This document shows positions 1-64,000 of a DNA stretch of 64,000 nt, piece after piece; position 1 is the first letter of the stretch; the number at the start of each line of letters is the position of its first letter. Position numbers and translations under genes: made by a program. Source of the stretch: Lachnospiraceae bacterium YSB2008 (GTDB lineage: Bacteria; Bacillota; Clostridia; Lachnospirales; Lachnospiraceae). Location of the stretch: contig JHWR01000007.1 in NCBI GenBank assembly GCA_000687655.1, positions 62,001 through 126,000 on the forward strand. The letters are read 5' to 3'. The notes under the pieces are model-generated. The model did not search any database and was not told the origin of the DNA. It saw only the letters and a list, made by a program, of their open reading frames with translations.

Positions 1-1906
1 TGAGATTCCGGTTGTTGCGGACAGCTATGTAGATAAAGAATTCGGAACAGGATGTGTTAAGATAACACCTGCTCATGACCCTAACGACTTTGAGGTTGGT
101 AAGCGTCATGATCTTCCTGAGATAAACATCATGAATGATGATGCTACCATCAACTGCCCTGGAACAAGATATGACGGTATGGATCGTTATGAGGCAAGAA
201 AGGCAGTTCTCGAGGATCTCGAGGCACAGGGACTTCTTGTAAAGACGGTTCCTCATACCCATATGGTAGGAACTCACGACAGATGTAAGACTACAGTAGA
301 ACCGCTCATCAAGCCACAGTGGTTCGTAAAGATGAGTGAGATGATAGTTCCTGCAAGAAAGGCTGTCGAAGAAGGAAAGCTCAAGCTTGTTCCTGAAAGA
401 ATGAACAAGGTTTATTATAACTGGATAGATAACATACGTGACTGGTGTATATCACGTCAGCTCTGGTGGGGACACAGGATTCCTGCATGGTACTGCCAGG
501 ACTGCGGCGAGATAGTTGTTGATATGGAAGCACCATCAGTATGTCCTAAGTGTGGCGGCACACATCTTAGGCAGGATGAAGATACACTTGATACATGGTT
601 CTCATCAGCACTCTGGCCTTTCTCAACTGTAGGCTGGCCTGATACTGATTCAGAGGATTATAAGTATTTCTTCCCTACAGATGTACTTGTTACCGGTTAT
701 GACATTATATTCTTCTGGGTTCTCAGAATGGTATTCTCATCCATAGAGCAGACAGGTGAAATTCCGTTCCATACAGTTCTTTTCCACGGACTTGTAAGAG
801 ATGAACAGGGTCGTAAGATGAGTAAGTCCCTCGGAAATGGAATCGATCCGCTCGAGGTTATCGAAAGCCACGGCGCAGATGCACTCCGTTTCATGCTCAT
901 AACAGGAAATGCGCCTGGTAATGACATGAGATTCATCTGGGACAGACTTGATGCAAGCCGAAATTTCGCAAATAAAATCTGGAATGCTTCACGTTTCATC
1001 ATGATGAACATGGACACCGCAAAGGAAAAGGGCATAACAGATGAAATGATAGAGAACGTTACATTTGCAGACCTTACCCCTGCTGACAGATGGATCATAG
1101 CAAAGGCAAATACTCTGGTTCGTGATGTTACAGATAATATGGAGAAGTACGAACTCGGTATAGCAGCTGATAAGATTCATGATTTCCTCTGGGATGAGTT
1201 CTGTGACTGGTACATAGAGATGGTTAAGCCAAGACTCTGGAGCGATACTGATACTACCAAGGCGGCAGCGCTCTATACACTCCGCGAGGTTCTTTCTATA
1301 GGACTCAAGCTGCTCCATCCATATATGCCATTCGTAACAGAAGAGATTTACTGCACACTTACGGGCGATGAGTCCATTATGATAGCTCCATGGCCGGTTT
1401 ACAGCGAGGAGAGGAACTTCGAGAAGGAGTCAAATGATGTTGATATCATCAAGGAAGCTGTAAGGGCTATAAGAACAGTAAGAGCTGACATGAATGTTCC
1501 GCCTTCAAGAAAGGCTGCAGTTTATGTTGTATCTGAGAAGGAAGAGATAAGGAGAGTCTTTGAGGAAAGTAAGACCTTCTTCAGTACTCTCGGATATGCA
1601 AGTGAGGTTATTATCAGAGAAAACAAGGATGGCATAGGTGATGATGCAGTTTCTGCGGTAATCCATAACGCAGTAATGTATATTCCTCTTGCTGAGCTTG
1701 TTGATATAGACAAGGAGCTCGAGAGACTCGACAAAGAGAAGAAGAGACTCGAAGGTGAAATCAAGAGAGGTGAAGGAATGCTCGGTAATCCTAACTTCAC
1801 CGGTAAAGCTCCTGCTGAGAAAGTTGAGGCAGAGAGAGCAAAGCTTGCCAAGTACAAGGAAACCTATGAACAGGTCCTTCAGCGTATAGAACAGATGAAG
1901 GCATAG
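1..1906 (+). CDS. valS: valine--tRNA ligase, C-terminal part (5' end outside window)
   Basis: Charges tRNA-Val with valine in the cytoplasm. The reading frame is open from base 2, so the N-terminal part with the HIGH motif lies to the left. Visible are the end of the editing domain (KITPAHDPNDFEVG), a four-cysteine zinc-ribbon-like insert (CQDC...CPKC, about 490-580), the catalytic KMSKS loop (KMSKS at 815-829), the helical anticodon-binding domain and a C-terminal basic coiled coil (from about 1700) typical of bacterial ValRS. The next gene follows within about 20 bases, so valS probably shares its transcript. Identity is secure; only the missing start is open. Confidence 0.97.
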   Translation, partial: EIPVVADSYVDKEFGTGCVKITPAHDPNDFEVGKRHDLPEINIMNDDATINCPGTRYDGMDRYEARKAVLEDLEAQGLLVKTVPHTHMVGTHDRCKTTVEPLIKPQWFVKMSEMIVPARKAVEEGKLKLVPERMNKVYYNWIDNIRDWCISRQLWWGHRIPAWYCQDCGEIVVDMEAPSVCPKCGGTHLRQDEDTLDTWFSSALWPFSTVGWPDTDSEDYKYFFPTDVLVTGYDIIFFWVLRMVFSSIEQTGEIPFHTVLFHGLVRDEQGRKMSKSLGNGIDPLEVIESHGADALRFMLITGNAPGNDMRFIWDRLDASRNFANKIWNASRFIMMNMDTAKEKGITDEMIENVTFADLTPADRWIIAKANTLVRDVTDNMEKYELGIAADKIHDFLWDEFCDWYIEMVKPRLWSDTDTTKAAALYTLREVLSIGLKLLHPYMPFVTEEIYCTLTGDESIMIAPWPVYSEERNFEKESNDVDIIKEAVRAIRTVRADMNVPPSRKAAVYVVSEKEEIRRVFEESKTFFSTLGYASEVIIRENKDGIGDDAVSAVIHNAVMYIPLAELVDIDKELERLDKEKKRLEGEIKRGEGMLGNPNFTGKAPAEKVEAERAKLAKYKETYEQVLQRIEQMKA

Positions 1907-1925
1907 ATAAAAGGATGTGGCAAAA

Positions 1926-3983
1926 GTGAAAGAAGAAAGAGAATTAAGAGGTATAATCAGATATCTTATAATAGTGTCATTTGTCGTGGGACTTGTGATG
2001 CTTATTCTGTGTCTGCTGAGATTCGATAAGGATTCGGCGACTGATATTGCCATGATGGTATTTCTTGCAATATACCTTATATCTGCAGTGGTAGCATTTA
2101 TCAAACTTAAGCCTATACTTAATTCGTCACTTCTTGACTTTTCAGTAAAACAGGGAAGGGTACAGAGAGAACTTCTGTATGAGTTCTCAGTTCCTTATGC
2201 CCTTCTTGACACAGATGGCAAACTCATGTGGGGAAATCACAGATTCCGTGATCTTATAGGAGTCAGTGAGAAGAAGACCCTGAGAAGAAGTCTGGATGAT
2301 TATTTTACAAATATAGATATGGGATTCCTGGATGATCTTGAGGATGAAGATGAAGTAAGTGTCAATCTGGCTTACGAAGACAGAACTTACAGTATTCTCT
2401 TCAAGACAGTAAATGTAGCGGAAACATGGAACGAAGGCGATGAGATGGTCGAAAGTGATGACGACATACTCATAGCCATGTATATGTTTGATTCAACAGA
2501 ACTCAACCGTTACATCAAGGAATGTTATGATCAGAAACTCATAGCAGGTCTTCTGTACATTGATAACTATGATGAAGTTATGAACTCTATGGAGGATGTT
2601 AAGCAAACAGTTCTCACGGCTCTGATCGACAGAAAGATCAATATGTATCTTGCCAACATAGACGCCATAACAAAGAGACTTGAGAATGACAAATACTTCT
2701 TCGTTTTCAGGCAGCAGTACATGGATGCCCTTATGAAAGATAAGTTCTCGATACTTCAGGATGTTAAGAATATCAATGCCGGAAATGAAATAAGAGCTAC
2801 ACTCAGTATAGGAATTGGACAGGGCTATGAGAGATTCACCGATTCATTTGAAGCTGCAAAGGTAGCTATAGGCCTTTCACTTGGACGAGGCGGTGACCAG
2901 GTTGCTATAAAGAACGGTGACCTTATCAATTATGTCGGCGGTAAGAGCGCCGGTATCGAGAAGACGACAAGAGTTAAGGCGAGAGTTAAGGCTCAGGCCT
3001 TTGAAGAACTTCTTGAAAGCAAGGACAAGGTTCTCATCATGGCTCATCAGAGACCGGATGCGGACGCTTTCGGTTCTGCTGTCGGAATCTACAGGCTTGT
3101 TACCACTCTTGGCAAGAAGGCTTATATTATATTAAATGATATTACACCGGCTATAGAGCCTATAGTCAGTACATTTACAAATAACAGTATATACGAGGAC
3201 ATGCTCATCAATAACGAGCAGGCTCTCCAGATGGTTACACCAAGCACATTGCTCGTAATCTGCGACGTTAACCGTCCGAGCATGACAGAGTGCGAGGAGA
3301 TCATAGGCAGGGTATCGAATCTTGTTGTATTTGACCACCACAGACAGTCAAATGAAGCTATAACAAATGCAACGCTTTCTTATATCGAGCCTTTCGCTTC
3401 ATCGGCATGTGAGATGATCACAGAGATGTTCCAGTATATCTCTGTTAAGCCGAAGATAAGACCGGTTGAGGCGGATGCCATGTATATGGGCATACTTATA
3501 GATACAGATAACTTCCTGAACAAGACAGGTGTCCGTACATTTGAGGCGGCTTCTTACCTCAGAAACAGCGGCGCTGATATTACGAGAGTAAGGAAGATGA
3601 TGAGAAGCAAGCTGGACGATCTGAAGGACAGAGCACAGGGTATAAGCAATGCAGAGATTTATCGCGATGCCTATGCTATATCTTATGTTGATGCTGAACC
3701 GAATCAGAAGACCGCACCTACGGTTGCAGCGGCCAAGGTTGCAAATGAACTCCTCGGAGTTGAGAATGTCAAGGCATCCTTTGTTGTTACAGAGGCAAAT
3801 GGAGTGCTTTATGTATCAGCACGTTCAATCGGCGATGTAAACGTTCAGGTTATTATGGAGAAATGGAGTGGCGGCGGCCACGCAAATATAGCCGGAGCAC
3901 AGCTCAGGGATAAGAGCAAAGAGGCTTTCATAGCAGAGCTTAAAGTGGTGCTTTCGGAAATGGAATTGGAAGGAGATATATAA
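1926..3983 (+). CDS. gdpP: GdpP-like cyclic-di-AMP phosphodiesterase (PAS / degenerate GGDEF / DHH-DHHA1)
   Basis: Membrane phosphodiesterase expected to hydrolyse c-di-AMP to pApA. In order: two membrane helices (about residues 10-60), a PAS-like segment (about 75-135), a degenerate GGDEF domain (about 170-300), and a DHH phosphoesterase domain with HQRPDADAFGS (H374, D378, D380) and VVFDHH (D470-H472), then DHHA1 with GGGHANIAGA near residue 650. All catalytic metal ligands look intact. I chose the GTG at 1926 because the AAAAGGA at 1909-1915 is correctly spaced for it; the GTG at 1917 sits only one base after that site. The stop abuts the ATG of rplI, so the genes are translationally linked. 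The GdpP-rplI-dnaB order is common in Firmicutes. Confidence 0.93.
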   Translation: MKEERELRGIIRYLIIVSFVVGLVMLILCLLRFDKDSATDIAMMVFLAIYLISAVVAFIKLKPILNSSLLDFSVKQGRVQRELLYEFSVPYALLDTDGKLMWGNHRFRDLIGVSEKKTLRRSLDDYFTNIDMGFLDDLEDEDEVSVNLAYEDRTYSILFKTVNVAETWNEGDEMVESDDDILIAMYMFDSTELNRYIKECYDQKLIAGLLYIDNYDEVMNSMEDVKQTVLTALIDRKINMYLANIDAITKRLENDKYFFVFRQQYMDALMKDKFSILQDVKNINAGNEIRATLSIGIGQGYERFTDSFEAAKVAIGLSLGRGGDQVAIKNGDLINYVGGKSAGIEKTTRVKARVKAQAFEELLESKDKVLIMAHQRPDADAFGSAVGIYRLVTTLGKKAYIILNDITPAIEPIVSTFTNNSIYEDMLINNEQALQMVTPSTLLVICDVNRPSMTECEEIIGRVSNLVVFDHHRQSNEAITNATLSYIEPFASSACEMITEMFQYISVKPKIRPVEADAMYMGILIDTDNFLNKTGVRTFEAASYLRNSGADITRVRKMMRSKLDDLKDRAQGISNAEIYRDAYAISYVDAEPNQKTAPTVAAAKVANELLGVENVKASFVVTEANGVLYVSARSIGDVNVQVIMEKWSGGGHANIAGAQLRDKSKEAFIAELKVVLSEMELEGDI

Positions 3984-4433
3984 ATGAAGGTTATACTCTT
4001 AACAGATGTTAAATCACTTGGAAAGAAGGGTGATATAGTAGAGGTGAACAGCGGATATGCCCGTAATTTCGTGCTTCCGAAGAAACTCGGAGTAGAGGCA
4101 ACAAGCAAGGCACTGAATGATCTTAAGCTCCAGAAGCAGAATGATGATAAGATTGCTGCTGAGAAGCTGGCAGAGGCAAAGGACCTGGCTGCAAGGCTCG
4201 AAAAGACAAAGGTTAAAGCTGTTATCAAGGTAGGCGAGGGTGGAAGAACCTTCGGTTCAATATCTTCAAAGGAAATTGCCGAGATACTCAAGAAGCAGGA
4301 AAACATAAACGTTGATAAGAAGAAGATAGTTGTTAAGGATGCCATCAAGGCAGTGGGTGAATATACAGTTCAGGTTAAACTTCATCCGGAAGTTACAGCA
4401 GATCTTAGGCTCAGTGTAGAAGGCGAGAAATAG
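3984..4433 (+). CDS. rplI: 50S ribosomal protein L9
   Basis: Structural protein of the large ribosomal subunit that binds 23S rRNA. The N-terminal signature of L9 is present (MKVILLTDVKSLGKKGDIVEV, then GYARNFVLPK), followed by the long connecting helix and the C-terminal domain (GRTFGSISSKEI). Its 149 residues match the usual length. The start follows the gdpP stop directly, with AAGGAGAT upstream inside gdpP. dnaB begins six bases after the stop. Confidence 0.97.
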   Translation: MKVILLTDVKSLGKKGDIVEVNSGYARNFVLPKKLGVEATSKALNDLKLQKQNDDKIAAEKLAEAKDLAARLEKTKVKAVIKVGEGGRTFGSISSKEIAEILKKQENINVDKKKIVVKDAIKAVGEYTVQVKLHPEVTADLRLSVEGEK

Positions 4434-4439
4434 ATTCGT

Positions 4440-5771
4440 ATGGAAGATAATGTAGTTACAAGAAAAATGCCTCACAGTGACGAGGCTGAGCAGGCAGTCA
4501 TCGGTTCCATGCTCATGGACCGTGAAGCTGTCATAGAGATCAGCGATTCACTGACGAGGGAGGATTTCTATAATCCTCAATATGGACTGCTGTACGAGAC
4601 GATGGTTGAGCTTCACAGAGCGGGCAAGGCAGTTGACGTCCTTACTCTTTCGGAGAGGCTTAAGCAGAAGGGCGCACCTGAAGAGATCGGCAGCATTACA
4701 TTTATAAGCAATATAGTTGCAAATGTACCGACTTCAGCAAATGTAAAGCAATATGCTGAATTAGTTAGAGATAACAGTATAATGAGACGCCTTATTAAGG
4801 TTTCTGAAGATACGGCCAAGGATTGTTATTTAGCTTCTGAGGATGTAGGAAACATACTGGATAAGGCTGAACAGGATATATACAAGCTTTCTCAGTCAAG
4901 GTCGGGTTCGGGTGACTTCACACCTATGAAGGATATAGTTGTTGATGTTCTGACCGAGATAGAAGAGGCCAGCAGAAATAAGGGCAGAATAAACGGTCTT
5001 CCGACAGGCTTCACTGATCTTGACAATATGCTCACAGGTATGCACGGAGGAGAACTTCTTCTCGTTGCTGCCAGACCTTCCATGGGTAAGACGGCATTTG
5101 TCCTTAATATAGCCCATTACGTTACCGTGAAGAAGAAGGTCCCTGCAGTTATATTCTCGCTCGAGATGGGTCAGGAACAGCTCGTCAGCAGACTTCTTGC
5201 CATAGATTCCAGAGTTGAGGCTCAGAACCTTAAGACAGGAAGCGTAAATGACGGTGACTGGGACAGTATCATAGAAAGTTCTGAGAATCTTGCAAATGCA
5301 CCGCTCTTTATAGATGATGATTCAAGTGTAACTCTTGGAGATCTGAGATCTAAATGCCGTAAGCTCAAGCAGTCACATGATATAGGACTTATCATTATTG
5401 ACTACCTCCAGCTTATGAGCCCTGCGAGGGCTGTTGAGTCGAGACAGCAGTTCATTTCCGATATGTCCAGAGGACTTAAGGGCGTGGCTAGAGAGCTGAA
5501 TGTGCCTGTAATAGCGCTGTCGCAGCTTAACAGAGCAGTTGACTCAAGAACAGATCATAAACCTGTACTTGCAGATCTCCGTGAATCCGGTGCCATAGAG
5601 CAGGATGCGGACGTTGTTATGTTCATTTATAGGGATGAATACTATAATAAAGATACAGAGAAGCCGGGAACGGCTGAGATAATAGTGGCTAAGCAGAGAA
5701 ATGGTGCGGTCGGCTCCATCGATCTCGCATGGCAGAGTAAGTATACTATGTTCTCGAACCTGGCAAAATAA
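4440..5771 (+). CDS. dnaB: replicative DNA helicase
   Basis: Hexameric helicase that unwinds DNA ahead of the replisome. The N-terminal primase-interaction domain (residues 10-110, PHSDEAEQAVIGSML) is followed by a RecA-type motor with Walker A ARPSMGKT (K217), Walker B (LIIIDYLQLM), the QLNRAVDSR element and the arginine-finger region near GSIDLAWQ. The 443 residues are normal. It is the last gene of the valS-gdpP-rplI-dnaB run and is closed by a bidirectional terminator at 5774-5799. Confidence 0.97.
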   Translation: MEDNVVTRKMPHSDEAEQAVIGSMLMDREAVIEISDSLTREDFYNPQYGLLYETMVELHRAGKAVDVLTLSERLKQKGAPEEIGSITFISNIVANVPTSANVKQYAELVRDNSIMRRLIKVSEDTAKDCYLASEDVGNILDKAEQDIYKLSQSRSGSGDFTPMKDIVVDVLTEIEEASRNKGRINGLPTGFTDLDNMLTGMHGGELLLVAARPSMGKTAFVLNIAHYVTVKKKVPAVIFSLEMGQEQLVSRLLAIDSRVEAQNLKTGSVNDGDWDSIIESSENLANAPLFIDDDSSVTLGDLRSKCRKLKQSHDIGLIIIDYLQLMSPARAVESRQQFISDMSRGLKGVARELNVPVIALSQLNRAVDSRTDHKPVLADLRESGAIEQDADVVMFIYRDEYYNKDTEKPGTAEIIVAKQRNGAVGSIDLAWQSKYTMFSNLAK

Positions 5772-5773
5772 AA

Positions 5774-5799
5774 AACGCGCCTTATGGCGCGTTCTTTAT
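5774..5799. terminator. bidirectional rho-independent terminator
   Basis: Perfect 8-bp GC-rich stem (AACGCGCC 5774-5781 and GGCGCGTT 5786-5793, loop of 4). An A-run precedes it and a T-rich run follows, so it can end both dnaB (+) and the convergent CARF-nuclease gene (-). Confidence 0.85.
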
Positions 5800-5802
5800 T
5801 TT

Positions 5803-7065
5803 TTAGTTGCCCTGGATTCGGATGAGTTTTGACAGGAGCGCTTCGTCGCTCATGCTGTATACATCATCGATGACCCAGATATGCATATCCTTGGCACGCT
5901 GTTTGAAATAACTTGTACCGGACGGGTTTTTGTCCACTGGACAGGCCATTATAAGAATCTTTTTGGCGTAGTTTCCGCCGAAACGTCTGGTAATAGTTTG
6001 GAGCTCATGAAGGGCGTTGCTGTTTGCACGTCCGCTCTTGCAGGATATGAAAGTTGGAACAACACCGCGCATGAGGATTACATCAATTTCATTTATGGTA
6101 TCAACTGACTGATAATAGTTTGATGTATAATCAAAGCCCCGGTCACTTCCTGTGTAATCAACGAGAGATATATTTCCCATTTCATCATAAGTATAGGTCT
6201 TGCCATCCCAGTCGATTACTGCTCCGATGACTGCATCATTGAAGGTGCGGCTTCTGGTTGCAACTTCATATATATGTAATTCGAGTATATTTCCGGTCTT
6301 TGTAACAACATGACGTATCATATTGTTTTTGAATCTGAAGGATATACTCTTTTTCATTACAGAATAATCCTTGAGTACATTTATCTGGTTCAGTCTGTTG
6401 AAGAGCTCGGCTGCATCTCCCAGTGTTGATTTAGGGAGTGTGTAGAGTCCTGTTTCATCAGGCTGATTGGATTTAATGCATTCTTCTATAACAGAGCAGT
6501 ATTTGGTCCATCTGGCACGAAGTGAGCAGGATACCTTCCATATGGCTCTGACGTCATTTCTGAAATCATCCGAGAATTTCCATGTAGAAATGGTTCCCGT
6601 GAGAGGAGTAAGTGAACCGCCGTGCAGAATCATGTTGTCTTCAACAGAAAGCTGTATAGGCTCATAGGTACGGCTTGGTTTACCGCCCTCGGTCATTCGT
6701 ATCTCAACACTTGTAAATGGATCGATTCGGAGAGTGCTGAGCTTTCTGGTCGCGCTGACAAAGCCGAAAGCCATGAGTATAAGCTCGCCGCCGCCGGAAA
6801 GCTCATATTCCGCGTTCGGGTAAGTATCAGCAATATTGTTGATAGTATTGATGATGAAGTCAAAATCGTCACGAGGAACTTCAACGAACTTGAACTCCGT
6901 GTTTGGAGAAAGCTTGTCCCTGAATTTCTTAAGACTCTCAATCTTCCTGGTGATCATGTCATGCTTATGACCAAGATAGATGATCAGGTCAGGCTTGTAC
7001 TTGAGAAGAACCATGACGTTCTCAAGGGCTTCATTTGAAAAAAACTCTACATATACTCGTTCCAT
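5803..7065 (-). CDS. CARF-domain / PD-(D/E)xK nuclease, Card1/DUF1887 family
   Basis: The 420 residues have the Card1 (DUF1887) layout. The N-terminal Rossmann-like CARF domain (about 1-150) has the ligand-loop motif LSGGGE (residues 89-94), where relatives bind cyclic tetra-adenylate. A winged-helix-like middle (about 180-260) leads to a C-terminal restriction-endonuclease fold with NEIDV (E326, D328) and FISCK (K343). Family members characterised so far are nucleases switched on by cyclic oligoadenylates made by type III CRISPR Cas10. The acidic residue of the usual D-ECK motif is Ser341 here (SCK), so metal binding may differ. No cas gene or CRISPR array lies in the 64 kb. It follows the SDR gene on the minus strand with a 64-base gap and may be co-transcribed. 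The family call is strong; activator and target are unknown. Confidence 0.82.
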   Translation of the reverse strand: MERVYVEFFSNEALENVMVLLKYKPDLIIYLGHKHDMITRKIESLKKFRDKLSPNTEFKFVEVPRDDFDFIINTINNIADTYPNAEYELSGGGELILMAFGFVSATRKLSTLRIDPFTSVEIRMTEGGKPSRTYEPIQLSVEDNMILHGGSLTPLTGTISTWKFSDDFRNDVRAIWKVSCSLRARWTKYCSVIEECIKSNQPDETGLYTLPKSTLGDAAELFNRLNQINVLKDYSVMKKSISFRFKNNMIRHVVTKTGNILELHIYEVATRSRTFNDAVIGAVIDWDGKTYTYDEMGNISLVDYTGSDRGFDYTSNYYQSVDTINEIDVILMRGVVPTFISCKSGRANSNALHELQTITRRFGGNYAKKILIMACPVDKNPSGTSYFKQRAKDMHIWVIDDVYSMSDEALLSKLIRIQGN

Positions 7066-7129
7066 ATCATACCCTCGCGTGTTTACTACGTATCATTAAT
7101 AACAATGAGAATGTACAGTTTATATATGT

Positions 7130-7867
7130 TTACAGCATCCACCCGCCATCTACAGTGATGATCTGGCCCGTCATATATGTAGGGGCCTTGGAGAGGAGGA
7201 GGATAGTTTCAGCTATCTCGGAAGGTGTGGCAATGCGATTGGCAGGGATTTCGTCGATTATTGATGCAATATCTTCCTTTGAATACATGCGGTTCATATC
7301 TGTATCAACGAAACCCGGAGCGATTGCGTTAACTGAGATTCCGCTTGGAGCCAGTTCCTTTGCAAGTGCTTTGGTAAATGTATTCACAGCGCCTTTTGCA
7401 GCGGAATATGCTGCTTCACAGGAGGCACCGTGTTCTCCCCATATTGAAGAAATATTGATGATCCTGCCTTTTTGCTCTTTGACCATGTAAGGAATCACCA
7501 TCCTGGTCATAAGGAATACACTGTCAAGATCAGAATTCATAAGGGTTCTCCAGTCGTCATAGCTCATATCCTGAAGAAGACCTGTATAAGCCATCCCGGC
7601 ATTATTGATAAGAAGCTCCGGAATGAGATTATTCTCATCAATATGATTTTTTATGGCATCAGATGTTTGCTCATCACCTGCATTTCCAACAAATGTCGAT
7701 ACATTTATATGGTAGTTTTCCAGAAGGAGAGTTTTCAATTCCAGAAGGAGATCTTCATTTTTATTACAGGTAAGAATCATACTCCTGAAATCGCCAAGAG
7801 ATGCCAGTTTTATCGCGGTTTCACGGCCTATACCCCTTGATGCACCTGTGATTATGACTGTTTTCAT
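7130..7867 (-). CDS. SDR-family oxidoreductase (FabG/YmfI-like)
   Basis: NAD(P)-dependent short-chain dehydrogenase/reductase of 245 residues. The cofactor motif TGASRGIG (7-14), the NNAG motif (88-91) and the catalytic set N111, S140, Y154, K158 (YSAAK) are complete. The C-terminal GFVDTDM and TGQIITVDGG elements fit the FabG group. It could be a 3-oxoacyl-ACP reductase or the EF-P 5-aminopentanone reductase (YmfI) common in Firmicutes; no fatty acid genes are nearby to decide, and I favour the YmfI-type reading weakly. The RBS AAGAAGG lies just upstream of the ATG. The CARF-nuclease gene lies downstream on the same strand. Confidence 0.85.
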   Translation of the reverse strand: MKTVIITGASRGIGRETAIKLASLGDFRSMILTCNKNEDLLLELKTLLLENYHINVSTFVGNAGDEQTSDAIKNHIDENNLIPELLINNAGMAYTGLLQDMSYDDWRTLMNSDLDSVFLMTRMVIPYMVKEQKGRIINISSIWGEHGASCEAAYSAAKGAVNTFTKALAKELAPSGISVNAIAPGFVDTDMNRMYSKEDIASIIDEIPANRIATPSEIAETILLLSKAPTYMTGQIITVDGGWML

Positions 7868-7931
7868 AAGGGAATACCTTCTTAATGCTTGATTTTATAG
7901 TAATTTTAGCATATTATATCTTAATTGAAAA

Positions 7932-7958
7932 CAACTGTTCGGCATATATGAACAGTTG
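7932..7958. promoter_or_regulatory. inverted repeat in a divergent intergenic region
   Basis: Perfect 9-bp arms CAACTGTTC (7932-7940) and GAACAGTTG (7950-7958) with a 9-base spacer, between the divergent SDR gene and the LytR_C gene. No T-run follows and both genes start away from it, so an operator is likelier than a terminator. The binding protein is unknown. Confidence 0.5.
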
Positions 7959-7994
7959 AAACAATATGTTAATAATGCAGAAAGGAATATATAA

Positions 7995-8543
7995 ATGAAG
8001 AAGAGATCAGCGGGTGCTCTGTTTTTGGCAATGTTTCTCCGTGCAGTAGTTATAATACTGGCGATAGTAATAGTTGCGATGGGCGCAGTATTTGTAAAGC
8101 AGTATCTTAAGAATAAGTCAAATAAAGATGTTTCAAATGTAGATGAATCCGTACTTATAGATGATCAGGAGGATGAACTCCTTACTGCCACTCCGACCGA
8201 AGTGGCTACAGAAGCTCCTGAGGGCGGAAATGAAGATGTGGCATCCTCAAAGGATCTGACTATAGCTGTACTTAATGCAACAGATGTCGGTGGACTTGCC
8301 GGAAAATGGACCGATAAGCTTAAGGCTGAAGGATATACAGATGTTTTCCCTGCTAACTATTATGCTAAGTCCGATATCACAGTTATCTGTGTGGAATCAG
8401 AGGGACAGGGCGAAGATCTTAAGAAGTATTTCCCAGGTTCATATATACAGGTAAGAAGGCTTGACAGTGGTGCTACAGATGCCACTATAGAAGGTACTGA
8501 AATCTTCATAGTTATCGGAAAAACTGATACAGAAGTTAATTAA
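7995..8543 (+). CDS. membrane-anchored LytR_C-domain protein
   Basis: 182 residues: a short cytoplasmic basic start, one membrane helix (about 10-33), an acidic/Thr-rich linker (about 45-85), and a LytR cell envelope-related C-terminal domain (LytR_C, about 90-180) beginning LTIAVLNATDVGGLAGKW. The domain is found outside the membrane, at the C terminus of wall-polymer ligases or alone as here; its exact function is not known. RBS GAAAGGAA precedes the ATG. The gene stands alone between an inverted repeat and a hairpin terminator. Confidence 0.82.
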   Translation: MKKRSAGALFLAMFLRAVVIILAIVIVAMGAVFVKQYLKNKSNKDVSNVDESVLIDDQEDELLTATPTEVATEAPEGGNEDVASSKDLTIAVLNATDVGGLAGKWTDKLKAEGYTDVFPANYYAKSDITVICVESEGQGEDLKKYFPGSYIQVRRLDSGATDATIEGTEIFIVIGKTDTEVN

Positions 8544-8572
8544 CATAATGTAACAATTGTAACAATTTTTAT

Positions 8573-8601
8573 GAAAGGTTCACATAAAAGTGAACCTTTT
8601 C
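8573..8601 (+). terminator. rho-independent terminator after the LytR_C gene
   Basis: Stem GAAAGGTTCAC (8573-8583) with GTGAACCTTTT (8590-8600), loop of 6, T-rich exit. Confidence 0.8.
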
Positions 8602-8790
8602 TATTCTTCTAAGACATAAAATTAGTAAAATGTAATAAGAATAATTTGTCACTAGTCAATCTTAACAAAAGTTTTCAAAAAGTTTTATGCAAATATAATA
8701 TGGTGTAAAAATTAAAAAAGATTTAAAATAGCGCTAGTGTTTTGTAAAAATAACGCAAATAGCTATATGTTTTTATAGGAGGAAATAAAA

Positions 8791-9903
8791 ATGGCTAGTT
8801 TATCACTTAAGAATATCTACAAGATATATCCAAACGGTTTCAACGCTGTTAAGGATTTCAATCTTGAGATTCAGGACAAGGAGTTCGTTATCTTCGTTGG
8901 ACCTTCAGGTTGTGGTAAGTCTACAACACTTCGTATGATCGCAGGTCTTGAGGATATCAGTTCAGGTGAGCTTTGGATCGGTGACAAGCTTTGTAACGAC
9001 ATCGAGCCTAAGGACAGAGATATCGCCATGGTATTCCAGAACTACGCTCTTTATCCACATATGTCAGTTTATGACAATATGGCATTTGGTCTTAAGCTTA
9101 GAAAGGTACCAAAGGAGAAGATTGACAAGCAGGTTCATGAAGCAGCTAAGATTCTTGAAATCGAGCACCTTCTTGACCGTAAGCCAAAGGCTCTTTCCGG
9201 TGGTCAGAGACAGAGAGTTGCTATGGGACGTGCTATAGTTCGTGAGCCTAAGGTATTCCTTATGGACGAGCCTCTTTCAAACCTTGATGCTAAGCTCCGT
9301 GTTCAGATGCGTGTTGAGATATCTAAGCTTCATCAGAGACTTCAGACAACTATTATCTACGTTACACATGACCAGACAGAGGCTATGACTCTTGGTACAA
9401 GAATCGTAGTTATGAAGGACGGTATCATCCAGCAGGTAGATACACCTCAGAACCTCTATGATCATCCTACAAACCTCTTCGTTGCAGGTTTCATGGGTAT
9501 GCCACCTATGAACTTCATCGATTGTACAGTTGTTAAGTCAGGCGCTGATGTGCTCCTTATGTTTGGTTCACATTCAATCAAGGTTCCTGAAGCTAAGGCT
9601 CAGAAGCTTATCGCTGGTAACTTCATCGATAAGGAAGTTGTTCTTGGTATCCGTCCAGAGGATATTCATGATGAGCAGCTCTTCATCGAGTCTTCACCTG
9701 AGTCAGTTATTGATGCTCGTATCAATATCTACGAAATGCTCGGTGCAGAAGTTTATCTGTACTTCACAATCGATCAGTTCGATATCACAGCCAGAGTTAA
9801 TGCTCGTACAACAGCTAGACCTGGTGATACAGTTCAGTTCGCATTTGATCTTTCTAAGATCCATATCTTCGATAAGGAAACAGAAGAGATCATCGCAAAT
9901 TAG
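8791..9903 (+). CDS. msmX: sugar ABC transporter ATP-binding protein (MsmX/UgpC/MalK type)
   Basis: Cytoplasmic ATPase that powers carbohydrate ABC importers. Walker A GPSGCGKST (37-45), Q-loop (VFQNYALYPHM), signature LSGGQRQRVAMGRA, Walker B (VFLMDEP), H-loop (YVTHDQTEA) and the C-terminal TOBE/OB regulatory domain are all present. No permease or binding-protein genes adjoin it, as expected for an MsmX-type ATPase shared by several sugar importers. Codon use is strongly biased (GTT, CTT, AAG), suggesting high expression. RBS AGGAGG is at 8778-8783; a -10-like TATAAT lies at 8694-8699 with a weak -35. A strong terminator follows. Confidence 0.93.
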   Translation: MASLSLKNIYKIYPNGFNAVKDFNLEIQDKEFVIFVGPSGCGKSTTLRMIAGLEDISSGELWIGDKLCNDIEPKDRDIAMVFQNYALYPHMSVYDNMAFGLKLRKVPKEKIDKQVHEAAKILEIEHLLDRKPKALSGGQRQRVAMGRAIVREPKVFLMDEPLSNLDAKLRVQMRVEISKLHQRLQTTIIYVTHDQTEAMTLGTRIVVMKDGIIQQVDTPQNLYDHPTNLFVAGFMGMPPMNFIDCTVVKSGADVLLMFGSHSIKVPEAKAQKLIAGNFIDKEVVLGIRPEDIHDEQLFIESSPESVIDARINIYEMLGAEVYLYFTIDQFDITARVNARTTARPGDTVQFAFDLSKIHIFDKETEEIIAN

Positions 9904-9924
9904 TCATATTTGTGAAAATTATAC

Positions 9925-9964
9925 GAGGAAATGCAGGGTAACTTGCATTTCCTCTTTTTTTTTT
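9925..9964 (+). terminator. rho-independent terminator after msmX
   Basis: Perfect 11-bp stem GAGGAAATGCA (9925-9935) with TGCATTTCCTC (9944-9954), followed by ten T. Confidence 0.92.
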
Positions 9965-10036
9965 GCGCATTTTTTGTTAAAATAACTAGGTATGCACCAA
10001 ACGGGGGAAACATAGTATAGAAAAAGGGGTGACAGG

Positions 10037-11128
10037 ATGATATCAAATCAGATACTTCAGGATACTATTGATGGCATAAGAACCATAAGCAAGGTAAATC
10101 TTGTTGTTATGGATACTGAAGGGCGTACGCTTGCCAGAACAGTTGATGAGAACCTTGATGATTATGCGGAAGCAGTTACAGCATTTGCTGAATCAGCTGC
10201 AGAAAGCCAGTCTCTTATGGGTTATCAGTTCTTCAAAGTAAACGATGACCGTGTTCTCGAGTACATAATCATGGCAAAGGGCGACGATGACAGCTCATAC
10301 ATGGTTGGTAAGATGGCCGCTTTCCAGATACAGAGCCTTCTTATAGCTTATAAGGAAAGATTTGATAAGGATAACTTTATCAAGAACCTTCTTCTTGATA
10401 ATCTGCTTCTTGTTGATATTTATAACAAGGCAAAGAAACTCCATATTGATACAGATGCGAAGAGAGTAGTATTCATTATCGAGACAAAGAATGAAAAGGA
10501 TACGAACGCTCTGGAGACAGTACGTAATCTGTTTGCAACTAAGACAAAGGATTTCATCACAGCAGTTGATGAGAAGAATATAATCCTTGTAAAAGAGGTT
10601 AAGCCTACAGATGAGACAGAAGATCTTATGAAGACTGCCAAGGTCATCGTAGATATGCTTTCCAGCGAGGCTATGATATCTGTTCACGTTGCATTTGGTA
10701 CTATTGTCAATGAGATCAAAGAAGTTTCCCGTTCTTACAAAGAAGCCAAGATGGCCCTTGATGTAGGAAAGATATTCTACAGTGACAAAAATATCATCGC
10801 TTACAGCAACCTCGGTATCGGAAGACTTATCTATCAGCTTCCTATACCTCTATGCAGGATGTTTATCAAAGAGATATTTGACGGAAGATCTCCGGAAGAG
10901 TTCGATGAAGAGACTATTACTACTATCAACAAATTCTTCGAGAACAGCTTAAATGTATCTGAAACATCCAGACAGCTCTATATTCACAGAAATACTCTTG
11001 TATATAGACTTGATAAGATTGAAAAATCAACAGGACTCGATCTTAGAGTTTTTGATGATGCTATTACCTTCAAGATTGCACTTATGGTAGTTAAATATAT
11101 GCAATACATGGAGACTATAGATTTTTAA
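10037..11128 (+). CDS. CdaR/PucR-type transcriptional regulator
   Basis: 363-residue one-component regulator. The N-terminal half (about 1-110) resembles a small-molecule sensory domain of the sugar-diacid type (VVMDTEGRTLARTV). The middle (about 140-260) is a degenerate GGDEF-like fold, and the C-terminal PucR-type helix-turn-helix (about 300-360: FFENSLNVSETSRQLYIHRNTLVYRLDKIE) binds DNA. It lies between msmX and ftsE and has its own RBS (GGGGTGACAGG). Neighbouring msmX suggests, but does not prove, a link to carbon uptake. The target is unknown. Confidence 0.82.
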   Translation: MISNQILQDTIDGIRTISKVNLVVMDTEGRTLARTVDENLDDYAEAVTAFAESAAESQSLMGYQFFKVNDDRVLEYIIMAKGDDDSSYMVGKMAAFQIQSLLIAYKERFDKDNFIKNLLLDNLLLVDIYNKAKKLHIDTDAKRVVFIIETKNEKDTNALETVRNLFATKTKDFITAVDEKNIILVKEVKPTDETEDLMKTAKVIVDMLSSEAMISVHVAFGTIVNEIKEVSRSYKEAKMALDVGKIFYSDKNIIAYSNLGIGRLIYQLPIPLCRMFIKEIFDGRSPEEFDEETITTINKFFENSLNVSETSRQLYIHRNTLVYRLDKIEKSTGLDLRVFDDAITFKIALMVVKYMQYMETIDF

Positions 11129-11147
11129 GAAAGGACTTTATGTAAAC

Positions 11148-11834
11148 ATGATTACAATGGAAAATGTTACCATGAGGTATCCTACAGGAACAGAAGCCCT
11201 GAAAGACGTAAGTCTTAAGATTGAAGATGGCGAGTTCGTGTTCATAGTAGGATCCAGTGGTTCAGGTAAGACTACTCTTATCGAATTACTTCTCGGAGAG
11301 CTTTCACCAACAAAGGGAAAGATCACTGTTGCAGGATTTGATTATACAAAGATGAAGAGACGTCATATTCCTAAGCTCAGAAGAAAGATAGGTGTTGTTT
11401 TCCAGAATTTCCGTCTCCTTAAGGACAGGACAGTATATGAGAACGTTGCATTTGCCCAGAGAGTTATCGAAACACCGGGCAGATACATAAGAAGGCAGGT
11501 TCCACAGATGCTTACTCTTGTAGGACTTGCTGATAAGTATAAGTCTTACCCAAGACAGCTTTCAGGTGGTGAGCAGCAGAGAGTTGCTCTTGCAAGAGCT
11601 CTTGTCAACAAGCCTGAGATCATCCTTGCCGATGAGCCTACAGGTAACCTTGACCCTAAGAATTCATGGGAAATCATGAACCTTCTTGAGGAGATCAACC
11701 TGAAGGGAACTACCGTCGTAGTTGTTACACATAACAAAGAGATCGTAAATGCCATGAAGAAGCGAGTTATCACTATCAAGAAGGGCGAGATCATAAGCGA
11801 CGAAGAGAAGGGAGGCTATATCGATGAGGATTAG
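11148..11834 (+). CDS. ftsE: cell division ATP-binding protein FtsE
   Basis: ATPase of the FtsEX complex, which controls peptidoglycan hydrolases at the division site. Contains Walker [10 protein letters not shown] (36-44), signature [14 protein letters not shown], Walker B ([12 protein letters not shown]) and the H-loop (VVVTHNKE). The start resembles canonical FtsE ([14 protein letters not shown]). Its end overlaps the start of ftsX by 11 bases, so the two are translationally coupled. It is first in the ftsE-ftsX-murein hydrolase-S41 protease series. Confidence 0.95.
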
Positions 11835-12732
11835 TTCAGTATGGTATAGTTTCCGACAGGGACTTAAGAATATCAGAAGAAATATACTCTTCTCACTTGC
11901 ATCAATAGGTACAATCGTAGCATGTCTTTTCCTCTTTGGACTGTTTTATTCAATCATAGTTAACTTCCAGGCAGCTATGAAGTCCATTGAGAGCAATGTT
12001 ACTATTTCAGTGTTCTTCGATGAAGGACTTGATGATGACAGAAAGAATCTTATAGGTGAGCAGATTAAAACAAGGCCTGAGGTTGACACCATTGACTTCA
12101 TTTCAGCAGATGATGCATGGAAGACATTCTCAGAGGCTAACTATGATGATCCTGAGGCGGCCAGAGCTGCATTCGGCGATGACAACCCACTTAAGGATTC
12201 TGAGAGTTATTCAGTTTCTCTGAATGACGTAAGCAAACAGGCTGACTTCGTTAACTTCGTTCAGGGTATAGACGGAGTAAGGAAGGTTGTAAGTTCCGAG
12301 TATACAGCTGACAGTATCAGTGCACTCGGTACTCTTGTAAATATCGTTTCAATTGCAATTATAGGAATTCTGTTCCTTGTTTCGATATTCCTTATCAGCA
12401 ATACTATCACTATCGGTATTACTGTAAGACGTGAAGAGATCAAGATCATGAAGCTCATAGGTGCAACCAATGCATTTACAAGAGCTCCGTTCATAGTAGA
12501 AGGTGTAGTTATAGGTTTTATCGGATCTATCATTCCTCTTGTAATGCTTTATTTTATTTACAAGATGGCACTCGACTACGTACTTGGACGTTTCTCGATA
12601 CTTCAGAATGTCTTTGCATTTTTACCTGCAAAGCAGCTCTTCATGACACTTATTCCGGTTTCGCTTGTAATCGGTATAGGAATAGGCTTCATAGGAAGCT
12701 GGGCTACAACAAGGAAACACCTTAAAGTTTGA
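11824..12732 (+). CDS. ftsX: cell division protein FtsX (ABC permease-like)
   Basis: Membrane partner of FtsE that passes the ATPase signal to an outer murein hydrolase. 302 residues: N-terminal cytoplasmic segment, TM1 (about 22-45), a large extracytoplasmic domain (about 50-165), then three membrane helices (about 170-195, 220-245, 270-292). The motif ITVRREEIKIMKLIGAT between TM2 and TM3 is typical of FtsX. The hydrolase encoded next is its expected partner. Confidence 0.95.
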   Translation: MRISSVWYSFRQGLKNIRRNILFSLASIGTIVACLFLFGLFYSIIVNFQAAMKSIESNVTISVFFDEGLDDDRKNLIGEQIKTRPEVDTIDFISADDAWKTFSEANYDDPEAARAAFGDDNPLKDSESYSVSLNDVSKQADFVNFVQGIDGVRKVVSSEYTADSISALGTLVNIVSIAIIGILFLVSIFLISNTITIGITVRREEIKIMKLIGATNAFTRAPFIVEGVVIGFIGSIIPLVMLYFIYKMALDYVLGRFSILQNVFAFLPAKQLFMTLIPVSLVIGIGIGFIGSWATTRKHLKV

Positions 12733-12747
12733 TAGGGGGTCCTTATA

Positions 12748-14130
12748 TTGGCAAAAAAGCTAACTAAGAAAGCTATTACTTTACTCGCAGTGATGTCCAT
12801 CCTGATAGGCAGTAATAGCTTTGCCTTTTCAGACAACAGAATAAATTTTGCTCCGACTGCAACACCGAGTGACGCTTCAACTGAGTCAGGCGGCGGGACG
12901 ACTGAAGAGGGGGGGAGTGACGGCGGCTCGACTACAGAGCAGGCTACGGATAAGGATGGTAAGCCTATAACAACACAGGGTGTTACTATCACCGTTCCGG
13001 GACAGACCATATCTTATACAACTACTCAGACAGTCATCCTTACTGAGGAAGAGCTTCGTGCTCGTTATGGTAAGGAATATGACGAGAAGAAGACCAATCT
13101 TGAGAATGCGCTCGCTTTCCTTAACAGACTTAAGCAGGGCCAGAACTCTTTCATGCAGGAAATGATCGAGATGGACGAGCTCATACTTGCCTACAACGAT
13201 AAGATTGAGGCACTTAAGGCTGAGCAGGAGGAGATTGCCGGACTTATAGTTGAGACAGAGAAGAGTCTTAAAGAGGCTGAGGCAGCTGAAAAGGCTCAGT
13301 ACGAGGTCATCAAGAGTCATATCAGAAATCAGTATGAAAATGGAACGTACAATGCTGTTGAGGCTATGATAACCTCAGAGAGTTTCACGGATTTCCTCAA
13401 CAAGAGTGAGTACGTAAATGCTGTAGGTCTTTATGATAATAAGCTGCTTGATGAGTACGCTACAACCAGAAAGAATATAGCTAACAAATATGCTATGCTC
13501 ACAACAATGCAGGAAGACAGCAGTGACCTGATGGAGGATTATGTGGACTCAGAGGCTGCACTCCAGGTAATAGCTGATGCAAAGGAAGAGCAGGTTAAGA
13601 GCTATGATTCTGATATAGCTGATGCTCAGGCTGAGTATTCAAAGCTGCAGGCAGAACTGGAGTCTATGCTTGTTCAGGTTGAAACCAGTACATCCTATGT
13701 TTATCTTGGACCGGCATTCATTACTACGGGTATTTCGGCAGGCAAGTTCCAGTGGCCTTGTCCATCCAGTACACGTATCACATCCAACTTCGGTGGAAGA
13801 TCAGCTCCTATGGCAGGTGCTTCTACATATCATAAGGGTGTCGATATCGGTGCCATGATGGGTGCACCTATTATAGCTGCTGCAGACGGCATGGTAATAA
13901 AAGTAGGTTATATGGGATCCGGTGGTAATACAGTAATGATAGATCATGGAAATGGAGTCGTTACCGTTTATCATCATATGTCAGGTTATGCTACTACCGA
14001 AGGTACTGTAGTAAAGGCCGGTACAGTTATAGGTTACGTTGGAAGTACAGGTGTATCTACAGGTCCGCACCTTCATTTCGGTGTGCGTATCAATGGTAAT
14101 TATGTAGATCCTATGACATATTTCAGATAA
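12748..14130 (+). CDS. secreted coiled-coil murein hydrolase (PcsB/EnvC-like, M23 peptidase)
   Basis: 460-residue exported protein expected to cut peptidoglycan or activate cutting when FtsEX signals. Signal peptide (about 1-28), Thr/Gly/Ser linker (30-90), long coiled coil (about 100-300, the part that contacts FtsX in PcsB/EnvC), and an M23 domain (about 340-460) with H362/D366 (HKGVD) and HLHFG (H441, H443). All zinc-site residues are present, so it can be an active LytM peptidase, unlike degenerate EnvC forms. Start is TTG at 12748 with GATAGGGGG upstream. A hairpin follows the stop. Confidence 0.9.
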   Translation: MAKKLTKKAITLLAVMSILIGSNSFAFSDNRINFAPTATPSDASTESGGGTTEEGGSDGGSTTEQATDKDGKPITTQGVTITVPGQTISYTTTQTVILTEEELRARYGKEYDEKKTNLENALAFLNRLKQGQNSFMQEMIEMDELILAYNDKIEALKAEQEEIAGLIVETEKSLKEAEAAEKAQYEVIKSHIRNQYENGTYNAVEAMITSESFTDFLNKSEYVNAVGLYDNKLLDEYATTRKNIANKYAMLTTMQEDSSDLMEDYVDSEAALQVIADAKEEQVKSYDSDIADAQAEYSKLQAELESMLVQVETSTSYVYLGPAFITTGISAGKFQWPCPSSTRITSNFGGRSAPMAGASTYHKGVDIGAMMGAPIIAAADGMVIKVGYMGSGGNTVMIDHGNGVVTVYHHMSGYATTEGTVVKAGTVIGYVGSTGVSTGPHLHFGVRINGNYVDPMTYFR

Positions 14131-14137
14131 TAGTTTT

Positions 14138-14176
14138 AAGTTGACAGTCTAATCTTAGGTTAGACTGTCAAACTTT
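14138..14176 (+). terminator. hairpin between the M23 hydrolase and S41 protease genes
   Basis: 12-bp perfect stem TTGACAGTCTAA (14141-14152) with TTAGACTGTCAA (14160-14171), extendable by AAG/CTT around a bulged A, then CTTTTAC. The T-run is short, so it may only attenuate read-through into the protease gene, which begins 28 bases later. Confidence 0.65.
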
Positions 14177-14198
14177 TACAGAAATCGGAGATTATATT

Positions 14199-15443
14199 AT
14201 GAAGAAGAGAATACTGGTCAGAGGAGCAGTTTGCGCAACTATAGCAGCATTGCTTCTTGGTACGGTGGGATGTTCCGGGAACGGACGTTTCGGTAATATT
14301 TTCGGATCAAAGGAAGAAGAGTCAACAGAAGATGGGTTTGACCCTAACAGCGAACGTATCAAGTCGAAGACTGAAGAATTGGAGAAATTTATAAACTCAA
14401 CTTACTATTTTGACGTCGACGAAGATAAACAGGAAGAAGCTTACTTCGATGGGCTTCTGGAAGGGCTGGATGATCCTTATTCTGCATACTATACCAAGGA
14501 AGAGTATGAAGACCTGCAGGAGGATAATTCCGGTCAATACCAGGGAATAGGCGCAGTTGTATCCAAAGATCAGGAAAATGGACAGATATATGTTGTTAAT
14601 CCTATAAAGGACAGCCCTGCAGAAAAAGCAGGTGTACTTCCGGGTGATGTTTTTGTAAAGGTTGATGACATTGACCTTACAACGGATATGGAACTTGATT
14701 ATGTCGTCGGACTCATAAGAGGTGACAAGGGCACGACCGTGCACATTACATTTTACAGAGAAGGCGAAGGAATGGTAGAACTCGATATCGTCCGCGATAA
14801 GGTTGAAAATGTAACGGTCGAGTATGACATGCTGGATGGCAAGATAGGTTATATCAAGGTCAATGAGTTCATTGGAACAACCTCAAAACAGTTTAAAGAA
14901 GCCGTTGATGAGCTTCAAGGAAAAGGTGCAAAGGGACTTATCATAGATCTCAGAAATAATCCTGGTGGACTTGTTATGGCAGCTGCAGAAATGTGTGATT
15001 ATCTCATAGCTGATGACAGTGTGGCCGGAGATGGCGCAGAAAAGGGAATGATAGTATATACCAAGGGCAAGAGCGGTAATGTTATAGACACTTATGCGTG
15101 CGGAGATAAACACAGTGTTGATCTTCCTATGGTTGTTCTTGTAAATGGTAACAGTGCAAGCTCATCCGAAATATTCACCGGATGCATAAAGGATTATAAA
15201 AAGGCAGTAATTGTGGGAACTACTACTTATGGAAAGGGTATAGTTCAGATTTACCATGAGCTTTCAGATGGTTCTGCCGTTAAACTGACTATGGCAAAGT
15301 ATTTCACTCCTGCTGGAAATGATATTCATGGGATTGGAATTGAACCTGATGTCGAGGTTGAACTGGATGAGGAACAGAGAACCAAGATTACTGTTGATTA
15401 TGAAGATGATAACCAGCTTCAGGAAGCTTTGAAGCAGTTCTAA
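14199..15443 (+). CDS. S41 family C-terminal processing protease (CtpA/CtpB type), probable lipoprotein
   Basis: Extracytoplasmic serine protease with a PDZ domain that trims or degrades exported proteins. A hydrophobic leader ending in TVGC (about residue 25) suggests lipid anchoring. The PDZ domain spans about 110-190 (GIGAVVSKDQ...SPAEKAGVLPGDVF), the S41 core about 200-400 with the Ser region NGNSASSSE (likely nucleophile S321) and Lys346 (TYGKG). The catalytic Ser-Lys dyad looks intact. It follows the FtsEX/PcsB-like set, as in many Firmicutes, and might process that hydrolase (inference). guaA starts 12 bases on. Confidence 0.9.
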   Translation: MKKRILVRGAVCATIAALLLGTVGCSGNGRFGNIFGSKEEESTEDGFDPNSERIKSKTEELEKFINSTYYFDVDEDKQEEAYFDGLLEGLDDPYSAYYTKEEYEDLQEDNSGQYQGIGAVVSKDQENGQIYVVNPIKDSPAEKAGVLPGDVFVKVDDIDLTTDMELDYVVGLIRGDKGTTVHITFYREGEGMVELDIVRDKVENVTVEYDMLDGKIGYIKVNEFIGTTSKQFKEAVDELQGKGAKGLIIDLRNNPGGLVMAAAEMCDYLIADDSVAGDGAEKGMIVYTKGKSGNVIDTYACGDKHSVDLPMVVLVNGNSASSSEIFTGCIKDYKKAVIVGTTTYGKGIVQIYHELSDGSAVKLTMAKYFTPAGNDIHGIGIEPDVEVELDEEQRTKITVDYEDDNQLQEALKQF

Positions 15444-15455
15444 AGAGGTTTTAAA

Positions 15456-17048
15456 ATGCAAAGAGAGATGATCATAGTCCTTGATTTCGGAGGACAGTAC
15501 AACCAGCTTATAGCAAGACGTGTAAGAGAATGTAATGTATATGCAGAGGTTCATCCTTACACAATGTCGCTTGAAAAGATTAAGGAGATGAATCCTAAGG
15601 GAATAATCTTCACCGGCGGACCTAACAGTGTTTATGCGGAGGATTCACCGACATATTCAAAAGAGATATTTGATCTGGGAATACCTATCATGGGTATATG
15701 CTATGGCTCACAGCTGGTGGCTCACCTTTTGGGAGGACGTGTTGCTACAGCTCCGGTAAGTGAGTATGGAAGAACTGAAACTTTGATCGATGCGGCAACA
15801 AACAGTGGAAATTCCGGGGATTCAGATTCATACAAATCAGTATTGTTTAAGGGAGTAAAGAACAAGATTACAACCTGGATGAGCCATACTGATTACATAG
15901 CAGAAGCTCCTGAAGGATTTACTGTTACTGCTCATACAAAGGATTGCCCGGTTGCAGCTATGGAGAATCCTGAAAGAAGGATATACGCAACTCAGTTCCA
16001 TCCTGAAGTAATGCATACGGAACAGGGTAAAGAGATACTTCGTAATTTTGTTTATAATGTTTGTGGCTGTGCCGGTGACTGGAAGATGGATTCATTTGTG
16101 GATTCAACAGTCAAAGCACTTCGTGAAAAGATTGGTAACGGACGTGTGCTCTGTGCACTTTCAGGCGGTGTTGATTCATCAGTTGCAGCAGTTCTTCTTG
16201 CTAAGGCAGTTGGAAAGCAGCTTACCTGCGTGTTTGTTGATCATGGTCTTCTTCGTAAAAATGAAGGAGATGAGGTTGAGGCTGTATTCGGACCTAACGG
16301 TAACTATGATCTTAACTTTATAAGAGTAAACGCACATGACAGATTCTATGAGAAGCTCTCAGGGGTAACAGATCCTGAAGCAAAGAGAAAGATTATAGGT
16401 GAGGAATTCATCCGTGTATTTGAAGAGGAATCCAAGAAGATAGGAGCAGTTGATTTCCTTGCACAGGGAACCATTTATCCTGATGTTATAGAATCCGGAC
16501 TCGGAAAGTCAGCAGTTATTAAGTCACATCACAACGTTGGAGGACTTCCTGACTATGTTGATTTTAAAGAGATAGTTGAACCGCTCAGAATGCTCTTTAA
16601 GGACGAGGTAAGAAAGGCCGGACTTGAACTTGGAATACCTGAGTATCTGGTTTACAGACAGCCATTCCCGGGACCGGGACTCGGCGTACGTATCATAGAT
16701 GAGATAACACCTGAGAAGGTACGTATTGTACAGGATGCAGACTATATATTCCGTGATGAGATGGACAAAGCACTTGCCAGCGGTCGTATCAAGCATCTTC
16801 CTAACCAGTACTTCGCAGCACTTTCCAACATGCGTTCAGTCGGAGTTATGGGAGACTTCAGAACCTTTGATTACGCAGTGGTACTCCGTGCAGTAAACAC
16901 CTCAGACTTCATGACAGCAGACTGCACTGACATTCCATTTGAAATCCTTCAAAAAACAATGAATAGGATAATCAATGAAGTAAAGGGAGTAAACAGAGTG
17001 CTTTATGATCTGACGAGTAAGCCACCTGGAACAATCGAATTACTATAA
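15456..17048 (+). CDS. guaA: GMP synthase (glutamine-hydrolysing)
   Basis: Converts XMP to GMP with glutamine nitrogen and ATP. The class I glutamine amidotransferase domain (1-200) has nucleophile C82 (GICYGSQ) and QFHPEV; the ATP-pyrophosphatase domain carries LSGGVDSSV (about residue 235); the C-terminal dimerisation domain ends in the family tail [11 protein letters not shown]. The 530 residues are slightly longer than usual because of a Ser/Asn/Gly-rich insert near residue 110. RBS AAGAGG. A strong terminator closes the transcript. I saw no guanine riboswitch upstream; the gap is only 12 bases. Confidence 0.97.
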
Positions 17049-17060
17049 TACAAAAAATAT

Positions 17061-17096
17061 GGGAAGCCTTGTAAATCAAGGCTTCCCACGTTTTTT
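17061..17096 (+). terminator. rho-independent terminator after guaA
   Basis: Perfect 11-bp stem GGGAAGCCTTG (17061-17071) with CAAGGCTTCCC (17077-17087), loop of 5, followed by TTTTTT. Confidence 0.92.
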
Positions 17097-17151
17097 GGCT
17101 TAATAGTGTCTATAGTTTTTATCCTGTTTTTATACTTACTTTAAGGATAAA

Positions 17152-17853
17152 CTAGTGTACGAAAAAGCTTAATAAACTGAAATTAGTTGGTAATGGAATT
17201 GTTATCATATAGATAGTTGCCAATACGAGCAGCACTGCTGAAACAATCATAACAATCATACGGTTTGGAAGCTTCTTAAAGATTCCTACGATACCAAGCA
17301 TGAACAGAACTACAGAATAAAGAACTGATACAAGGCCGTAAGCATCTCCATTTGCATTATCCTGCTTACCCTGTTCAAGTAAGCTATCTGCCTCGTCAAT
17401 GGTGTCAAGCGCTTCCTGATAATATGAATCTACATAACCATCTTTTTCAAAAGGGGACTTTCCTTCTTCAAAAGCCCAGTCTATTGCTTCTGCAAATTCC
17501 TCTGAACAACTGTCTTCAATCAACAGATTAATCTTTTCATCAATCAGATCAGCATCCTTCTTTTTTCCATTTGCTTCAGCAAGATCTCTATCAAATATGT
17601 AATCATTGATAGTATTCCAAATGATAACATCCTGCATGTAATTCTGAGCTGCTTCATTATACATTGAGTTACCCATTGCAGACAGGTTGTTGCTCTTTGT
17701 ATAATTTGTTGACTGATTTCCACCATGAAGTGATCCAATCCAGCTTGCCCATGCTGTAAGAATAGCTGTGACACCAAGCAGAATTGCAATGATCAGCTCC
17801 AGTTTGCTTTCATTGATACCCTTCTTTTCTTCTTTGTTTTCTTCGTTTGACAT
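17152..17853 (-). CDS. three-helix membrane protein of unknown function
   Basis: 233 residues; I do not recognise a named family with certainty. A charged N terminus (EEKKGINESK) is followed by a membrane helix (about 18-42), a long acidic, mostly helical soluble region (about 45-165, with conserved-looking NNLSAMGNSMYNEAAQNY) and two C-terminal membrane helices (about 170-192 and 197-220). This resembles small envelope proteins with a loop between helices, as in DUF4337-type proteins, but that is only a guess. RBS AAGGGGAGAAAC precedes the ATG. It lies in an AT-richer accessory patch, on the same strand as the XRE regulator 133 bases upstream. Confidence 0.6.
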   Translation of the reverse strand: MSNEENKEEKKGINESKLELIIAILLGVTAILTAWASWIGSLHGGNQSTNYTKSNNLSAMGNSMYNEAAQNYMQDVIIWNTINDYIFDRDLAEANGKKKDADLIDEKINLLIEDSCSEEFAEAIDWAFEEGKSPFEKDGYVDSYYQEALDTIDEADSLLEQGKQDNANGDAYGLVSVLYSVVLFMLGIVGIFKKLPNRMIVMIVSAVLLVLATIYMITIPLPTNFSLLSFFVH

Positions 17854-17986
17854 TTCAGTTTCTCCCCTTTTTTCATTTCATACGGTTTGCTCTTGAATCC
17901 TCTGTATAATTAAAGATTTTACGAGAATCACCTATGATATTTTAATTGTTTTTCGAGTATTATGCAAATTCATTTTATGAATGTGA

Positions 17987-18319
17987 TTAGTTAAGCTTTT
18001 CAGCATAAGCAAGTAACCGCTTAAGCTGCTTCTCAGTCCATTTGGTACGATTTTGAAGTAATTGAAAGATTTCGGGCTCTGTATCTTTATGAATAGTAAT
18101 ACAATTCGAATCGGATGAATCTGATTCGCCGGTCAAATACTCCACAGATGTATTAAACACTTCCGCTATGTTTTTTATTACATGAAGGGAAGGCGCTCTA
18201 TCGCCGGATTCATATCTCAGATAGGTAGGCTGAGCAACTCCGATTCTTTTGGCGGCTTCGTGCTTTGATATGCCGGTTTTCATTCGGCATTCTATTAATC
18301 GATCAATGTTTATATTCAT
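17987..18319 (-). CDS. XRE-family helix-turn-helix regulator
   Basis: 110-residue DNA-binding protein. The Cro/C1-type HTH fills residues 5-62 (CRMKTGISKHEAAKRIGVAQPTYLRYESG as its core). The C-terminal half (TKWTEKQLKRLLAYAEKLN) is helical and could dimerise. It is transcribed divergently from the ORF6N-domain gene, and repeated GGTATA half-sites lie in the shared 144-base gap (18410-18445), so it probably represses that gene and perhaps itself (inference). Confidence 0.85.
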   Translation of the reverse strand: MNINIDRLIECRMKTGISKHEAAKRIGVAQPTYLRYESGDRAPSLHVIKNIAEVFNTSVEYLTGESDSSDSNCITIHKDTEPEIFQLLQNRTKWTEKQLKRLLAYAEKLN

Positions 18320-18409
18320 ACACCTTCTCCCTTTAATAGCAATGCGTAATATTTCATGTCAATAAGTATAAGCTAATAATTTATGTTTGTAAATCATTTG
18401 ATTATGCCT

Positions 18410-18445
18410 ATGGTATATGGTATTCTACTTTATACCATTGGTATA
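18410..18445. promoter_or_regulatory. probable operator with repeated GGTATA half-sites
   Basis: ATGGTATA (18410-18417) is an exact inverted match to TATACCAT (18431-18438), with further GGTATT/GGTATA half-sites at 18419-18424 and 18440-18445. The cluster lies between the divergent XRE and ORF6N genes, just upstream of the latter's RBS (AAAGGGGGAG), as expected for the XRE protein's binding site. Confidence 0.55.
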
Positions 18446-18463
18446 TGAGAAAGGGGGAGTTTT

Positions 18464-19564
18464 ATGAGTGATAAAATAAAAATGGAGCAAAAGAAGGAAA
18501 TAGCAATTATTGATCAGCAAACTATTCAAGATAAGATATATGAGGTTCGTGGTGTAAAGGTCATGCTTGATTTTGAGTTGGCTGAAATATATGGATATAC
18601 AACAACACGATTCAACGAACAAGTAAATAATAACATCGAGAAATTTGAGGGCGAGGATTTTTGCTTTTATCTTACACAAGATGAATTTAAAAACTTGATA
18701 TCGAAAAAATCGATATCAAGTTGGGGCGGTAGAAGAAAACCACCAAGAGCTTTTACAGAAAGTGGTCTATATATGCTTATGACGGTTTTACGAGGTGATT
18801 TGGCAACCAAGCAAAGTCGAGCATTAATTAGAACTTTCCGAGCTATGAAGGATTATCTTGTTGAAACCAAAGGACTTGTTACTCAGCGAGATATATTAAG
18901 AATATCAATTCAGACTGCGGAAAATACAGAGTCTATTCGTGAAATGAATTCAATGATGATAGATCAGCAGAAACTGATTACTGAACAACAGCAGCTATTA
19001 CTAGAACATGATGAAAAACTAGTCTGTGCATTTGAGCAAATTAATGCGAGGGTAAAACAGTCAGATATTTCTCCAATACTATTAACTTTCGAGACTCATA
19101 TAGATAATGGAGAATATCTTCTTCGAGAAGGACATCCCGCAAAAGCCGATGAAACATACATGGATATTTACGGCAAGGCTGATAAATCAGTTTATATCGT
19201 AGATAACTATATAGATATAAAAACGCTACGTCTATTGCAGACAGTAAAGAATGGTGTAACGGTTAAAATTTTTAGTGATAATGTTGGAAATCATTTGCAT
19301 ATTCATGATAAGAATGATTTTAATGCGGAATTTCCTAGTATCGATATTTCATTTATTCAGATTGGTGGTATAATGCATGATCGCTTTATAGTTCTTGATT
19401 ACAATGAGGAATCTGAACGAATGTATCACTCGGGCGCTTCATCAAAGGATGCTGCTGTGAGACTGACGACCGCTATTATGGAAGTGACAAGTGATGATAT
19501 GAAAAAACAAATGCATACACTTATTGATCAAATGCTTAGTAATCCGGCTTTAGTATTAAGGTGA
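18464..19564 (+). CDS. ORF6N-domain protein with C-terminal PLD-like domain
   Basis: 366 residues. The N-terminal ORF6N domain (about 20-125) shows the family features VRGVKVMLDFELAEIYGYTT, FYLTQDEFKN, WGGRRKPPRAFTESGLYMLM; ORF6N is best known from phage antirepressors but is also common on chromosomes. A coiled-coil stretch (about 145-195, Gln-rich) leads to a C-terminal domain (about 205-366) resembling a phospholipase D half-domain: VYIVDNYIDIKTL, then MHDRFIVLD (H305, R307) and GASSKD. The PLD lysine is Arg here, so activity is uncertain. It sits divergently from an XRE regulator and is AT-richer than the core genes, suggesting acquisition by transfer. A 13-bp perfect inverted repeat lies inside the ORF6N part. 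Function unknown; a mobile-element or defence-type switch is possible. Confidence 0.78.
   Translation: MSDKIKMEQKKEIAIIDQQTIQDKIYEVRGVKVMLDFELAEIYGYTTTRFNEQVNNNIEKFEGEDFCFYLTQDEFKNLISKKSISSWGGRRKPPRAFTESGLYMLMTVLRGDLATKQSRALIRTFRAMKDYLVETKGLVTQRDILRISIQTAENTESIREMNSMMIDQQKLITEQQQLLLEHDEKLVCAFEQINARVKQSDISPILLTFETHIDNGEYLLREGHPAKADETYMDIYGKADKSVYIVDNYIDIKTLRLLQTVKNGVTVKIFSDNVGNHLHIHDKNDFNAEFPSIDISFIQIGGIMHDRFIVLDYNEESERMYHSGASSKDAAVRLTTAIMEVTSDDMKKQMHTLIDQMLSNPALVLR
18692..18722. repeat. 13-bp perfect inverted repeat inside the ORF6N coding region
   Basis: AACTTGATATCGA (18692-18704) and TCGATATCAAGTT (18710-18722) are exact inverted copies around an AAAAA loop. The repeat encodes the variable segment just before the conserved WGGRR motif and keeps the frame open. 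Confidence 0.8.
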
Positions 19565-19692
19565 ACAGCATGATTCTCAGGTTATATGTTATAATACTAT
19601 TGCAATGTGAAGATATAATAAGATGTAAGTTTGGATACTACTTAAAGAAACTGATTAATATTCATTTCGAATGACTATGGAGTGATATTTAC

Positions 19693-20175
19693 ATGATTAG
19701 AGCAATAGAAGAAAATGACATAAAAGAATGTGTCAGAGTGATACGTGATAGTTTTATGACCGTTGCAAAACAGTATAATATAACTGTTGAAAATTCACCT
19801 CATTTTACTGCATTTGTAACCGATGAAAATAAGGTTAGAATATGGATGTATGAACAACATCGTCCTATGTATGGATACTTTGATAATGATAAACTAGTTG
19901 GATATTATAATCTGTATATTCCCGGTGAGAAAGAGTGTGAATTAGGAAGCTTATGTGTATTGCCGGAATATAGGCATAAAGGTATAGGAGAGATGCTGCT
20001 TGATGATTCAATCTCAAGGGCAAAAGAATTGGGCTGTGAAGTTATGAAACTCAGTATAGTTGAGGAGAATACTGTCCTTAGAGAATGGTATGAAAATCAT
20101 GGGTTCATTCATACTGAAACTCGTAAATATGATTTCTTCTCTTTTACAGTAGGTTATATGGAAAGAGAGCTTTAG
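19693..20175 (+). CDS. GNAT family N-acetyltransferase
   Basis: 160-residue acetyl-CoA-dependent acetyltransferase. Acetyl-CoA motif A is visible as LGSLCVLPEYRHKGIGEMLL (about 90-110), with motif B near residues 130-145 (WYENHGFIHTET). The substrate cannot be read from sequence. The RBS is GGAG at 19679-19682. The gene lies between the ORF6N gene and the shortened nucleoside phosphorylase and starts 15 bases before the latter. Confidence 0.88.
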   Translation: MIRAIEENDIKECVRVIRDSFMTVAKQYNITVENSPHFTAFVTDENKVRIWMYEQHRPMYGYFDNDKLVGYYNLYIPGEKECELGSLCVLPEYRHKGIGEMLLDDSISRAKELGCEVMKLSIVEENTVLREWYENHGFIHTETRKYDFFSFTVGYMEREL

Positions 20176-20189
20176 TAAAGGACTTACTT

Positions 20190-20720
20190 ATGAAACAAAG
20201 ATTAGTTCAAGTGCTGGATAATATGAAAAAGTATAATGACGGTGTAATGTATCAGGAGGTTTTTGGATTTAATCCTGTTACATTTTATGATGTTTTGGTT
20301 ATAGCTCCTGGCTGGAAACCCGCAAAGATAATAAGAGATCCTGCATATAAGGTCACTGTGCTTGAACAGCATTCATACTTTTCCGGATATTTGGTTGAGA
20401 AGGATGGATTTAAGGTGGCGTGGGCTCAGACTGCGTCCGGAGCATGCAATCTGCTGGACCATATCATCATCTGTGCTGATATGAAATTTGGAAAATGTGT
20501 TTTTGCCGGGGCAGTCGGAGGACTGACAGGGGATTATCAGATTGGTGATTTATGTACGCCTTCAGAATGCATATCCGGTGTATATATGAACCATTATCTG
20601 GATGAGAAGCTCCCGAATTTTACGCCATTTGAAAAGATATATCCGAATAAGGAATATACTGAGGATATTGAAAGGCTTATCGAAACTTCAGGATATAACC
20701 TTAAGTATGCAAAAACCTAA
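20190..20720 (+). CDS. shortened nucleoside phosphorylase-like protein
   Basis: 176 residues resembling the N-terminal two thirds of purine-nucleoside/uridine phosphorylases. The phosphate/ribose-site motif is recognisable as FAGAVGGLTGDYQIGDL (about 110-126), followed by CTPSECISG. Full members have about 240-280 residues; the C-terminal helix and purine-binding part are missing, and in-frame stops follow at once. It has a good RBS (AAAGGA) and an open frame, so it may be expressed, but is probably a degraded or catalytically dead enzyme. The hairpin at 20780-20832 lies downstream. Confidence 0.6.
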   Translation: MKQRLVQVLDNMKKYNDGVMYQEVFGFNPVTFYDVLVIAPGWKPAKIIRDPAYKVTVLEQHSYFSGYLVEKDGFKVAWAQTASGACNLLDHIIICADMKFGKCVFAGAVGGLTGDYQIGDLCTPSECISGVYMNHYLDEKLPNFTPFEKIYPNKEYTEDIERLIETSGYNLKYAKT

Positions 20721-20779
20721 GAAAATAAGTAATTGCAACCCTGTGGTTGACACATTGCAAGCTGTAGATGGTAGAAGGC

Positions 20780-20834
20780 AACCGTCCTTTCAGGTATGTT
20801 GAGAACGAACAACATATCTGGAAAGGACGGTTTT
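20780..20834 (+). promoter_or_regulatory. 22-bp hairpin that traps the ribosome binding site of the hydrolase gene
   Basis: AACCGTCCTTTC (20780-20791) pairs with GAAAGGACGGTT (20821-20832), and ten further pairs form between 20792-20801 and 20810-20819 with one bulged G and one G-U pair; the loop is 20802-20809. The Shine-Dalgarno GGAAAGGA (20820-20827) of the hydrolase ATG at 20838 is inside the right arm. The following TTTT also makes it look like a terminator. Confidence 0.7.
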
Positions 20835-20837
20835 ATT

Positions 20838-21875
20838 ATGTGTAAGAAAAATGTTATGAAATTTGCAAAGGGAACTATTATAGCTGTAGCTGCAGTGTTT
20901 GCACTTACAGCTATTCTCGTGATTGGAACCTATCTCTACAACAAGGCGAGTCTTAACAGGGAAGCAAAGCTAATCCGGCATAAGGGTGAGTACGTTGAGG
21001 TTGATGGACACAATATGAATCTACTGATAGAAGGTGATGGAGATAAAACACTTGTGTTTCTGGCCGGAGCAGGAACCCCTTCTCCAATCTTGGATTTCAA
21101 GCCGCTTACTGACAGACTGAAGGATGATTATAAGGTTGTTATTATAGAGAAATTCGGTTATGGTTATAGTGATGAGATTGATGGTGAGAGAACGGTAGAT
21201 ATAATAACTGAGCAGGATCGCCGGGCACTCTCAGAAGCCGGTGTAAATGCTCCGTATATTCTGTGTCCTCATTCGGCTTCGGGTTTTGAGGCTATGTACT
21301 GGGCGAATCATTATCCTGATGAAATAGAAGCGATAATCGGTCTGGATATGGGAATCCCTGAAGAATATGATTATATGGGAGTGGACTGGGATAATCTGCA
21401 GCCTGAAGACCCTGAAGAATCTGCAAAGGAAATGGAGTTCTATGATTTCTGGGTTTATGATGTGGGACTTATGCGATATATAAATGCAAAGGATACATTT
21501 CCTGCCTTAAAATCAGAATATTTATCAGATGAGGAGAAAAGAGAATACAGTGCTATTATGTATTCGAAGTATTCCGGGGGTTCGGATGCTACAATAAACC
21601 ATGAACAGTGGTTTACCGAGAATTTTATAGAGCAGATTAGATTGCTCCATGACGGTCCTGTTCCGGATGTTCCGACGCTTATGTTTGTAACGAATGATAA
21701 GATGCTGGAACCAATGATGCAGGATATGGACAACTGGCTGCTTATACATAAGAATTATATTGATAGTATTTCAAATGGATCGCTTATCGAACTTGATGCA
21801 AGCCATTATTTCTATACAGAAAATCCTGAAGAGGTTAAGGCTGATATAGATATATTTTTGAATACAATAGATTAG
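20838..21875 (+). CDS. membrane-anchored alpha/beta hydrolase
   Basis: 345 residues. A membrane helix (about 10-33) anchors an outward-facing alpha/beta hydrolase domain: VFLAGAGTPSPILDF (oxyanion region), nucleophile elbow CPHSASGFEAMYW, and a late histidine in LDASHYFYTENP. The elbow is HSASG, a variant of GxSxG. I chose the ATG at 20838 because it is preceded at proper distance by GGAAAGGA and gives a clean signal-anchor; an upstream ATG at 20796 would start inside the hairpin loop side. The substrate is unknown. Translation may be limited by the hairpin. Confidence 0.82.
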   Translation: MCKKNVMKFAKGTIIAVAAVFALTAILVIGTYLYNKASLNREAKLIRHKGEYVEVDGHNMNLLIEGDGDKTLVFLAGAGTPSPILDFKPLTDRLKDDYKVVIIEKFGYGYSDEIDGERTVDIITEQDRRALSEAGVNAPYILCPHSASGFEAMYWANHYPDEIEAIIGLDMGIPEEYDYMGVDWDNLQPEDPEESAKEMEFYDFWVYDVGLMRYINAKDTFPALKSEYLSDEEKREYSAIMYSKYSGGSDATINHEQWFTENFIEQIRLLHDGPVPDVPTLMFVTNDKMLEPMMQDMDNWLLIHKNYIDSISNGSLIELDASHYFYTENPEEVKADIDIFLNTID

Positions 21876-21933
21876 AGATGGAATATAATGGATTGTGCAA
21901 GACGACCCGGGGGTGATTGCAGGAGGATAACAG

Positions 21934-22758
21934 ATGATTCTTTCTGAAAAGATAACTGAACTAAGGAAAAGACAAGGTCTCTCTCAGGAGGAGTTTGGAG
22001 CTGAGATAGGAGTCAGCAGGCAGGCTGTTTCCAAGTGGGAAATGGCGCAGACAACTCCTGATCTTAATAAGATTCTGGCTATGTCAGAATTTTTTGGAGT
22101 ACCTACGGATTTCCTTCTAAAGGATGAATATGACCTGTCTTTTCTGGAGAATAATCATCCGGATAGTACGGCTGATTATAACGAAAATGCTTCGAATGCA
22201 TCAGAAACAATCTCAAATGACAGCGGAACATTTTCAAAAGATAATATGATTGAATTACAGGAGGTTCAGGAGTATTTAGATACAAAGAAAAAGAATGCAA
22301 AGTGCTTTGTGCTGGCTATATTCCTCTTCTTTATATCTCCGTTTCCGGGAATCATATTATCTCTGTTTAGTGAAAAACTGGCAGTGCTTGGAGCAATAAT
22401 TCAGATAATTATTCTAATTATCATGGCTGTAATTCTTATCCTGTCATTTCGGAAGCTTACGCCATATAAGCATCTTTCAAAGGAAAATGCAGAGCTCGGT
22501 TTTGGGGTTCGTGGCGCAGTAGGGGAAAACAGTAAATCCTTTGATCGTACATTTCTGCTGGGAATAATAATCGGTGTAGTGAGTCTGCTGGCGGCTGTTA
22601 TTCCTATGATGACGGTATCAGTCTTTAACAGTGAGAGTAACCTCGTCATTATAATTTCTGCAATGATTATGCTGCTGATCTTTGCGTTTGGCATATCCTG
22701 CATAGTATATGTAGTAACGATAAATCAGGGATATAAACGAATACTGAAAATGAAATAA
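21934..22758 (+). CDS. XRE-family regulator with membrane domain
   Basis: 274 residues. Residues 1-65 are a canonical Cro/C1 helix-turn-helix (ITELRKRQGLSQEEFGAEIG...VSRQAVSKWE). An acidic/Asn-rich linker (75-105) leads to four predicted membrane helices (about 120-140, 150-170, 205-228, 235-262). Such regulators sense an envelope state or a membrane partner and often accompany exporter operons. RBS GCAGGAGGATAA. The ABC exporter operon starts about 100 bases downstream under its own promoter. Confidence 0.8.
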   Translation: MILSEKITELRKRQGLSQEEFGAEIGVSRQAVSKWEMAQTTPDLNKILAMSEFFGVPTDFLLKDEYDLSFLENNHPDSTADYNENASNASETISNDSGTFSKDNMIELQEVQEYLDTKKKNAKCFVLAIFLFFISPFPGIILSLFSEKLAVLGAIIQIIILIIMAVILILSFRKLTPYKHLSKENAELGFGVRGAVGENSKSFDRTFLLGIIIGVVSLLAAVIPMMTVSVFNSESNLVIIISAMIMLLIFAFGISCIVYVVTINQGYKRILKMK

Positions 22759-22769
22759 ACAAAAAGCTC

Positions 22770-22834
22770 TTGACGATAAAAGATAAACGTTATATATTGT
22801 GTATATCGGATATATACAATATATAACGTTTTTT
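22770..22834 (+). promoter_or_regulatory. promoter with overlapping 20-bp palindrome for the ABC exporter operon
   Basis: TTGACG (22770-22775), 17 bases, TATATT (22793-22798). The inverted repeat 22786-22805/22811-22830 (one G-U mismatch) covers the -10 and expected start point, where a repressor would block RNA polymerase; the GntR/YtrA-type protein encoded at the end of the operon is the candidate. The repeat plus TTTTTT (22829-22834) could also end the upstream XRE transcript. Confidence 0.65.
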
Positions 22835-22861
22835 GGTTCCTTAGAAAAACGGGAGGGGCAT

Positions 22862-23737
22862 ATGAATTACGAAAATGCAATAGAGATAAAGAATCTTTCT
22901 AAGAAATATGATGGTTTTACATTGGATAATGTGAGCTTCATTGTTCCGAAGGGAAGCATCATGGGCTTCATAGGACAGAATGGTGCGGGCAAGACTACAA
23001 CCATCAATTCAATTCTGAATATCTTAAGATGGGACAGCGGCGAGATAAAGCTCCTCGGGAAAGAGATGCCGGAGCATGAGTATGAAGTGAAGGAGAAGAT
23101 TGCTGCCATTTTCGATGTGCTTCCTTTCAATGATGATCTTTCAGCTAAACAGCTTACGAAGATTATGGGCGGCATATGGAAAGAATGGGATGATGAATGC
23201 TTTCAGAATTATCTTGATAGATTCCAGCTTCCGTTTAAGAAGAAGTTCGGACAGTTCTCAAAGGGTATGAAGATGAAGCTTCAGATAGCTGCAGGGCTTT
23301 CGCATAATGCAAAGCTCCTTATCATGGACGAAGCGACTACAGGACTTGATCCGGTTGTAAGAAATGAGATTCTGGACATCTTTCTCGAATATCTTCAGGA
23401 TGAGGATAATTCAATCCTGATGTCTTCACACATTACATCAGATCTTGAGAAGGTGGCAGATATGGTTACATTTATAGACAGAGGAAAGATACTGATAACC
23501 GGAGTCAAGGATGACATCCTCGAGAGTCATGGGGTGGTGAAATGTTCCAAAAGGGATTTCAGGGATTTTGAGAGGGAAGACTACATCAGCGCAAGAGTTA
23601 CGGATTTCGGGGCAGAGGTTATGGTCAGCGACAGAGATAAGGCGGCCAAAAAGTTCTCCGGAGCTGTGATTGACAAGACAACACTGGAAGAAATTATGTT
23701 ATATTATGTAAACCGAGATAAGGGCGAGTGGAAATAA
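22862..23737 (+). CDS. ABC transporter ATP-binding protein
   Basis: ATPase of a YtrB/BcrA-like exporter. Walker A GQNGAGKTT (about 37-45), a Q-loop, the degenerate signature FSKGMKMKLQIA, Walker B LLIMDEATTGLDP and the switch histidine in SSHITSD are present. The C-terminal extension (about 215-291) is regulatory. Start ATG 22862 follows GGGAGGGG; an upstream in-frame ATG at 22799 would lie inside the palindromic operator and is rejected. It heads an operon with two membrane proteins, a CPBP protease and a GntR regulator. Confidence 0.9.
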   Translation: MNYENAIEIKNLSKKYDGFTLDNVSFIVPKGSIMGFIGQNGAGKTTTINSILNILRWDSGEIKLLGKEMPEHEYEVKEKIAAIFDVLPFNDDLSAKQLTKIMGGIWKEWDDECFQNYLDRFQLPFKKKFGQFSKGMKMKLQIAAGLSHNAKLLIMDEATTGLDPVVRNEILDIFLEYLQDEDNSILMSSHITSDLEKVADMVTFIDRGKILITGVKDDILESHGVVKCSKRDFRDFEREDYISARVTDFGAEVMVSDRDKAAKKFSGAVIDKTTLEEIMLYYVNRDKGEWK

Positions 23738-23738
23738 T

Positions 23739-24515
23739 ATGAAGCAGTTAATTATGAGAGACATATACTTAATACGGAAAAACCTGTTGATCACCTTCGG
23801 CATATTTGCCGGATTATTTGTGATGGGTTTTATAATTGCTCTTTCCGCTAAGTGTGGGAATATAGCCAAATATGTTTCTGATACTGATTCGATTTACGAT
23901 ATATTACAGGTTGCAAGTTACTTCGCCATAATAGCAGGGATAGTTCTGGCTACATCCTTAGAGTATGTTCCGGGCATCATCAATAAGGATTATAAAAATG
24001 GATGGCATCAGTATATGAATTCTTCGGGACTTAGGCCGGAAATGGTAATAGGGGTAAGATTCCTGCTTATTTTTGGTTTATTTCTTGTAAGCATTATATT
24101 GAGTGTCGGATCACTCTCATTGATGCAGAGAGTATCAGGAGAAGCCTTGGAAAGCATATTCCATAGTGGACTCGGCTCTCATGAAGGTATACTTATACTT
24201 GTGTATGGAGCGGTAGTGTGCCTTATTCTCGATGATTATTTTATACTGATGGAATATATCTACAAGGGACGGAATTCGCAAAAGGCTGAAATTATAAAAG
24301 CTCTGCCGATAATGATCATAATAGTAATCGTTATGATTGTTGATGGATTTTTGTATGCAAATGGTAAGCTGGAAATGGTACTTGAAAAGTTAAAGGGACT
24401 TACAGAGCATGTGGCTTTGTTATATACTGTTCCGATTCTGTCAGGAATTATGCTCACGATTATCTGTTTCTTTATCAGCGTGAAATTGGTTAAAAAAGAG
24501 GGCAGGCATGTATGA
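23739..24515 (+). CDS. ABC-2 type permease
   Basis: 258-residue integral membrane protein with about six helices (about 15-38, 55-78, 95-120, 145-165, 182-205, 228-250). The N-terminal MRDIYLIRKNLLITFG is typical of ABC-2 permease subunits in YtrC/BcrB-type exporters. It starts two bases after the ATPase stop and overlaps the next permease by four, so the three form one complex in all likelihood. The transported compound is unknown; related systems export peptides or confer resistance to them. Confidence 0.82.
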   Translation: MKQLIMRDIYLIRKNLLITFGIFAGLFVMGFIIALSAKCGNIAKYVSDTDSIYDILQVASYFAIIAGIVLATSLEYVPGIINKDYKNGWHQYMNSSGLRPEMVIGVRFLLIFGLFLVSIILSVGSLSLMQRVSGEALESIFHSGLGSHEGILILVYGAVVCLILDDYFILMEYIYKGRNSQKAEIIKALPIMIIIVIVMIVDGFLYANGKLEMVLEKLKGLTEHVALLYTVPILSGIMLTIICFFISVKLVKKEGRHV

Positions 24516-25315
24516 GAGGTCTAATATATAAAGATTTATATCTTATAAAAAACAAAGTAATAATATTGGCAGCCTCACTTTTGTTCGTATATATATTGAT
24601 GTTTGCTGTTATTCTGTCAGTGGATAGTATTACACTGACGCCCGCTGCTATAGAACCAATGGCAGGAATAATGGACATAATGGTTGTTATTTATATAGGG
24701 TTAATGGGCTTCAATTATCTGATCAAGGTTGATAACTCAAGAAGCTGGGGCTTCTATGGAATCTCGCTTCCTGAAGGTGAAAGAAGCATAGTAGCATCAA
24801 GATACATGGCTACATTCATTCTGTATTTTATTTCTCTTACGCTCTGTGTGATAAATGATATATTCTGCAGTCTCATAGCCGGTGAAATGATAAATCTGTC
24901 AAAGTTATATCTGGGTGCAATATTCTTCTGTATCTTCCTGAATGCGATAGAACTTCCGCTCGCTTACAGATTCGGAGCAGATAAGGCCTCCATTATAAGG
25001 ATTCTGATTTCGGTAGTTCTCGTTCTGATCATTTCCATATATCTGCTTTTCGGGGATATCGAGTGGCTTTTGGGAGAGAAGGGAATCCTGACTATTATAA
25101 TCAGAGTCATCAGAGAGATGACGGAAGTGCCGGAGGGCAGCGGTAAAGGCTTTGAAGTGCTTTCGGATGAACTGAAGAGATTTGTTACGAATATGACGCT
25201 TAAGGGCTACATAGCTTCATCGATGTTTTACCATCTGGTTGTGCTGTTCTACTATATTTCCTATCGCATTTCCTGCAGAGTTTATAAAAAGGGGGTGCTG
25301 AGAGATGACATCTGA
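24512..25315 (+). CDS. ABC-2 type permease, second subunit
   Basis: 267 residues with about six membrane helices and the same family start (MRGLIYKDLYLIKNKVIILA). It overlaps the preceding permease (ATGA) and the CPBP gene by 11 bases, indicating coupled translation. A soluble loop (about 200-235, EMTEVPEGSGKGFEV) separates the last two helices. With the sister permease it would form the heterodimeric channel served by the ATPase. Confidence 0.8.
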   Translation: MRGLIYKDLYLIKNKVIILAASLLFVYILMFAVILSVDSITLTPAAIEPMAGIMDIMVVIYIGLMGFNYLIKVDNSRSWGFYGISLPEGERSIVASRYMATFILYFISLTLCVINDIFCSLIAGEMINLSKLYLGAIFFCIFLNAIELPLAYRFGADKASIIRILISVVLVLIISIYLLFGDIEWLLGEKGILTIIIRVIREMTEVPEGSGKGFEVLSDELKRFVTNMTLKGYIASSMFYHLVVLFYYISYRISCRVYKKGVLRDDI

Positions 25316-26171
25316 CAAGAAAAAAATCCTTCTTCAGATAGGTGTATTCCTCCTTATAACATTCGGGCTGATGTATATTTTCGGGTGGAGAGTATACGAT
25401 GTTATGCTGAGTGGCGGAAAAGTTACAGGATGGCTAAATCTGCGTTATTATATAGCAGCATTCAGTCCGGCAATCGGATGCATCGCGACCAGGTATATCT
25501 TCCGCGAGGGTTTTAAAGATGATATATTATTTCCGAAATTCACGGGACATTTCCGGCCGTACTTACTTTCGGTTATCCTGCCGATTGCATTTGGACTTAT
25601 GAACTGTATCCTTATCACCATAAGTCTGGGAGCAGGATTCAGTATAAAAGCAGAAGGTGGACTACTCGAGGTTGTGGCGGCCTTATCAGTCAGCAGTTCC
25701 GGAGTATATATGGCATTCTTCATCCTGATCGGAGAAGAATTTGGCTGGAGGGCATTTCTTTACGACAAGCTTGAAAAACTCTTCGGGTTAAATGGATCGA
25801 TAGCCATTGGCGGAATCATATGGGGCCTATGGCACTTGCCTGCACTCATAGGAGCAGGGCTTAACTTCGGAAAGGATGCACCGGGATTTCCGGTTACGAA
25901 TATTCTTCTGATGTGTATTTTTTGCATAGCTGGAGGAGCAATGTTACAGATGCTGAGGAAGATGACCGATTCAGTTGTCGCTCCGATCATAGCACATGCA
26001 GTGATAGATACGATATGCAATCCCCTTGCAACTATGTTCCTGTCAAATAAGATTGCAGAGGGAAAGACATTTCAGATGGGTTGCTGTTTAGTGATATCAT
26101 CTCTGATAATCGGGATTCCATGCTGGGTAGTAATGAATAAGAAGTATAGTTTACATAAAACAGAAGAGTAA
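25305..26171 (+). CDS. CPBP family intramembrane metalloprotease
   Basis: 288 residues, about eight membrane helices. The CAAX-protease/bacteriocin-processing (Abi) motifs are clear: EEFGWRAFLYDKL with E144-E145 and R148, then GGIIWGLWHLPAL with the second-motif histidine, and later AHAVIDTICNP. Members often protect producers against bacteriocins or process exported peptides. Its place inside an ABC exporter operon supports peptide export, immunity or resistance (inference). The start overlaps the upstream permease. Confidence 0.88.
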   Translation: MTSDKKKILLQIGVFLLITFGLMYIFGWRVYDVMLSGGKVTGWLNLRYYIAAFSPAIGCIATRYIFREGFKDDILFPKFTGHFRPYLLSVILPIAFGLMNCILITISLGAGFSIKAEGGLLEVVAALSVSSSGVYMAFFILIGEEFGWRAFLYDKLEKLFGLNGSIAIGGIIWGLWHLPALIGAGLNFGKDAPGFPVTNILLMCIFCIAGGAMLQMLRKMTDSVVAPIIAHAVIDTICNPLATMFLSNKIAEGKTFQMGCCLVISSLIIGIPCWVVMNKKYSLHKTEE

Positions 26172-26206
26172 AGTTCGATTAGTTGACATAATACAAGGTT
26201 AAATAT

Positions 26207-26575
26207 ATGGATATAATTATTTCTAATTCGTCTAGTGATCCAATCTATCTTCAGATTGTCAATCAAATTAAGACCATGATAATGAGCGGAGAGCTTTCCC
26301 CGGGGGATGCTCTCCCTTCGATGCGTAATCTGGCCATGCAGATGAGAGTAAGTCTCATCACAACCAAGCGTGCTTACGAGGAGCTGGAGCGGGATGGTTT
26401 CATCGAAACTTATACCGGAAAAGGCAGCTTCGTTAAAGCACAGAATCCAGAGCTTTTAAGAGAAGAGAATCTTAGACAGATAGAGAAGCTGCTGGGCGAG
26501 GCTGTGGACAAGGCCCAGATGAGTGGCGTCTCAAATGAAGAAATGAAAGAAATACTGGATATGCTGTTTGAATAA
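26207..26575 (+). CDS. GntR family regulator, YtrA subfamily
   Basis: 122 residues. The winged helix (about 8-75: DPIYLQIVNQIKTMIMSGEL, ALPSMRNLAMQM) is followed by only a short helical tail, which defines YtrA-type proteins. These usually repress adjacent ABC exporter operons and act as part of the same transcript. The palindrome over the operon promoter (22786-22830) is the probable target. Confidence 0.88.
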   Translation: MDIIISNSSSDPIYLQIVNQIKTMIMSGELSPGDALPSMRNLAMQMRVSLITTKRAYEELERDGFIETYTGKGSFVKAQNPELLREENLRQIEKLLGEAVDKAQMSGVSNEEMKEILDMLFE

Positions 26576-26648
26576 GGGGACCCGGATGAAAGAAATCTTA
26601 GCATGACTTTTTTCTGTGTTGCTGTTTTGTTGCCTATATTCATATATA

Positions 26649-26807
26649 ATGTTGATCATAAATAAGAAAATAAGGACTAAAGGCAATCATATTAATATTG
26701 AGAATTTTACAAATGATTATGGAGTTAAAAACTCAAAGAATGTATCAAATGCAAACAGGGCAAGAGAGAATGCCAATCGAGTAAATGCTCCTGCCAATCA
26801 CAGGTAG
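26649..26807 (+). CDS. possible small polar protein
   Basis: A 52-codon frame starting at ATG 26649, rich in Asn, Lys and Arg (SKNVSNANRARENANRV), ahead of the large glycine-rich protein. I see no good ribosome binding site and no recognisable domain. It could be a real small gene or just leader sequence; the 26576-26836 gap otherwise shows nothing I recognise. Confidence 0.25.
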   Translation: MLIINKKIRTKGNHINIENFTNDYGVKNSKNVSNANRARENANRVNAPANHR

Positions 26808-26836
26808 GATAGCATCTTTCGTTGAGGGATAGTATT

Positions 26837-28963
26837 ATGATTTCAAAAAAACAGTTAAACAACTGGATAACGGAAATAGATAAGCTTCGAAAGAATCTGC
26901 ACACCGGAGGCGGAGCCATGATAAGCTCTTCATACAGCAAAGAAAATGAAGAGCTGTTCAAGGCTGCAACTGCATGCAGGAATCTTTTGACTATGTATTA
27001 CAGCTATGAAGGTCTGAGCCCGGATCAACTGAAACGCCTTATGACGCTTATGCAGGATATGAAGCTGAAGGCCGTGAGATATGAAGAGGCGAAAGAAAAT
27101 GGCAAGCCTGGATACAGTATCACAGGAAATCCCAGGCGTGGAATCATTGCGGCAAGGGGAGATAAGCTTACAAGGCTCAAAGCAGCTGATGGACTGATCG
27201 TGCTTACTAACCTGGTCATATCACCGGCGTTATCGGAAGGCATCAAGAATAAAGATGCTGTACCGGTGAAGCTTTCGTCAGAGTTTAGAAAGACTGAGAA
27301 CAGTCTCGGATCTCCTGAGGCTGATGCGGAAAAAATAACAAATAATCTAAACAACTTTGTAAAGCAGTCTTCACCTAAGATGGAAATCATGGAGTTTCAC
27401 AGGCATGCGGTAAATGCGTGGAGGACATATCAGGAAGAAATTCAGAATTCATTCTGGGGCAAAAAAACAAATCTGAAACAGCTGAGAAAAGAGTTCAAGG
27501 AGATCAATAATCTTCACAGGCTTGAGCTCCTCGAATATTCTGACAGCAAGGAATTCCTGAAGTCTTTTAAGGAAAATCGCTTTAAGATACATCAAGTGGT
27601 TGAAATATACAACTGGGCTAGGAAATGTAAGGAAGGTACTCCTGAACAGCAGGAAAACTATAATAAATTCAGAGTAGCTCTCGGTCTGACTCATGAAGGG
27701 TTTGAGAACCTGGCAGAAAAGGTTTCTGCACTCGAGATGATCGGACGTCATATGGATGCAAGGATGTCCATGTGTGCCAGTTCTGAATTTACCAAGTTGA
27801 GTACTGACGCAATACAGGATATCGCTCGTATGTCGAAAGAGGATCTTGGGGTACGTATAAAAACGGCTATCGAGAATCAGAATAATCCTCAACTTCCGAA
27901 TGAGTATAAGCCTAGTGATGCAAGAATTAAATATCTGAAAAATGTATATAAGTTCAAGAATCTTGAGGAAATCGGTGTTGGAAAACTGGAACAGCCGGGA
28001 ATCAGTAAGGAAAAGTCATATACCGACAGAACGGTGGGCGATTCATTTAAACGTAGATTCAAATTCCTTAATGTTCAGGCGAAAATAGGCCGTAAACAGA
28101 ATAAGAGGAATTATGTTACAGGAGTTGTTGACCTTCCTGTTCTGCTGAAAGCTAAGCTGGGCAAGGTATCACTGAAATATCAGACTAAAAACAAGCTATT
28201 CAAGGCCGGAGCACATGCCGGAGTTCTTGGAAGTAATGTGGCCGGAAGTGTGGGCATAGGTTTTTCACTTAAGAATCCGCTGAGCTCAAAGGTTCAGGCG
28301 ATGGGATTGGCTGAAGCCTATGCTGCAAGAGGAGTTGCAAAGGCCAACTTGGGTACGGATAATCTCAATGTTGAAGCCAAGGCGTCCGGACATATAGGCC
28401 ATGCTAAGATTGAAGGAAACGTCGGTCTTGGACATATATATAAAACAGATTCAAAAGGAAAAGTAACAGCAGATGGTCTGGGTCTGGAATTAAAGGGAGG
28501 CGCTTCTGCAGCTGTTTTCAGTGGCAGAGTAGAAGGTGGACTGAGTATCTTTGGAGTCAGGATTTCTGTTGCGGCAGAGGGTAAGGCAGTTGCTGCAGGC
28601 CTCGAAGGAGAGTTTTCATTTATTCCTAACAAAGGAGTGAGACTTGGTGGTGGCGGTGCCCTTGGAATCGGCGGAGGATTTTACATTTCGATAGATTGGG
28701 GTTCGCTGACTGAAAAGTACAGAAGATGGAAAGAAAGAAGGACTATCTCAAAAGCAGCTCTCAAAGCAAAGAAAGAGGAAGAACGCAAGCTTAAAGAACA
28801 GCGTAAGGCTGAGGAAAAACGCCGCAAAGAAGAAGAGCGGAAACGTAAGCTTGAGGAAGCCAAAAGACAGAAGGCTATAAAGGAAGAACAGAAAAATACA
28901 AAGCATGTCAACCATAGTAACGAAATCAAAGGTCAGGTTTCAGTTATCAAATCAAGAAAGTGA
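26837..28963 (+). CDS. large protein with helical front, glycine-rich repeats and basic coiled-coil tail
   Basis: 708 residues, no named family recognised. Residues 1-400 are charged and mostly helical. About 435-620 is Gly/Ala-rich and repetitive with alternating beta-like segments (AGAHAGVLGSNVAGSVGIGF; GHIGHAKIEGNVGLGHI; GGGGALGIGGGFYISID). About 630-700 is a Lys/Glu/Arg coiled coil (KKEEERKLKEQRKAEEKRRK). There is no signal peptide. The layout recalls large effector or polymorphic-toxin-like proteins with a glycine-rich membrane-active part. ATG 26837 has the RBS GAGGG at 26824-26828; a TTG at 26822 would overlap it. The DUF4176 gene follows ten bases after the stop, implying a functional pair and a possible type VII secretion link. 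Confidence 0.65.
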   Translation: MISKKQLNNWITEIDKLRKNLHTGGGAMISSSYSKENEELFKAATACRNLLTMYYSYEGLSPDQLKRLMTLMQDMKLKAVRYEEAKENGKPGYSITGNPRRGIIAARGDKLTRLKAADGLIVLTNLVISPALSEGIKNKDAVPVKLSSEFRKTENSLGSPEADAEKITNNLNNFVKQSSPKMEIMEFHRHAVNAWRTYQEEIQNSFWGKKTNLKQLRKEFKEINNLHRLELLEYSDSKEFLKSFKENRFKIHQVVEIYNWARKCKEGTPEQQENYNKFRVALGLTHEGFENLAEKVSALEMIGRHMDARMSMCASSEFTKLSTDAIQDIARMSKEDLGVRIKTAIENQNNPQLPNEYKPSDARIKYLKNVYKFKNLEEIGVGKLEQPGISKEKSYTDRTVGDSFKRRFKFLNVQAKIGRKQNKRNYVTGVVDLPVLLKAKLGKVSLKYQTKNKLFKAGAHAGVLGSNVAGSVGIGFSLKNPLSSKVQAMGLAEAYAARGVAKANLGTDNLNVEAKASGHIGHAKIEGNVGLGHIYKTDSKGKVTADGLGLELKGGASAAVFSGRVEGGLSIFGVRISVAAEGKAVAAGLEGEFSFIPNKGVRLGGGGALGIGGGFYISIDWGSLTEKYRRWKERRTISKAALKAKKEEERKLKEQRKAEEKRRKEEERKRKLEEAKRQKAIKEEQKNTKHVNHSNEIKGQVSVIKSRK

Positions 28964-28973
28964 GGGATCTAAA

Positions 28974-29303
28974 ATGTATAAAGATTTATTACCGGTAGGA
29001 TCAGTCGTAAAACTCTTTGAGGGTGAAAGATATGTAATGATTTGCGGAAGGATTGTAGTGCCTGACGGAAGAACTGATATCTATGATTATGTTGGCTGCG
29101 TATATCCTGAAGGAATATCCAGCAGTGATGATATGGTATTCTTTAACAGGGATTCAATCGAACTTCTTTATTTTGTCGGATTCCAGGATCCGCAGGAGCT
29201 CGCTTACAGATCAGAAGTACTTGATGAACTCGGGGAGCTTGCTGTAGTGGACGGAGAGATTGTTCCTGTAGTTGATGACGATGAGATAGATACATCTATA
29301 TGA
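28974..29303 (+). CDS. DUF4176 family protein
   Basis: 109 residues matching DUF4176: LLPVGSVVKLFEGERYVMICG then YDYVGCVYPEGI and FNRDSIELLYFVGFQDP. This small cytoplasmic family is frequent in Firmicute type VII (ESX/Yuk) secretion and LXG-effector loci; its biochemical role is unknown. The ATG at 28974 has GAGGG at 28962-28966, overlapping the stop of the upstream gene, so the two are co-expressed. The C terminus is acidic (VVDDDEIDTS). Confidence 0.8.
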   Translation: MYKDLLPVGSVVKLFEGERYVMICGRIVVPDGRTDIYDYVGCVYPEGISSSDDMVFFNRDSIELLYFVGFQDPQELAYRSEVLDELGELAVVDGEIVPVVDDDEIDTSI

Positions 29304-29460
29304 AAAAGCAAAACTATATGGCGTAGGAGTAGGTCCGGGAGAACCGGACCCTCTTACGCTTAAAGCATACAGAATAATCTATAACCCGACGAAGAGTGCA
29401 CAAAATGTCGGGAATAGAATGAGCTTATGTGATATAAGAAAAATGAACGGAAGGGGGTGA
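29302..29460 (+). pseudogene. relic of precorrin-2 C20-methyltransferase (N-terminal fragment)
   Basis: In the frame from 29305, KAKLYGVGVGPGEPDPLTLK followed by AYRII is the unmistakable N terminus of CbiL/CobI-type cobalamin methyltransferases (GVGPGDP SAM-binding loop). After residue ~25 the similarity stops and the frame runs to a TGA at 29458. There is no start codon with RBS, so this is a gene remnant left at a rearrangement point between the DUF4176 and AraC genes. Confidence 0.7.
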
Positions 29461-29465
29461 CCGTT

Positions 29466-30299
29466 ATGAAAGACTGGATCGAAGGATTTCAGGCTTCAAT
29501 TGATTATATTGAACAGAATCTGACAGAGGAGCTGGATATTGAAAAGATTTCTAAGAAAGCTGCGCTTTCCTCTTTCTATTATCAGCGTATCTTTGGAGCT
29601 ATGTGCGGCATGACTGTTGGGGAATACATACGTGCACGACGCATGACACTGGCAGCTGAAGAACTATCCTGTTCAGATCATAAGGTAATCGATATTGCCG
29701 TAAAGTATGGCTATGATTCTCCGGACAGCTTTGCAAAAGCTTTCCAGCGTTTTCATGGCATTACTCCGGCTCAGGCAAGAGAATCGGGGACGAAATTACG
29801 GTCATTTGCTCCGTTACATATCAAAATCACATTGGAGGGCGGAACTATGTTAGATTACAAGATTGTAGAAAAGGCACCATTTACAGTTGTGGGCATAAAA
29901 AAGAGTTTTGATGCCGAAACAAGTTATAAGGAAATACCTAAATTCTGGGATGAATGGATGTCAGATATGAAAGGTTTGAAAGGGACTTTCGGTATATGTA
30001 CCGACATGGACGGAAAATTCTTTGACTACTGGATAGCTGACCTGTATCTTCCATGGGAGGATATCCCGGAAGGATGTGTTACATATCAGGTGCCGGGAGG
30101 GCTCTGGGCACTGTTCATGTGCAAAGGACCTTTGCCTGACAGTATGCAGAAGGTTAATACGGAAATCTGGTCAGAGTGGCTCCCTTCCTTAAAGGGGTAT
30201 ACCTTAGCAGGTAATTATTCTATGGAATTCTATCTTCCACCAACAGAGGATCCAGCCGATACTGTCAGCTATATCTGCATTCCTTTAAAGAAAGTGTGA
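29466..30299 (+). CDS. AraC family regulator with GyrI-like effector domain
   Basis: 277 residues. The N-terminal AraC/XylS double HTH (about 5-105) includes LDIEKISKKAALSSFYYQRIF and YGYDSPDSFAKAFQRFHGITP. The C-terminal domain (about 125-277, MLDYKIVEKAPFTVVGIKKSF) is the GyrI-like/AraC effector-binding fold of Rob-type regulators, which bind hydrophobic drugs. ATG 29466 is 8 bases after AAGGGGG; the earlier GTG at 29457 overlaps that site. The MutS-like gene follows with its RBS inside this gene's end. Confidence 0.9.
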   Translation: MKDWIEGFQASIDYIEQNLTEELDIEKISKKAALSSFYYQRIFGAMCGMTVGEYIRARRMTLAAEELSCSDHKVIDIAVKYGYDSPDSFAKAFQRFHGITPAQARESGTKLRSFAPLHIKITLEGGTMLDYKIVEKAPFTVVGIKKSFDAETSYKEIPKFWDEWMSDMKGLKGTFGICTDMDGKFFDYWIADLYLPWEDIPEGCVTYQVPGGLWALFMCKGPLPDSMQKVNTEIWSEWLPSLKGYTLAGNYSMEFYLPPTEDPADTVSYICIPLKKV

Positions 30300-30310
30300 G
30301 GGGTGGAATT

Positions 30311-32014
30311 ATGGATAAACGCACGGGGTTCAGTCTGATACAGCCTGCCGGAACAGATATCGTATACCGAAGACTTCCGGAAAATGTAATGCATGATCTG
30401 GGCTTGGAGGCCTTTTGTCAGGCGTTATCAAACGATGAGAAGGAACGCCGCCTGATCACGAACGTACTTTCTCAGATGACAGATGATGCAAGCGTTGCCG
30501 AATATCGCTGTGAGATTTTTGTGGATATTCTTCGACTGCCGGAACTTAGAAAGAACATGACTCTGCTGTTCGATAAGATTCAGTTCATGAAGGATTTTTT
30601 TACGATGAACAAGACCTCAGATGAGGAAATTGGTCTGTGGCATCTCTTTCATCGGCTTGAAGAACTGGATGATTATATCAAAACTGTGGAAACGATGCGG
30701 GAATGTCTCTCCGATGACAGAATTCAGTCGGAGGGTCTGATCAAACTTCGTGAATATATCAGTGAACTCTATGAGGAGGCATGTTTCGCTGAAATGAAGA
30801 AGGACATCGCTGCACTGAAAATAAAGGCGTCAGATGTGCAGAGTGTTACCCTCGGCGTTAATGTTAACGAGCGCTTTGAAGCTATCAGCATAGGACTTGT
30901 CTCTGTAAACAAAAAGCCATTTAAAAAATCAAACATTGTCAGCAATTTTGCTGATGCAATCGCAACTAAGGATAAACTCCGTGAAACTGCGGACTGGGAT
31001 GGCGACATGCATTATCAACTTGTTGACAAGGAGGAAAAGCGTGGTTTCGTCGATTATATGACGAACGAGGCAAACCTGTTTGCAGCCATGTCAACGGTCG
31101 TGAATGCTACAGGTGATCCAGGGACGACAAATTCTACTTTCTACCTGGATTCGGTGTTGAATAAGATGCTCGGCTCGCTTGTAAAGAAGCTGAGAGACAC
31201 ACTTACCAAGTATGCGAATGTAGCGATTGTGAATGTTTCCTCATTGGTGCCGGAGTTTATTTATTATATAAGATGCGCTGAGTTTATCAGTGGCCTGATG
31301 GAAAAGGGTTGTTCATTCTGCGAAGCACAGCCGGAAACTGATGGCGAAAAATCTATGATTGCTGAAGGTTTTTACAACTTGAAGCTCGCAATGAATATGG
31401 AGGATGTCAGAGGGATCATTTCAAATAATCTCTCATTTGATCAGAAGCATACAGTATATATACTTACAGGAGCAAATCGTGGTGGCAAGACCACTATAAC
31501 ACAGGCTGTAGGTCAGCTGTTTGTTCTGGCGCAGGGAGGACTGTTTGTTCCTGCAAAGAGCTTCAGCTATGTTCCATGCGACTGTATCTATACTCACTTT
31601 CCGGCGGACGAAGATAAGACAATGGATCTGGGAAGACTGGGAGAGGAATGTATCCGTTTCAAGGAGATGTTCTCAGAGTCTACAGACAGAAGCCTGCTGC
31701 TCTTGAATGAAACCTTCTCAACAACTTCCTTTGAAGAGGGTTACTATATAGCAAAAGACTCTGTAAAAGCACTCCTGACCAAATCTGTACGGACAATCTA
31801 CAATACCCATATGCACAAGCTGGGAGAGGAGGCTCCTGAATTAAGCCGTGAGGGCTCGGGAGCAGGAGCTGCCTCGCTGATTATGAGAACTGAAGATGGT
31901 AAACGTTCATTCAAAGTAGCTCTGGCCCAGCCTGAGGGTTCGTCCTATGCAAAGGATATCGCAGAAAAGTACGGCGTGACATATGACATGCTCGTCAGTG
32001 GTGAAAACAACTAA
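30311..32014 (+). CDS. MutS-family ATPase (lacks the mismatch-binding domain)
   Basis: 567 residues. The C-terminal MutS ABC-type ATPase is intact: GANRGGKTT (387-395), LLLLNETFSTTSFEEG (Walker B, with N-E in place of D-E), and TIYNTHMHKLGEE. Upstream are lever/clamp-like helices (about 60-370); the mismatch-recognition Phe-x-Glu domain is absent, so it is not classical MutS and probably not a mismatch sensor. Such MutS-like proteins are usual next to AraC/GyrI regulators in Clostridia, role unknown. ATG 30311 has GAGGGGTGGA just upstream. Confidence 0.85.
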   Translation: MDKRTGFSLIQPAGTDIVYRRLPENVMHDLGLEAFCQALSNDEKERRLITNVLSQMTDDASVAEYRCEIFVDILRLPELRKNMTLLFDKIQFMKDFFTMNKTSDEEIGLWHLFHRLEELDDYIKTVETMRECLSDDRIQSEGLIKLREYISELYEEACFAEMKKDIAALKIKASDVQSVTLGVNVNERFEAISIGLVSVNKKPFKKSNIVSNFADAIATKDKLRETADWDGDMHYQLVDKEEKRGFVDYMTNEANLFAAMSTVVNATGDPGTTNSTFYLDSVLNKMLGSLVKKLRDTLTKYANVAIVNVSSLVPEFIYYIRCAEFISGLMEKGCSFCEAQPETDGEKSMIAEGFYNLKLAMNMEDVRGIISNNLSFDQKHTVYILTGANRGGKTTITQAVGQLFVLAQGGLFVPAKSFSYVPCDCIYTHFPADEDKTMDLGRLGEECIRFKEMFSESTDRSLLLLNETFSTTSFEEGYYIAKDSVKALLTKSVRTIYNTHMHKLGEEAPELSREGSGAGAASLIMRTEDGKRSFKVALAQPEGSSYAKDIAEKYGVTYDMLVSGENN

Positions 32015-32029
32015 TAGAAAGGTGAAGGA

Positions 32030-32863
32030 TTACTCACCTACGAAGTTGTAATCCATAGGAGAATTCATATTTACTATATCCATTTTATATGTCTCGCCAT
32101 CTATAGTAAAGAATCCGTAATATGGTGTATCAACCGTGTTTCCGCCATTTTTATCGACGCCGTCGATCATTGTTTTCTCATTATGCAAAACCAGAAGCAG
32201 AAGCTGGTCAAGCGAATACTTTTCGGACAGAAGCTGGTCAAGCTCATATTGTGTCAGACCATATTTTGAGTAATCTGAAGATATCAGATAATCATAAGCA
32301 TCCTGACCGACATATAGATCGAAGTGACCTTCGTAGTAGTAATTACTCTGGTCAGCCTTATCTTTGAAATACTTGAAGGAGTCATCATCGTTTGCAACTA
32401 AAAATGAATTGCTGTTCGTTTCAAGCCAGTAGTGAGATGTAAAAATCTCTTTGCTGAAGGCGGCGCCTGAGTTTGAACCGGAAACAGTTGCAGGCTCAGT
32501 TGTGACTTCTGTTGTTACCTCTGTTGTCGCCTCTGTGGTAGCTGCTGTAGTCGTTTCGGTTGTTGTTTCTGTAGTGGTCGCGGTTGTAATCTCAGTTGTG
32601 GCTTCAGTCGTGACTTCCGTCGTTTGATTTGCTATTTCGCTTGCTTTTTCCTTAGCTTTTTTCATAGGTATCAGGACAGCGGCAGCTATGGCAATAAGGA
32701 TTATCACACTGACTATACCGCAGATTATGCCTATTATCAGACCTGTGTCTGATTTCGGATTATACCCGCCTTGCTGAGGAACCTGACCGTACTGATTATA
32801 TCCTCCCTGCTGAGGAGTCTGGCCATAACCGTTTTGATTGTAATTATTATAGTTATTGTCCAT
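32030..32863 (-). CDS. single-pass membrane protein with Q/G/Y-rich N terminus and TTE linker
   Basis: 277 residues. The cytoplasmic N terminus is low-complexity (NNYNQNGYGQTPQQGGYNQY), then a membrane helix (about 40-68), a Thr/Glu repeat stalk (about 80-125, units of TTEATTEV type) and an extracytoplasmic globular domain (about 135-277, rich in Asp/Tyr). I do not recognise that domain. The arrangement copies that of the kinases at 39232-44324 (Q/G/Y-rich juxtamembrane part, helix, TTE stalk, outer domain), so it may belong to the same system. RBS TAGGAGG precedes the ATG. Confidence 0.7.
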   Translation of the reverse strand: MDNNYNNYNQNGYGQTPQQGGYNQYGQVPQQGGYNPKSDTGLIIGIICGIVSVIILIAIAAAVLIPMKKAKEKASEIANQTTEVTTEATTEITTATTTETTTETTTAATTEATTEVTTEVTTEPATVSGSNSGAAFSKEIFTSHYWLETNSNSFLVANDDDSFKYFKDKADQSNYYYEGHFDLYVGQDAYDYLISSDYSKYGLTQYELDQLLSEKYSLDQLLLLVLHNEKTMIDGVDKNGGNTVDTPYYGFFTIDGETYKMDIVNMNSPMDYNFVGE

Positions 32864-32931
32864 GCCGTTTACCTCCTATGGATAATTGTCATAAGAATAA
32901 AGTACACCCTGGAGGGGCTTCTATATATATG

Positions 32932-32962
32932 AAAACGCGGGAGACCGATCTGGCCTCCCGCG
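32932..32962 (-). terminator. rho-independent terminator (minus strand)
   Basis: Stem CGCGGGAG (32936-32943) with CTCCCGCG (32955-32962); reading on the minus strand it is followed by TTTTC. It ends the 153-codon gene upstream. Confidence 0.8.
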
Positions 32963-32991
32963 ATTCATTTCTTAATATAAACTGTTATATA

Positions 32992-33453
32992 TTATTCTGC
33001 AGAACCCTCTGCAGGAGCACTTGCAACAAAATCTTTAAGTGCAGCCTTAAGATCTTCTGTTATATCTGCATCACTGCCGGCGCTTTCGAGGAGTTTGCTC
33101 CATGCAAGCTTTGCAGCACCTGATATAGCCGGTGGGATAAGCTCTTCATGATCTCTGTAGTGTCCGTAGCCTCTGAACTTGCTACTGTACTGTGCTACTT
33201 CCTGCCCCATCATACTAACCCAGACTTTAACGTCCGGTTCACCCTCATGGTGATTGTTTCTCGGACGAAGATCTATCGCCCACATATCATCCTCATAGAT
33301 TATCTGATTCTTTGATCCGTCGCTCATAATGTAGTACGTACCTCCTCTTATATTATATATAGTCCCCATATTGCCAAGGTATACGGATGTTTTATCAACG
33401 CGTATGCCGATGCAATCCTGTTCCAAAGAACAGTAGAATTTCTCCAAGTACAA
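32992..33453 (-). CDS. conserved-looking protein of unknown function
   Basis: Up to 153 residues, no family recognised. Beta-rich N-terminal part (IGIRVDKTSVYLGNMGTIYNI; GGTYYIMSDGSKNQIIYEDD) and a helical C terminus ending in an Ala/Glu tail. No signal peptide or membrane helix. The start is uncertain: the first in-frame TTG (33453) overlaps the promoter's TATAAT, so translation probably begins at TTG 33447 or TTG 33426. The gene has its own promoter and terminator and is not part of an operon. Confidence 0.6.
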   Translation of the reverse strand: MYLEKFYCSLEQDCIGIRVDKTSVYLGNMGTIYNIRGGTYYIMSDGSKNQIIYEDDMWAIDLRPRNNHHEGEPDVKVWVSMMGQEVAQYSSKFRGYGHYRDHEELIPPAISGAAKLAWSKLLESAGSDADITEDLKAALKDFVASAPAEGSAE

Positions 33454-33481
33454 TTATACTAGATTTGGGCTTTAACTTCAA
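33453..33481 (-). promoter_or_regulatory. sigma-A-type promoter (minus strand)
   Basis: Reading on the minus strand: TTGAAG (33481-33476), 17 bases, TATAAT (33458-33453). It drives the gene ending at 32992 and places its transcript start near 33446. Confidence 0.65.
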
Positions 33482-33514
33482 CAATACTATTCATCAATTT
33501 TGTTCTTTTATTGT

Positions 33515-33543
33515 TTGAGATTATTCTGTTCAGATGATATACT
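33515..33543 (+). promoter_or_regulatory. sigma-A-type promoter for the GGDEF/EAL gene
   Basis: TTGAGA (33515-33520), 17 bases, TATACT (33538-33543); a second TATAAT lies at 33544-33549. About 100 bases of leader precede the ATG at 33649. Confidence 0.55.
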
Positions 33544-33648
33544 TATAATGTTACATATGAACTATAGGGGCGTGGCAAATGTGTACTGAAATGTCTTTTA
33601 AGGCGTTGAAAATGTACTGAAAACGATATATACAGGGGGACACGGGGT

Positions 33649-36600
33649 ATGGGTGACTCTTTAAATGATAACAACGGTTACATATCAGAATCTGATCATG
33701 AAATATATAGCAATATAGCAGGAGCTCTCGCCAGTCGCTATGAAGCTATCTATTATATTGATAAGGAAACGGGAAATTATATACAGTACAGCGCAAGCAA
33801 GGATTATGCAAAGCTTGGAACTACCAAGCAGGGTAAAGATTTTTTTAAGGACGCTGTAAACGATATCAGAAGATTTGTTTATTCTGATGATTCAGAGCGT
33901 CTTCTTAAAGAAATGAATAAAGATCGCCTTCTGACTAATCTGTCAAATGATGGTTTCCTTTCATTTACATACAGGCAGCTTCTTAATAATAAAATACAGT
34001 ATGTAAGCATGCAGATAGTGTGTCCTAAGAATGATGACAGACATATACTCATTGGAGTTACTAACATTGATTCTCAGATAAGGCGAGAGAAAGCTATGGC
34101 AGACGAGGGAGCTATATTTAGTGAGATAGCACTTGCCCTTGCGAAACGTTATGAGGTTATATACCTGGTTGATATAAATACGAATGAGTATTCTGAGTTC
34201 AGTGCCAGTGAAAAATACTCTAAGCTTAAAGTGGGAAGCAAAGGAAAGGATTTCTTTGCTGAAACACAGGTCAATATGAAGAGGGATATATATCCTGAAG
34301 ACTATCCTATGATGGCTTACTCCATGCAGAAGGATCATCTTCTTGAGAGTCTTAAAGATACCGGAAAGAATATGCTGAATTACAGGCTGATGCTTGACGG
34401 ACGTCCTCAGTATGTAACTCTCTTCGCGGTTCAGCCGAATGAGAATTCTGAAACAATCATCATAGCGGTTGCAAATATAGATACCGCTAAACGTATGGAA
34501 GAGAATCTGGAAGAGGTTCTCGATTCGGCTATGGATGCGGCTAACAACGATGCGCTGACGAATTTCAAGAATAAAAGATATTATGCTCAGACAGAAATGA
34601 CCATAGATAAGGAAATTGAAGATGGAAAAAAGCCTGAGTTTGCTATACTCGTCTGTGATATAAACGGGCTTAAGAGGGTAAATGATAGGTTAGGACACAG
34701 CGCCGGAGATGATTTCATAAAAGATGCAGCACAGCTTTTGACTGATGTTTTTGAGAACAGTACTATATTCCGAATTGGTGGGGATGAGTTTCTGATTATT
34801 CTCAGAGGAGAGGAATACAAGGAACGAGTAAAACTTATAGATCGCCTGAAGGCCAGAAACAGGGTTAATTACGATGCAAATAAGGCTACCATTGCATTTG
34901 GAATGTCAGACTTTAATCCTGATAAGGATCTTAGAGTTCAGGATGTCTTTGAACGAGCAGATGCAGCAATGTACGATACGAAGAGGATACTTAAGCATCT
35001 GTATGCCAAAGAAGAAGACCGTAGCGAAATCGTGGATAGTGAGACGTACAGCTTTTATAAGCTTTTTGGAGAGCTTGTGTCTGCTATGACAAAGATGGAT
35101 AGTCTGGACTATAATATGATAAGGCAGATTATCAGTGATATATCAAATATGTTCAGACTCTCAAGAGGGGTTGCAAGATTATATCGTAATCCGCAGGAAG
35201 AAGAATCCGGTGGCGGAGAGACTATAACTACCACATATGATCTGAATATAAAGGATAAACAGGTTATTTTCCTTCGCATAGTTACAAGTGTAATGTCTAT
35301 AGGAACTATAGCTGTCTATATGGCTGAAGATGAGAAACCGCTTTCTGATGTAGAGTATTCACGGGTTGAACTGGTTATGAGGACAACTCTGAGTTACCTG
35401 ACAAGAAACCGACTCAGGGATATAGTTGAGGAATTGACATACTCTGATGAGTCAGGTTTTCCAAACTTCCGTAGTTTTAAGAAATACATCATGAAGAATA
35501 GGATGAAGCTTGGCGGTAAGGTTGCAGTCAGATATAATCTCAGACATTTTAACCTTGTAAATCTGGAGAAGGGCAGAAGAATCGGCGATATAGTAATGCG
35601 CGGTCACTATGAAGGTCTGAAAAATATGATCGGAGATCATGGAACTGTAGGAAGGCTTGGTGGAGATAATTACGTTGCAGTTTTTGAGAGAGAGCAGATG
35701 GGAAATGTTTTATCTTACCTTTCAGAAGCTCCAATAGTTTATGATGTACATGACGGACGCTATATAAATGTTGCAGCAAGTGTTGGTGTTTACTGTATGC
35801 CTGATGATTTTGTACTGACCAACATCGGAGAAATCATGGAGAAGATTATTCCGGCCTATACTGCCGCAAGAAGTGGAAATGCTGAAAAAATAGTATTCTA
35901 TGACGATTCGCTGCTTATCAGTCGTGAAAAGAGTATGCGTGTACAGCAGATGTTCCCATCGGCTCTTCGCCACGAGGAGTTCCTGGTTTATTATCAGCCA
36001 AAGGTCAACATAGAAACGGGTGAACTTGTAGGTGCAGAAGCTCTCTGCAGATGGAAGCATGCCGGTAAGATAATTCCACCCGTGGACTTTATTCCTATGC
36101 TTGAGGAAACGAGCGATGTTTGTAAACTTGATTATTATGTACTTGAGCATGTTTGCCGAGACATAAGAAGATGGATAGATGAAGGACGAAAGGCAGTACG
36201 TGTATCGGTCAATTTTTCTCGAAAGCATATGATGGATGCGGATCTGACAGAATCTATACTGAAGATTGTTGACAGATATAAAGTTCCTCATGATTATATA
36301 GAGATAGAACTCACTGAAACAACGACGGACGTTGAATTCGTTGATCTGAAGAGAGTTGTTAATAAACTTCAGGAAGCAGGTATATATACATCGGTAGATG
36401 ATTTTGGTGTGGGGTACTCATCACTTAATCTTATAAAAGAGATGCCTTGGAATGTTCTTAAGGTTGACAGGAGTTTCCTTCCTTCAAATTCGGAAGATTT
36501 TGATAATTCAAGAAGCACCATATTCAAGCATTTAATAGCTATGGTGAAAGAAATCGGACTTGAGTGTATTGTAGAGGGTGTGGAAACAAAGGAACAGCTT

Positions 36601-36717
36601 GATATTCTAAGGAATAATCGCTGTGAGCTGGCACAGGGATTCATTTTCGATAAACCGCTTCCGGTTGCTGATTTTGAATCGAAGCTGAATGACGGTTTCC
36701 GATATGAGATTCCATAG
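33649..36717 (+). CDS. tandem PAS-like / GGDEF / degenerate GGDEF / EAL protein
   Basis: 1022-residue soluble protein of cyclic-di-GMP metabolism. Two similar PAS-like sensory repeats (about 20-140 and 155-285; both contain RYE-I-Y--D and a GKDFF motif) precede an intact GGDEF domain (G377-F381, RIGGDEF). A GAF-like stretch (about 470-590) is followed by a second, degenerate cyclase domain (GGDNY at 671-675) and an EAL domain with E797-A-L, LTETTTD, DDFGVGYSS and KVDRSF, all suggesting active phosphodiesterase. It may both make and degrade c-di-GMP under control of the PAS inputs. No membrane segment is seen. RBS is GGGG-rich; the gene is monocistronic. Confidence 0.92.
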   Translation: MGDSLNDNNGYISESDHEIYSNIAGALASRYEAIYYIDKETGNYIQYSASKDYAKLGTTKQGKDFFKDAVNDIRRFVYSDDSERLLKEMNKDRLLTNLSNDGFLSFTYRQLLNNKIQYVSMQIVCPKNDDRHILIGVTNIDSQIRREKAMADEGAIFSEIALALAKRYEVIYLVDINTNEYSEFSASEKYSKLKVGSKGKDFFAETQVNMKRDIYPEDYPMMAYSMQKDHLLESLKDTGKNMLNYRLMLDGRPQYVTLFAVQPNENSETIIIAVANIDTAKRMEENLEEVLDSAMDAANNDALTNFKNKRYYAQTEMTIDKEIEDGKKPEFAILVCDINGLKRVNDRLGHSAGDDFIKDAAQLLTDVFENSTIFRIGGDEFLIILRGEEYKERVKLIDRLKARNRVNYDANKATIAFGMSDFNPDKDLRVQDVFERADAAMYDTKRILKHLYAKEEDRSEIVDSETYSFYKLFGELVSAMTKMDSLDYNMIRQIISDISNMFRLSRGVARLYRNPQEEESGGGETITTTYDLNIKDKQVIFLRIVTSVMSIGTIAVYMAEDEKPLSDVEYSRVELVMRTTLSYLTRNRLRDIVEELTYSDESGFPNFRSFKKYIMKNRMKLGGKVAVRYNLRHFNLVNLEKGRRIGDIVMRGHYEGLKNMIGDHGTVGRLGGDNYVAVFEREQMGNVLSYLSEAPIVYDVHDGRYINVAASVGVYCMPDDFVLTNIGEIMEKIIPAYTAARSGNAEKIVFYDDSLLISREKSMRVQQMFPSALRHEEFLVYYQPKVNIETGELVGAEALCRWKHAGKIIPPVDFIPMLEETSDVCKLDYYVLEHVCRDIRRWIDEGRKAVRVSVNFSRKHMMDADLTESILKIVDRYKVPHDYIEIELTETTTDVEFVDLKRVVNKLQEAGIYTSVDDFGVGYSSLNLIKEMPWNVLKVDRSFLPSNSEDFDNSRSTIFKHLIAMVKEIGLECIVEGVETKEQLDILRNNRCELAQGFIFDKPLPVADFESKLNDGFRYEIP

Positions 36718-36754
36718 AGTAATAATCTATTTTTTGTAAATCAATAAATGAAAT

Positions 36755-36790
36755 AAAGACTGTACAGATCAGATTCTGTACAGTCTTTTT
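36755..36790. terminator. bidirectional rho-independent terminator
   Basis: Perfect 14-bp stem AAAGACTGTACAGA (36755-36768) with TCTGTACAGTCTTT (36775-36788), loop of 6. It lies between the convergent EAL and tatD genes and overlaps the last codons of tatD. Confidence 0.88.
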
Positions 36791-37542
36791 GCATTATCAA
36801 ATGTAATGCTTGCGACTTCTTCTTCATTCATATCTTTGATTCTTGCAATTTCAGCTACTACAAGCGGAAGATATCTCGAATCATTTCGTTCTCCACGATG
36901 AGGAGAAGGTGCAAGATAAGGAGAGTCGGTTTCAAGTACTATATTTTCAATCGGAATTGAAGCAACAGCCCGTTTCAGTTTTTTGGAATTCTTAAAGGTC
37001 AGAACGCCACCGATTCCGAAGTAGAATCCCATCTTTAAAAACTCACGTGCCATTTCCTCAGAATAAGAATAGCAGTGTACGACTCCGCCTATATCTTCAG
37101 CATGCGCCTTTTTCATCAGTTCATATGTATCCTGTGCAGCATCTCTGCTGTGTATGACTATAGGAAGTCCGAGTTCTCCGGCAAGCTCCATCTGGCGGAG
37201 AAACCATTTGTGCTGGAGTTCTTTTGATGGCTCGTCATAGTGATAGTCAAGTCCAATCTCACCTATAGCAACAACCTTGTCGCAGGAATTAGCCAGCTTC
37301 CTTAGTTCGTTTATGGATTCCTCGGTCACTTCATCCACATGGTGCGGAATCACACCGATTGATGCGTAAATATATGCATTTTCTTCTGCAAGTGATACGG
37401 ACATACGGGAGGTTTCCATATCACATCCAATGTTAGTAATATTTGTAACATCTGATGTAGGGATGAGTCTTTTTAGCAGGTCATCTCTGTCTTCATTGAA
37501 AGCATCATCGTCATAATGTGCGTGTGTGTCGAAAATCTTCAT
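36769..37542 (-). CDS. TatD family metal-dependent hydrolase
   Basis: 257-residue TIM-barrel hydrolase, usually a 3'-5' DNase/RNase or D-aminoacyl-tRNA-type deacylase. Metal ligands are complete: DTHAHYDD (HxH), GEIGLDYHYD (Glu), IVIHSRDA (His), GVVHCYS (His) and ETDSPYLAPSPHRGERN (Asp). Length is typical. The physiological substrate cannot be deduced. It stands alone; its stop codon sits in the terminator loop. Confidence 0.92.
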   Translation of the reverse strand: MKIFDTHAHYDDDAFNEDRDDLLKRLIPTSDVTNITNIGCDMETSRMSVSLAEENAYIYASIGVIPHHVDEVTEESINELRKLANSCDKVVAIGEIGLDYHYDEPSKELQHKWFLRQMELAGELGLPIVIHSRDAAQDTYELMKKAHAEDIGGVVHCYSYSEEMAREFLKMGFYFGIGGVLTFKNSKKLKRAVASIPIENIVLETDSPYLAPSPHRGERNDSRYLPLVVAEIARIKDMNEEEVASITFDNAKRLYRI

Positions 37543-37591
37543 TGTATTCCTCTTTTGTTTTTATGGGACAATAATCAAAATAAATGATAAC

Positions 37592-37623
37592 AAAAATGAA
37601 CCGGAACACTTGGCCCCGGTTCA
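37592..37623 (-). terminator. rho-independent terminator of the DUF5684 gene
   Basis: Stem TGAACCGG (37597-37604) with CCGGTTCA (37616-37623); on the minus strand it is followed by TTTTTG. Confidence 0.75.
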
Positions 37624-37662
37624 TCTTAGTCACGTGTAATAAAACACGTTATCCTTATATCA

Positions 37663-38049
37663 CTACTGTGGTCCGATATACTGTGCGCTACCGAAAGCAA
37701 GTATTGGAAGGAAGATTATTGGAAGGAATATAAGTCCTACTGCAAATCCGCCGCCCTTACCAAATGCCTGAGCGAGCTTAACTTCGAAGATAATAGCGAT
37801 AACGAAGTTAACAACAGGAATGAGCATAAGAAGGAATAACCATCCATTTCCCCATGCAATCTTGAACTCGGTATACATGTTGTAGAAAGGAATGAGTGTC
37901 TTCCAACCAGCTTCACCGGCCTTTGTAAAGATCTTCCACATACAAACGATTGAGAATACGATAATAGCGATATAGAAAACGATAGTACCTGTTCCCATTG
38001 CTGCGAACTGAGTCATATCGATATCGCCGTTAGCAAAAGTAGCAAACAT
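37663..38049 (-). CDS. DUF5684 family membrane protein
   Basis: 128 residues with three to four membrane helices (about 20-42, 62-90, 98-118). The KAGEAGWKTLIPFYNMYTEF motif followed by aromatic helices is the DUF5684 signature; these proteins resemble the membrane part of some signal peptidase-like proteins but have no catalytic residues here. Function unknown. It has a consensus-like promoter and its own terminator. RBS GGGAGGTAAAA. Confidence 0.8.
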   Translation of the reverse strand: MFATFANGDIDMTQFAAMGTGTIVFYIAIIVFSIVCMWKIFTKAGEAGWKTLIPFYNMYTEFKIAWGNGWLFLLMLIPVVNFVIAIIFEVKLAQAFGKGGGFAVGLIFLPIIFLPILAFGSAQYIGPQ

Positions 38050-38110
38050 AAACTTTTTACCTCCCTCTTTTTTTTAACAAAAGTTACTGTTTGTCTTCAG
38101 TTACGCCAAT

Positions 38111-38162
38111 AATATAGCAATAATGCATAATATTGTCAAGTTTTTGTATGCAATATGCATAC
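38111..38162 (-). promoter_or_regulatory. promoter with upstream palindrome for the DUF5684 gene
   Basis: On the minus strand: TTGACA (38139-38134), 17 bases, TATATT (38116-38111). A 17-bp palindrome GTATGCA-ATA-TGCATAC (38146-38162) lies just upstream of the -35 and could bind a regulator. Confidence 0.65.
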
Positions 38163-38196
38163 GTGACGTAGATATTACTTCCTTATATAGAGTGTA

Positions 38197-39084
38197 TTAC
38201 GCGAGTTTTTCGCCTGTTATCATCTCATATCCTTCGAGATAGATATTGATTGTCTTTTCAGCTATATCATCAGGAAGCATCCAGTCGTCTGTGCTTGTAG
38301 CTGTGTTTGCATCAGATTTGAGCCAGTCTCTTGCAAACTGCTTATCGAAGGATGGCTGACCGTGGCCCGGCTCATATGTATCTGCAGGCCAGAAACGTGA
38401 ACTGTCAGGTGTGAGCATTTCGTCGCCGAGTACTATATTTCCATCTTCATCAAGTCCGAATTCGAACTTTGTATCAGCTATGATGATTCCGCGTGTAAGT
38501 GCGTAGTCGGCACATTTCTTATAAAGAGCTATTGTGTAGTCGCGAAGCTTCTCTGCATATTCCTCGCCCTTCTCAGGATAGAGCTTCTTAAGAATCTCAA
38601 CTGACTTCTCGTATGAGATATTCTCATCATGATCTCCAAGGTCAGCCTTTGTTGAAGGAGTATATATAGGCTCAGGAAGCTTATCAGATTCCTTGAGTCC
38701 CTCCGGAAGAGTGATTCCGCATACGGTTCCGTTCTCCTGGTAGCTAGCCCAACCGCTTCCTGTTATATATCCTCTTACTATACATTCGATAGGAAGCATT
38801 GTGAGCTTTTTACACTTCATACTGTTTCCGTCGAATTTTTCCTGCCTGAAGTATTCAGGCATTTCATTTACATCTGTTGTGATCATGTGGTTCGGAAGGA
38901 TATCCTCTGTCATATTGAACCAGAACTTTGACATCTGAGTCAGTACGGTTCCCTTCTTATGAATAATGTTTTTAAGTATTACATCGTAGCAGCTGATTCT
39001 GTCTGTTGCGACCATGATGAGACTGTCGCCGGCATCGTAGATTTCTCTGACTTTGCCTTCTTTGATCGGAGTAAAGTTTTCCAT
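38197..39084 (-). CDS. purC: phosphoribosylaminoimidazole-succinocarboxamide synthase
   Basis: Purine synthesis: joins CAIR and aspartate with ATP to SAICAR. The 295 residues carry GKVREIYDAGDSLIMVATDR, IECIVRGYITGSGW, IIADTKFEFG and the DEMLTPDSSRFWP motif, all diagnostic. The long C-terminal extension is the usual bacterial long form. It is monocistronic and divergent from the kinase operon; no purine-type riboswitch was seen in the 147-base gap. Confidence 0.96.
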   Translation of the reverse strand: MENFTPIKEGKVREIYDAGDSLIMVATDRISCYDVILKNIIHKKGTVLTQMSKFWFNMTEDILPNHMITTDVNEMPEYFRQEKFDGNSMKCKKLTMLPIECIVRGYITGSGWASYQENGTVCGITLPEGLKESDKLPEPIYTPSTKADLGDHDENISYEKSVEILKKLYPEKGEEYAEKLRDYTIALYKKCADYALTRGIIIADTKFEFGLDEDGNIVLGDEMLTPDSSRFWPADTYEPGHGQPSFDKQFARDWLKSDANTATSTDDWMLPDDIAEKTINIYLEGYEMITGEKLA

Positions 39085-39161
39085 ATTGTATCACCTCTTG
39101 TATATTTTGTTGAAACTGCCAATAAAGAATAGATGATTTTAGTATATTTTGCAAGAAAATT

Positions 39162-39190
39162 TTGACACTTTGGCCTAAATCAAATATAAT
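39162..39190 (+). promoter_or_regulatory. consensus sigma-A promoter of the kinase/phosphatase/FHA operon
   Basis: TTGACA (39162-39167), exactly 17 bases, TATAAT (39185-39190): a perfect match at both elements, followed 41 bases later by the first kinase ATG. It implies steady, strong transcription of the seven-gene unit. Confidence 0.85.
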
Positions 39191-39231
39191 AATATCGGTA
39201 TCTTGTAATCTTTTTTACGGAGATTTCTGCT

Positions 39232-41781
39232 ATGAATGAAAAATATCCACTTGCGCTGCCGGAGGGTACAGCCCTAGCCGGTCAGTATATAATAGAAAAA
39301 GTTCTGGGGCAGGGTGGTTTCGGTATCACCTATAAAGCTGTTGATCATAATTCAGGTCAGTACGTTGCAGTAAAGGAATTCTTCCCGGACAGTATGGCTA
39401 CGCGAAATGGAACGACGGTCATTCCATTTTCAGGCGAAAGAGGAGAAAGCTATGTCTATGGTAAAGGCTGTTTCCTCCAGGAGGCTGAGACGCTCGCGCA
39501 GTTTATTGGTAACGATAATATAGTCAGAATATTTACTTATTTTGAAGAAAATGGAACGGCCTACTTTGTTATGGAGTATGTCGAAGGAACTTCCTTCGAT
39601 GTCTATATTAGAGAGCATGGCGGAAGACTCAGCTTCGATGAAGCGGCAGCGGTTCTGGTTCCTATTATGGATGCACTCTATGCTGTTCATCAGAAGGGAA
39701 TAGTTCACAGAGATGTTACTCCGGACAATATTTATATAACGAACAGTGGCGTGGTTAAGCTTCTTGATTTCGGTGCTGCGAGATACAGTCTCGGAGATAA
39801 GAGCCGAAGTCTTGATGTAGTTCTTAAACATGGATTTGCTCCTAAGGAGCAGTATACAAGGCGTGGTAAACAGGGACCTTTCACAGATGTTTATTCCCTG
39901 GGAGCAACCTTCTACTATGCTATCACAGGAAAGAGACCTCCTGATTCAGTTGAAAGAATGGATGACGATTCACTCATTCCTCCAAGTAATCTGGGAGCAA
40001 ATATCGGACGTGTTCCTGAACAGGCGATACTGAATGCCCTGAACATACAGCCACAGGACAGATTCCAGTCTATGAAAGCCTTCAAAAAGGCCATGTATGA
40101 TTCTCAGGTTATAGATGCCCAGGAGAAGAATGCATACGGAACAGCTTATTATCCGAATACTCAGGTTCAGCCTAATCAGTTCGCAGGACAGAACGGACCG
40201 GGTTACGGAAGCAGCAGTCTTGGCGGAACATATGGTAACAGTAATGTTCAGCCTGCACAGTATGGCAATGCCGGTGGACAGCCTACTCCATATGGTAACA
40301 GTGCCGGACAGCCTGCACCATACGGAAACAGTGGTTATGACCAGAGGGCGTATGGGCCGAGTCAGCAGGGTGGAAACAGGAATGTAGGTCCAACAACACC
40401 TTATAATGCCGGTCAGACTACACCTTACAACGGTGGTCAGACTACACCATACGGATCGGGTGGTAATCAGGGAAGTTACCCATCAGGTGGTTCGTACGGC
40501 GGTGGAAGTCAGAAGAAGAAGACTAATATTGTTCCTATTATAATAATAGCAGCTTCTGTGTTAGCTGTACTGATAGCAGTAATCATCATAGTTGCTTCCA
40601 AAGCACGTAAGCCGGAACCGACAACGGTTGCCGTGAATACAACGACGGAAACAACCACAGCAACAACAGAAACAACCACAAGTCACCGGGATACGGTTGA
40701 TCCATTCCCTGGCACGACGAGTCCGACTACAGATACTACGACCGAAACTACGACTGAAACTACAACCCAGACCGGAAACAGTGAGACTTATCCGGAGATT
40801 CTTGGAAATGAACCGACGAATCTTGCTAACATGGGGCTTTGTGCAGTAGATGGAAACGGTCAGGAATACGATGCTGATTACAAGGGACAGAGACTTCTGA
40901 AATATGTTGAAAATGGTGATGATGAGGTCCTTGTTTCAGGAAAGTATATATGGAATCTGAGTATCGTTGATAACACTATATACTATATAGGCGGTCGACA
41001 TGCCTATACATGTGGATTGGACGGAAGTAATGATACGTTGATTCCGGAGCTTTCTGCTTACGGTGATGTCGAGAATCTATACGTAACAAAGGATTATTAC
41101 TTTGCACTCAGAGTTGATTCAGCAAGTGATGTATCCAGACTTCTTTGTGTTGAAAGAGGGTCGGGAACTCTGTTATATGAGCTCAAGCTGGACCGCGAAT
41201 ATGACTCTGATGCAGATCTTGGTATGAGACAGGTTACATTTACCGGAGGATGCGTATACTATCTGCTTACTTCTGCTGATGGAATCACATATGACAGCAG
41301 TCAGAAACAGTGCCTTTGGATGCTGCCTGCAGGAGATATGGCTAATTCGACTCCTAAGAAGATAGTTTCATATAACAAACACTGCAGCGAGATAACAGCC
41401 GAAGGTGACTACGTATATTATATGTTCGGTGACAAAGGCCATGGCTACGGACTTGCCATGATCGATATCAAGAACATTGAAATAGTTGGTGATTTTGCGT
41501 TCGACGAGAATACATATGACATGACACATATGGTTGTCAGAGATAAGAAACTTGCATTCTATTCTGAGAACAACGGAACTGTCTCAGTATGTACGGTAGA
41601 TGCTATACCGAATGCCGAAAGCTGGACTATTAATACAATTAAGTCGTTTGAAACAGATGAGGGTTTCTGGGGCCTCACTGTTAAGAAAAATGGATACTAT
41701 ATACTGTCACAGGATTTAGGACTTCAGTACATGGGTCTTGAGGGTGGCGGATATACGATAATATCTGATGTAGATCAGTAA
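39232..41781 (+). CDS. transmembrane Ser/Thr protein kinase with propeller-like outer domain (copy 1)
   Basis: 849 residues. The cytoplasmic Hanks-type kinase (about 18-285) has the glycine loop GQGGFG (26-31), K48, HRD (D161, VHRDVTPDN), DFG (D179) and HGFAPKEQY in the activation segment, so it should be active. A Gln/Gly/Tyr/Pro-rich juxtamembrane linker (about 300-425) leads to a membrane helix (about 435-462), a Thr/Glu stalk (about 470-515) and an outer domain (about 525-849) with repeated VYYLL/IYYIGG strands like DUF5050-type propellers. The outer part probably senses a ligand or wall state. It heads the operon; a paralogue follows after 29 bases. Confidence 0.92.
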   Translation: MNEKYPLALPEGTALAGQYIIEKVLGQGGFGITYKAVDHNSGQYVAVKEFFPDSMATRNGTTVIPFSGERGESYVYGKGCFLQEAETLAQFIGNDNIVRIFTYFEENGTAYFVMEYVEGTSFDVYIREHGGRLSFDEAAAVLVPIMDALYAVHQKGIVHRDVTPDNIYITNSGVVKLLDFGAARYSLGDKSRSLDVVLKHGFAPKEQYTRRGKQGPFTDVYSLGATFYYAITGKRPPDSVERMDDDSLIPPSNLGANIGRVPEQAILNALNIQPQDRFQSMKAFKKAMYDSQVIDAQEKNAYGTAYYPNTQVQPNQFAGQNGPGYGSSSLGGTYGNSNVQPAQYGNAGGQPTPYGNSAGQPAPYGNSGYDQRAYGPSQQGGNRNVGPTTPYNAGQTTPYNGGQTTPYGSGGNQGSYPSGGSYGGGSQKKKTNIVPIIIIAASVLAVLIAVIIIVASKARKPEPTTVAVNTTTETTTATTETTTSHRDTVDPFPGTTSPTTDTTTETTTETTTQTGNSETYPEILGNEPTNLANMGLCAVDGNGQEYDADYKGQRLLKYVENGDDEVLVSGKYIWNLSIVDNTIYYIGGRHAYTCGLDGSNDTLIPELSAYGDVENLYVTKDYYFALRVDSASDVSRLLCVERGSGTLLYELKLDREYDSDADLGMRQVTFTGGCVYYLLTSADGITYDSSQKQCLWMLPAGDMANSTPKKIVSYNKHCSEITAEGDYVYYMFGDKGHGYGLAMIDIKNIEIVGDFAFDENTYDMTHMVVRDKKLAFYSENNGTVSVCTVDAIPNAESWTINTIKSFETDEGFWGLTVKKNGYYILSQDLGLQYMGLEGGGYTIISDVDQ

Positions 41782-41810
41782 ATATATACACAGGCAGGAG
41801 AACAAAAGAA

Positions 41811-44324
41811 TTGAGCGAAAAATATCCACTTGCGCTGCCGGAGGGAACAGCCCTCGCCGGACAGTATATAATTGAAAAAGTTTTAGGACAGGGTGGCTTC
41901 GGTATTACATACAAAGCCGTTGATCATACCTCAGGTCAGAATGTTGCCGTAAAGGAATTCTTCCCGGATGCAATGGCCACAAGAACAGGAACAACAGTAG
42001 TTCCTTTCAGTGGTGAGAGAGGGGAGAGTTTTGAATATGGTAAGGCCTGCTTCCTTCAGGAAGCTGAGACACTTGCCCAGTTCATAGGCAACGAGAATAT
42101 AGTCAGGATATATACATATTTTGAGGAAAATGGAACGGCCTACTTTGTTATGGAATATATCGAGGGAACTTCGTTCGATGTATATATCAAGGAACATGGC
42201 GGAAAGATAACTTTCGATGAAGCGGCTGCAGTTCTTATCCCTATAATGGATGCTCTGAATATAGTTCATTCCAAGGGTATAGTTCACAGAGATGTTACTC
42301 CTGATAATATTTATATAACTAACAGCGGCGTGGTTAAGCTTCTTGACTTCGGCGCGGCAAGATACAGCCTCGGTGATAAGAGCCGAAGCCTTGATGTCGT
42401 TCTTAAGCACGGATTTGCTCCTAAGGAGCAGTATACAAGACGTGGTAAGCAGGGGCCTTATACTGACGTATATTCACTTGGTGCCAGCTTCTACTTTGCT
42501 CTTACAGGCAAGAGACCTCCTGATTCTGTTGAACGAATGGATGAGGATGAGCTTGTTCCGCCAAGTAACCTTGGTGCAAAGATAGGCCGAGTTCCTGAAC
42601 AGGCTATACTGAACGCACTGAATGTTCAGCCACAGGACAGATTCCAGACCATGGCAGCCTTCAAAAATGCCATGCTCGGCGCGCAGGTCATAGACGCACA
42701 GGAGAAGGCGGCAGCGGGTACCAATACAGCATTATATAACAACCAGTTTGGTGGCGGCGGCTCCTATGGTGATCAGACATCATATGGAAATCAGCAGACA
42801 TCATATGGAAATCAGCAGACATCATATGGCGGCCAGCAGAATTCATACGGCGGCCAGCAGAACTCGTATGGCGGCCAGCAGAATTCATACGGTGGCCAGC
42901 AGAACTCTTATGGCGGTGGTTCATACGGCAGTCAGTCAGGATCATATCCCGGTGGACAGAATACACCATATGGTTCAGGCGGCGGCAGCTACAGTAGTAG
43001 TCAGAAGGGTTCATATAACGGCGGCGGCAACTATCCGAATAAGACTGTTGCGGCAAAGAGCAGTTCAAGTAAGAACAATGGACTTATGATAGGACTTATC
43101 ATAGGTGGAGCGGTTCTGGCGGCAATAATCATATTTGTCGTAATAATTGCCGCATCGAGTAGCAAGAAGAAACAGGAAGCAAAGAATACAACGGAGTATA
43201 CTACTCAGGCTACAACAACCGCTACCGATGACACTACATATACAACAACTGAAGCTGACACTACAGATACAACTACGGAAGCAACGACTGAAACGACTAC
43301 GGAAGCAACCACGGAAGTGGCAACCGGTGATATGTATCCGGATATATACGGTGTTCCGGATAATATCTGCTATGGTGGACTGCTTGCTTTCTCAAGTGAC
43401 GGTCAGGAGTTCGATATAGACAGAAAGAACAGTCGAATTCTTAAGTACGTTTCCGGCGGAGACGATATAGAAATAGATTCCGGAAGCAATGTATTTGCCC
43501 TCAGTGTTGCAGGAAGCAGACTGTACTACATAAAGAATAATGTTGCATGGTCCTGTAATCTTGATGGAACCGGAAAAGAGATGGTACCTGAACTTCTCAG
43601 TTTCTCTGATCTTGAGCAGTTATATGTATCAGATGATTATTTCTTCGCTTACAGATGTAGTTCCAGTAAAAGAGTCAGCAGACTTGTTCAGGTTTCAAGA
43701 ACCACCGGAAAGACCGTAGGTGAAATGATATTCGATTACGAGTCTAACGGCGACGAATTTATAGGAAGCTATTTATTCACACTTAATGGAGGATATCTCT
43801 ATTATATAGGCAAATCTTCAGACGGAAGGACATATAATTCTTCTGAACAGAACAGGCTCTGGAGAATCCCTCTCGGAAATCTGGGCGGCACTCCTGAGGA
43901 TACAAATGTCAGGATCAAGTGCGACTGTGAGGAGGTTATTTCTAACGATGATTATGTTTTTATCCTCTGTGGAACTCATTACAATGCGTCGGAGATAGTG
44001 GCTGTTTCACTTTCGGATTTCTCAATAGTGAACGACGCACTTTGGGACAGCAATACGTACACATTCTCATATCTGAATGTAAGAAATGGACAGCTTGCTC
44101 TTATAGGATATGAAGGGGGCAAAACCGGTATATATACTATAGATATTTCCTCATCAATGACGAATTGGACTGTAGTAAAGTATGCTCCTCTTGATGATCT
44201 TGGATTCTGTTTCGATCTGAATGTGATAAAGAATGGATTTTTCATTGCAACAACAGAAAGAGGAACGGTGTTTATCCCTGATGAAGGAAATAACTTCGTA
44301 TATATTGGCGAAGATGATAATTGA
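41811..44324 (+). CDS. transmembrane Ser/Thr protein kinase with propeller-like outer domain (copy 2)
   Basis: 837 residues with the same layout as copy 1: kinase (18-285; K48, D161, D179 all kept, VHRDVTPDN identical), low-complexity linker with six SYGxQQ(T/N) units (21-bp DNA repeat at 42780-42905), membrane helix (about 422-450), TTE stalk (about 460-505) and outer strand-rich domain (about 515-837). The kinase parts are nearly identical in protein and DNA, whereas linker and outer domains have diverged, so a tandem duplication was followed by change of the sensor. Start is TTG with GGAG ten bases upstream. Confidence 0.92.
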   Translation: MSEKYPLALPEGTALAGQYIIEKVLGQGGFGITYKAVDHTSGQNVAVKEFFPDAMATRTGTTVVPFSGERGESFEYGKACFLQEAETLAQFIGNENIVRIYTYFEENGTAYFVMEYIEGTSFDVYIKEHGGKITFDEAAAVLIPIMDALNIVHSKGIVHRDVTPDNIYITNSGVVKLLDFGAARYSLGDKSRSLDVVLKHGFAPKEQYTRRGKQGPYTDVYSLGASFYFALTGKRPPDSVERMDEDELVPPSNLGAKIGRVPEQAILNALNVQPQDRFQTMAAFKNAMLGAQVIDAQEKAAAGTNTALYNNQFGGGGSYGDQTSYGNQQTSYGNQQTSYGGQQNSYGGQQNSYGGQQNSYGGQQNSYGGGSYGSQSGSYPGGQNTPYGSGGGSYSSSQKGSYNGGGNYPNKTVAAKSSSSKNNGLMIGLIIGGAVLAAIIIFVVIIAASSSKKKQEAKNTTEYTTQATTTATDDTTYTTTEADTTDTTTEATTETTTEATTEVATGDMYPDIYGVPDNICYGGLLAFSSDGQEFDIDRKNSRILKYVSGGDDIEIDSGSNVFALSVAGSRLYYIKNNVAWSCNLDGTGKEMVPELLSFSDLEQLYVSDDYFFAYRCSSSKRVSRLVQVSRTTGKTVGEMIFDYESNGDEFIGSYLFTLNGGYLYYIGKSSDGRTYNSSEQNRLWRIPLGNLGGTPEDTNVRIKCDCEEVISNDDYVFILCGTHYNASEIVAVSLSDFSIVNDALWDSNTYTFSYLNVRNGQLALIGYEGGKTGIYTIDISSSMTNWTVVKYAPLDDLGFCFDLNVIKNGFFIATTERGTVFIPDEGNNFVYIGEDDN
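42780..42905 (+). repeat. six 21-bp tandem repeats in the kinase linker
   Basis: Units begin at 42780, 42801, 42822, 42843, 42864 and 42885 and encode SYGNQQT (twice) then SYGGQQN (four times). Third-position differences show that the repeat is partly aged; copy 1 of the kinase lacks the regular array. Confidence 0.9.
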
Positions 44325-44374
44325 TACTAAAGACAGATAAAATGTCTTACATATAATAAAGGAGGTATATTAAT

Positions 44375-45124
44375 ATGGCATTAGTGGAGTGTGCAAATGG
44401 ACACCTTTACAATACTGACCAGTATGCATCATGCCCTTACTGTGGCGGAACTATGAACCGCGTAGAGTTCGGATATGGTGGAGACAGTAGTATAGGTAAG
44501 ACTGCTCCAGCCGGTTTCGGAGCTACAGCAGCACCATCGGGGTATGGTGCAACAGCAGCACCATCAGGCTACGGCTATGGGGGAGGCGGATACGCACCGG
44601 GACCTGAGTATGGCGCAACAGTAGCACCTGCAAGCTATGGGTATGGGGCACCCGGAGGATTCGGTGGTGGCGAAGATATAGGTGCAACAGTAGCACCGTC
44701 AAGCTACACTGATTCACAGAAGCAGGAGACATCAGACGAGGATACAGGTAAGACTGTAGCAGTTCTGAAGAAGAGTCTCAACGTTGATCCTGTTGCAGGA
44801 TGGATCGTATGTATTGAGGGAACAGATAAGGGTAAAGATTTCCGCATCCTGGCTAAGAATAACAGTATTGGCCGTAGCGAGAAGATGGATATCTGTATCA
44901 AGGGTGACACGACTATATCTCGTGAGAATCATGCCAAGATAGCTTATGACGTTAAACACAATACATTTCATCTTATACCTGCCGACAGCACGAACAGCAT
45001 TTATCTGAACGGCGAGCCTGTATATGTTCCTACAGTTCTCGAAGCAAATGATGTTCTGGAGTTCGGCGAGAGCAAATTCATGTTTGTGCCTTTCTGCAGT
45101 GAGAAATTTACATGGCAGAGTTAA
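44375..45124 (+). CDS. zinc-ribbon / FHA domain protein
   Basis: 249-residue cytoplasmic protein. Residues 1-30 form a putative zinc ribbon (C6...H10...C20PYC23). A Gly/Ala/Tyr-rich segment with ATxAPSxYG repeats (about 45-115) contains many Thr residues that could be phosphorylated, including a DEDTGKTVAV stretch (about 122-131). The C-terminal FHA domain (about 150-245) shows SIGRSEKMDICI, TISRENHAKI and NSIYLNGE and should bind phospho-Thr. In the operon it is the natural reader of kinase output. RBS AAGGAGG. Confidence 0.88.
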   Translation: MALVECANGHLYNTDQYASCPYCGGTMNRVEFGYGGDSSIGKTAPAGFGATAAPSGYGATAAPSGYGYGGGGYAPGPEYGATVAPASYGYGAPGGFGGGEDIGATVAPSSYTDSQKQETSDEDTGKTVAVLKKSLNVDPVAGWIVCIEGTDKGKDFRILAKNNSIGRSEKMDICIKGDTTISRENHAKIAYDVKHNTFHLIPADSTNSIYLNGEPVYVPTVLEANDVLEFGESKFMFVPFCSEKFTWQS

Positions 45125-45139
45125 TAATGGAGTTATGAT

Positions 45140-45907
45140 ATGCAAGGTGAGCAGAATTTATCATATAGGCTTGGCAATCTTCAGGGCGTAGGAGCAAGAA
45201 AACGTCAGGAGGATTCATTCGCTGTTGCAAATGCATTTGATGTTAATATGATCAGAGAGCAAGGACTGTTCTTCACCGTCTGTGATGGTATGGGTGGTAT
45301 GAAGGATGGCAAGCTTGCAAGCGAGACAGCAGTGGCAAGTCTCAGAAATTCATTTATGGAAATGGACCGTAACGGGGATATATCATCCCAGCTCAGAGAC
45401 AGTGTGTTTAAGGCGTCGGAAGCGGTATTTGATGTTATAGGAGGCAGTGGCGGAAGTACTACTGTAACCGGCATCATCTATAAAGAGCAACTGTACTTCT
45501 CAAGTGTTGGAGACAGCTACTTCTTCCTTCTCAGGAAGGGCAGGCTTTACAGGCTTAATCATGAACATAACTTAAGACATGAGAAATTCCTGTCTGCGAT
45601 ACGTTTCGGAGATATGGATCCGTCTAAGTACATGAACATTCCTGAAGCTGAAGCTCTTACACAGTTCCTGGGTATGGACGGTATGTCAGATGTTGACTGT
45701 ACCGTAAAACCGTTCCCTCTTCTTAGGGGTGATGTGCTTATGGCCTGCTCCGACGGAGTCGGCGGAGTACTCACGGAAGACGAAACGAGAAGGTGTATGT
45801 CCTTTGTTTCCGAAAGGTCCATGTGCCAGCAGATCGAACAGTTCCTGGTTGCTCATGCAAGAAGAAATCAGGATAATTATACGGCACTTATAGTTAAATG
45901 TATTTAG
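45140..45907 (+). CDS. PP2C-type Ser/Thr phosphatase (first)
   Basis: 255-residue soluble metal-dependent phosphatase. PP2C motifs: GARKRQEDSF (motif 1), FFTVCDGMGGMKDG (metal Asp), SVGDSYFFLL, ACSDGVGGVL and RRNQDNYTALIV (metal Asp). It should remove phosphate from Thr/Ser added by the kinases. It differs from the second PP2C gene in length and sequence, so the two probably serve different substrates. Fifteen bases separate it from the FHA gene. Confidence 0.92.
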   Translation: MQGEQNLSYRLGNLQGVGARKRQEDSFAVANAFDVNMIREQGLFFTVCDGMGGMKDGKLASETAVASLRNSFMEMDRNGDISSQLRDSVFKASEAVFDVIGGSGGSTTVTGIIYKEQLYFSSVGDSYFFLLRKGRLYRLNHEHNLRHEKFLSAIRFGDMDPSKYMNIPEAEALTQFLGMDGMSDVDCTVKPFPLLRGDVLMACSDGVGGVLTEDETRRCMSFVSERSMCQQIEQFLVAHARRNQDNYTALIVKCI

Positions 45908-45931
45908 AGTTTTATGAAAGTGAGGAAGAGT

Positions 45932-47299
45932 ATGAAAAGTAGAATGAAGAAATGGTTAGGCGTACTTGTACTTGCAGCCTTCATGGCTTTCGGAGTGCTG
46001 CCAATCAAGTCATCCGCAGCATTTGATACAGGTGTTAGAGATGGTGTTTGCGTTGTTACATCATATCTTATTGATGCAAGCACAGGACTTATTTATGACG
46101 GTGGACAGGGTTCAGGCTTCTTTATAGGTGAGCTTGACAAGAATCCTGAATATCTTATAACAAATCACCATGTTGTTGATACTTATCTCAATTATGGTAA
46201 AGGTGAGAAGTGGCAGGCTCAGCTTACAAACGGAAGTGTTGTGACTGTAAGAGCAACTGTAAGAGTTTACTTTACAGGTGTTGAGTTTGTTGAAGCAAGA
46301 GTTATTGATTATGATGATGTAGCTGACGTTGCAGTTCTCAGAATTGCATCTCCTACAGATCAGAGAAAGGCTCTTCCACTTCACGTTCCTACAGATAATG
46401 ACGTAGGAAGCACATGCTACTGTGTTGGTTACCCTGCAATAGCTGAGAACTTCTATAAGGAAGCTACATCTTCATGGAAGAAGGAAGACTCCAGTGTAAC
46501 AACAGGTACAGTCAGCCGTCTTATCACAATAGCAGGTACAGGCGTTAAGGCTATACAGACAGATGCTCAGGTTAATCATGGAAACTCAGGTGGACCTATG
46601 GTTAATGACGCAGGTGAGGTACTTGGTATCAATTCATGGGGAGTTCAGAATACTGAAGGTGAGCAGGAGAATTACGCATGTGATATCTCTGAAGTAACAT
46701 CAATCCTCAGCAGAAATAATATTACTTACGTTGAGGGCGCAGGTACAAATACTGACCCTTCTACAGAGGATCCTACTACAGAAGCTCCTACACCTGAGAA
46801 GAAGAGTGGTCTTTCAACAGGCGCACTTATAGGTATTATCGCAGGCGCACTTGCTGTTATAGCTGCAATCGTTGTTATCATAATTGTTGCTACAGGAAAG
46901 AAGTCAGCTCCACAGGCAGCACCACAGGCAGCTCCACAGCCAATGCCTGGTCCAATACCTCAGGCAGCTCCACAGAAGAGAGCTATGCTCAGATCAATGT
47001 CTACACAGCATGGTGGTCAGACATTCCCTGTTGGTTCAACACCTGTTATGATTGGTAGAGATCCATCAAGCTGTACTATCGTATATCGTGAAGGTACAGC
47101 AGGTGTCAGTGGAAAGCATTGTCAGGTACAGTTTGATGCAGGTTCAGGTAACTTCATCATTACAGACCTTCGTTCATCTTATGGTACTTTCCTTATGAAC
47201 GGAACCAAGCTTCCTGCAAATACACCATATCAGCTTAAGGCTGGTGACAGTTTCTATGTTGGTGACAAGCAGAACGTTATACGTACTGAATTGGGGTAA
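45932..47299 (+). CDS. secreted trypsin-like protease joined by a membrane helix to a cytoplasmic FHA domain
   Basis: About 455 residues. Signal sequence (1-30), an extracytoplasmic trypsin-like protease domain (about 35-265) with His in LITNHHVVD, Asp in DYDDVADVAVL and Ser in NHGNSGGPMV, a Thr/Pro-rich stalk, a membrane helix (about 298-325), an Ala/Pro/Gln linker and an FHA domain (about 355-455: VMIGRDPSSCTI, VSGKHCQVQF, SSYGTFLMNG). The ATG at 45932 has GAGGAAG upstream; the ATG at 45914 has none. Phospho-Thr binding inside the cell could thus control or localise a protease outside. Codon use (GCAGGT, CTT, ACA) differs mildly from neighbours, hinting at high expression. Confidence 0.9.
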   Translation: MKSRMKKWLGVLVLAAFMAFGVLPIKSSAAFDTGVRDGVCVVTSYLIDASTGLIYDGGQGSGFFIGELDKNPEYLITNHHVVDTYLNYGKGEKWQAQLTNGSVVTVRATVRVYFTGVEFVEARVIDYDDVADVAVLRIASPTDQRKALPLHVPTDNDVGSTCYCVGYPAIAENFYKEATSSWKKEDSSVTTGTVSRLITIAGTGVKAIQTDAQVNHGNSGGPMVNDAGEVLGINSWGVQNTEGEQENYACDISEVTSILSRNNITYVEGAGTNTDPSTEDPTTEAPTPEKKSGLSTGALIGIIAGALAVIAAIVVIIIVATGKKSAPQAAPQAAPQPMPGPIPQAAPQKRAMLRSMSTQHGGQTFPVGSTPVMIGRDPSSCTIVYREGTAGVSGKHCQVQFDAGSGNFIITDLRSSYGTFLMNGTKLPANTPYQLKAGDSFYVGDKQNVIRTELG

Positions 47300-47302
47300 A
47301 AC

Positions 47303-48022
47303 ATGATAGATGTATATGAATACACTAACCAGGGTGGACGCAGCTACAATGAGGACTCAGTTGGCTCTGTATATAAGGACAATACAGGAATCTTTGTAGT
47401 TGCTGACGGACTTGGTGGTCATGCCTTCGGTGAGGTCGCATCTTCGTGTGCAAGAGATACAGTGCTCTCGGATTGGAAGCCGGGAGCACAGGATCCTGTT
47501 GCATGGTTTAACGCGGTCATAACAAAGGCAAATAACAATATATTACAGCTCCAGCAGGAGAAGGGTGAGATCATGAAAAGCACGATAGTAGCCCTTTCTC
47601 TGGATAACGGAAGAGCTGTATGGGCTCATTCGGGAGATTCCAGACTTTATTACTTCCACGACGGATTGATTGCTGAATTCACAGATGATCACAGCGTTGC
47701 ATATAAGAAGTATAAAGCCGGAGAAATCGAACGTGATGAGATAGCAGATGATGACGATCAGTCAGCGCTTCTCAGGACTCTTGGAGGTCCTGACAGGTTT
47801 GAGCCGGATGTCTTCGTTCTGCCGCATCAGGTTGAGGTGGGAGACGCTTTCTTCCTGTGCTCGGATGGTGCGTGGGAGTTTCTCCGTGACGAAGAGATGG
47901 CAGTGGATCTTGCTAAGGCAGATGACGCAAAGCACTGGGCTGAGCTCATGCTTCTTCGAATGATGGACAGAATAAAGGGTGGCAATGATAACCTGACACT
48001 TCAGACTATCATTATCAAATAA
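47303..48022 (+). CDS. PP2C-type Ser/Thr phosphatase (second)
   Basis: 239-residue metal-dependent phosphatase: GRSYNEDSVG, FVVADGLGGHAFGE, AHSGDSRLYYF, FLCSDGAWEFL, GNDNLTL. All metal-binding aspartates are in place. Three bases separate it from the protease-FHA gene, so translation is coupled. Most similar to stand-alone Stp/PppA-type enzymes that reverse PknB-type kinases. Confidence 0.92.
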   Translation: MIDVYEYTNQGGRSYNEDSVGSVYKDNTGIFVVADGLGGHAFGEVASSCARDTVLSDWKPGAQDPVAWFNAVITKANNNILQLQQEKGEIMKSTIVALSLDNGRAVWAHSGDSRLYYFHDGLIAEFTDDHSVAYKKYKAGEIERDEIADDDDQSALLRTLGGPDRFEPDVFVLPHQVEVGDAFFLCSDGAWEFLRDEEMAVDLAKADDAKHWAELMLLRMMDRIKGGNDNLTLQTIIIK

Positions 48023-48051
48023 GCATAAGTCACGTAAGGGGGTAACCTGTT

Positions 48052-49173
48052 TTGAAAAGAAAATTAATACAGAAAATTCTTATCGTGGCATTTGCAATCG
48101 TTATGATGATTGCCATTCCATTTAAAACAAATGCCGCAAAAGGCACACCGGGTGGTGAGAACGGTACAACCGAAACAACTACTGAAAAGCCCGGAAAGAC
48201 GACTGAGTCAACAACTGAATCAACTACAGAACCAAGTGTATTAAAACCGGGACAGCCGCCGGCCTTAACAGAAGAGCCGTCAACGGATGAGGAACCGGGA
48301 GCGGGCGATTCACAGGAGCCTACAACAGAGGCAACCACTGAAAAACCTGGTAAAACGACTGAGTCAACTACAGAGGCTGATACAGATGATTCAGAGACAA
48401 CTACTGAAGAAACAACAAAGCCTAAGAATGAAGACAGGACTGTAGAAGATAAGACAGAGAAAAGTGATAAGGACCTTATTGCAACTAAAGGCGACCCTGA
48501 TAAAGATAAAGAAGGAAAGAGCATTCCTACTACATTTATTATTATCGGTGTTTGTGCACTCGTTGTAATAATCGCACTTATTGTAGTTATTGCAGTTCTC
48601 CTGTCAGCTCGCAAGAAGAATTCGGCACCGGTAACTACTGTAACGCCGGATATACCGCCAAATGATTTTGATGATACACTGCCACCTATTCCGCCGGCAT
48701 TTGCAGCAGGCGCAGCGGACGGAAACAGCGGAGTTCTTGCAGGTCAGGCGGTTGGAGCAAACAGTGGAGTCCTTGCAGGCCAGGCAGTCGGAGCAGGCAG
48801 CGGAGTTCTTGCAGCAGGTGCTGCAGCAGCGGCTGTAAATGCAGTAAGACCGGATGCGACAGTACAGGCGCCTGGATCATTGCCTATTCAGCTCGATATT
48901 TATAATGGCGAGTCACCTACAGGAAGCAGGACACTGTATATGGCACAGGATCTCATCATAGGAAGTGGTCCGAACTGTGATATCATATTCAGTGAGCCTT
49001 ATGTATCAGGTCAGAATACAAGAATATTCCTTCAGAACGGAACAGTTATGATAGAGGATATGAATTCTACCAACGGTACTTATGCAGCAGGACTCAGAGT
49101 GAATAAGGCAGCACCACTTAAGAGTGGTGATGTAATATCCATAGGAGAAGCAGAATTCTGTTTGAAATTCTAA
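48052..49173 (+). CDS. membrane protein with TTE stalk and C-terminal FHA domain
   Basis: 373 residues. Signal sequence (1-27), an exported Thr/Glu/Pro-rich region (about 28-135; ETTTEKPGKTTESTTE-type repeats), a membrane helix (about 160-185), an Ala/Gly repeat linker (NSGVLAGQAVGA units, about 223-257) and a cytoplasmic FHA domain (about 280-373: LIIGSGPNCDII, SGQNTRIFL, NSTNGTYAAG). It has no enzymatic domain and may be an adaptor tethering phosphoproteins to the membrane. TTG start at 48052 with AAGGGGGT eight bases upstream. It is the last gene of the operon. Confidence 0.85.
   Translation: MKRKLIQKILIVAFAIVMMIAIPFKTNAAKGTPGGENGTTETTTEKPGKTTESTTESTTEPSVLKPGQPPALTEEPSTDEEPGAGDSQEPTTEATTEKPGKTTESTTEADTDDSETTTEETTKPKNEDRTVEDKTEKSDKDLIATKGDPDKDKEGKSIPTTFIIIGVCALVVIIALIVVIAVLLSARKKNSAPVTTVTPDIPPNDFDDTLPPIPPAFAAGAADGNSGVLAGQAVGANSGVLAGQAVGAGSGVLAAGAAAAAVNAVRPDATVQAPGSLPIQLDIYNGESPTGSRTLYMAQDLIIGSGPNCDIIFSEPYVSGQNTRIFLQNGTVMIEDMNSTNGTYAAGLRVNKAAPLKSGDVISIGEAEFCLKF
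48724..48816 (+). repeat. 36-bp coding repeats (NSGVLAGQAVGA)
   Basis: Two full units (48724-48759, 48760-48795) and a partial third (to 48816) in the linker between the membrane helix and the FHA domain. Confidence 0.85.
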
Positions 49174-49186
49174 TAATGATTATTCT

Positions 49187-49216
49187 TACGCCGGGTTTTT
49201 ACCCGGCGTATTTTTA
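49187..49216 (+). terminator. rho-independent terminator of the kinase/FHA operon
   Basis: 10-bp stem TACGCCGGGT (49187-49196) with ACCCGGCGTA (49201-49210), followed by TTTTT. Confidence 0.9.
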
Positions 49217-49313
49217 GTATTAAAGATATTTTCTAAAGATACAATAGTTGCCAGCATGGAGAATGAGTAAAATTGGTTTGAGAATTATTAGATGTAGTGA
49301 CAAATTAAAATGA

Positions 49314-49342
49314 TTGTAAGATGGTTAAAACGCTAGTATAAT
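49314..49342 (+). promoter_or_regulatory. sigma-A-type promoter of the DUF4230 gene
   Basis: TTGTAA (49314-49319), 17 bases, TATAAT (49337-49342), about 49 bases before the ATG. Confidence 0.7.
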
Positions 49343-49390
49343 ATTATGGTCTATAAGTAAGCAATAAGATGTTTTTTGAGAGGATAGAGT

Positions 49391-50068
49391 ATGGCGAAGG
49401 AAGAAAGGCAGGAAGTTAAGGCTGAACTGCAGAGATATAAGATGATAAAGACAGTGGCTGTTTCAGCGGTAATAGCGGTTGTGGCCATAATAGCTCTTAT
49501 AATTGTTATTGTAGTAACAAATACAATAAAGGCAAAGAATGCAGCGGAACCGGAAGAGCCGACGGTTACAGTAAGTATGATAGAACAGCAGGTTCAGAGC
49601 TGCAGTGAGCTGACTACAGCAGAGCTTAAGTTCAGAGGCGTGCTTACATTTGAAAAGGGTGATATTCCGATCATCAATAAGAATTCATTTTTCATGATCT
49701 ATGAAGCTGATGTACAGGCAGGAGTGGATTTATCCAAGGCTGAGATTTCCATGACCGATACTGAAGTTATCGTGAAGCTGCCACAGGTAGAGATTCAGTC
49801 CATAGATGTTGATCCGGAATCCATAGAGTTCTATGACAATCAGACTTCTATTTTCAATCCTTCAGGTAAGGAGGATGCGGTAACAGCTATGGAGTACGCG
49901 GTGGATGATGTTAAAGTCCATGCGGATCTTGGAGAGCTTAAAGAGAGAGCAAAGAAGGAAACCAGCTCTATCATAAGCGGAGTGCTCAGCCCGACACTTG
50001 ACGGCAGAACCCTCCGAATTGAATATGAGGAAGAAGAACCAACTACAGCAGATGAACTGACTGAGTAG
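49391..50068 (+). CDS. DUF4230 family membrane-anchored protein
   Basis: 225 residues: a charged start, a membrane helix (about 20-46) and an extracytoplasmic DUF4230 domain (about 60-200; LTTAELKFRGVL, SKAEISMTDTEVIVKLPQ). The family is widespread in Firmicutes and of unknown function. The C-terminal tail and the stop codon lie in a perfect 32-bp tandem duplication. RBS GAGAGGAT. pncB follows after about 90 bases and may be co-transcribed. Confidence 0.8.
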   Translation: MAKEERQEVKAELQRYKMIKTVAVSAVIAVVAIIALIIVIVVTNTIKAKNAAEPEEPTVTVSMIEQQVQSCSELTTAELKFRGVLTFEKGDIPIINKNSFFMIYEADVQAGVDLSKAEISMTDTEVIVKLPQVEIQSIDVDPESIEFYDNQTSIFNPSGKEDAVTAMEYAVDDVKVHADLGELKERAKKETSSIISGVLSPTLDGRTLRIEYEEEEPTTADELTE

Positions 50069-50110
50069 ATATTTGAATAGCAGATGAACTGACTGAGTAG
50101 ATATTTGAAT
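50047..50110 (+). repeat. perfect 32-bp tandem duplication at the 3' end of the DUF4230 gene
   Basis: Units 50047-50078 and 50079-50110 are identical and include the last codons, the TAG stop and ten bases beyond. Only the first stop is used. Confidence 0.95.
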
Positions 50111-50159
50111 GACAGGAAAATAATATGCGGCAGATATTGCAGTTATTAAGGAGGAAAAG

Positions 50160-51614
50160 ATGGCAGTGACGCAGTATGACAAAAGAAATATCAGCATGAT
50201 GATGGATTTTTACGAGATGACCATGGCGTATGGTTACTTTACTGAAAGTGAGAACGATGCGAGAGTTACATTTGATGTATTCTACAGGAGAAATCCGGAC
50301 AACGCTTCATTTTCAGTTTTCGCGGGACTGGAGCAGATCATAGAGTACGTTGAGAATCTTCATTTTGATGAAGACGATATAGAATATTTCAGAAGTCTTT
50401 CTCTTTTTGATGAGAAGTTCCTGAACTTCCTGAAGGATTATAGATTTAAAGGCGATATATATGCATTTCCTGAAGGAACTATCATGTATCCAAATGAACC
50501 GATAGTGACAGTTTCTGCACCGCTCCTTGATGCTCAGCTTATAGAGACTGCATTACTTGCACAGGTCAATCACCAGTCACTTATCGCTACAAAGACAAGA
50601 AGGATAGTTAAGGCTGCAAGAGGCAGAGCAGTTTCTGATTTCGGTGCAAGACGAGCTCATAATGTTGATGCGGCTGTATATGGTGCAAGAGCTGCTTATA
50701 TAGGTGGAGCAACCGGAACAGCAACAGTTCTTGCAGGTCAGATGTTTGATATTCCTATAAGTGGAACTATGGCTCACAGCTGGGTAATGTACCATGATGA
50801 TGAATTCACAGCATTTAAAAAGTATGCTGAGACTTATCCGGATGCAACACTTCTTCTGGTAGATACTTATGATGTTCTTCAGTCAGGTATTCCAAATGCT
50901 ATAAGAGTTGCTAAAGAAGTTCTTCAGCCTATGGGCAAGAGACTTAAGGGCGTCAGACTTGACTCAGGAGACTTAGCACTCCTTTCAAAGCAGGTAAGAG
51001 ATATGCTTGACGATGCAGGGCTCGATGACTGTAAGATAGTTGTTTCTAACAGTCTTGATGAATATACGATTAATTCCATTCTTCAGCAGGGCGGATGCAT
51101 CGATTCATTCGGAGTCGGTGAAAGACTTATAACAGCGAAGAGTGATCCTGTATTTGGAGCTGTTTACAAGATATGTGAAGCTACAAAGGATGGAAAGACT
51201 ATTCCTAAGATTAAGATTTCCGAGAATCATGAGAAGATTACAAATCCGGGAAGAAAGAAGGTATACAGAATCTTCAATTCGGACGGACAGGCTATAGCAG
51301 ATCTTATCGCAGGTTATGATGAGGTTATAGATATGTCACAGCCGTTCAGATATGTGGATCCTGAGAAACCATGGAAGAACAGAAGCTTCGAGAATTGTAC
51401 AGCAAGAGAACTTCAGGTTCTTGCTGTTAAGGATGGTAAGAGAGTTTACGAAAAGAAGACCATGAACTACCTCCGCGATTTTGTTCAGGAACAGCTCAGG
51501 GATGAGATACGTAAAGAGGAACAGCGTTTCGAGAATCCTCATATCCATCTCCTTGCAATGACTCCTGATTATTACGAGATGAAGATGGATCTCCTTAAGT
51601 CTTACGAAGCTTAA
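50160..51614 (+). CDS. pncB: nicotinate phosphoribosyltransferase
   Basis: NAD salvage: nicotinate plus PRPP to nicotinate mononucleotide. 484 residues with YEMTMAYGYF near the start, the family motif DFGARRAHNVDAAVYGARAA, GTMAHSWVMYH, and GVRLDSGDLALL (phosphoribosyl binding), then SNSLDEYTI and GVGERL. Length suits the long bacterial form. RBS AAGGAGG. No NiaR-type site was recognised in the short upstream gap, which holds the 32-bp duplication. Confidence 0.95.
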   Translation: MAVTQYDKRNISMMMDFYEMTMAYGYFTESENDARVTFDVFYRRNPDNASFSVFAGLEQIIEYVENLHFDEDDIEYFRSLSLFDEKFLNFLKDYRFKGDIYAFPEGTIMYPNEPIVTVSAPLLDAQLIETALLAQVNHQSLIATKTRRIVKAARGRAVSDFGARRAHNVDAAVYGARAAYIGGATGTATVLAGQMFDIPISGTMAHSWVMYHDDEFTAFKKYAETYPDATLLLVDTYDVLQSGIPNAIRVAKEVLQPMGKRLKGVRLDSGDLALLSKQVRDMLDDAGLDDCKIVVSNSLDEYTINSILQQGGCIDSFGVGERLITAKSDPVFGAVYKICEATKDGKTIPKIKISENHEKITNPGRKKVYRIFNSDGQAIADLIAGYDEVIDMSQPFRYVDPEKPWKNRSFENCTARELQVLAVKDGKRVYEKKTMNYLRDFVQEQLRDEIRKEEQRFENPHIHLLAMTPDYYEMKMDLLKSYEA

Positions 51615-51695
51615 ACAGTGTTCACTAAGATTTAGAAGACTATATAATGAGTAAGATATAGAGGAACATATAATAAACAAGAAAGAGGAAATGAA

Positions 51696-52184
51696 ATGAA
51701 AGTAGCAATCATAATGGGTTCAACAAGCGATCTTGCAAAGGTTGAGCCTGCAGTAGGAATCCTTAAGGATTACGGCGTAGAAGTTAAGGTTAGATGCCTT
51801 TCCGCTCACAGAGCAGCAAGGATGCTCAGTGAGTTTATAGATGAGATTCATAATGACGGTACAGAGGTTATTATTACAGCAGCAGGTATGGCAGCAGCTC
51901 TTCCGGGAGTAGTTGCCTCACAGACTGTTCTTCCTGTTATCGGAGTACCGCTTTCAGGTTCTGTTCTTGACGGACAGGATGCACTTTATTCTATAGTTCA
52001 GATGCCTCCTGGAATTCCGGTTGCAACTGTAGCTATAAATGGAAGCAAGAATGCTGCTTATCTTGCACTTCAGATTATAGGCATCAAGCATGAGGAGGTT
52101 AAGACCAGACTCCGTCTTGAAAGAAAGTCTATGGAAGAAGCTGCCATGAAGGCAAATGAAGAGGTTATGGCTAAATTCGAGTAA
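51696..52184 (+). CDS. purE: 5-(carboxyamino)imidazole ribonucleotide mutase
   Basis: Purine synthesis: N5-CAIR to CAIR. 162 residues with MGSTSDLAKVEPA, CLSAHRAARM (catalytic His of SAHR kept), LPVIGVPLSGS and LYSIVQMPPGIPVATVAI. The usual GAGGAAHLPG loop reads AAGMAAALPG, so the second conserved His is Ala. No purK adjoins it. RBS AAAGAGGAAA. Separated from pncB by about 80 bases; the next gene starts 12 bases on. Confidence 0.92.
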   Translation: MKVAIIMGSTSDLAKVEPAVGILKDYGVEVKVRCLSAHRAARMLSEFIDEIHNDGTEVIITAAGMAAALPGVVASQTVLPVIGVPLSGSVLDGQDALYSIVQMPPGIPVATVAINGSKNAAYLALQIIGIKHEEVKTRLRLERKSMEEAAMKANEEVMAKFE

Positions 52185-52195
52185 GAGGGAATTGT

Positions 52196-53353
52196 ATGGC
52201 AAAGGAAGGCAAGAAAAAGAATCCGATTCTTAAGGTTCTTAAGGTCATAGGTATCATACTTCTCATCATAATACTGCTTGTGGGAGGTCTTTTCGCATGG
52301 CTTACAGTCAAGGAGTATAAGCCTGAAGATGTTGAAGCGGTGGAGATAGAGAAGGAAGGCGACAATGATTCGTCGAAACTTCCGCTTGGCGATACATTTA
52401 CAATTATGACCTGGAATATGGGCTATGGTGCACTTGGTGAAAATGCTGATTTCTTTATGGATGGCGGTACCGGCGTTATGACTGCTACGGCTGATGAGGT
52501 TGATCAGAATGTTAAAGCCATAGCTGATACTGTGGCTGAATATGACACAGATTTTGTTTTTCTTCAGGAAGTGGACAGAGATTCAAAGAGATCCCATAAC
52601 AAGGATGAATATGCTTCTCTTGCTGATGCTTTGTGCAAGAAAAGTGATGATGCAGATGGTGATGCTTTCCTGACTCATGCATTTGCATATAATTACAAAG
52701 TTCCGTATGTACCTTATCCGGTTCCGCCACTCGGAAAGATAAATGGTGGTATTGCGACCTTCTCAAAGTACGATATGGAAAAGGGTGAAAGAATCCAGCT
52801 GCCATGTCCTTTTAAATGGCCGGTCAGACTGGGTAACCTGAAGAGATGTCTTTTGATAACAAGGATTCCGCTTCTGATGAAGAGTGATCTGGATGATACA
52901 GAGAACATGAAATACCTTGTCCTCATAAACCTTCATCTTGAAGCTTATGATGACGGAGAGGGTAAGAAGGCACAGACAGAACTTCTTAAAGCGCTTCTTG
53001 AATATGAAGCTGAACAGGGCAATTACGTTGTTGCCGGAGGCGACTTCAACCAGACATTTTCCAATGTGGATTCAAGTATGTATCCTGAGCTTCCGGATAT
53101 GTGGCATTGTGGTGCGATAGATGCTGAAACATTTGATGATGGATGGCAGCTTATGATGGATAATACTGTTCCAACCTGCAGATCGCTTGATAAGGCATAC
53201 AAAGGTGCAGATCATGATAATTTCCAGTATTATCTTATAGATGGGTTTATAGTTTCAGGCAATATCAAGGTTGATAAGATTGAAACGGTCGATAAACAGT
53301 TTGTAAATACTGATCATAACCCGGTAGTTATGACATTTACACTGGATGAGTAA
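52196..53353 (+). CDS. membrane-anchored endonuclease/exonuclease/phosphatase-family protein
   Basis: 385 residues: basic start, membrane helix (about 15-38), then an extracytoplasmic EEP (DNase I/sphingomyelinase-like) domain. Active-site motifs are visible: MTWNMGYG, FLQEVDRDS (Glu), VVAGGDFNQ (Asp/Asn) and NTDHNPVV (Asp-His pair). It may be a secreted phosphodiesterase or nuclease; the substrate is unknown. The start (RBS AGAGGGA) lies near the purE stop, indicating co-transcription with purE. Confidence 0.85.
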   Translation: MAKEGKKKNPILKVLKVIGIILLIIILLVGGLFAWLTVKEYKPEDVEAVEIEKEGDNDSSKLPLGDTFTIMTWNMGYGALGENADFFMDGGTGVMTATADEVDQNVKAIADTVAEYDTDFVFLQEVDRDSKRSHNKDEYASLADALCKKSDDADGDAFLTHAFAYNYKVPYVPYPVPPLGKINGGIATFSKYDMEKGERIQLPCPFKWPVRLGNLKRCLLITRIPLLMKSDLDDTENMKYLVLINLHLEAYDDGEGKKAQTELLKALLEYEAEQGNYVVAGGDFNQTFSNVDSSMYPELPDMWHCGAIDAETFDDGWQLMMDNTVPTCRSLDKAYKGADHDNFQYYLIDGFIVSGNIKVDKIETVDKQFVNTDHNPVVMTFTLDE

Positions 53354-53397
53354 TTAGTTTACATAAAATGCAACGAATAGAAACAGAGGATTTAGAA

Positions 53398-54657
53398 ATG
53401 GCATTAAAGAAGACTCCTGTAAAGGGAATGTGTGACATGCTCCCGAGCGATATGAGGCTTAGAGAACATGTTATAGGAATGATAAAAGAAGCATATGGAA
53501 GATACGGATTCATGGAGATAGAGACTCCGGTTATGGAGCATATCGAGAATCTGACCAGTAAGCAGGGCGGAGATAATGAGAAGCTCATATTCAAGATAAT
53601 GAAGAGAGGCGCAGATCTTATGCGTGCGCTTGAGAAAGAGGATGGCGAGCTTGCAGATGGAGGACTCCGTTATGATCTGACACTTCCGCTTGCCAGATAT
53701 TATTCCAATAACAAGGATGTGCTTCCAACACCGTTCAAGTCTCTTCAGATAGGAAATGTATGGCGCGCTGACAAGCCTCAGAAGGGCCGTTTCAGACAGT
53801 TCACACAGTGCGATATAGATATACTGGGTGACAACAGTAATCTCGCTGAGATCGAGCTTATAGGCGCTACAAGCGATATGCTTAGAACTATCTTCAGTGA
53901 GGTAGGTATAGAAGGCTTCACTGTACATATAAATGACAGAAGATTCCTCATAGGAGCAGCAAAGAACGCCGGCTTCAAGGAGGAGGATATAGAAGGTATA
54001 CTCATTACCCTTGATAAGTTTGACAAGATCGGTTTAGACGGAATAAGAGAAGAGCTTATAGGAAACGGACAGGATCCTGCGGTAGTTGATAAGTATCTTG
54101 CACTTTACAGTGATCTTGAAAATGTAAGTATAGAAAACTTTGTTTCTGACATAGATGAAGCATTCCTCTCAAAGGATGCCGTAAATGGACTGAGCGAGAT
54201 TCTTACATGCGCAAAGTCAATGGTAGATAAGAGCATAACTGTTGTGTTTGACCCTACTCTTGTTCGTGGTATGGGTTACTATACAGGACCGATATTTGAA
54301 GTGACGATAGATGGATATAATTTTTCCATAGCAGGCGGCGGAAGATATGATAAGATGATAGGCCGTTTCACAGGTCAGGATACGCCGGCAACAGGCTTCT
54401 CCATTGGTTTCGAGAGAATCATAACCATACTGAAGGATAAGCTTGGAGAGGATTATAAGATATCGGCAGACAATGTTGCCATACTTATAGGCAAGAAGGT
54501 TTCTCTTGAAAAGAAGGTTCAGATACTTGAAGAGGCAAAAGAACTCAGGGCGGCCGGTAAGACGGTACTGATTCAGCCTATGCAGAAGAATCTGGGACAT
54601 CAGATAGAGATGCTGGAAAAAGAAGGATATACAGAGTTCCGCAAGGAATTTGAATGA
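53398..54657 (+). CDS. hisS: histidine--tRNA ligase (short C-terminal domain)
   Basis: Charges tRNA-His. 419 residues; class II core with GMCDMLPSDMRLREHV, motif 2 VWRADKPQKGRFRQFTQCD, histidine motif LVRGMGYYTGPIFEV and motif 3 TGFSIGFERI. The motif 2 wording (RADKPQKGRFRQF) belongs to the variant clade rather than the E. coli-like FRYERPQKGR. The anticodon-binding domain (about 345-419) ends early, after LGHQIEMLEKEGYTEFR. No HisZ partner genes (hisG, hisD) are nearby, so synthetase function is preferred. ATG 53398 has AGAGGA; the upstream ATG 53368 does not. A strong terminator follows. Confidence 0.88.
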   Translation: MALKKTPVKGMCDMLPSDMRLREHVIGMIKEAYGRYGFMEIETPVMEHIENLTSKQGGDNEKLIFKIMKRGADLMRALEKEDGELADGGLRYDLTLPLARYYSNNKDVLPTPFKSLQIGNVWRADKPQKGRFRQFTQCDIDILGDNSNLAEIELIGATSDMLRTIFSEVGIEGFTVHINDRRFLIGAAKNAGFKEEDIEGILITLDKFDKIGLDGIREELIGNGQDPAVVDKYLALYSDLENVSIENFVSDIDEAFLSKDAVNGLSEILTCAKSMVDKSITVVFDPTLVRGMGYYTGPIFEVTIDGYNFSIAGGGRYDKMIGRFTGQDTPATGFSIGFERIITILKDKLGEDYKISADNVAILIGKKVSLEKKVQILEEAKELRAAGKTVLIQPMQKNLGHQIEMLEKEGYTEFRKEFE

Positions 54658-54664
54658 TGAATAC

Positions 54665-54700
54665 AGGATGGTATCAAAGATTGTTGATACCATCCTTTTT
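54665..54700 (+). terminator. rho-independent terminator after hisS
   Basis: 12-bp stem AGGATGGTATCA (54665-54676) with TGATACCATCCT (54685-54696), loop of 8, then TTTTT. Confidence 0.9.
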
Positions 54701-54778
54701 GTATGACGCGATTATATTTCATGAACTGCTCTGCTCGTGCAGCGAACGGATACGATACTAAAAGACCGAAAAAGTATA

Positions 54779-54836
54779 TTGACAAAATAAATAAAATGGT
54801 GTATTTTATACTAGCACATATGAACAGACGTTCATA
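54779..54836 (+). promoter_or_regulatory. promoter with GAAC-N4-GTTC palindrome for the ABC/lipoprotein operon
   Basis: TTGACA (54779-54784), 17 bases, TATTTT (54802-54807; TATACT also at 54807-54812). Downstream, overlapping the expected start, is an 18-bp palindrome TATGAACAGACGTTCATA (54819-54836). Its core GAACAGACGTTC fits the Gram-positive LexA/DinR pattern GAACRNRYGTTC; TetR-type operators look similar. Confidence 0.6.
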
Positions 54837-54901
54837 AGTTAAAGATGATTAACACACTTGTAGAGGATCACAGTCATGTACTGATGATCAAGGAGGCAGA
54901 T

Positions 54902-55600
54902 ATGTTTCTTGAATTGAAACAGATTAAAAAATCATTTGGGCAGGGCGAGAATAAGGTTGAAGTACTGAAGGGCATAGATTTTACTCTGGAAAAGGGTGAA
55001 TTCTGTGTCCTTCTCGGTCCTTCGGGCTCTGGAAAGTCCACACTCCTGAATATCATAGGGGGTATAGATACTCCTGATTCCGGAGAGATAAGCATAAATG
55101 GTGACCTGATGTCAAATATGAAGGAGAAGGCACTGACACAGTACAGAAGAAAGCACCTTGGATATATATTCCAGAGATACAATCTGATACCTAACCTGAC
55201 AGTAAGGGAAAACATAGAGGTAGGTTCATATCTGGCGGACAATCCTCTGGATGTAAATGAACTGATAGATGTCCTGGGACTTCACAGTCACAGACATAAG
55301 TATCCGAATCAGCTTTCCGGCGGTCAGCAGCAGCGCTGCTCCATAGGAAGAGCCATAGTGAAGAATCCGGATATTCTGCTCTGTGATGAGCCTACAGGTG
55401 CACTTGATTCCAAGACATCAGTAGAAATACTCAAGCTAATAGATACAGTGAATAAAACTTATCAGAATACCATCATCATGGTTACCCACAATGACGGAAT
55501 CAAGGATATGGCTGACAGAGTCATAAAGCTTAAAGATGGTGCGATTCGTAAGAATTACGTAAATGAAACGAAGAAGACGGCAGAGGAGCTTGACTGGTAA
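54902..55600 (+). CDS. ABC transporter ATP-binding protein (MacB/LolD type)
   Basis: 232 residues. Walker A GPSGSGKST, Q-loop IFQRYNLIPNL, signature LSGGQQQRCSIGRA, Walker B ILLCDEPTGALD and H-loop MVTHNDG are intact. This type pairs with FtsX-like permeases to do mechanical work across the membrane instead of classical transport. ATG 54902 follows AAGGAGG; an in-frame ATG at 54845 has no such site. The permease gene starts one base after the stop. Confidence 0.92.
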   Translation: MFLELKQIKKSFGQGENKVEVLKGIDFTLEKGEFCVLLGPSGSGKSTLLNIIGGIDTPDSGEISINGDLMSNMKEKALTQYRRKHLGYIFQRYNLIPNLTVRENIEVGSYLADNPLDVNELIDVLGLHSHRHKYPNQLSGGQQQRCSIGRAIVKNPDILLCDEPTGALDSKTSVEILKLIDTVNKTYQNTIIMVTHNDGIKDMADRVIKLKDGAIRKNYVNETKKTAEELDW

Positions 55601-55601
55601 T

Positions 55602-57920
55602 ATGCGTAACCCACTTAACAAACGACTGCTGAGGGATCTCTTATCAGACCTCGGCAAATATCTCGTTATCTTCATAATGATGACGATGTCCATAGGTATG
55701 ACTTCCGGTTTCCTGGTTGCGGGCGAAAGCATGCTTAAGGCCTATAACGAGAGCTTTGAAAAGTATAATACTGAAGACGGAAACTTCAGGGTAGAGAAGA
55801 AGCTTACAAAGGCCAGCAGGAAGCTGATAGAGAAAAATGGAGTTAAGGTCTACGAGAATTTCTATGTAGAAATGATCATGGACAAAGGACAGACCGTCAG
55901 AACATTTAAAATAAGAGATAAAGTAAATAAGGCTGATGTTCTCCACGGAAGACTTCCTGAAAAGACCGGAGAGATAGCCATAGACAGAATGTTTGCTGAC
56001 AACAATGATATCATTGTCGGTGACAGGATAAACTGCGACGGAAAGGAATACGAAGTAACAGGACTGGTTGCTCTTTCTGATTACAGTGCACTTTTCAAAG
56101 ATAATAATGATGCAATGTTTGACGCCGGCATGTTTGCTGTTGCAGTTGTTACGGAAGAGGAGTTCGATTCATTTAAGGATAAGATAACCTACTTCAACTA
56201 TTCATGGAAGTATGACAATCCGCCTGCCGAAGGAAAAGAGGAGCAGGATACGGGACTTGAACTCATGAAGAGCATACATAAGGTCGTTACGCTTGAGAAC
56301 TTTGTTCCGAGATATGCCAATCAGGCGATACAGTTTACCGGTGAAGACTTCGGCGGCGATATAGTCATGTTTGAGGTTGCCTTCTATATCATAGTCGTTA
56401 TCATGGCTTTTGTATTCACGGTTACCATCAACAACACGATTGAGAAAGAAGCAGAGGTTATAGGAACGCTTAGAGCAACAGGATATACAAGAGAAGAGAT
56501 GACGCTTCATTATATGTCCATGCCGCTTCTGATAACGCTTATAGGAGCTATCATCGGAAATGTTATGGGTTATACATTCATGAAGAATATCATGGCGAAT
56601 ATGTATTATCACAGCTACAGCCTTCCGAGCTATGTGACAGTCTGGAGTTCTGACGCATTCCTGAAGACGACGCTTATGCCACTGCTCATCATGATCTTTG
56701 TAACATACTTCTCTCTTAGGAAGAAGCTTAAGCTTTCACCGCTCCGCTTCATAAGAAGAGACCTTTCCAAGAAGGGCAGAAAGAAAGCGTTCAGGCTCAG
56801 CCCTAAGATTGATTTCTTTACCAGATTCAGACTCAGGGTTATATTCCAGAACTTAAGTAATTATGTGGTTCTGTTCTTCGGAATCCTTTTTGCTAACATA
56901 CTTCTTATGTTCGGCCTTACATTTCCGGAGGTTCTCAGGGATTATCAGGATAATATAGGCGACAACCTGTTCTGTAAATACCAGTACATGCTTGATGTTC
57001 CGTCAGAGGTTCTTGCGAGTGACAGCAAGCTCGAGGGAATGATAGCAGGAATGAAGTACATGGAAGAGGTTGAAACCGAGAATCCGGATGCAGAGAAATT
57101 TACGGCGTATGGGCTTGAGGCAACCAATCCGAAGTACAGGATTGAAGAGATAAGTCTTTACGGTATTGAGAAGAAGAGTAAGTATATTAAGCTTGATCTT
57201 AATAAGGATGAAGTTTATGTTTCCAGAAGCCTTGCAGAGAAGCAGGAGCTTTCCATAGGAGACACGATAACTCTTAAAGAGAAGTATGAGGATGACGAAT
57301 ATACCTTCAAGGTAAGCGGAATATATGATTACGTGGGCGGACTTGCACTGTTCATGGATATAGATTACATGAACCGCACATTTGATTTCGGAGACGGCTA
57401 TTTCTCAGGATATCTGTCCAATACAGAAATAACTGATATAGATGATAAGTATCTCGGAACCGTCATAGATTATGACAGCATCACCGCGATATCGAGACAG
57501 CTTCTTATATCTATGGGTTCATTCATGGATGTACTTGTTTATGTTTGTGTTATAATATTCATGGTGCTTATTTACCTTTTGACCAAGGTAATAATTGAGA
57601 GGAACACTCAAAGCATAAGTATGGCAAAGATACTCGGATATACCAGCGGAGAGATAAGTAAGCTGTATGTACATGCAACGACATATATGGTCCTGATATT
57701 CATTTTCCTAACGATCCCTATATCGGATTTTCTTGTAAATGTAGTGTTCAGGGCGCTGTTACGTACAGAGATGAATGGATGGTTCGATATATACCTTCCG
57801 CTTAAGATTAAAGTCATAATGGTTGCAATGGGAATAGGAACCTACGCAATCGTTGCACTTTTGGAATATAGAAAAGTAAGACGAGTTCCAATGGAGGATG
57901 CACTTAAATACGACGAGTAA
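55602..57920 (+). CDS. FtsX-like/MacB-type ABC permease with two repeats
   Basis: 772 residues. TM1 (about 20-42) is followed by an extracytoplasmic domain (about 50-245), three helices (about 255-280, 305-330, 350-372), a basic cytoplasmic loop (SLRKKLKLSPLRFIRRDLSKKGRKK), then the second half with TM (about 410-435), another outer domain and three last helices. Each half carries the FtsX motif (EAEVIGTLRATGYTREEM; SISMAKILGYTSGEISKLY). It should form the membrane part with the preceding ATPase and cooperate with the lipoprotein encoded next. Confidence 0.9.
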   Translation: MRNPLNKRLLRDLLSDLGKYLVIFIMMTMSIGMTSGFLVAGESMLKAYNESFEKYNTEDGNFRVEKKLTKASRKLIEKNGVKVYENFYVEMIMDKGQTVRTFKIRDKVNKADVLHGRLPEKTGEIAIDRMFADNNDIIVGDRINCDGKEYEVTGLVALSDYSALFKDNNDAMFDAGMFAVAVVTEEEFDSFKDKITYFNYSWKYDNPPAEGKEEQDTGLELMKSIHKVVTLENFVPRYANQAIQFTGEDFGGDIVMFEVAFYIIVVIMAFVFTVTINNTIEKEAEVIGTLRATGYTREEMTLHYMSMPLLITLIGAIIGNVMGYTFMKNIMANMYYHSYSLPSYVTVWSSDAFLKTTLMPLLIMIFVTYFSLRKKLKLSPLRFIRRDLSKKGRKKAFRLSPKIDFFTRFRLRVIFQNLSNYVVLFFGILFANILLMFGLTFPEVLRDYQDNIGDNLFCKYQYMLDVPSEVLASDSKLEGMIAGMKYMEEVETENPDAEKFTAYGLEATNPKYRIEEISLYGIEKKSKYIKLDLNKDEVYVSRSLAEKQELSIGDTITLKEKYEDDEYTFKVSGIYDYVGGLALFMDIDYMNRTFDFGDGYFSGYLSNTEITDIDDKYLGTVIDYDSITAISRQLLISMGSFMDVLVYVCVIIFMVLIYLLTKVIIERNTQSISMAKILGYTSGEISKLYVHATTYMVLIFIFLTIPISDFLVNVVFRALLRTEMNGWFDIYLPLKIKVIMVAMGIGTYAIVALLEYRKVRRVPMEDALKYDE

Positions 57921-57971
57921 GTTGTGGATTCTCGCAGATAAGTCATGGATTGGCGCATATAGGAGGCAAGA

Positions 57972-59807
57972 ATGGTAAAGAGGATAATAAGGAGCAAGAG
58001 TGCGAAAATACTGTCATGCATTATGATCGGCGCACTTCTCCTCAGCTCCTGTGGGAAAAAGGCAGGGGAAGTAACTGAGATTTCCGGAAATGATGATACA
58101 GAAGCAGTTACTGAAGCTGAAGATATCGTTGATATAGATAAGAGTACTGCGGTGGCTGCGGGAACAAGAGAAGAGAGCGTAAGCATCAAGGCTGACGCCT
58201 CGGGTAAGGTTAAAGAGATTAAATCGGAGGTTATTCTGTCCGATCTTAAGGATGGAAAAGCTATCCTTGATGTATCTAAGCTTACAGATATACGTAACAA
58301 GAACGGTGATGAGGAGTTCATCCAGGAAGGCGACAATATCTTCTGGGAGAACAAAGGCGAGGATATAAGCTATGAAGGTATCTCAAACGCCGAACTTCCT
58401 TTCGAGGTAAAGGTCACATACTTCCTGGACGATAAGGAAACTTCGCCTTCAGATATGGCCGGTAAGTCGGGTAAGGTCAAAATCAGATTCGACTATAAAA
58501 ATAAGAACGAAACAACGGTTAAATCAGAAGGAAAGAGTTTTAAGGTGAGTGTGCCATATACATTTATCTCAGCGGTTACCCTTGACTCAGAGAAGTTCAG
58601 TAATATTGAAGTAACAAACGGCAAGATTACAACTCTCGAAGGACAGACTATGGCTGTGGGCTATGCATTTCCGGGACTCAAAGAAAGCCTTGGGCTCGAT
58701 ACATTTGATACAGATATAAATGTATCGGACTATGTTGAGATTACGGCTGACGCGAAGGATTTCGCACTTGACTTTACGGTTACCATGGTAACAACCGGGA
58801 TATTTGCTGATATTGATACAGCTTCTATAAATGATGCCCAGGAGCTTTCTGACAATATGAAGAATCTGGGTGACAGCAGCAACGATCTTGCTGATGCTGC
58901 AGATAAGCTGGCATCGGGAGCCGGTACCATGAATACAGCCCTTGCACAGTATGTCGCAGGAATAGCCAAGGTTAATCAGGGAGCAGCCGGACTTCGTGAC
59001 GGACTCTGTACTCTTGATAAGAATACGGCAAGTCTGGTAAGTGGTGCAAATAAGCTTTCGACCGGACTTTCAGAACTTGATACAACTCTTCAGAATATGG
59101 ATATGAGCGGTGGTATCAGTGAAACAGATATGGCAAATCTGCAGACGGCTCTTACAGGGCTTGCAACAGATGCAGGAAATATGGGAGCCAGTATTGGTGC
59201 ACTTCAGCAGAACCTGACAGCGATATCAAATGAGGTACAGACCCTGTCAGGCGAGTATCCGGATATAGATACATCGGGAGCTGTGGCAAATATCGGAGCA
59301 ATTCAGAGCAGTCTCGGAAGCATGAATCAGAACGTAACGCTGCTTCAGGGGTCACTCCAGAATATAAGTACAGCCATGGCCGGCATGAAGGATGCGGCTG
59401 CGGGACTGGAACAGCTTAAGCCTGCCATAAGCCAGCTTGCTACAGCGAGTGGACAGCTGGCAACGGGAATAAGCGGCTATGGGCAGGGAGTTACTGCGGC
59501 ATACAGCGGTTCCAAACAGCTGGCGTCAGGAACAAGTCAGCTTGCAAATGCAGGCGGGCAGCTGACATCAGGATGTTCTGCTCTTGCCTCAGGTCTCAGA
59601 TCATTTGCAGATGGAATGCATACCTTTGATGAAGAAGGTATACAGGAATTGTCAAAGCTTGCAGGTGATGACCTTGGAACAGTTATAGAACATCTCAAGG
59701 CTGTTAAGAAGGCGGATGAAGGATATACAACATTCTCCGGAAGCGATAAGGTTAAGGAGTCTTCAGTCAGATTTGTCATTGAGACAGAGGGGATTGAAGA
59801 GGAGTAG
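57972..59807 (+). CDS. lipoprotein with X3-L-X2-G heptad repeats
   Basis: 611 residues. The lipobox LLLSSC puts the lipidated Cys at about residue 27. An N-terminal globular part (about 60-290) is followed by a long helical region (about 295-560) with repeats of the YhgE/Pip heptad kind (xxxLxxG: LASGTSQL, LTSGCSAL, LASGLRSF). No membrane helix follows, unlike YhgE. With the MacB-type ATPase and permease it may act as an extracytoplasmic adaptor or tether (inference). The start has AGGAGG. No terminator with a good T-run is visible; a weaker hairpin lies at 59828-59862. Confidence 0.8.
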   Translation: MVKRIIRSKSAKILSCIMIGALLLSSCGKKAGEVTEISGNDDTEAVTEAEDIVDIDKSTAVAAGTREESVSIKADASGKVKEIKSEVILSDLKDGKAILDVSKLTDIRNKNGDEEFIQEGDNIFWENKGEDISYEGISNAELPFEVKVTYFLDDKETSPSDMAGKSGKVKIRFDYKNKNETTVKSEGKSFKVSVPYTFISAVTLDSEKFSNIEVTNGKITTLEGQTMAVGYAFPGLKESLGLDTFDTDINVSDYVEITADAKDFALDFTVTMVTTGIFADIDTASINDAQELSDNMKNLGDSSNDLADAADKLASGAGTMNTALAQYVAGIAKVNQGAAGLRDGLCTLDKNTASLVSGANKLSTGLSELDTTLQNMDMSGGISETDMANLQTALTGLATDAGNMGASIGALQQNLTAISNEVQTLSGEYPDIDTSGAVANIGAIQSSLGSMNQNVTLLQGSLQNISTAMAGMKDAAAGLEQLKPAISQLATASGQLATGISGYGQGVTAAYSGSKQLASGTSQLANAGGQLTSGCSALASGLRSFADGMHTFDEEGIQELSKLAGDDLGTVIEHLKAVKKADEGYTTFSGSDKVKESSVRFVIETEGIEEE

Positions 59808-59827
59808 ATTATATAGTAAGTGACATC

Positions 59828-59866
59828 GGCGGCTGATATGTCTCGCAGACATACCGGTCGCCAATT
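59828..59866 (+). terminator. possible terminator hairpin
   Basis: Inner stem TATGTCT/AGACATA (59837-59843, 59847-59853) and outer GGCG/CGCC (59828-59831, 59859-59862); the T-run (TTGTTTTC) is imperfect. The rest of the 59808-60008 gap shows nothing I recognise. Confidence 0.4.
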
Positions 59867-60008
59867 GTTTTCTGTATGAACCGGAATGGTTTTGCCGGCT
59901 GTAAGTTGTTTACCAGTCGTGATTGAATGTTACAGGTAAATAAGGTAGAATATTCACAGTGTGTTTTGATTATAAAACAATATTATATTTAGAAAAGAGG
60001 AACGTGAT

Positions 60009-60944
60009 TTGGAATATATAAATACACTTCATGAGGGTACAAATGTATCGGAGATTTTTTTCTGTAAGTCAAAGACTGTAGCTCAGACTAAGGCGGGAAA
60101 GACTTATTACAATGTTACTCTTCAGGATAAGACGGGTACACTTGATGCGAAGATATGGGAGCTTTCAAATGCCATAGAGCATTTCGAGGCAATGGATTAT
60201 ATAAAAGTAGATGGAGCGGTCGTTTCATTTAATAATAATCTTCAGCTGAATATCAGACGCCTCAGAAGGGCAGAGGAAGGTACATATGATGTATCCGATT
60301 ATATGCCAGTTTCAAAGAACAGTACGGATCAGATGTATGATGAACTGCTGAGCCTTGTGAATTCTGTAAAGGAAGAGCATCTTAATGCACTTCTTAAGAG
60401 CTTTTTTGTTGATGACGCAAAGTTTGCTGAAGGATTCAAGAAACACAGTGCAGCGAAGTCCATACATCACAGCTTCATAGGCGGACTGCTTCAGCATTCA
60501 CTGGCAGTTGCGAAGATATGTGATTTCCTTGCAAGCCAGTATGCAGTACTGAATCGTGACCTTCTTATAACAGCAGCGCTCTGCCACGATATCGGAAAAA
60601 TGTATGAACTTTCGGATTTTCCGCATAATGACTATACTGATGAAGGACAGCTCCTTGGACATATCGTAATGGGTGCAATGATGGTAAGGGATAAGGCCAA
60701 TGCTATAGAAGGATTCCCTGCAGATCTTCAGAACGAACTTATCCATTGTATTCTTGCACATCATGGTGAACTTGAATTCGGATCTCCGAAGAAGCCTTCT
60801 ATCATTGAAGCAGTTGCGCTTTCTTATGCGGATAATCTTGATGCAAAGATGGAAACCTTCCAGGAGCTTCTTGAGGGAAGCAGTCAGAAGGAAGACTGGC
60901 TTGGATTCAGCAAGCTGTTTGATGCTAATGTGAGGAGAACCTAA
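60009..60944 (+). CDS. 3'-5' exoribonuclease YhaM-like (OB-fold + HD domain)
   Basis: 311 residues. The N-terminal OB fold (about 10-95: YYNVTLQDKTGTLDAKIWE) binds nucleic acid; the HD domain (about 140-290) has SIHHSFIGGLLQHSLAV, ALCHDIGKMYEL and LAHHGELEFGSPKKP, all metal ligands present. YhaM trims RNA/DNA 3' ends. TTG start at 60009 with AAAAGAGGAA upstream. The lipase-like gene follows after 27 bases. Confidence 0.92.
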   Translation: MEYINTLHEGTNVSEIFFCKSKTVAQTKAGKTYYNVTLQDKTGTLDAKIWELSNAIEHFEAMDYIKVDGAVVSFNNNLQLNIRRLRRAEEGTYDVSDYMPVSKNSTDQMYDELLSLVNSVKEEHLNALLKSFFVDDAKFAEGFKKHSAAKSIHHSFIGGLLQHSLAVAKICDFLASQYAVLNRDLLITAALCHDIGKMYELSDFPHNDYTDEGQLLGHIVMGAMMVRDKANAIEGFPADLQNELIHCILAHHGELEFGSPKKPSIIEAVALSYADNLDAKMETFQELLEGSSQKEDWLGFSKLFDANVRRT

Positions 60945-60971
60945 CATTTACCGGAATGAGGGGACAAGGAT

Positions 60972-62183
60972 ATGAACGATCGCAGAACTGAAAAACCGCT
61001 TACATCCAAGAGACTTAATGTTCTCGGTACCGGAAGTACGCTTCTGACTATATTCTTAATATCAGTACTCTTACTTGGAGCAGGAGCAGTATATCTTATT
61101 ATGACGATGGGATTCAAAGAGGCTCTCAAGGAAAACTGGGGATGGCTTATAGTAATAATCCTGGTTGAGAATATCCTGTTCTGGGTCGGAATCATCATGG
61201 TATATGTCACATCTGTTCAGCTGGGAATGAAGATGAGAATTATAGGTATACTGTGCGGACTTATTCCGATAGTGCATATTATCGTTCTGATTATGATCAT
61301 CAGTATTACAGGCAGTGAAGCCCGCTTCGAGAAGAAGAAGCTTAAGCTTGACAGACAGAGACATGATCAGCAGATATGCCGGACTAAATACCCGCTTCTT
61401 ATGGTTCACGGAGTTTTCTTCAGGGATTTCAAATACTTCAATTACTGGGGAAGAGTTCCTGATGAACTTATGAAAAATGGAGCGACCATCTTTTATGGTA
61501 ATCATGAGTCGGCAGCTTCCGTAGAGGACAGTGCCAAAGAACTGGCTGTCCGCATACAGCAGATAGTTCAGGAAACAGGATGCGGAAGGGTTAATGTTAT
61601 AGCCCATTCAAAAGGAGGACTTGATACTAAGACAGCAGTTGCATGTCTCGGAATGTCACCTTATGTTGCATCCATCACAACTATTAATACTCCTCACAGA
61701 GGATGTGAGTTTGCGGAATATCTTCTCGGCAGGGCGCCTCAGTTCCTTAAGGATAAGGTGTCGGGTGCTTATAATTCAGCTCTTCGTAAGCTGGGAGACC
61801 AGAATCCGTCATTTATAGCGGCGGTTACGGATCTTACTGCTTCAAGATGTCGTTTCATTTCCGATATAACAGATCAGTTTGATTATAAGGGCGCGGGAGT
61901 ATATACACAGAGCGTCGGGTCCTGTATGAAGAAGGCCAAGGGCGGTGCATTTCCGCTTAATATGAGTTATAACTTCGTAGATAGATTCGATGGAAAGAAC
62001 GACGGACTTGTAGGCGAACCGTCATTCCATTGGGGTGAGAATTATACCTATCTTGAGAATAAGAAAAAGAGAGGTATATCACACGGAGACATGATCGATC
62101 TTAATCGTGAGAATATCAAAGGCTTTGATGTAAGAGAGTTTTATGTTCAGCTTGTGGCAGACCTTAAGAAGCGTGGACTGTAA
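60972..62183 (+). CDS. membrane-anchored lipase-like alpha/beta hydrolase
   Basis: 403 residues. Three N-terminal membrane helices (about 22-48, 58-80, 88-112) precede a lipase-like domain with LLMVHGVFFRDF (oxyanion strand), nucleophile AHSKGGLDTK, and TINTPHRGCEFAE; the late SHGDMIDL supplies the probable catalytic His. It resembles triacylglycerol lipases of the LipA/EstA type. AHSKGG is a variant of GHSxGG. The active side of the membrane is not certain. RBS GAGGGGACAAGG. Co-transcription with the YhaM gene is likely. Confidence 0.82.
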   Translation: MNDRRTEKPLTSKRLNVLGTGSTLLTIFLISVLLLGAGAVYLIMTMGFKEALKENWGWLIVIILVENILFWVGIIMVYVTSVQLGMKMRIIGILCGLIPIVHIIVLIMIISITGSEARFEKKKLKLDRQRHDQQICRTKYPLLMVHGVFFRDFKYFNYWGRVPDELMKNGATIFYGNHESAASVEDSAKELAVRIQQIVQETGCGRVNVIAHSKGGLDTKTAVACLGMSPYVASITTINTPHRGCEFAEYLLGRAPQFLKDKVSGAYNSALRKLGDQNPSFIAAVTDLTASRCRFISDITDQFDYKGAGVYTQSVGSCMKKAKGGAFPLNMSYNFVDRFDGKNDGLVGEPSFHWGENYTYLENKKKRGISHGDMIDLNRENIKGFDVREFYVQLVADLKKRGL

Positions 62184-62221
62184 ACCAGGTGCTCTCACTT
62201 GGTTAATATAATAAGAACCCT

Positions 62222-62280
62222 GGTTAAGGTTAAGTTAAGATTAGAAGATTTTTCCGGTAAGATTTCTCTGTTACTATAAA
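62222..62280 (+). promoter_or_regulatory. TTAAG direct repeats upstream of a weak promoter
   Basis: TTAAG occurs at 62224-62228, 62230-62234 and 62235-62239 (first and third 11 bp apart), upstream of TATAAA (62275-62280) that has no good -35. This is the arrangement expected for activation by an OmpR-family response regulator; such a regulator is encoded at 63804. Confidence 0.45.
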
Positions 62281-62343
62281 TACATAAGAGCAGGGGACGA
62301 CCTGCAGAACCGCATATGTTTGTTTATAGAAAGGAGAATGACT

Positions 62344-63699
62344 ATGTGGACAAGAAAAGAATTAAAGGATAGAGCAAAGGTTGCTTTTAAAGCAAACTAC
62401 TGGAAGGCTTTACTGGTAGCCCTGGTGCTCGGAATAGTAGTTGGTTCATCAGGAGGATGCTCGGTTCCGGCAGCTCCGTCATTTAACATCAACACACCGG
62501 ATCTGAATTATTCACCTAAGGTTTATGATGATGACGATGACGACAAGTCAGGTAAGGGTAATGACTTTGTTGATGATGACGACGATGAAGAAGAAGATGA
62601 TGATGATGATGTGGATGATGCCACAGTAGCAGATGCAGATTTTGATAACGGAAACGTTTCAATTAATGCTGATGACGGAGACTTCAATCTCAACATCGAC
62701 GGCGGCGACGGATCATATGTCAGGATTCAGGCTGATGAAAATGGAAAGTTCAACATCGACATCAATGGCAATGACGGCGATACATTTAAGATGAACGGCG
62801 ATGGTGAGGACGGAAAAGTCATCATCAATGGTACTGAATACGATGCAGATGAGATGTCAGATATAGAGTTCAATCCTATAGCTGAGATGAAAGAAAAGGC
62901 TCAGGAGTACAGAGGACCGCTTATAGCGATGGGAGTTGCATTCCTGGTAGTTTTCCTCTTCGTTTTCCTCTTCATTATGGCATTCAGCATTGCATTTGAT
63001 ATATTCCTCCTCAATCCTATTGAGACAGGATGTTACAGATTCTTCGCAAAGAATACAAAAGAACCTGCTAAGCTTTCAAACGTAGTATTTGCATTCGATC
63101 ATAATTACATGAACGTAGTTAAGATCAGATTCTTCCAGGATCTCTACATATTCCTGTGGTCACTTCTCTTCGTAATACCTGGTATCATCAAGTCTTACGA
63201 ATACAGAATGGTTCCATATATAGTTGGTGAGAATCCGAAGATTTCTAAGGCAGAAGCATTCAGACTCAGTAAAGAGATGATGATGGGTAACAAGTGGAGA
63301 GCATTCGTACTTGACCTTTCGTTCATACCTTGGGATCTCCTCTCAATTCTTACCTGCGGAATACTTTCAATATTCTGGGTAGATCCATACAGACAGGCTA
63401 CATACGCAGAGCTTTACATGGTACTTAAGAATGGTTTCGATATCGGCGGCGATGATGAGGCAGTAGTTGTTCCACCAACAGCACCATCACCAGCACCGGC
63501 ATACAATGCAGCACCTGCAGCACCATATTCAGAACCTGTTGCAACATATGCTGCAGCACCTGCAGCACCTGCCACAGAAGTCCCTCCTGTAAATAACGAA
63601 GTGGCGAGCTCAGCAGAGGCAATATGGAATGAACAGCCGGAAGAGGCACCTGCAGAGGATACACCTGAAGCAGATGCGCCGAAAACGGACAATGAATAA
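62344..63699 (+). CDS. DUF975 family membrane protein with Asp-rich insert
   Basis: 451 residues. The DUF975 start (WTRKELKDRAKVAFKANYWKALLVALVLG) and the later membrane part (about 195-350; ETGCYRFFAKNT, VIPGIIKSYEYRMVPYI, SKEMMMGNKWRAF) are clear, but a highly acidic insert of about 140 residues (about 55-190) sits between helices 1 and 2. It has Asp runs and repeated NIDGGDG/NINGNDG-like units. An Ala/Pro/Glu tail follows (about 375-451). ATG 62344 is correctly spaced from AAAGGAG; the ATG at 62338 is too close. Function of the family is unknown. Confidence 0.82.
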   Translation: MWTRKELKDRAKVAFKANYWKALLVALVLGIVVGSSGGCSVPAAPSFNINTPDLNYSPKVYDDDDDDKSGKGNDFVDDDDDEEEDDDDDVDDATVADADFDNGNVSINADDGDFNLNIDGGDGSYVRIQADENGKFNIDINGNDGDTFKMNGDGEDGKVIINGTEYDADEMSDIEFNPIAEMKEKAQEYRGPLIAMGVAFLVVFLFVFLFIMAFSIAFDIFLLNPIETGCYRFFAKNTKEPAKLSNVVFAFDHNYMNVVKIRFFQDLYIFLWSLLFVIPGIIKSYEYRMVPYIVGENPKISKAEAFRLSKEMMMGNKWRAFVLDLSFIPWDLLSILTCGILSIFWVDPYRQATYAELYMVLKNGFDIGGDDEAVVVPPTAPSPAPAYNAAPAAPYSEPVATYAAAPAAPATEVPPVNNEVASSAEAIWNEQPEEAPAEDTPEADAPKTDNE

Positions 63700-63749
63700 A
63701 TGCTGAAAAGCATTTCATAGCTACACCAAGCAAATAGTTAGAACAAGAA

Positions 63750-63777
63750 GGTGCCGGTAGGTAAAACTATCGGCACC
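63750..63777 (+). terminator. hairpin between DUF975 and response regulator genes
   Basis: 11-bp stem (63750-63760 with 63767-63777, one G-U). No T-run follows, so it may only attenuate or stabilise RNA. Confidence 0.4.
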
Positions 63778-63803
63778 CGATGTTGTGATATGGGAGATGG
63801 GTT

Positions 63804-64000
63804 ATGGCATATAAAATACTTATAGCAGATGATGAAGCAGAAATAAGAGACCTGCTGAAGCTATATCTTGAAAATGAAGGTTATACAGTTATTGAGGCGG
63901 CAGACGGGGTAGAGGCTATCAATCTGGTCAATCAGCAAAGTCCTGATCTGTGTATACTTGATATCATGATGCCGAAAATGGACGGCTACAAGGTTCTCAG
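63804..64000 (+). CDS. response regulator, receiver domain (3' end outside window)
   Basis: The first 65 residues form a CheY-like receiver: acidic pair DDE (9-11), phospho-acceptor Asp in LCILDIMMPKMDGYKV. The wording is typical of OmpR/PhoB-family regulators (VanR type); the DNA-binding domain and the likely histidine kinase partner lie beyond the window. RBS GGGAGATGG. Confidence 0.88.
   Translation, partial: MAYKILIADDEAEIRDLLKLYLENEGYTVIEAADGVEAINLVNQQSPDLCILDIMMPKMDGYKVL

Follow-up and report, generated by a model that had tools for sequence, protein, structure and literature searches.

The question raised by the seven genes that lie on one strand of the window (the whole stretch of 64,000 nucleotides analysed here) is whether their kinases, phosphatases, FHA proteins and protease make up a single signalling device and, if so, how it would reach the outside of the cell. 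From the comparisons described below, the operon was read as a modular transmembrane phospho-threonine signalling system, in which a single helix would link an HtrA-like protease outside the cell to an FHA domain in the cytosol; we give this reading a probability of about 0.5. The features concerned are collected in Table 1.

Table 1. Features of the operon, with positions in the window.
Feature	Positions	Strand	Basis
Sigma-A promoter, TTGACA-17-TATAAT	39162-39190	+	Single exact match in the 64-kb window
Operon, seven ORFs	39232-49173	+	ORF list and Pfam
STK1	39232-41781	+	Pfam Pkinase (8e-34 or 3e-34, the pair of E-values of the two kinases), alignment, hydropathy, fold search
STK2, tandem paralogue of STK1, TTG start	41811-44324	+	Pfam Pkinase
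ZR-FHA: zinc ribbon, variable linker, GarA/OdhI-like FHA	44375-45124	+	Pfam FHA, alignment
Thr127 codon, predicted phospho-switch site	44753-44755	+	Conservation in alignment
PP2C phosphatase a	45140-45907	+	Pfam, NCBIfam
Tryp.TM.FHA: signal-like segment, HtrA-like trypsin, helix from ~298, cytosolic FHA	45914-47299	+	Pfam, alignment, hydropathy, trees
PP2C phosphatase b, Stp1-like, under the NCBIfam cut-off	47303-48022	+	Pfam, NCBIfam
TM-FHA, TTG start: signal-like segment, Thr/Glu-rich outer part, helix from ~155, degenerate FHA	48052-49173	+	Pfam, alignment, hydropathy
Intrinsic terminator, 10-pair stem and T-tail	49187-49210	+	Sequence

By Pfam, the products follow each other as Pkinase, Pkinase, FHA, PP2C, trypsin plus FHA, PP2C and FHA, with intergenic gaps of 29, 50, 15, 6, 3 and 29 bases; the ORF coordinates thus bear out the same-strand unit with gaps of 3-50 bases described in an earlier note on this DNA. 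The promoter which that note had called perfect was the only exact match found in 64 kb, where 0.02 were expected from shuffles, and the terminator was also confirmed. Simple hydropathy agreed that four of the seven products cross the membrane: the two kinases have a single helix each, and the protease and the last FHA protein both combine a hydrophobic N-terminal segment with one helix. The flanking genes resemble, by eye, purC, a DUF4230 protein, nicotinate phosphoribosyltransferase and purE. The same flanks were found in L024, an uncultured Lachnospiraceae MAG, and no DUF4230-sized ORF lies directly 3' of the operon in the relatives L063 and L064.

STK1 consists of a kinase domain (residues ~10-300), a linker rich in G, S, Q, Y and T, a membrane helix from ~430, a Thr-rich stalk and a beta-propeller (~512-849). 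STK2 is 88% identical to it in the kinase half of the protein and 34% in the propeller half. Both are kinases of the Hanks type, with GxGGFG, K48, HRD, N166 and DFG invariant in the six sequences aligned, although their scores with the PknB_PASTA model of NCBIfam (155.6 and 157.8 bits) were below its cut-off of 450 and no PASTA match was detected. The catalytic loop of both reads HRDVTPDN, with Thr in place of the Lys of HRDxKPxN. Therefore, the claim that all catalytic motifs are intact held for the kinase motifs listed above, the metal-binding motifs of the phosphatases and the triad of the protease, but not for this Lys, and kinase activity of STK1 and STK2 is an assumption. Among 82 kinases from 61 related loci, the position was occupied by Ser in 40, Lys in 13, Thr in 10, Ala in 3, Asn in 1 and Gly in 1, and the motif was not found in the remaining 14. 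With Ser or Thr in 50 of the 82, the substitution is a habit of the clade, though not the textbook motif.

The ectodomain was assigned to the seven-bladed beta-propeller fold by its match to a solved seven-bladed propeller; 3s25 ranked first in a second fold search (VIA), and Foldseek returned many unrelated propellers at low TM. The sensing of envelope or host glycans suggested in the earlier note was not supported by this ectodomain. Mycobacterial PknD likewise joins an inside kinase to an outside propeller; it was absent among the 50 matches listed in the VIA search, an absence that carries no weight, and a profile comparison gave a weak one-blade match to it (E 0.09). With DUF5050 (PF16472), STK1 scored 19.5 bits against a gathering score of 27, and no match was listed for STK2. 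The propeller is scarce, being present in 3 of 250 family genomes, own genome counted. For the tandem pair, nucleotide identities of the kinase halves were 81.9 and 80.6% within a genome versus 78.0 and 78.6% between orthologues. The W2-N2 kinase halves are 92.3% identical in protein, above every within-genome pair, and the propellers of the L024 tandem pair (41.7% protein identity) are about as close as those of W2-N2 (42.6%). Gene conversion between the tandem kinase halves is thus an unsure reading of these values.

The putative reader of the kinases, ZR-FHA, has a zinc ribbon (C6, H10, C20, C23), assigned from conserved Cys and His residues, followed by an FHA domain with the phospho-Thr-binding set R167, S182 and N212 and one extra residue within SxxH. 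These residues were conserved in 36 (R), 36 (S) and 33 (N) of 38 aligned proteins. Its nearest solved relatives were GarA (2e-8) and OdhI (7e-7), and the best fold match was GarA, from an entry of its complex with PknB. Thr127 was the best conserved of the linker columns 26-138, with T in 36 of 38 aligned proteins and in 29 of 30 after redundancy was removed. A T[VIL] motif near the FHA domain was present in 27 of the 34 proteins that could be tested (4 of the 38 were dropped for want of an anchor), whereas 500 shufflings gave 10.2 on average and 19 at most. As the following residue is V, I or M in only 31 of 38, some of the aligned Thr residues are without the motif, as seen by eye in L084 and in one L094 protein. 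Of 18 further proteins, 8 have T in the column, and the others would have to be shifted, as judged by eye. In favour of a switch at this residue, no kinase was found in the stretches of the Thr-less proteins L092, L093 and L118; against it, none was found in L101, L109 and L113 either, in which an equivalent of Thr127 is present.

GarA and OdhI, the partners of PknB or PknG, likewise have a conserved Thr ahead of the FHA domain and recruitment of the kinase through it, and the docking of FHA onto kinase phospho-Thr is described for PknG-GarA/OdhI in passages of PMC8546545. Unlike them, ZR-FHA has a zinc ribbon, a long variable linker and the extra residue in SxxH; the alignment did not pair Thr127 with their ETTS motif, the OdhI model of NCBIfam gave 28.6 bits against a cut-off of 200, and Thr127 falls in a low-confidence stretch of the AlphaFold model, so that its position is not fixed. 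From these alignments, the likeness appears limited to a similar fold and a conserved Thr. GarA has a role in the TCA cycle, and nothing resembling this role was found in the operon. Another zinc finger plus FHA protein within a kinase/phosphatase network is found in the ArnA-ArnB system of Sulfolobus, which differs by its four-Cys RanBP2-type finger, its control of archaellum expression and its vWA partner (portions of PMC6509490).

In the protease, the trypsin domain is predicted outside the cell and the FHA domain in the cytosol. It belongs with the HtrA-like trypsins by its Trypsin_2 match (4.6e-25) and its triad H86, D138 and S225, invariant in the seven proteases aligned, and scored 77.9 with the degP model of NCBIfam (cut-off 416.2). 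The triad motifs H and GNSGG were detected in 20 of 23 trypsin-FHA proteins, the exceptions being L102, one L091 protein and the L094 protein. Both PP2Cs show, by eye, the metal-binding motifs ED, DGxGG, SDG and DN. The phospho-Thr-binding residues of the FHA domains, whose lack the earlier note had named as refuting its reading, stood in full only in ZR-FHA: the protease retains GR and SxxH, with Tyr in place of the Asn of SxNGT, and TM-FHA, the one of the three that went against the note, does not have the complete GR, SxxH and N set. Because the phosphate-binding Arg is Ser in all four TM-FHA orthologs and the other binding residues vary, binding of phospho-Thr by this protein is unlikely on sequence grounds. 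Its best NCBIfam model was FhaB (7e-18, 65 bits against a cut-off of 125).

The gene order is kept in four congeners: complete in L024 (seven of seven genes), shorter in L063 (one kinase) and L064 (kinase incomplete), and in a five-gene version in L065, whose protease is ~45% identical to that of the window. Of the 61 genomes of the genus, 5 have operon-type copies, the own genome counted. The order ZR-FHA, PP2C, Tryp.TM.FHA, PP2C recurred in seven loci (L024, L063, L064, L065, L075, L078 and L081), and its last three genes were consecutive in 10 of 61 annotated loci, tallies in which the ORF caller missed some genes that lie under overlapping ORFs, among them those for ZR-FHA in L085, L110 and L112. 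The gaps within these ten trios were mostly short (-35 to 205 bases), and three of them belong to other taxonomic families (L099, L102 and L110). This conservation in congeners, together with the core outside the genus, supports the dedicated transmembrane phospho-signalling device that had been proposed, and the refuting condition named for it in the earlier note, a gene order kept in no relative, does not apply. In distant relatives the gene order varies. The kinase ectodomain is exchanged among loci, for MORN (L081), PASTA together with Flg_new (L089) or three DUF5050 (L091); none was recognised in the L083 kinase. Related sets are patchy among relatives, and the operon is not the only such set of its genome, in which 10 Pkinase, 10 FHA and 5 PP2C_2 matches were counted.

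Coupling of trypsin to FHA across one helix recurred in loci of the type VII secretion (T7SS) type, and with reversed domain order in a third group, so both orders exist. Row set A6 omits L074 and one L087 protein. In the second protease tree (built on 16 of 24 HtrA rows, and with L094, L102 and one L091 row of the two left out), the T7-type proteases formed one side of a branch (94/93) and the ZR-linked ones were not a single clade. The reversed-order protease grouped with plain HtrA (99/96), a grouping of long branches flagged by the tree program. As the HtrA rows alone also formed one side of a branch (100/100), the fusion may have had a single origin followed by domain rearrangement.

These relatives bear on the idea that an accessory of a T7SS (T7SSe/j-like), now detached from it and regulating its assembly by phosphorylation, is encoded here. 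Contig C3 of the same genome holds a T7SS-like locus with five WXG100 matches (three over the cut-off), an EssC-like ATPase with FHA, two kinases, an Ig-like surface protein, a PP2C and a trypsin.TM.FHA protein 29% identical to the window protease. Published T7SSc-j loci carry kinase, PPM phosphatase and FHA genes, which in T7SSe are TseD, TseF, and TseJ with TseI (sections of PMC11217815), and trypsin.TM.FHA relatives sit in L055, L123 and L125, whose DNA directly contains an EssC/FtsK-like gene. Even so, the operon's own locus is not a T7SS: C3 accounts for every WXG100 match of the genome and for its single EssC match at E<=1e-60, leaving none on the operon's contig, C7. Across the family, EssC was found in 14 of 36 genomes with ZR-FHA versus 48 of 214 others (p 0.058), a weak association for dependence on T7SS. 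At E<=1e-60 it was absent from six of nine genomes with the ZR-type protease (G157, G222, G230, G170, G113 and G201) and present in nine of nine with the T7-type arrangement, labels that were based on gene order and assigned once the EssC list was known, weak for L128, where the protease is nearly alone in its stretch, and ambiguous for L094, labelled ZR by locus, yet with EssC in the genome and the protease among the T7 rows. With the T7-type proteases also set apart in the tree, an accessory role in T7SS was judged quite unlikely.

A second PknB-type regulator of cell-wall growth or division is unlikely, though supported by several likenesses. The actinobacterial pstP cluster (fhaA, fhaB, pstP, rodA, pbpA, pknA and pknB) unites the same three activities in seven genes, which in mycobacteria include two for kinases, one for a PP2C and two for FHA proteins (extracts of PMC6554272); FhaB was the best model for TM-FHA, and the L089 kinase carries PASTA domains. 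The operon, however, has no rodA or pbpA and adds a second PP2C, a protease-FHA fusion and a zinc-ribbon FHA protein; its kinases bear a propeller instead of PASTA, its copies occur in few genomes of the genus, as given above, and a separate PP2C-kinase pair is encoded on contig C8. The PrkC/Stp pairs of Bacillota also combine a receptor kinase and a PP2C, and PknB_PASTA and Stp1 were the top NCBIfam models, all under cut-off, but the operon lacks PASTA and adds FHA proteins and the protease. It is indeed larger than such a pair, as had been stated, but so already is the mycobacterial cluster. Alternatively, the operon could be an ordinary set of receptor kinases with FHA and protease parts that were inherited together but do separate jobs. 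This would fit the single kinase of L063, the variable order in distant relatives and the degenerate FHA; it is rather unlikely, given that the ZR-FHA, PP2C, protease, PP2C order is kept across distant genera with mostly short gaps. A role in anti-phage defence or inter-bacterial conflict is very improbable. Conflict systems are reported to include kinase, trypsin, vWA and FHA domains (parts of PMC7159879), and the PADLOC models PD-T4-6 (E 5e-49) and MAD6 matched the kinases and RT-protease and LmuA the protease, but these are common kinase and trypsin folds, MAD6 gave 135 bits against an NCBIfam cut-off of 460, and the neighbours resemble purine and NAD metabolism genes. An anti-phage identity was set aside as resting on fold-level matches. 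ZR-FHA matched 19 of 72,556 plasmid records, with coverage of the query never above 80%, and a search of 50,697 phage records with the protease gave two matches, both partial; an origin in mobile elements was supported by neither search.

If the operon does work as one transmembrane phospho-threonine system, the propellers of STK1 and STK2 would each recognise a different cue outside the cell and feed into a common output, as the two proteins differ much more in the sensor half than in the kinase half. Activated kinases would phosphorylate Thr residues in their own linkers, which would dock FHA domains in the manner of autophosphorylated PknG with GarA/OdhI. The kinase would then phosphorylate Thr127 of ZR-FHA, which would fold onto its own FHA domain or be bound by another, switching the partner. 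From inside, the FHA domain of the protease would gather or gate it, and in this way phosphorylation inside would alter proteolysis outside. The two PP2Cs would reset the marks on kinases and readers, with the degenerate TM-FHA as a phospho-independent scaffold.

No description of this operon type was found in searches of open-licence main texts. More tentatively, and with some doubt, the operon may represent a phylum-wide, undescribed family of receptor-kinase modules that send a phospho signal from the cytosol to the outside, the phosphorylated receptor recruiting an FHA-helix-surface protease, or in sister clusters a vWA domain or an ABC transporter. Such modules would parallel, in bacteria, the receptor kinases that work with phosphopeptide-binding adaptors, and their FHA-helix-protease part would seem to have been assembled on more than one occasion. 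If the main reading is right, a single-helix FHA-protease would let phosphorylation inside a Gram-positive-type cell control proteolysis outside it, with swappable receptors. Stand-alone kinase operons would be linked to the phospho-control of T7SS variants by a common protease part, unmentioned in the main text of PMC11217815, where the word "trypsin" occurs 0 times. The ligands and outputs of the patchy kinases in Lachnospiraceae and their relatives would become directly testable.

The seven genes on the + strand, separated by gaps of 3-50 bases, had been proposed in the earlier note to form an operon between a perfect sigma-A promoter and a terminator, and this was borne out: the TTGACA-17-TATAAT sequence ahead of them is the sole perfect copy in the window (0.02 expected), and a 10-pair terminator closes the operon at its 3' end. 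By Pfam and NCBIfam, the products are, in order, two Hanks kinases, an FHA protein, a PP2C, a trypsin plus FHA protein, a PP2C and an FHA protein. The four products claimed to cross the membrane were recovered by hydropathy alone: both kinases show a single predicted helix, and a signal-like segment accompanies the single predicted helix in the protease and in the last FHA protein.

Conservation of gene order was found in relatives, complete in one related locus and shortened in three others (see table). Within the genus, the protease query matched 57 of 61 genomes, own included, mostly weakly and in HtrA-like proteins; operon-type copies were those of the window, of G059 (its contig bears L024), G035 and G016 at 72-75% identity, and of G010 at 45%. 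The ZR-FHA family (zinc ribbon, linker and FHA) was detected at E<=1e-10 in 36/250 family genomes (35/249 genera), and in 31/398 phylum genomes. The consecutive trio PP2C - trypsin.TM.FHA - PP2C was present in 10 of the 61 annotated loci (L024, L055-L094, L099-L118), a count that is no prevalence, as many loci were taken for other reasons and some genes were missed in ORF calling; its holders are four congeners, L075, L078 and L081 from other genera of the family, and L099, L102 and L110 from other families.

Features of the operon and of related stretches
Feature	Stretch	Coordinates	Observation
ORF ahead of operon	window	33649-36717	1022 aa, GGDEF-EAL-like by eye
Operon	window	39232-49173	+ strand
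Tandem kinases STK1/STK2	window	39232-44324	kinase-half DNA closer within genome than between orthologues; propellers mostly not
Tandem kinases	L024	3440-8414	same
ZR-FHA	window	44375-45124
Protease (Tryp.TM.FHA)	window	45914-47299
Last FHA protein (TM-FHA)	window	48052-49173
Related locus	L024		all seven genes, same order
Related locus	L063		six genes, one kinase
Related locus	L064		six genes, kinase incomplete
Related locus	L065		kinase, ZR-FHA, PP2C, protease, PP2C
trypsin.TM.FHA adjoining PP2C and kinase	contig C3	L055 = G000:C3:12000-31900; G000:C3:9385-10981
Short membrane protein, T7-like locus	L055	12393-12953	repeated E/D-T-x-L/V-L motifs (by eye)
Short membrane protein, T7-like locus	L056	9542-10459	repeated E/D-T-x-L/V-L motifs (by eye)

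The motifs, described earlier as intact, were so only in part. The Hanks kinase, PP2C and FHA families were all matched, but both kinases read HRDVTPDN, with Thr replacing Lys. Loss of this Lys is common in the clade: among 82 kinases in 61 related loci, the HRDxKPxN position held S in 40, K in 13, T in 10, A in 3, N in 1 and G in 1, and was not found in 14. On alignment, the ZR-FHA keeps the phospho-Thr-binding R/S/N, whereas the last FHA protein lacks the Arg (absent in 4/4 orthologs) and the protease FHA has Tyr in place of the SxNGT Asn. Gene conversion of the catalytic half of the tandem kinases is possible from their DNA, although protein identities of the second kinase pair speak against it.

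Across an alignment of 38 ZR-FHA proteins, all four predicted zinc ligands are invariant, and the phospho-binding residues are present in 36 (R167), 36 (S182) and 33 (N212). Thr127 tops conservation in linker columns 26-138 (36/38; runner-up 26/38), is followed by V, I or M in 31/38, and persists in 29 of the 30 sequences that share less than 60% identity. Among 18 further proteins, T occupied this column in 8, and raw sequence reading placed K/R-T-[LM] one residue off it in 8 more; L108 was ambiguous and L118 had none. No kinase was found in stretches L092, L093 and L118, whose ZR-FHA lack Thr127, nor in L101, L109 and L113, though Thr127 is present there. Among solved structures, ZR-FHA is most closely related to GarA (2e-8) and OdhI (7e-7), and its best fold match is also GarA, in the PknB-complex entry. 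PknG draws in GarA/OdhI via pThr of its own disordered extension and phosphorylates the ETTS Thr (PMC8546545); by analogy, the Thr-containing linkers of the window kinases may act as docking sites.

As the trypsin domain lies between the signal-like segment and the single helix, with the FHA beyond, the protease is predicted to be outside and its reader inside. The H and GNSGG motifs were detected in 20/23 of the trypsin-FHA proteins read, and the relatives are of three kinds: ZR-linked, T7-type (usually protease-PP2C-kinase-short TM protein) and reversed FHA-TM-trypsin (L066-L069, topology unchanged). The T7-type rows are set apart from all others by one tree branch (support 94/93), with L094 among them in another tree, and ZR-linked rows form no single clade. 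The reversed form joins plain HtrA (99/96), which suggests a separate fusion event, but the HtrA rows alone are also one side of a branch (100/100) and long branches were flagged by the tree program, which leaves room for a single origin of the fusion followed by rearrangement.

In L066-L069, L076 and L087, genes for FHA proteins, kinases, PP2Cs and zinc-ribbon FHA proteins form clusters of ~10 or more, some of which include vWA.TM.FHA and kinase.FHA fusions. L066 and L076 encode an FHA.FHA.ABC transporter fusion reminiscent of mycobacterial Rv1747; L067 and L068 are similar by layout. Another widespread set (L092, L093, L101, L104-L109, L111, L113, L118) combines ZR-FHA, a small TM-FHA, PP2C, PP2C with TM and an ~880-aa protein, marginally matching DnaK in L106 (E 0.004). 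vWA occurs in L092 and L106 and DnaJ in L092; most other scanned parts of such loci received no family name from the scans made.

The genome (2.69 Mb), in which the window lies on contig C7, yielded 10 Pkinase, 10 FHA and 5 PP2C_2 matches; the operon is therefore not its sole phospho-signalling locus but one among several. Contig C3 bears a T7SS-like locus with five WXG100 matches (three over cut-off) and genes for two kinases, a PP2C, a trypsin.TM.FHA, an Ig-like surface protein and an FHA-bearing EssC-like ATPase; on contig C17, FHA and PP2C accompany a kinase and an Ig-like protein. A like gene order surrounds trypsin.TM.FHA in relatives from other EssC-bearing genomes. The repeated motifs of the L055 and L056 membrane proteins look like candidate FHA docking sites.

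The protease search (E<=1e-15) matched 44/250 family genomes, mostly on the FHA part, and 18 of these 44, own not counted, had both parts. Among these 18, EssC was present in 9/9 genomes with a T7-type copy compared to 3/9 with a ZR-type copy, and across the 250 family genomes in 14/36 with ZR-FHA compared to 48/214 others (p 0.058). Thus, the type found in the window can exist without a T7SS.

FHA proteins, together with kinases and PPM phosphatases, have already been described in T7SSc-j loci (PMC11217815), in a paper whose main text does not contain the word trypsin. Seven genes make up the mycobacterial pstP cluster, among them two for kinases, one for a PP2C and two for FHA proteins (PMC6554272), and an earlier survey reported M. 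tuberculosis FHA genes clustering with kinases and phosphatases (PMC1262709). No description of a ZR-FHA / PP2C / trypsin.TM.FHA module was found in the open-licence literature searched. As read from its sequence, the operon is real, conserved and self-consistent, and would form a transmembrane phospho-signalling module whose combination of parts is new, although each part is already known.
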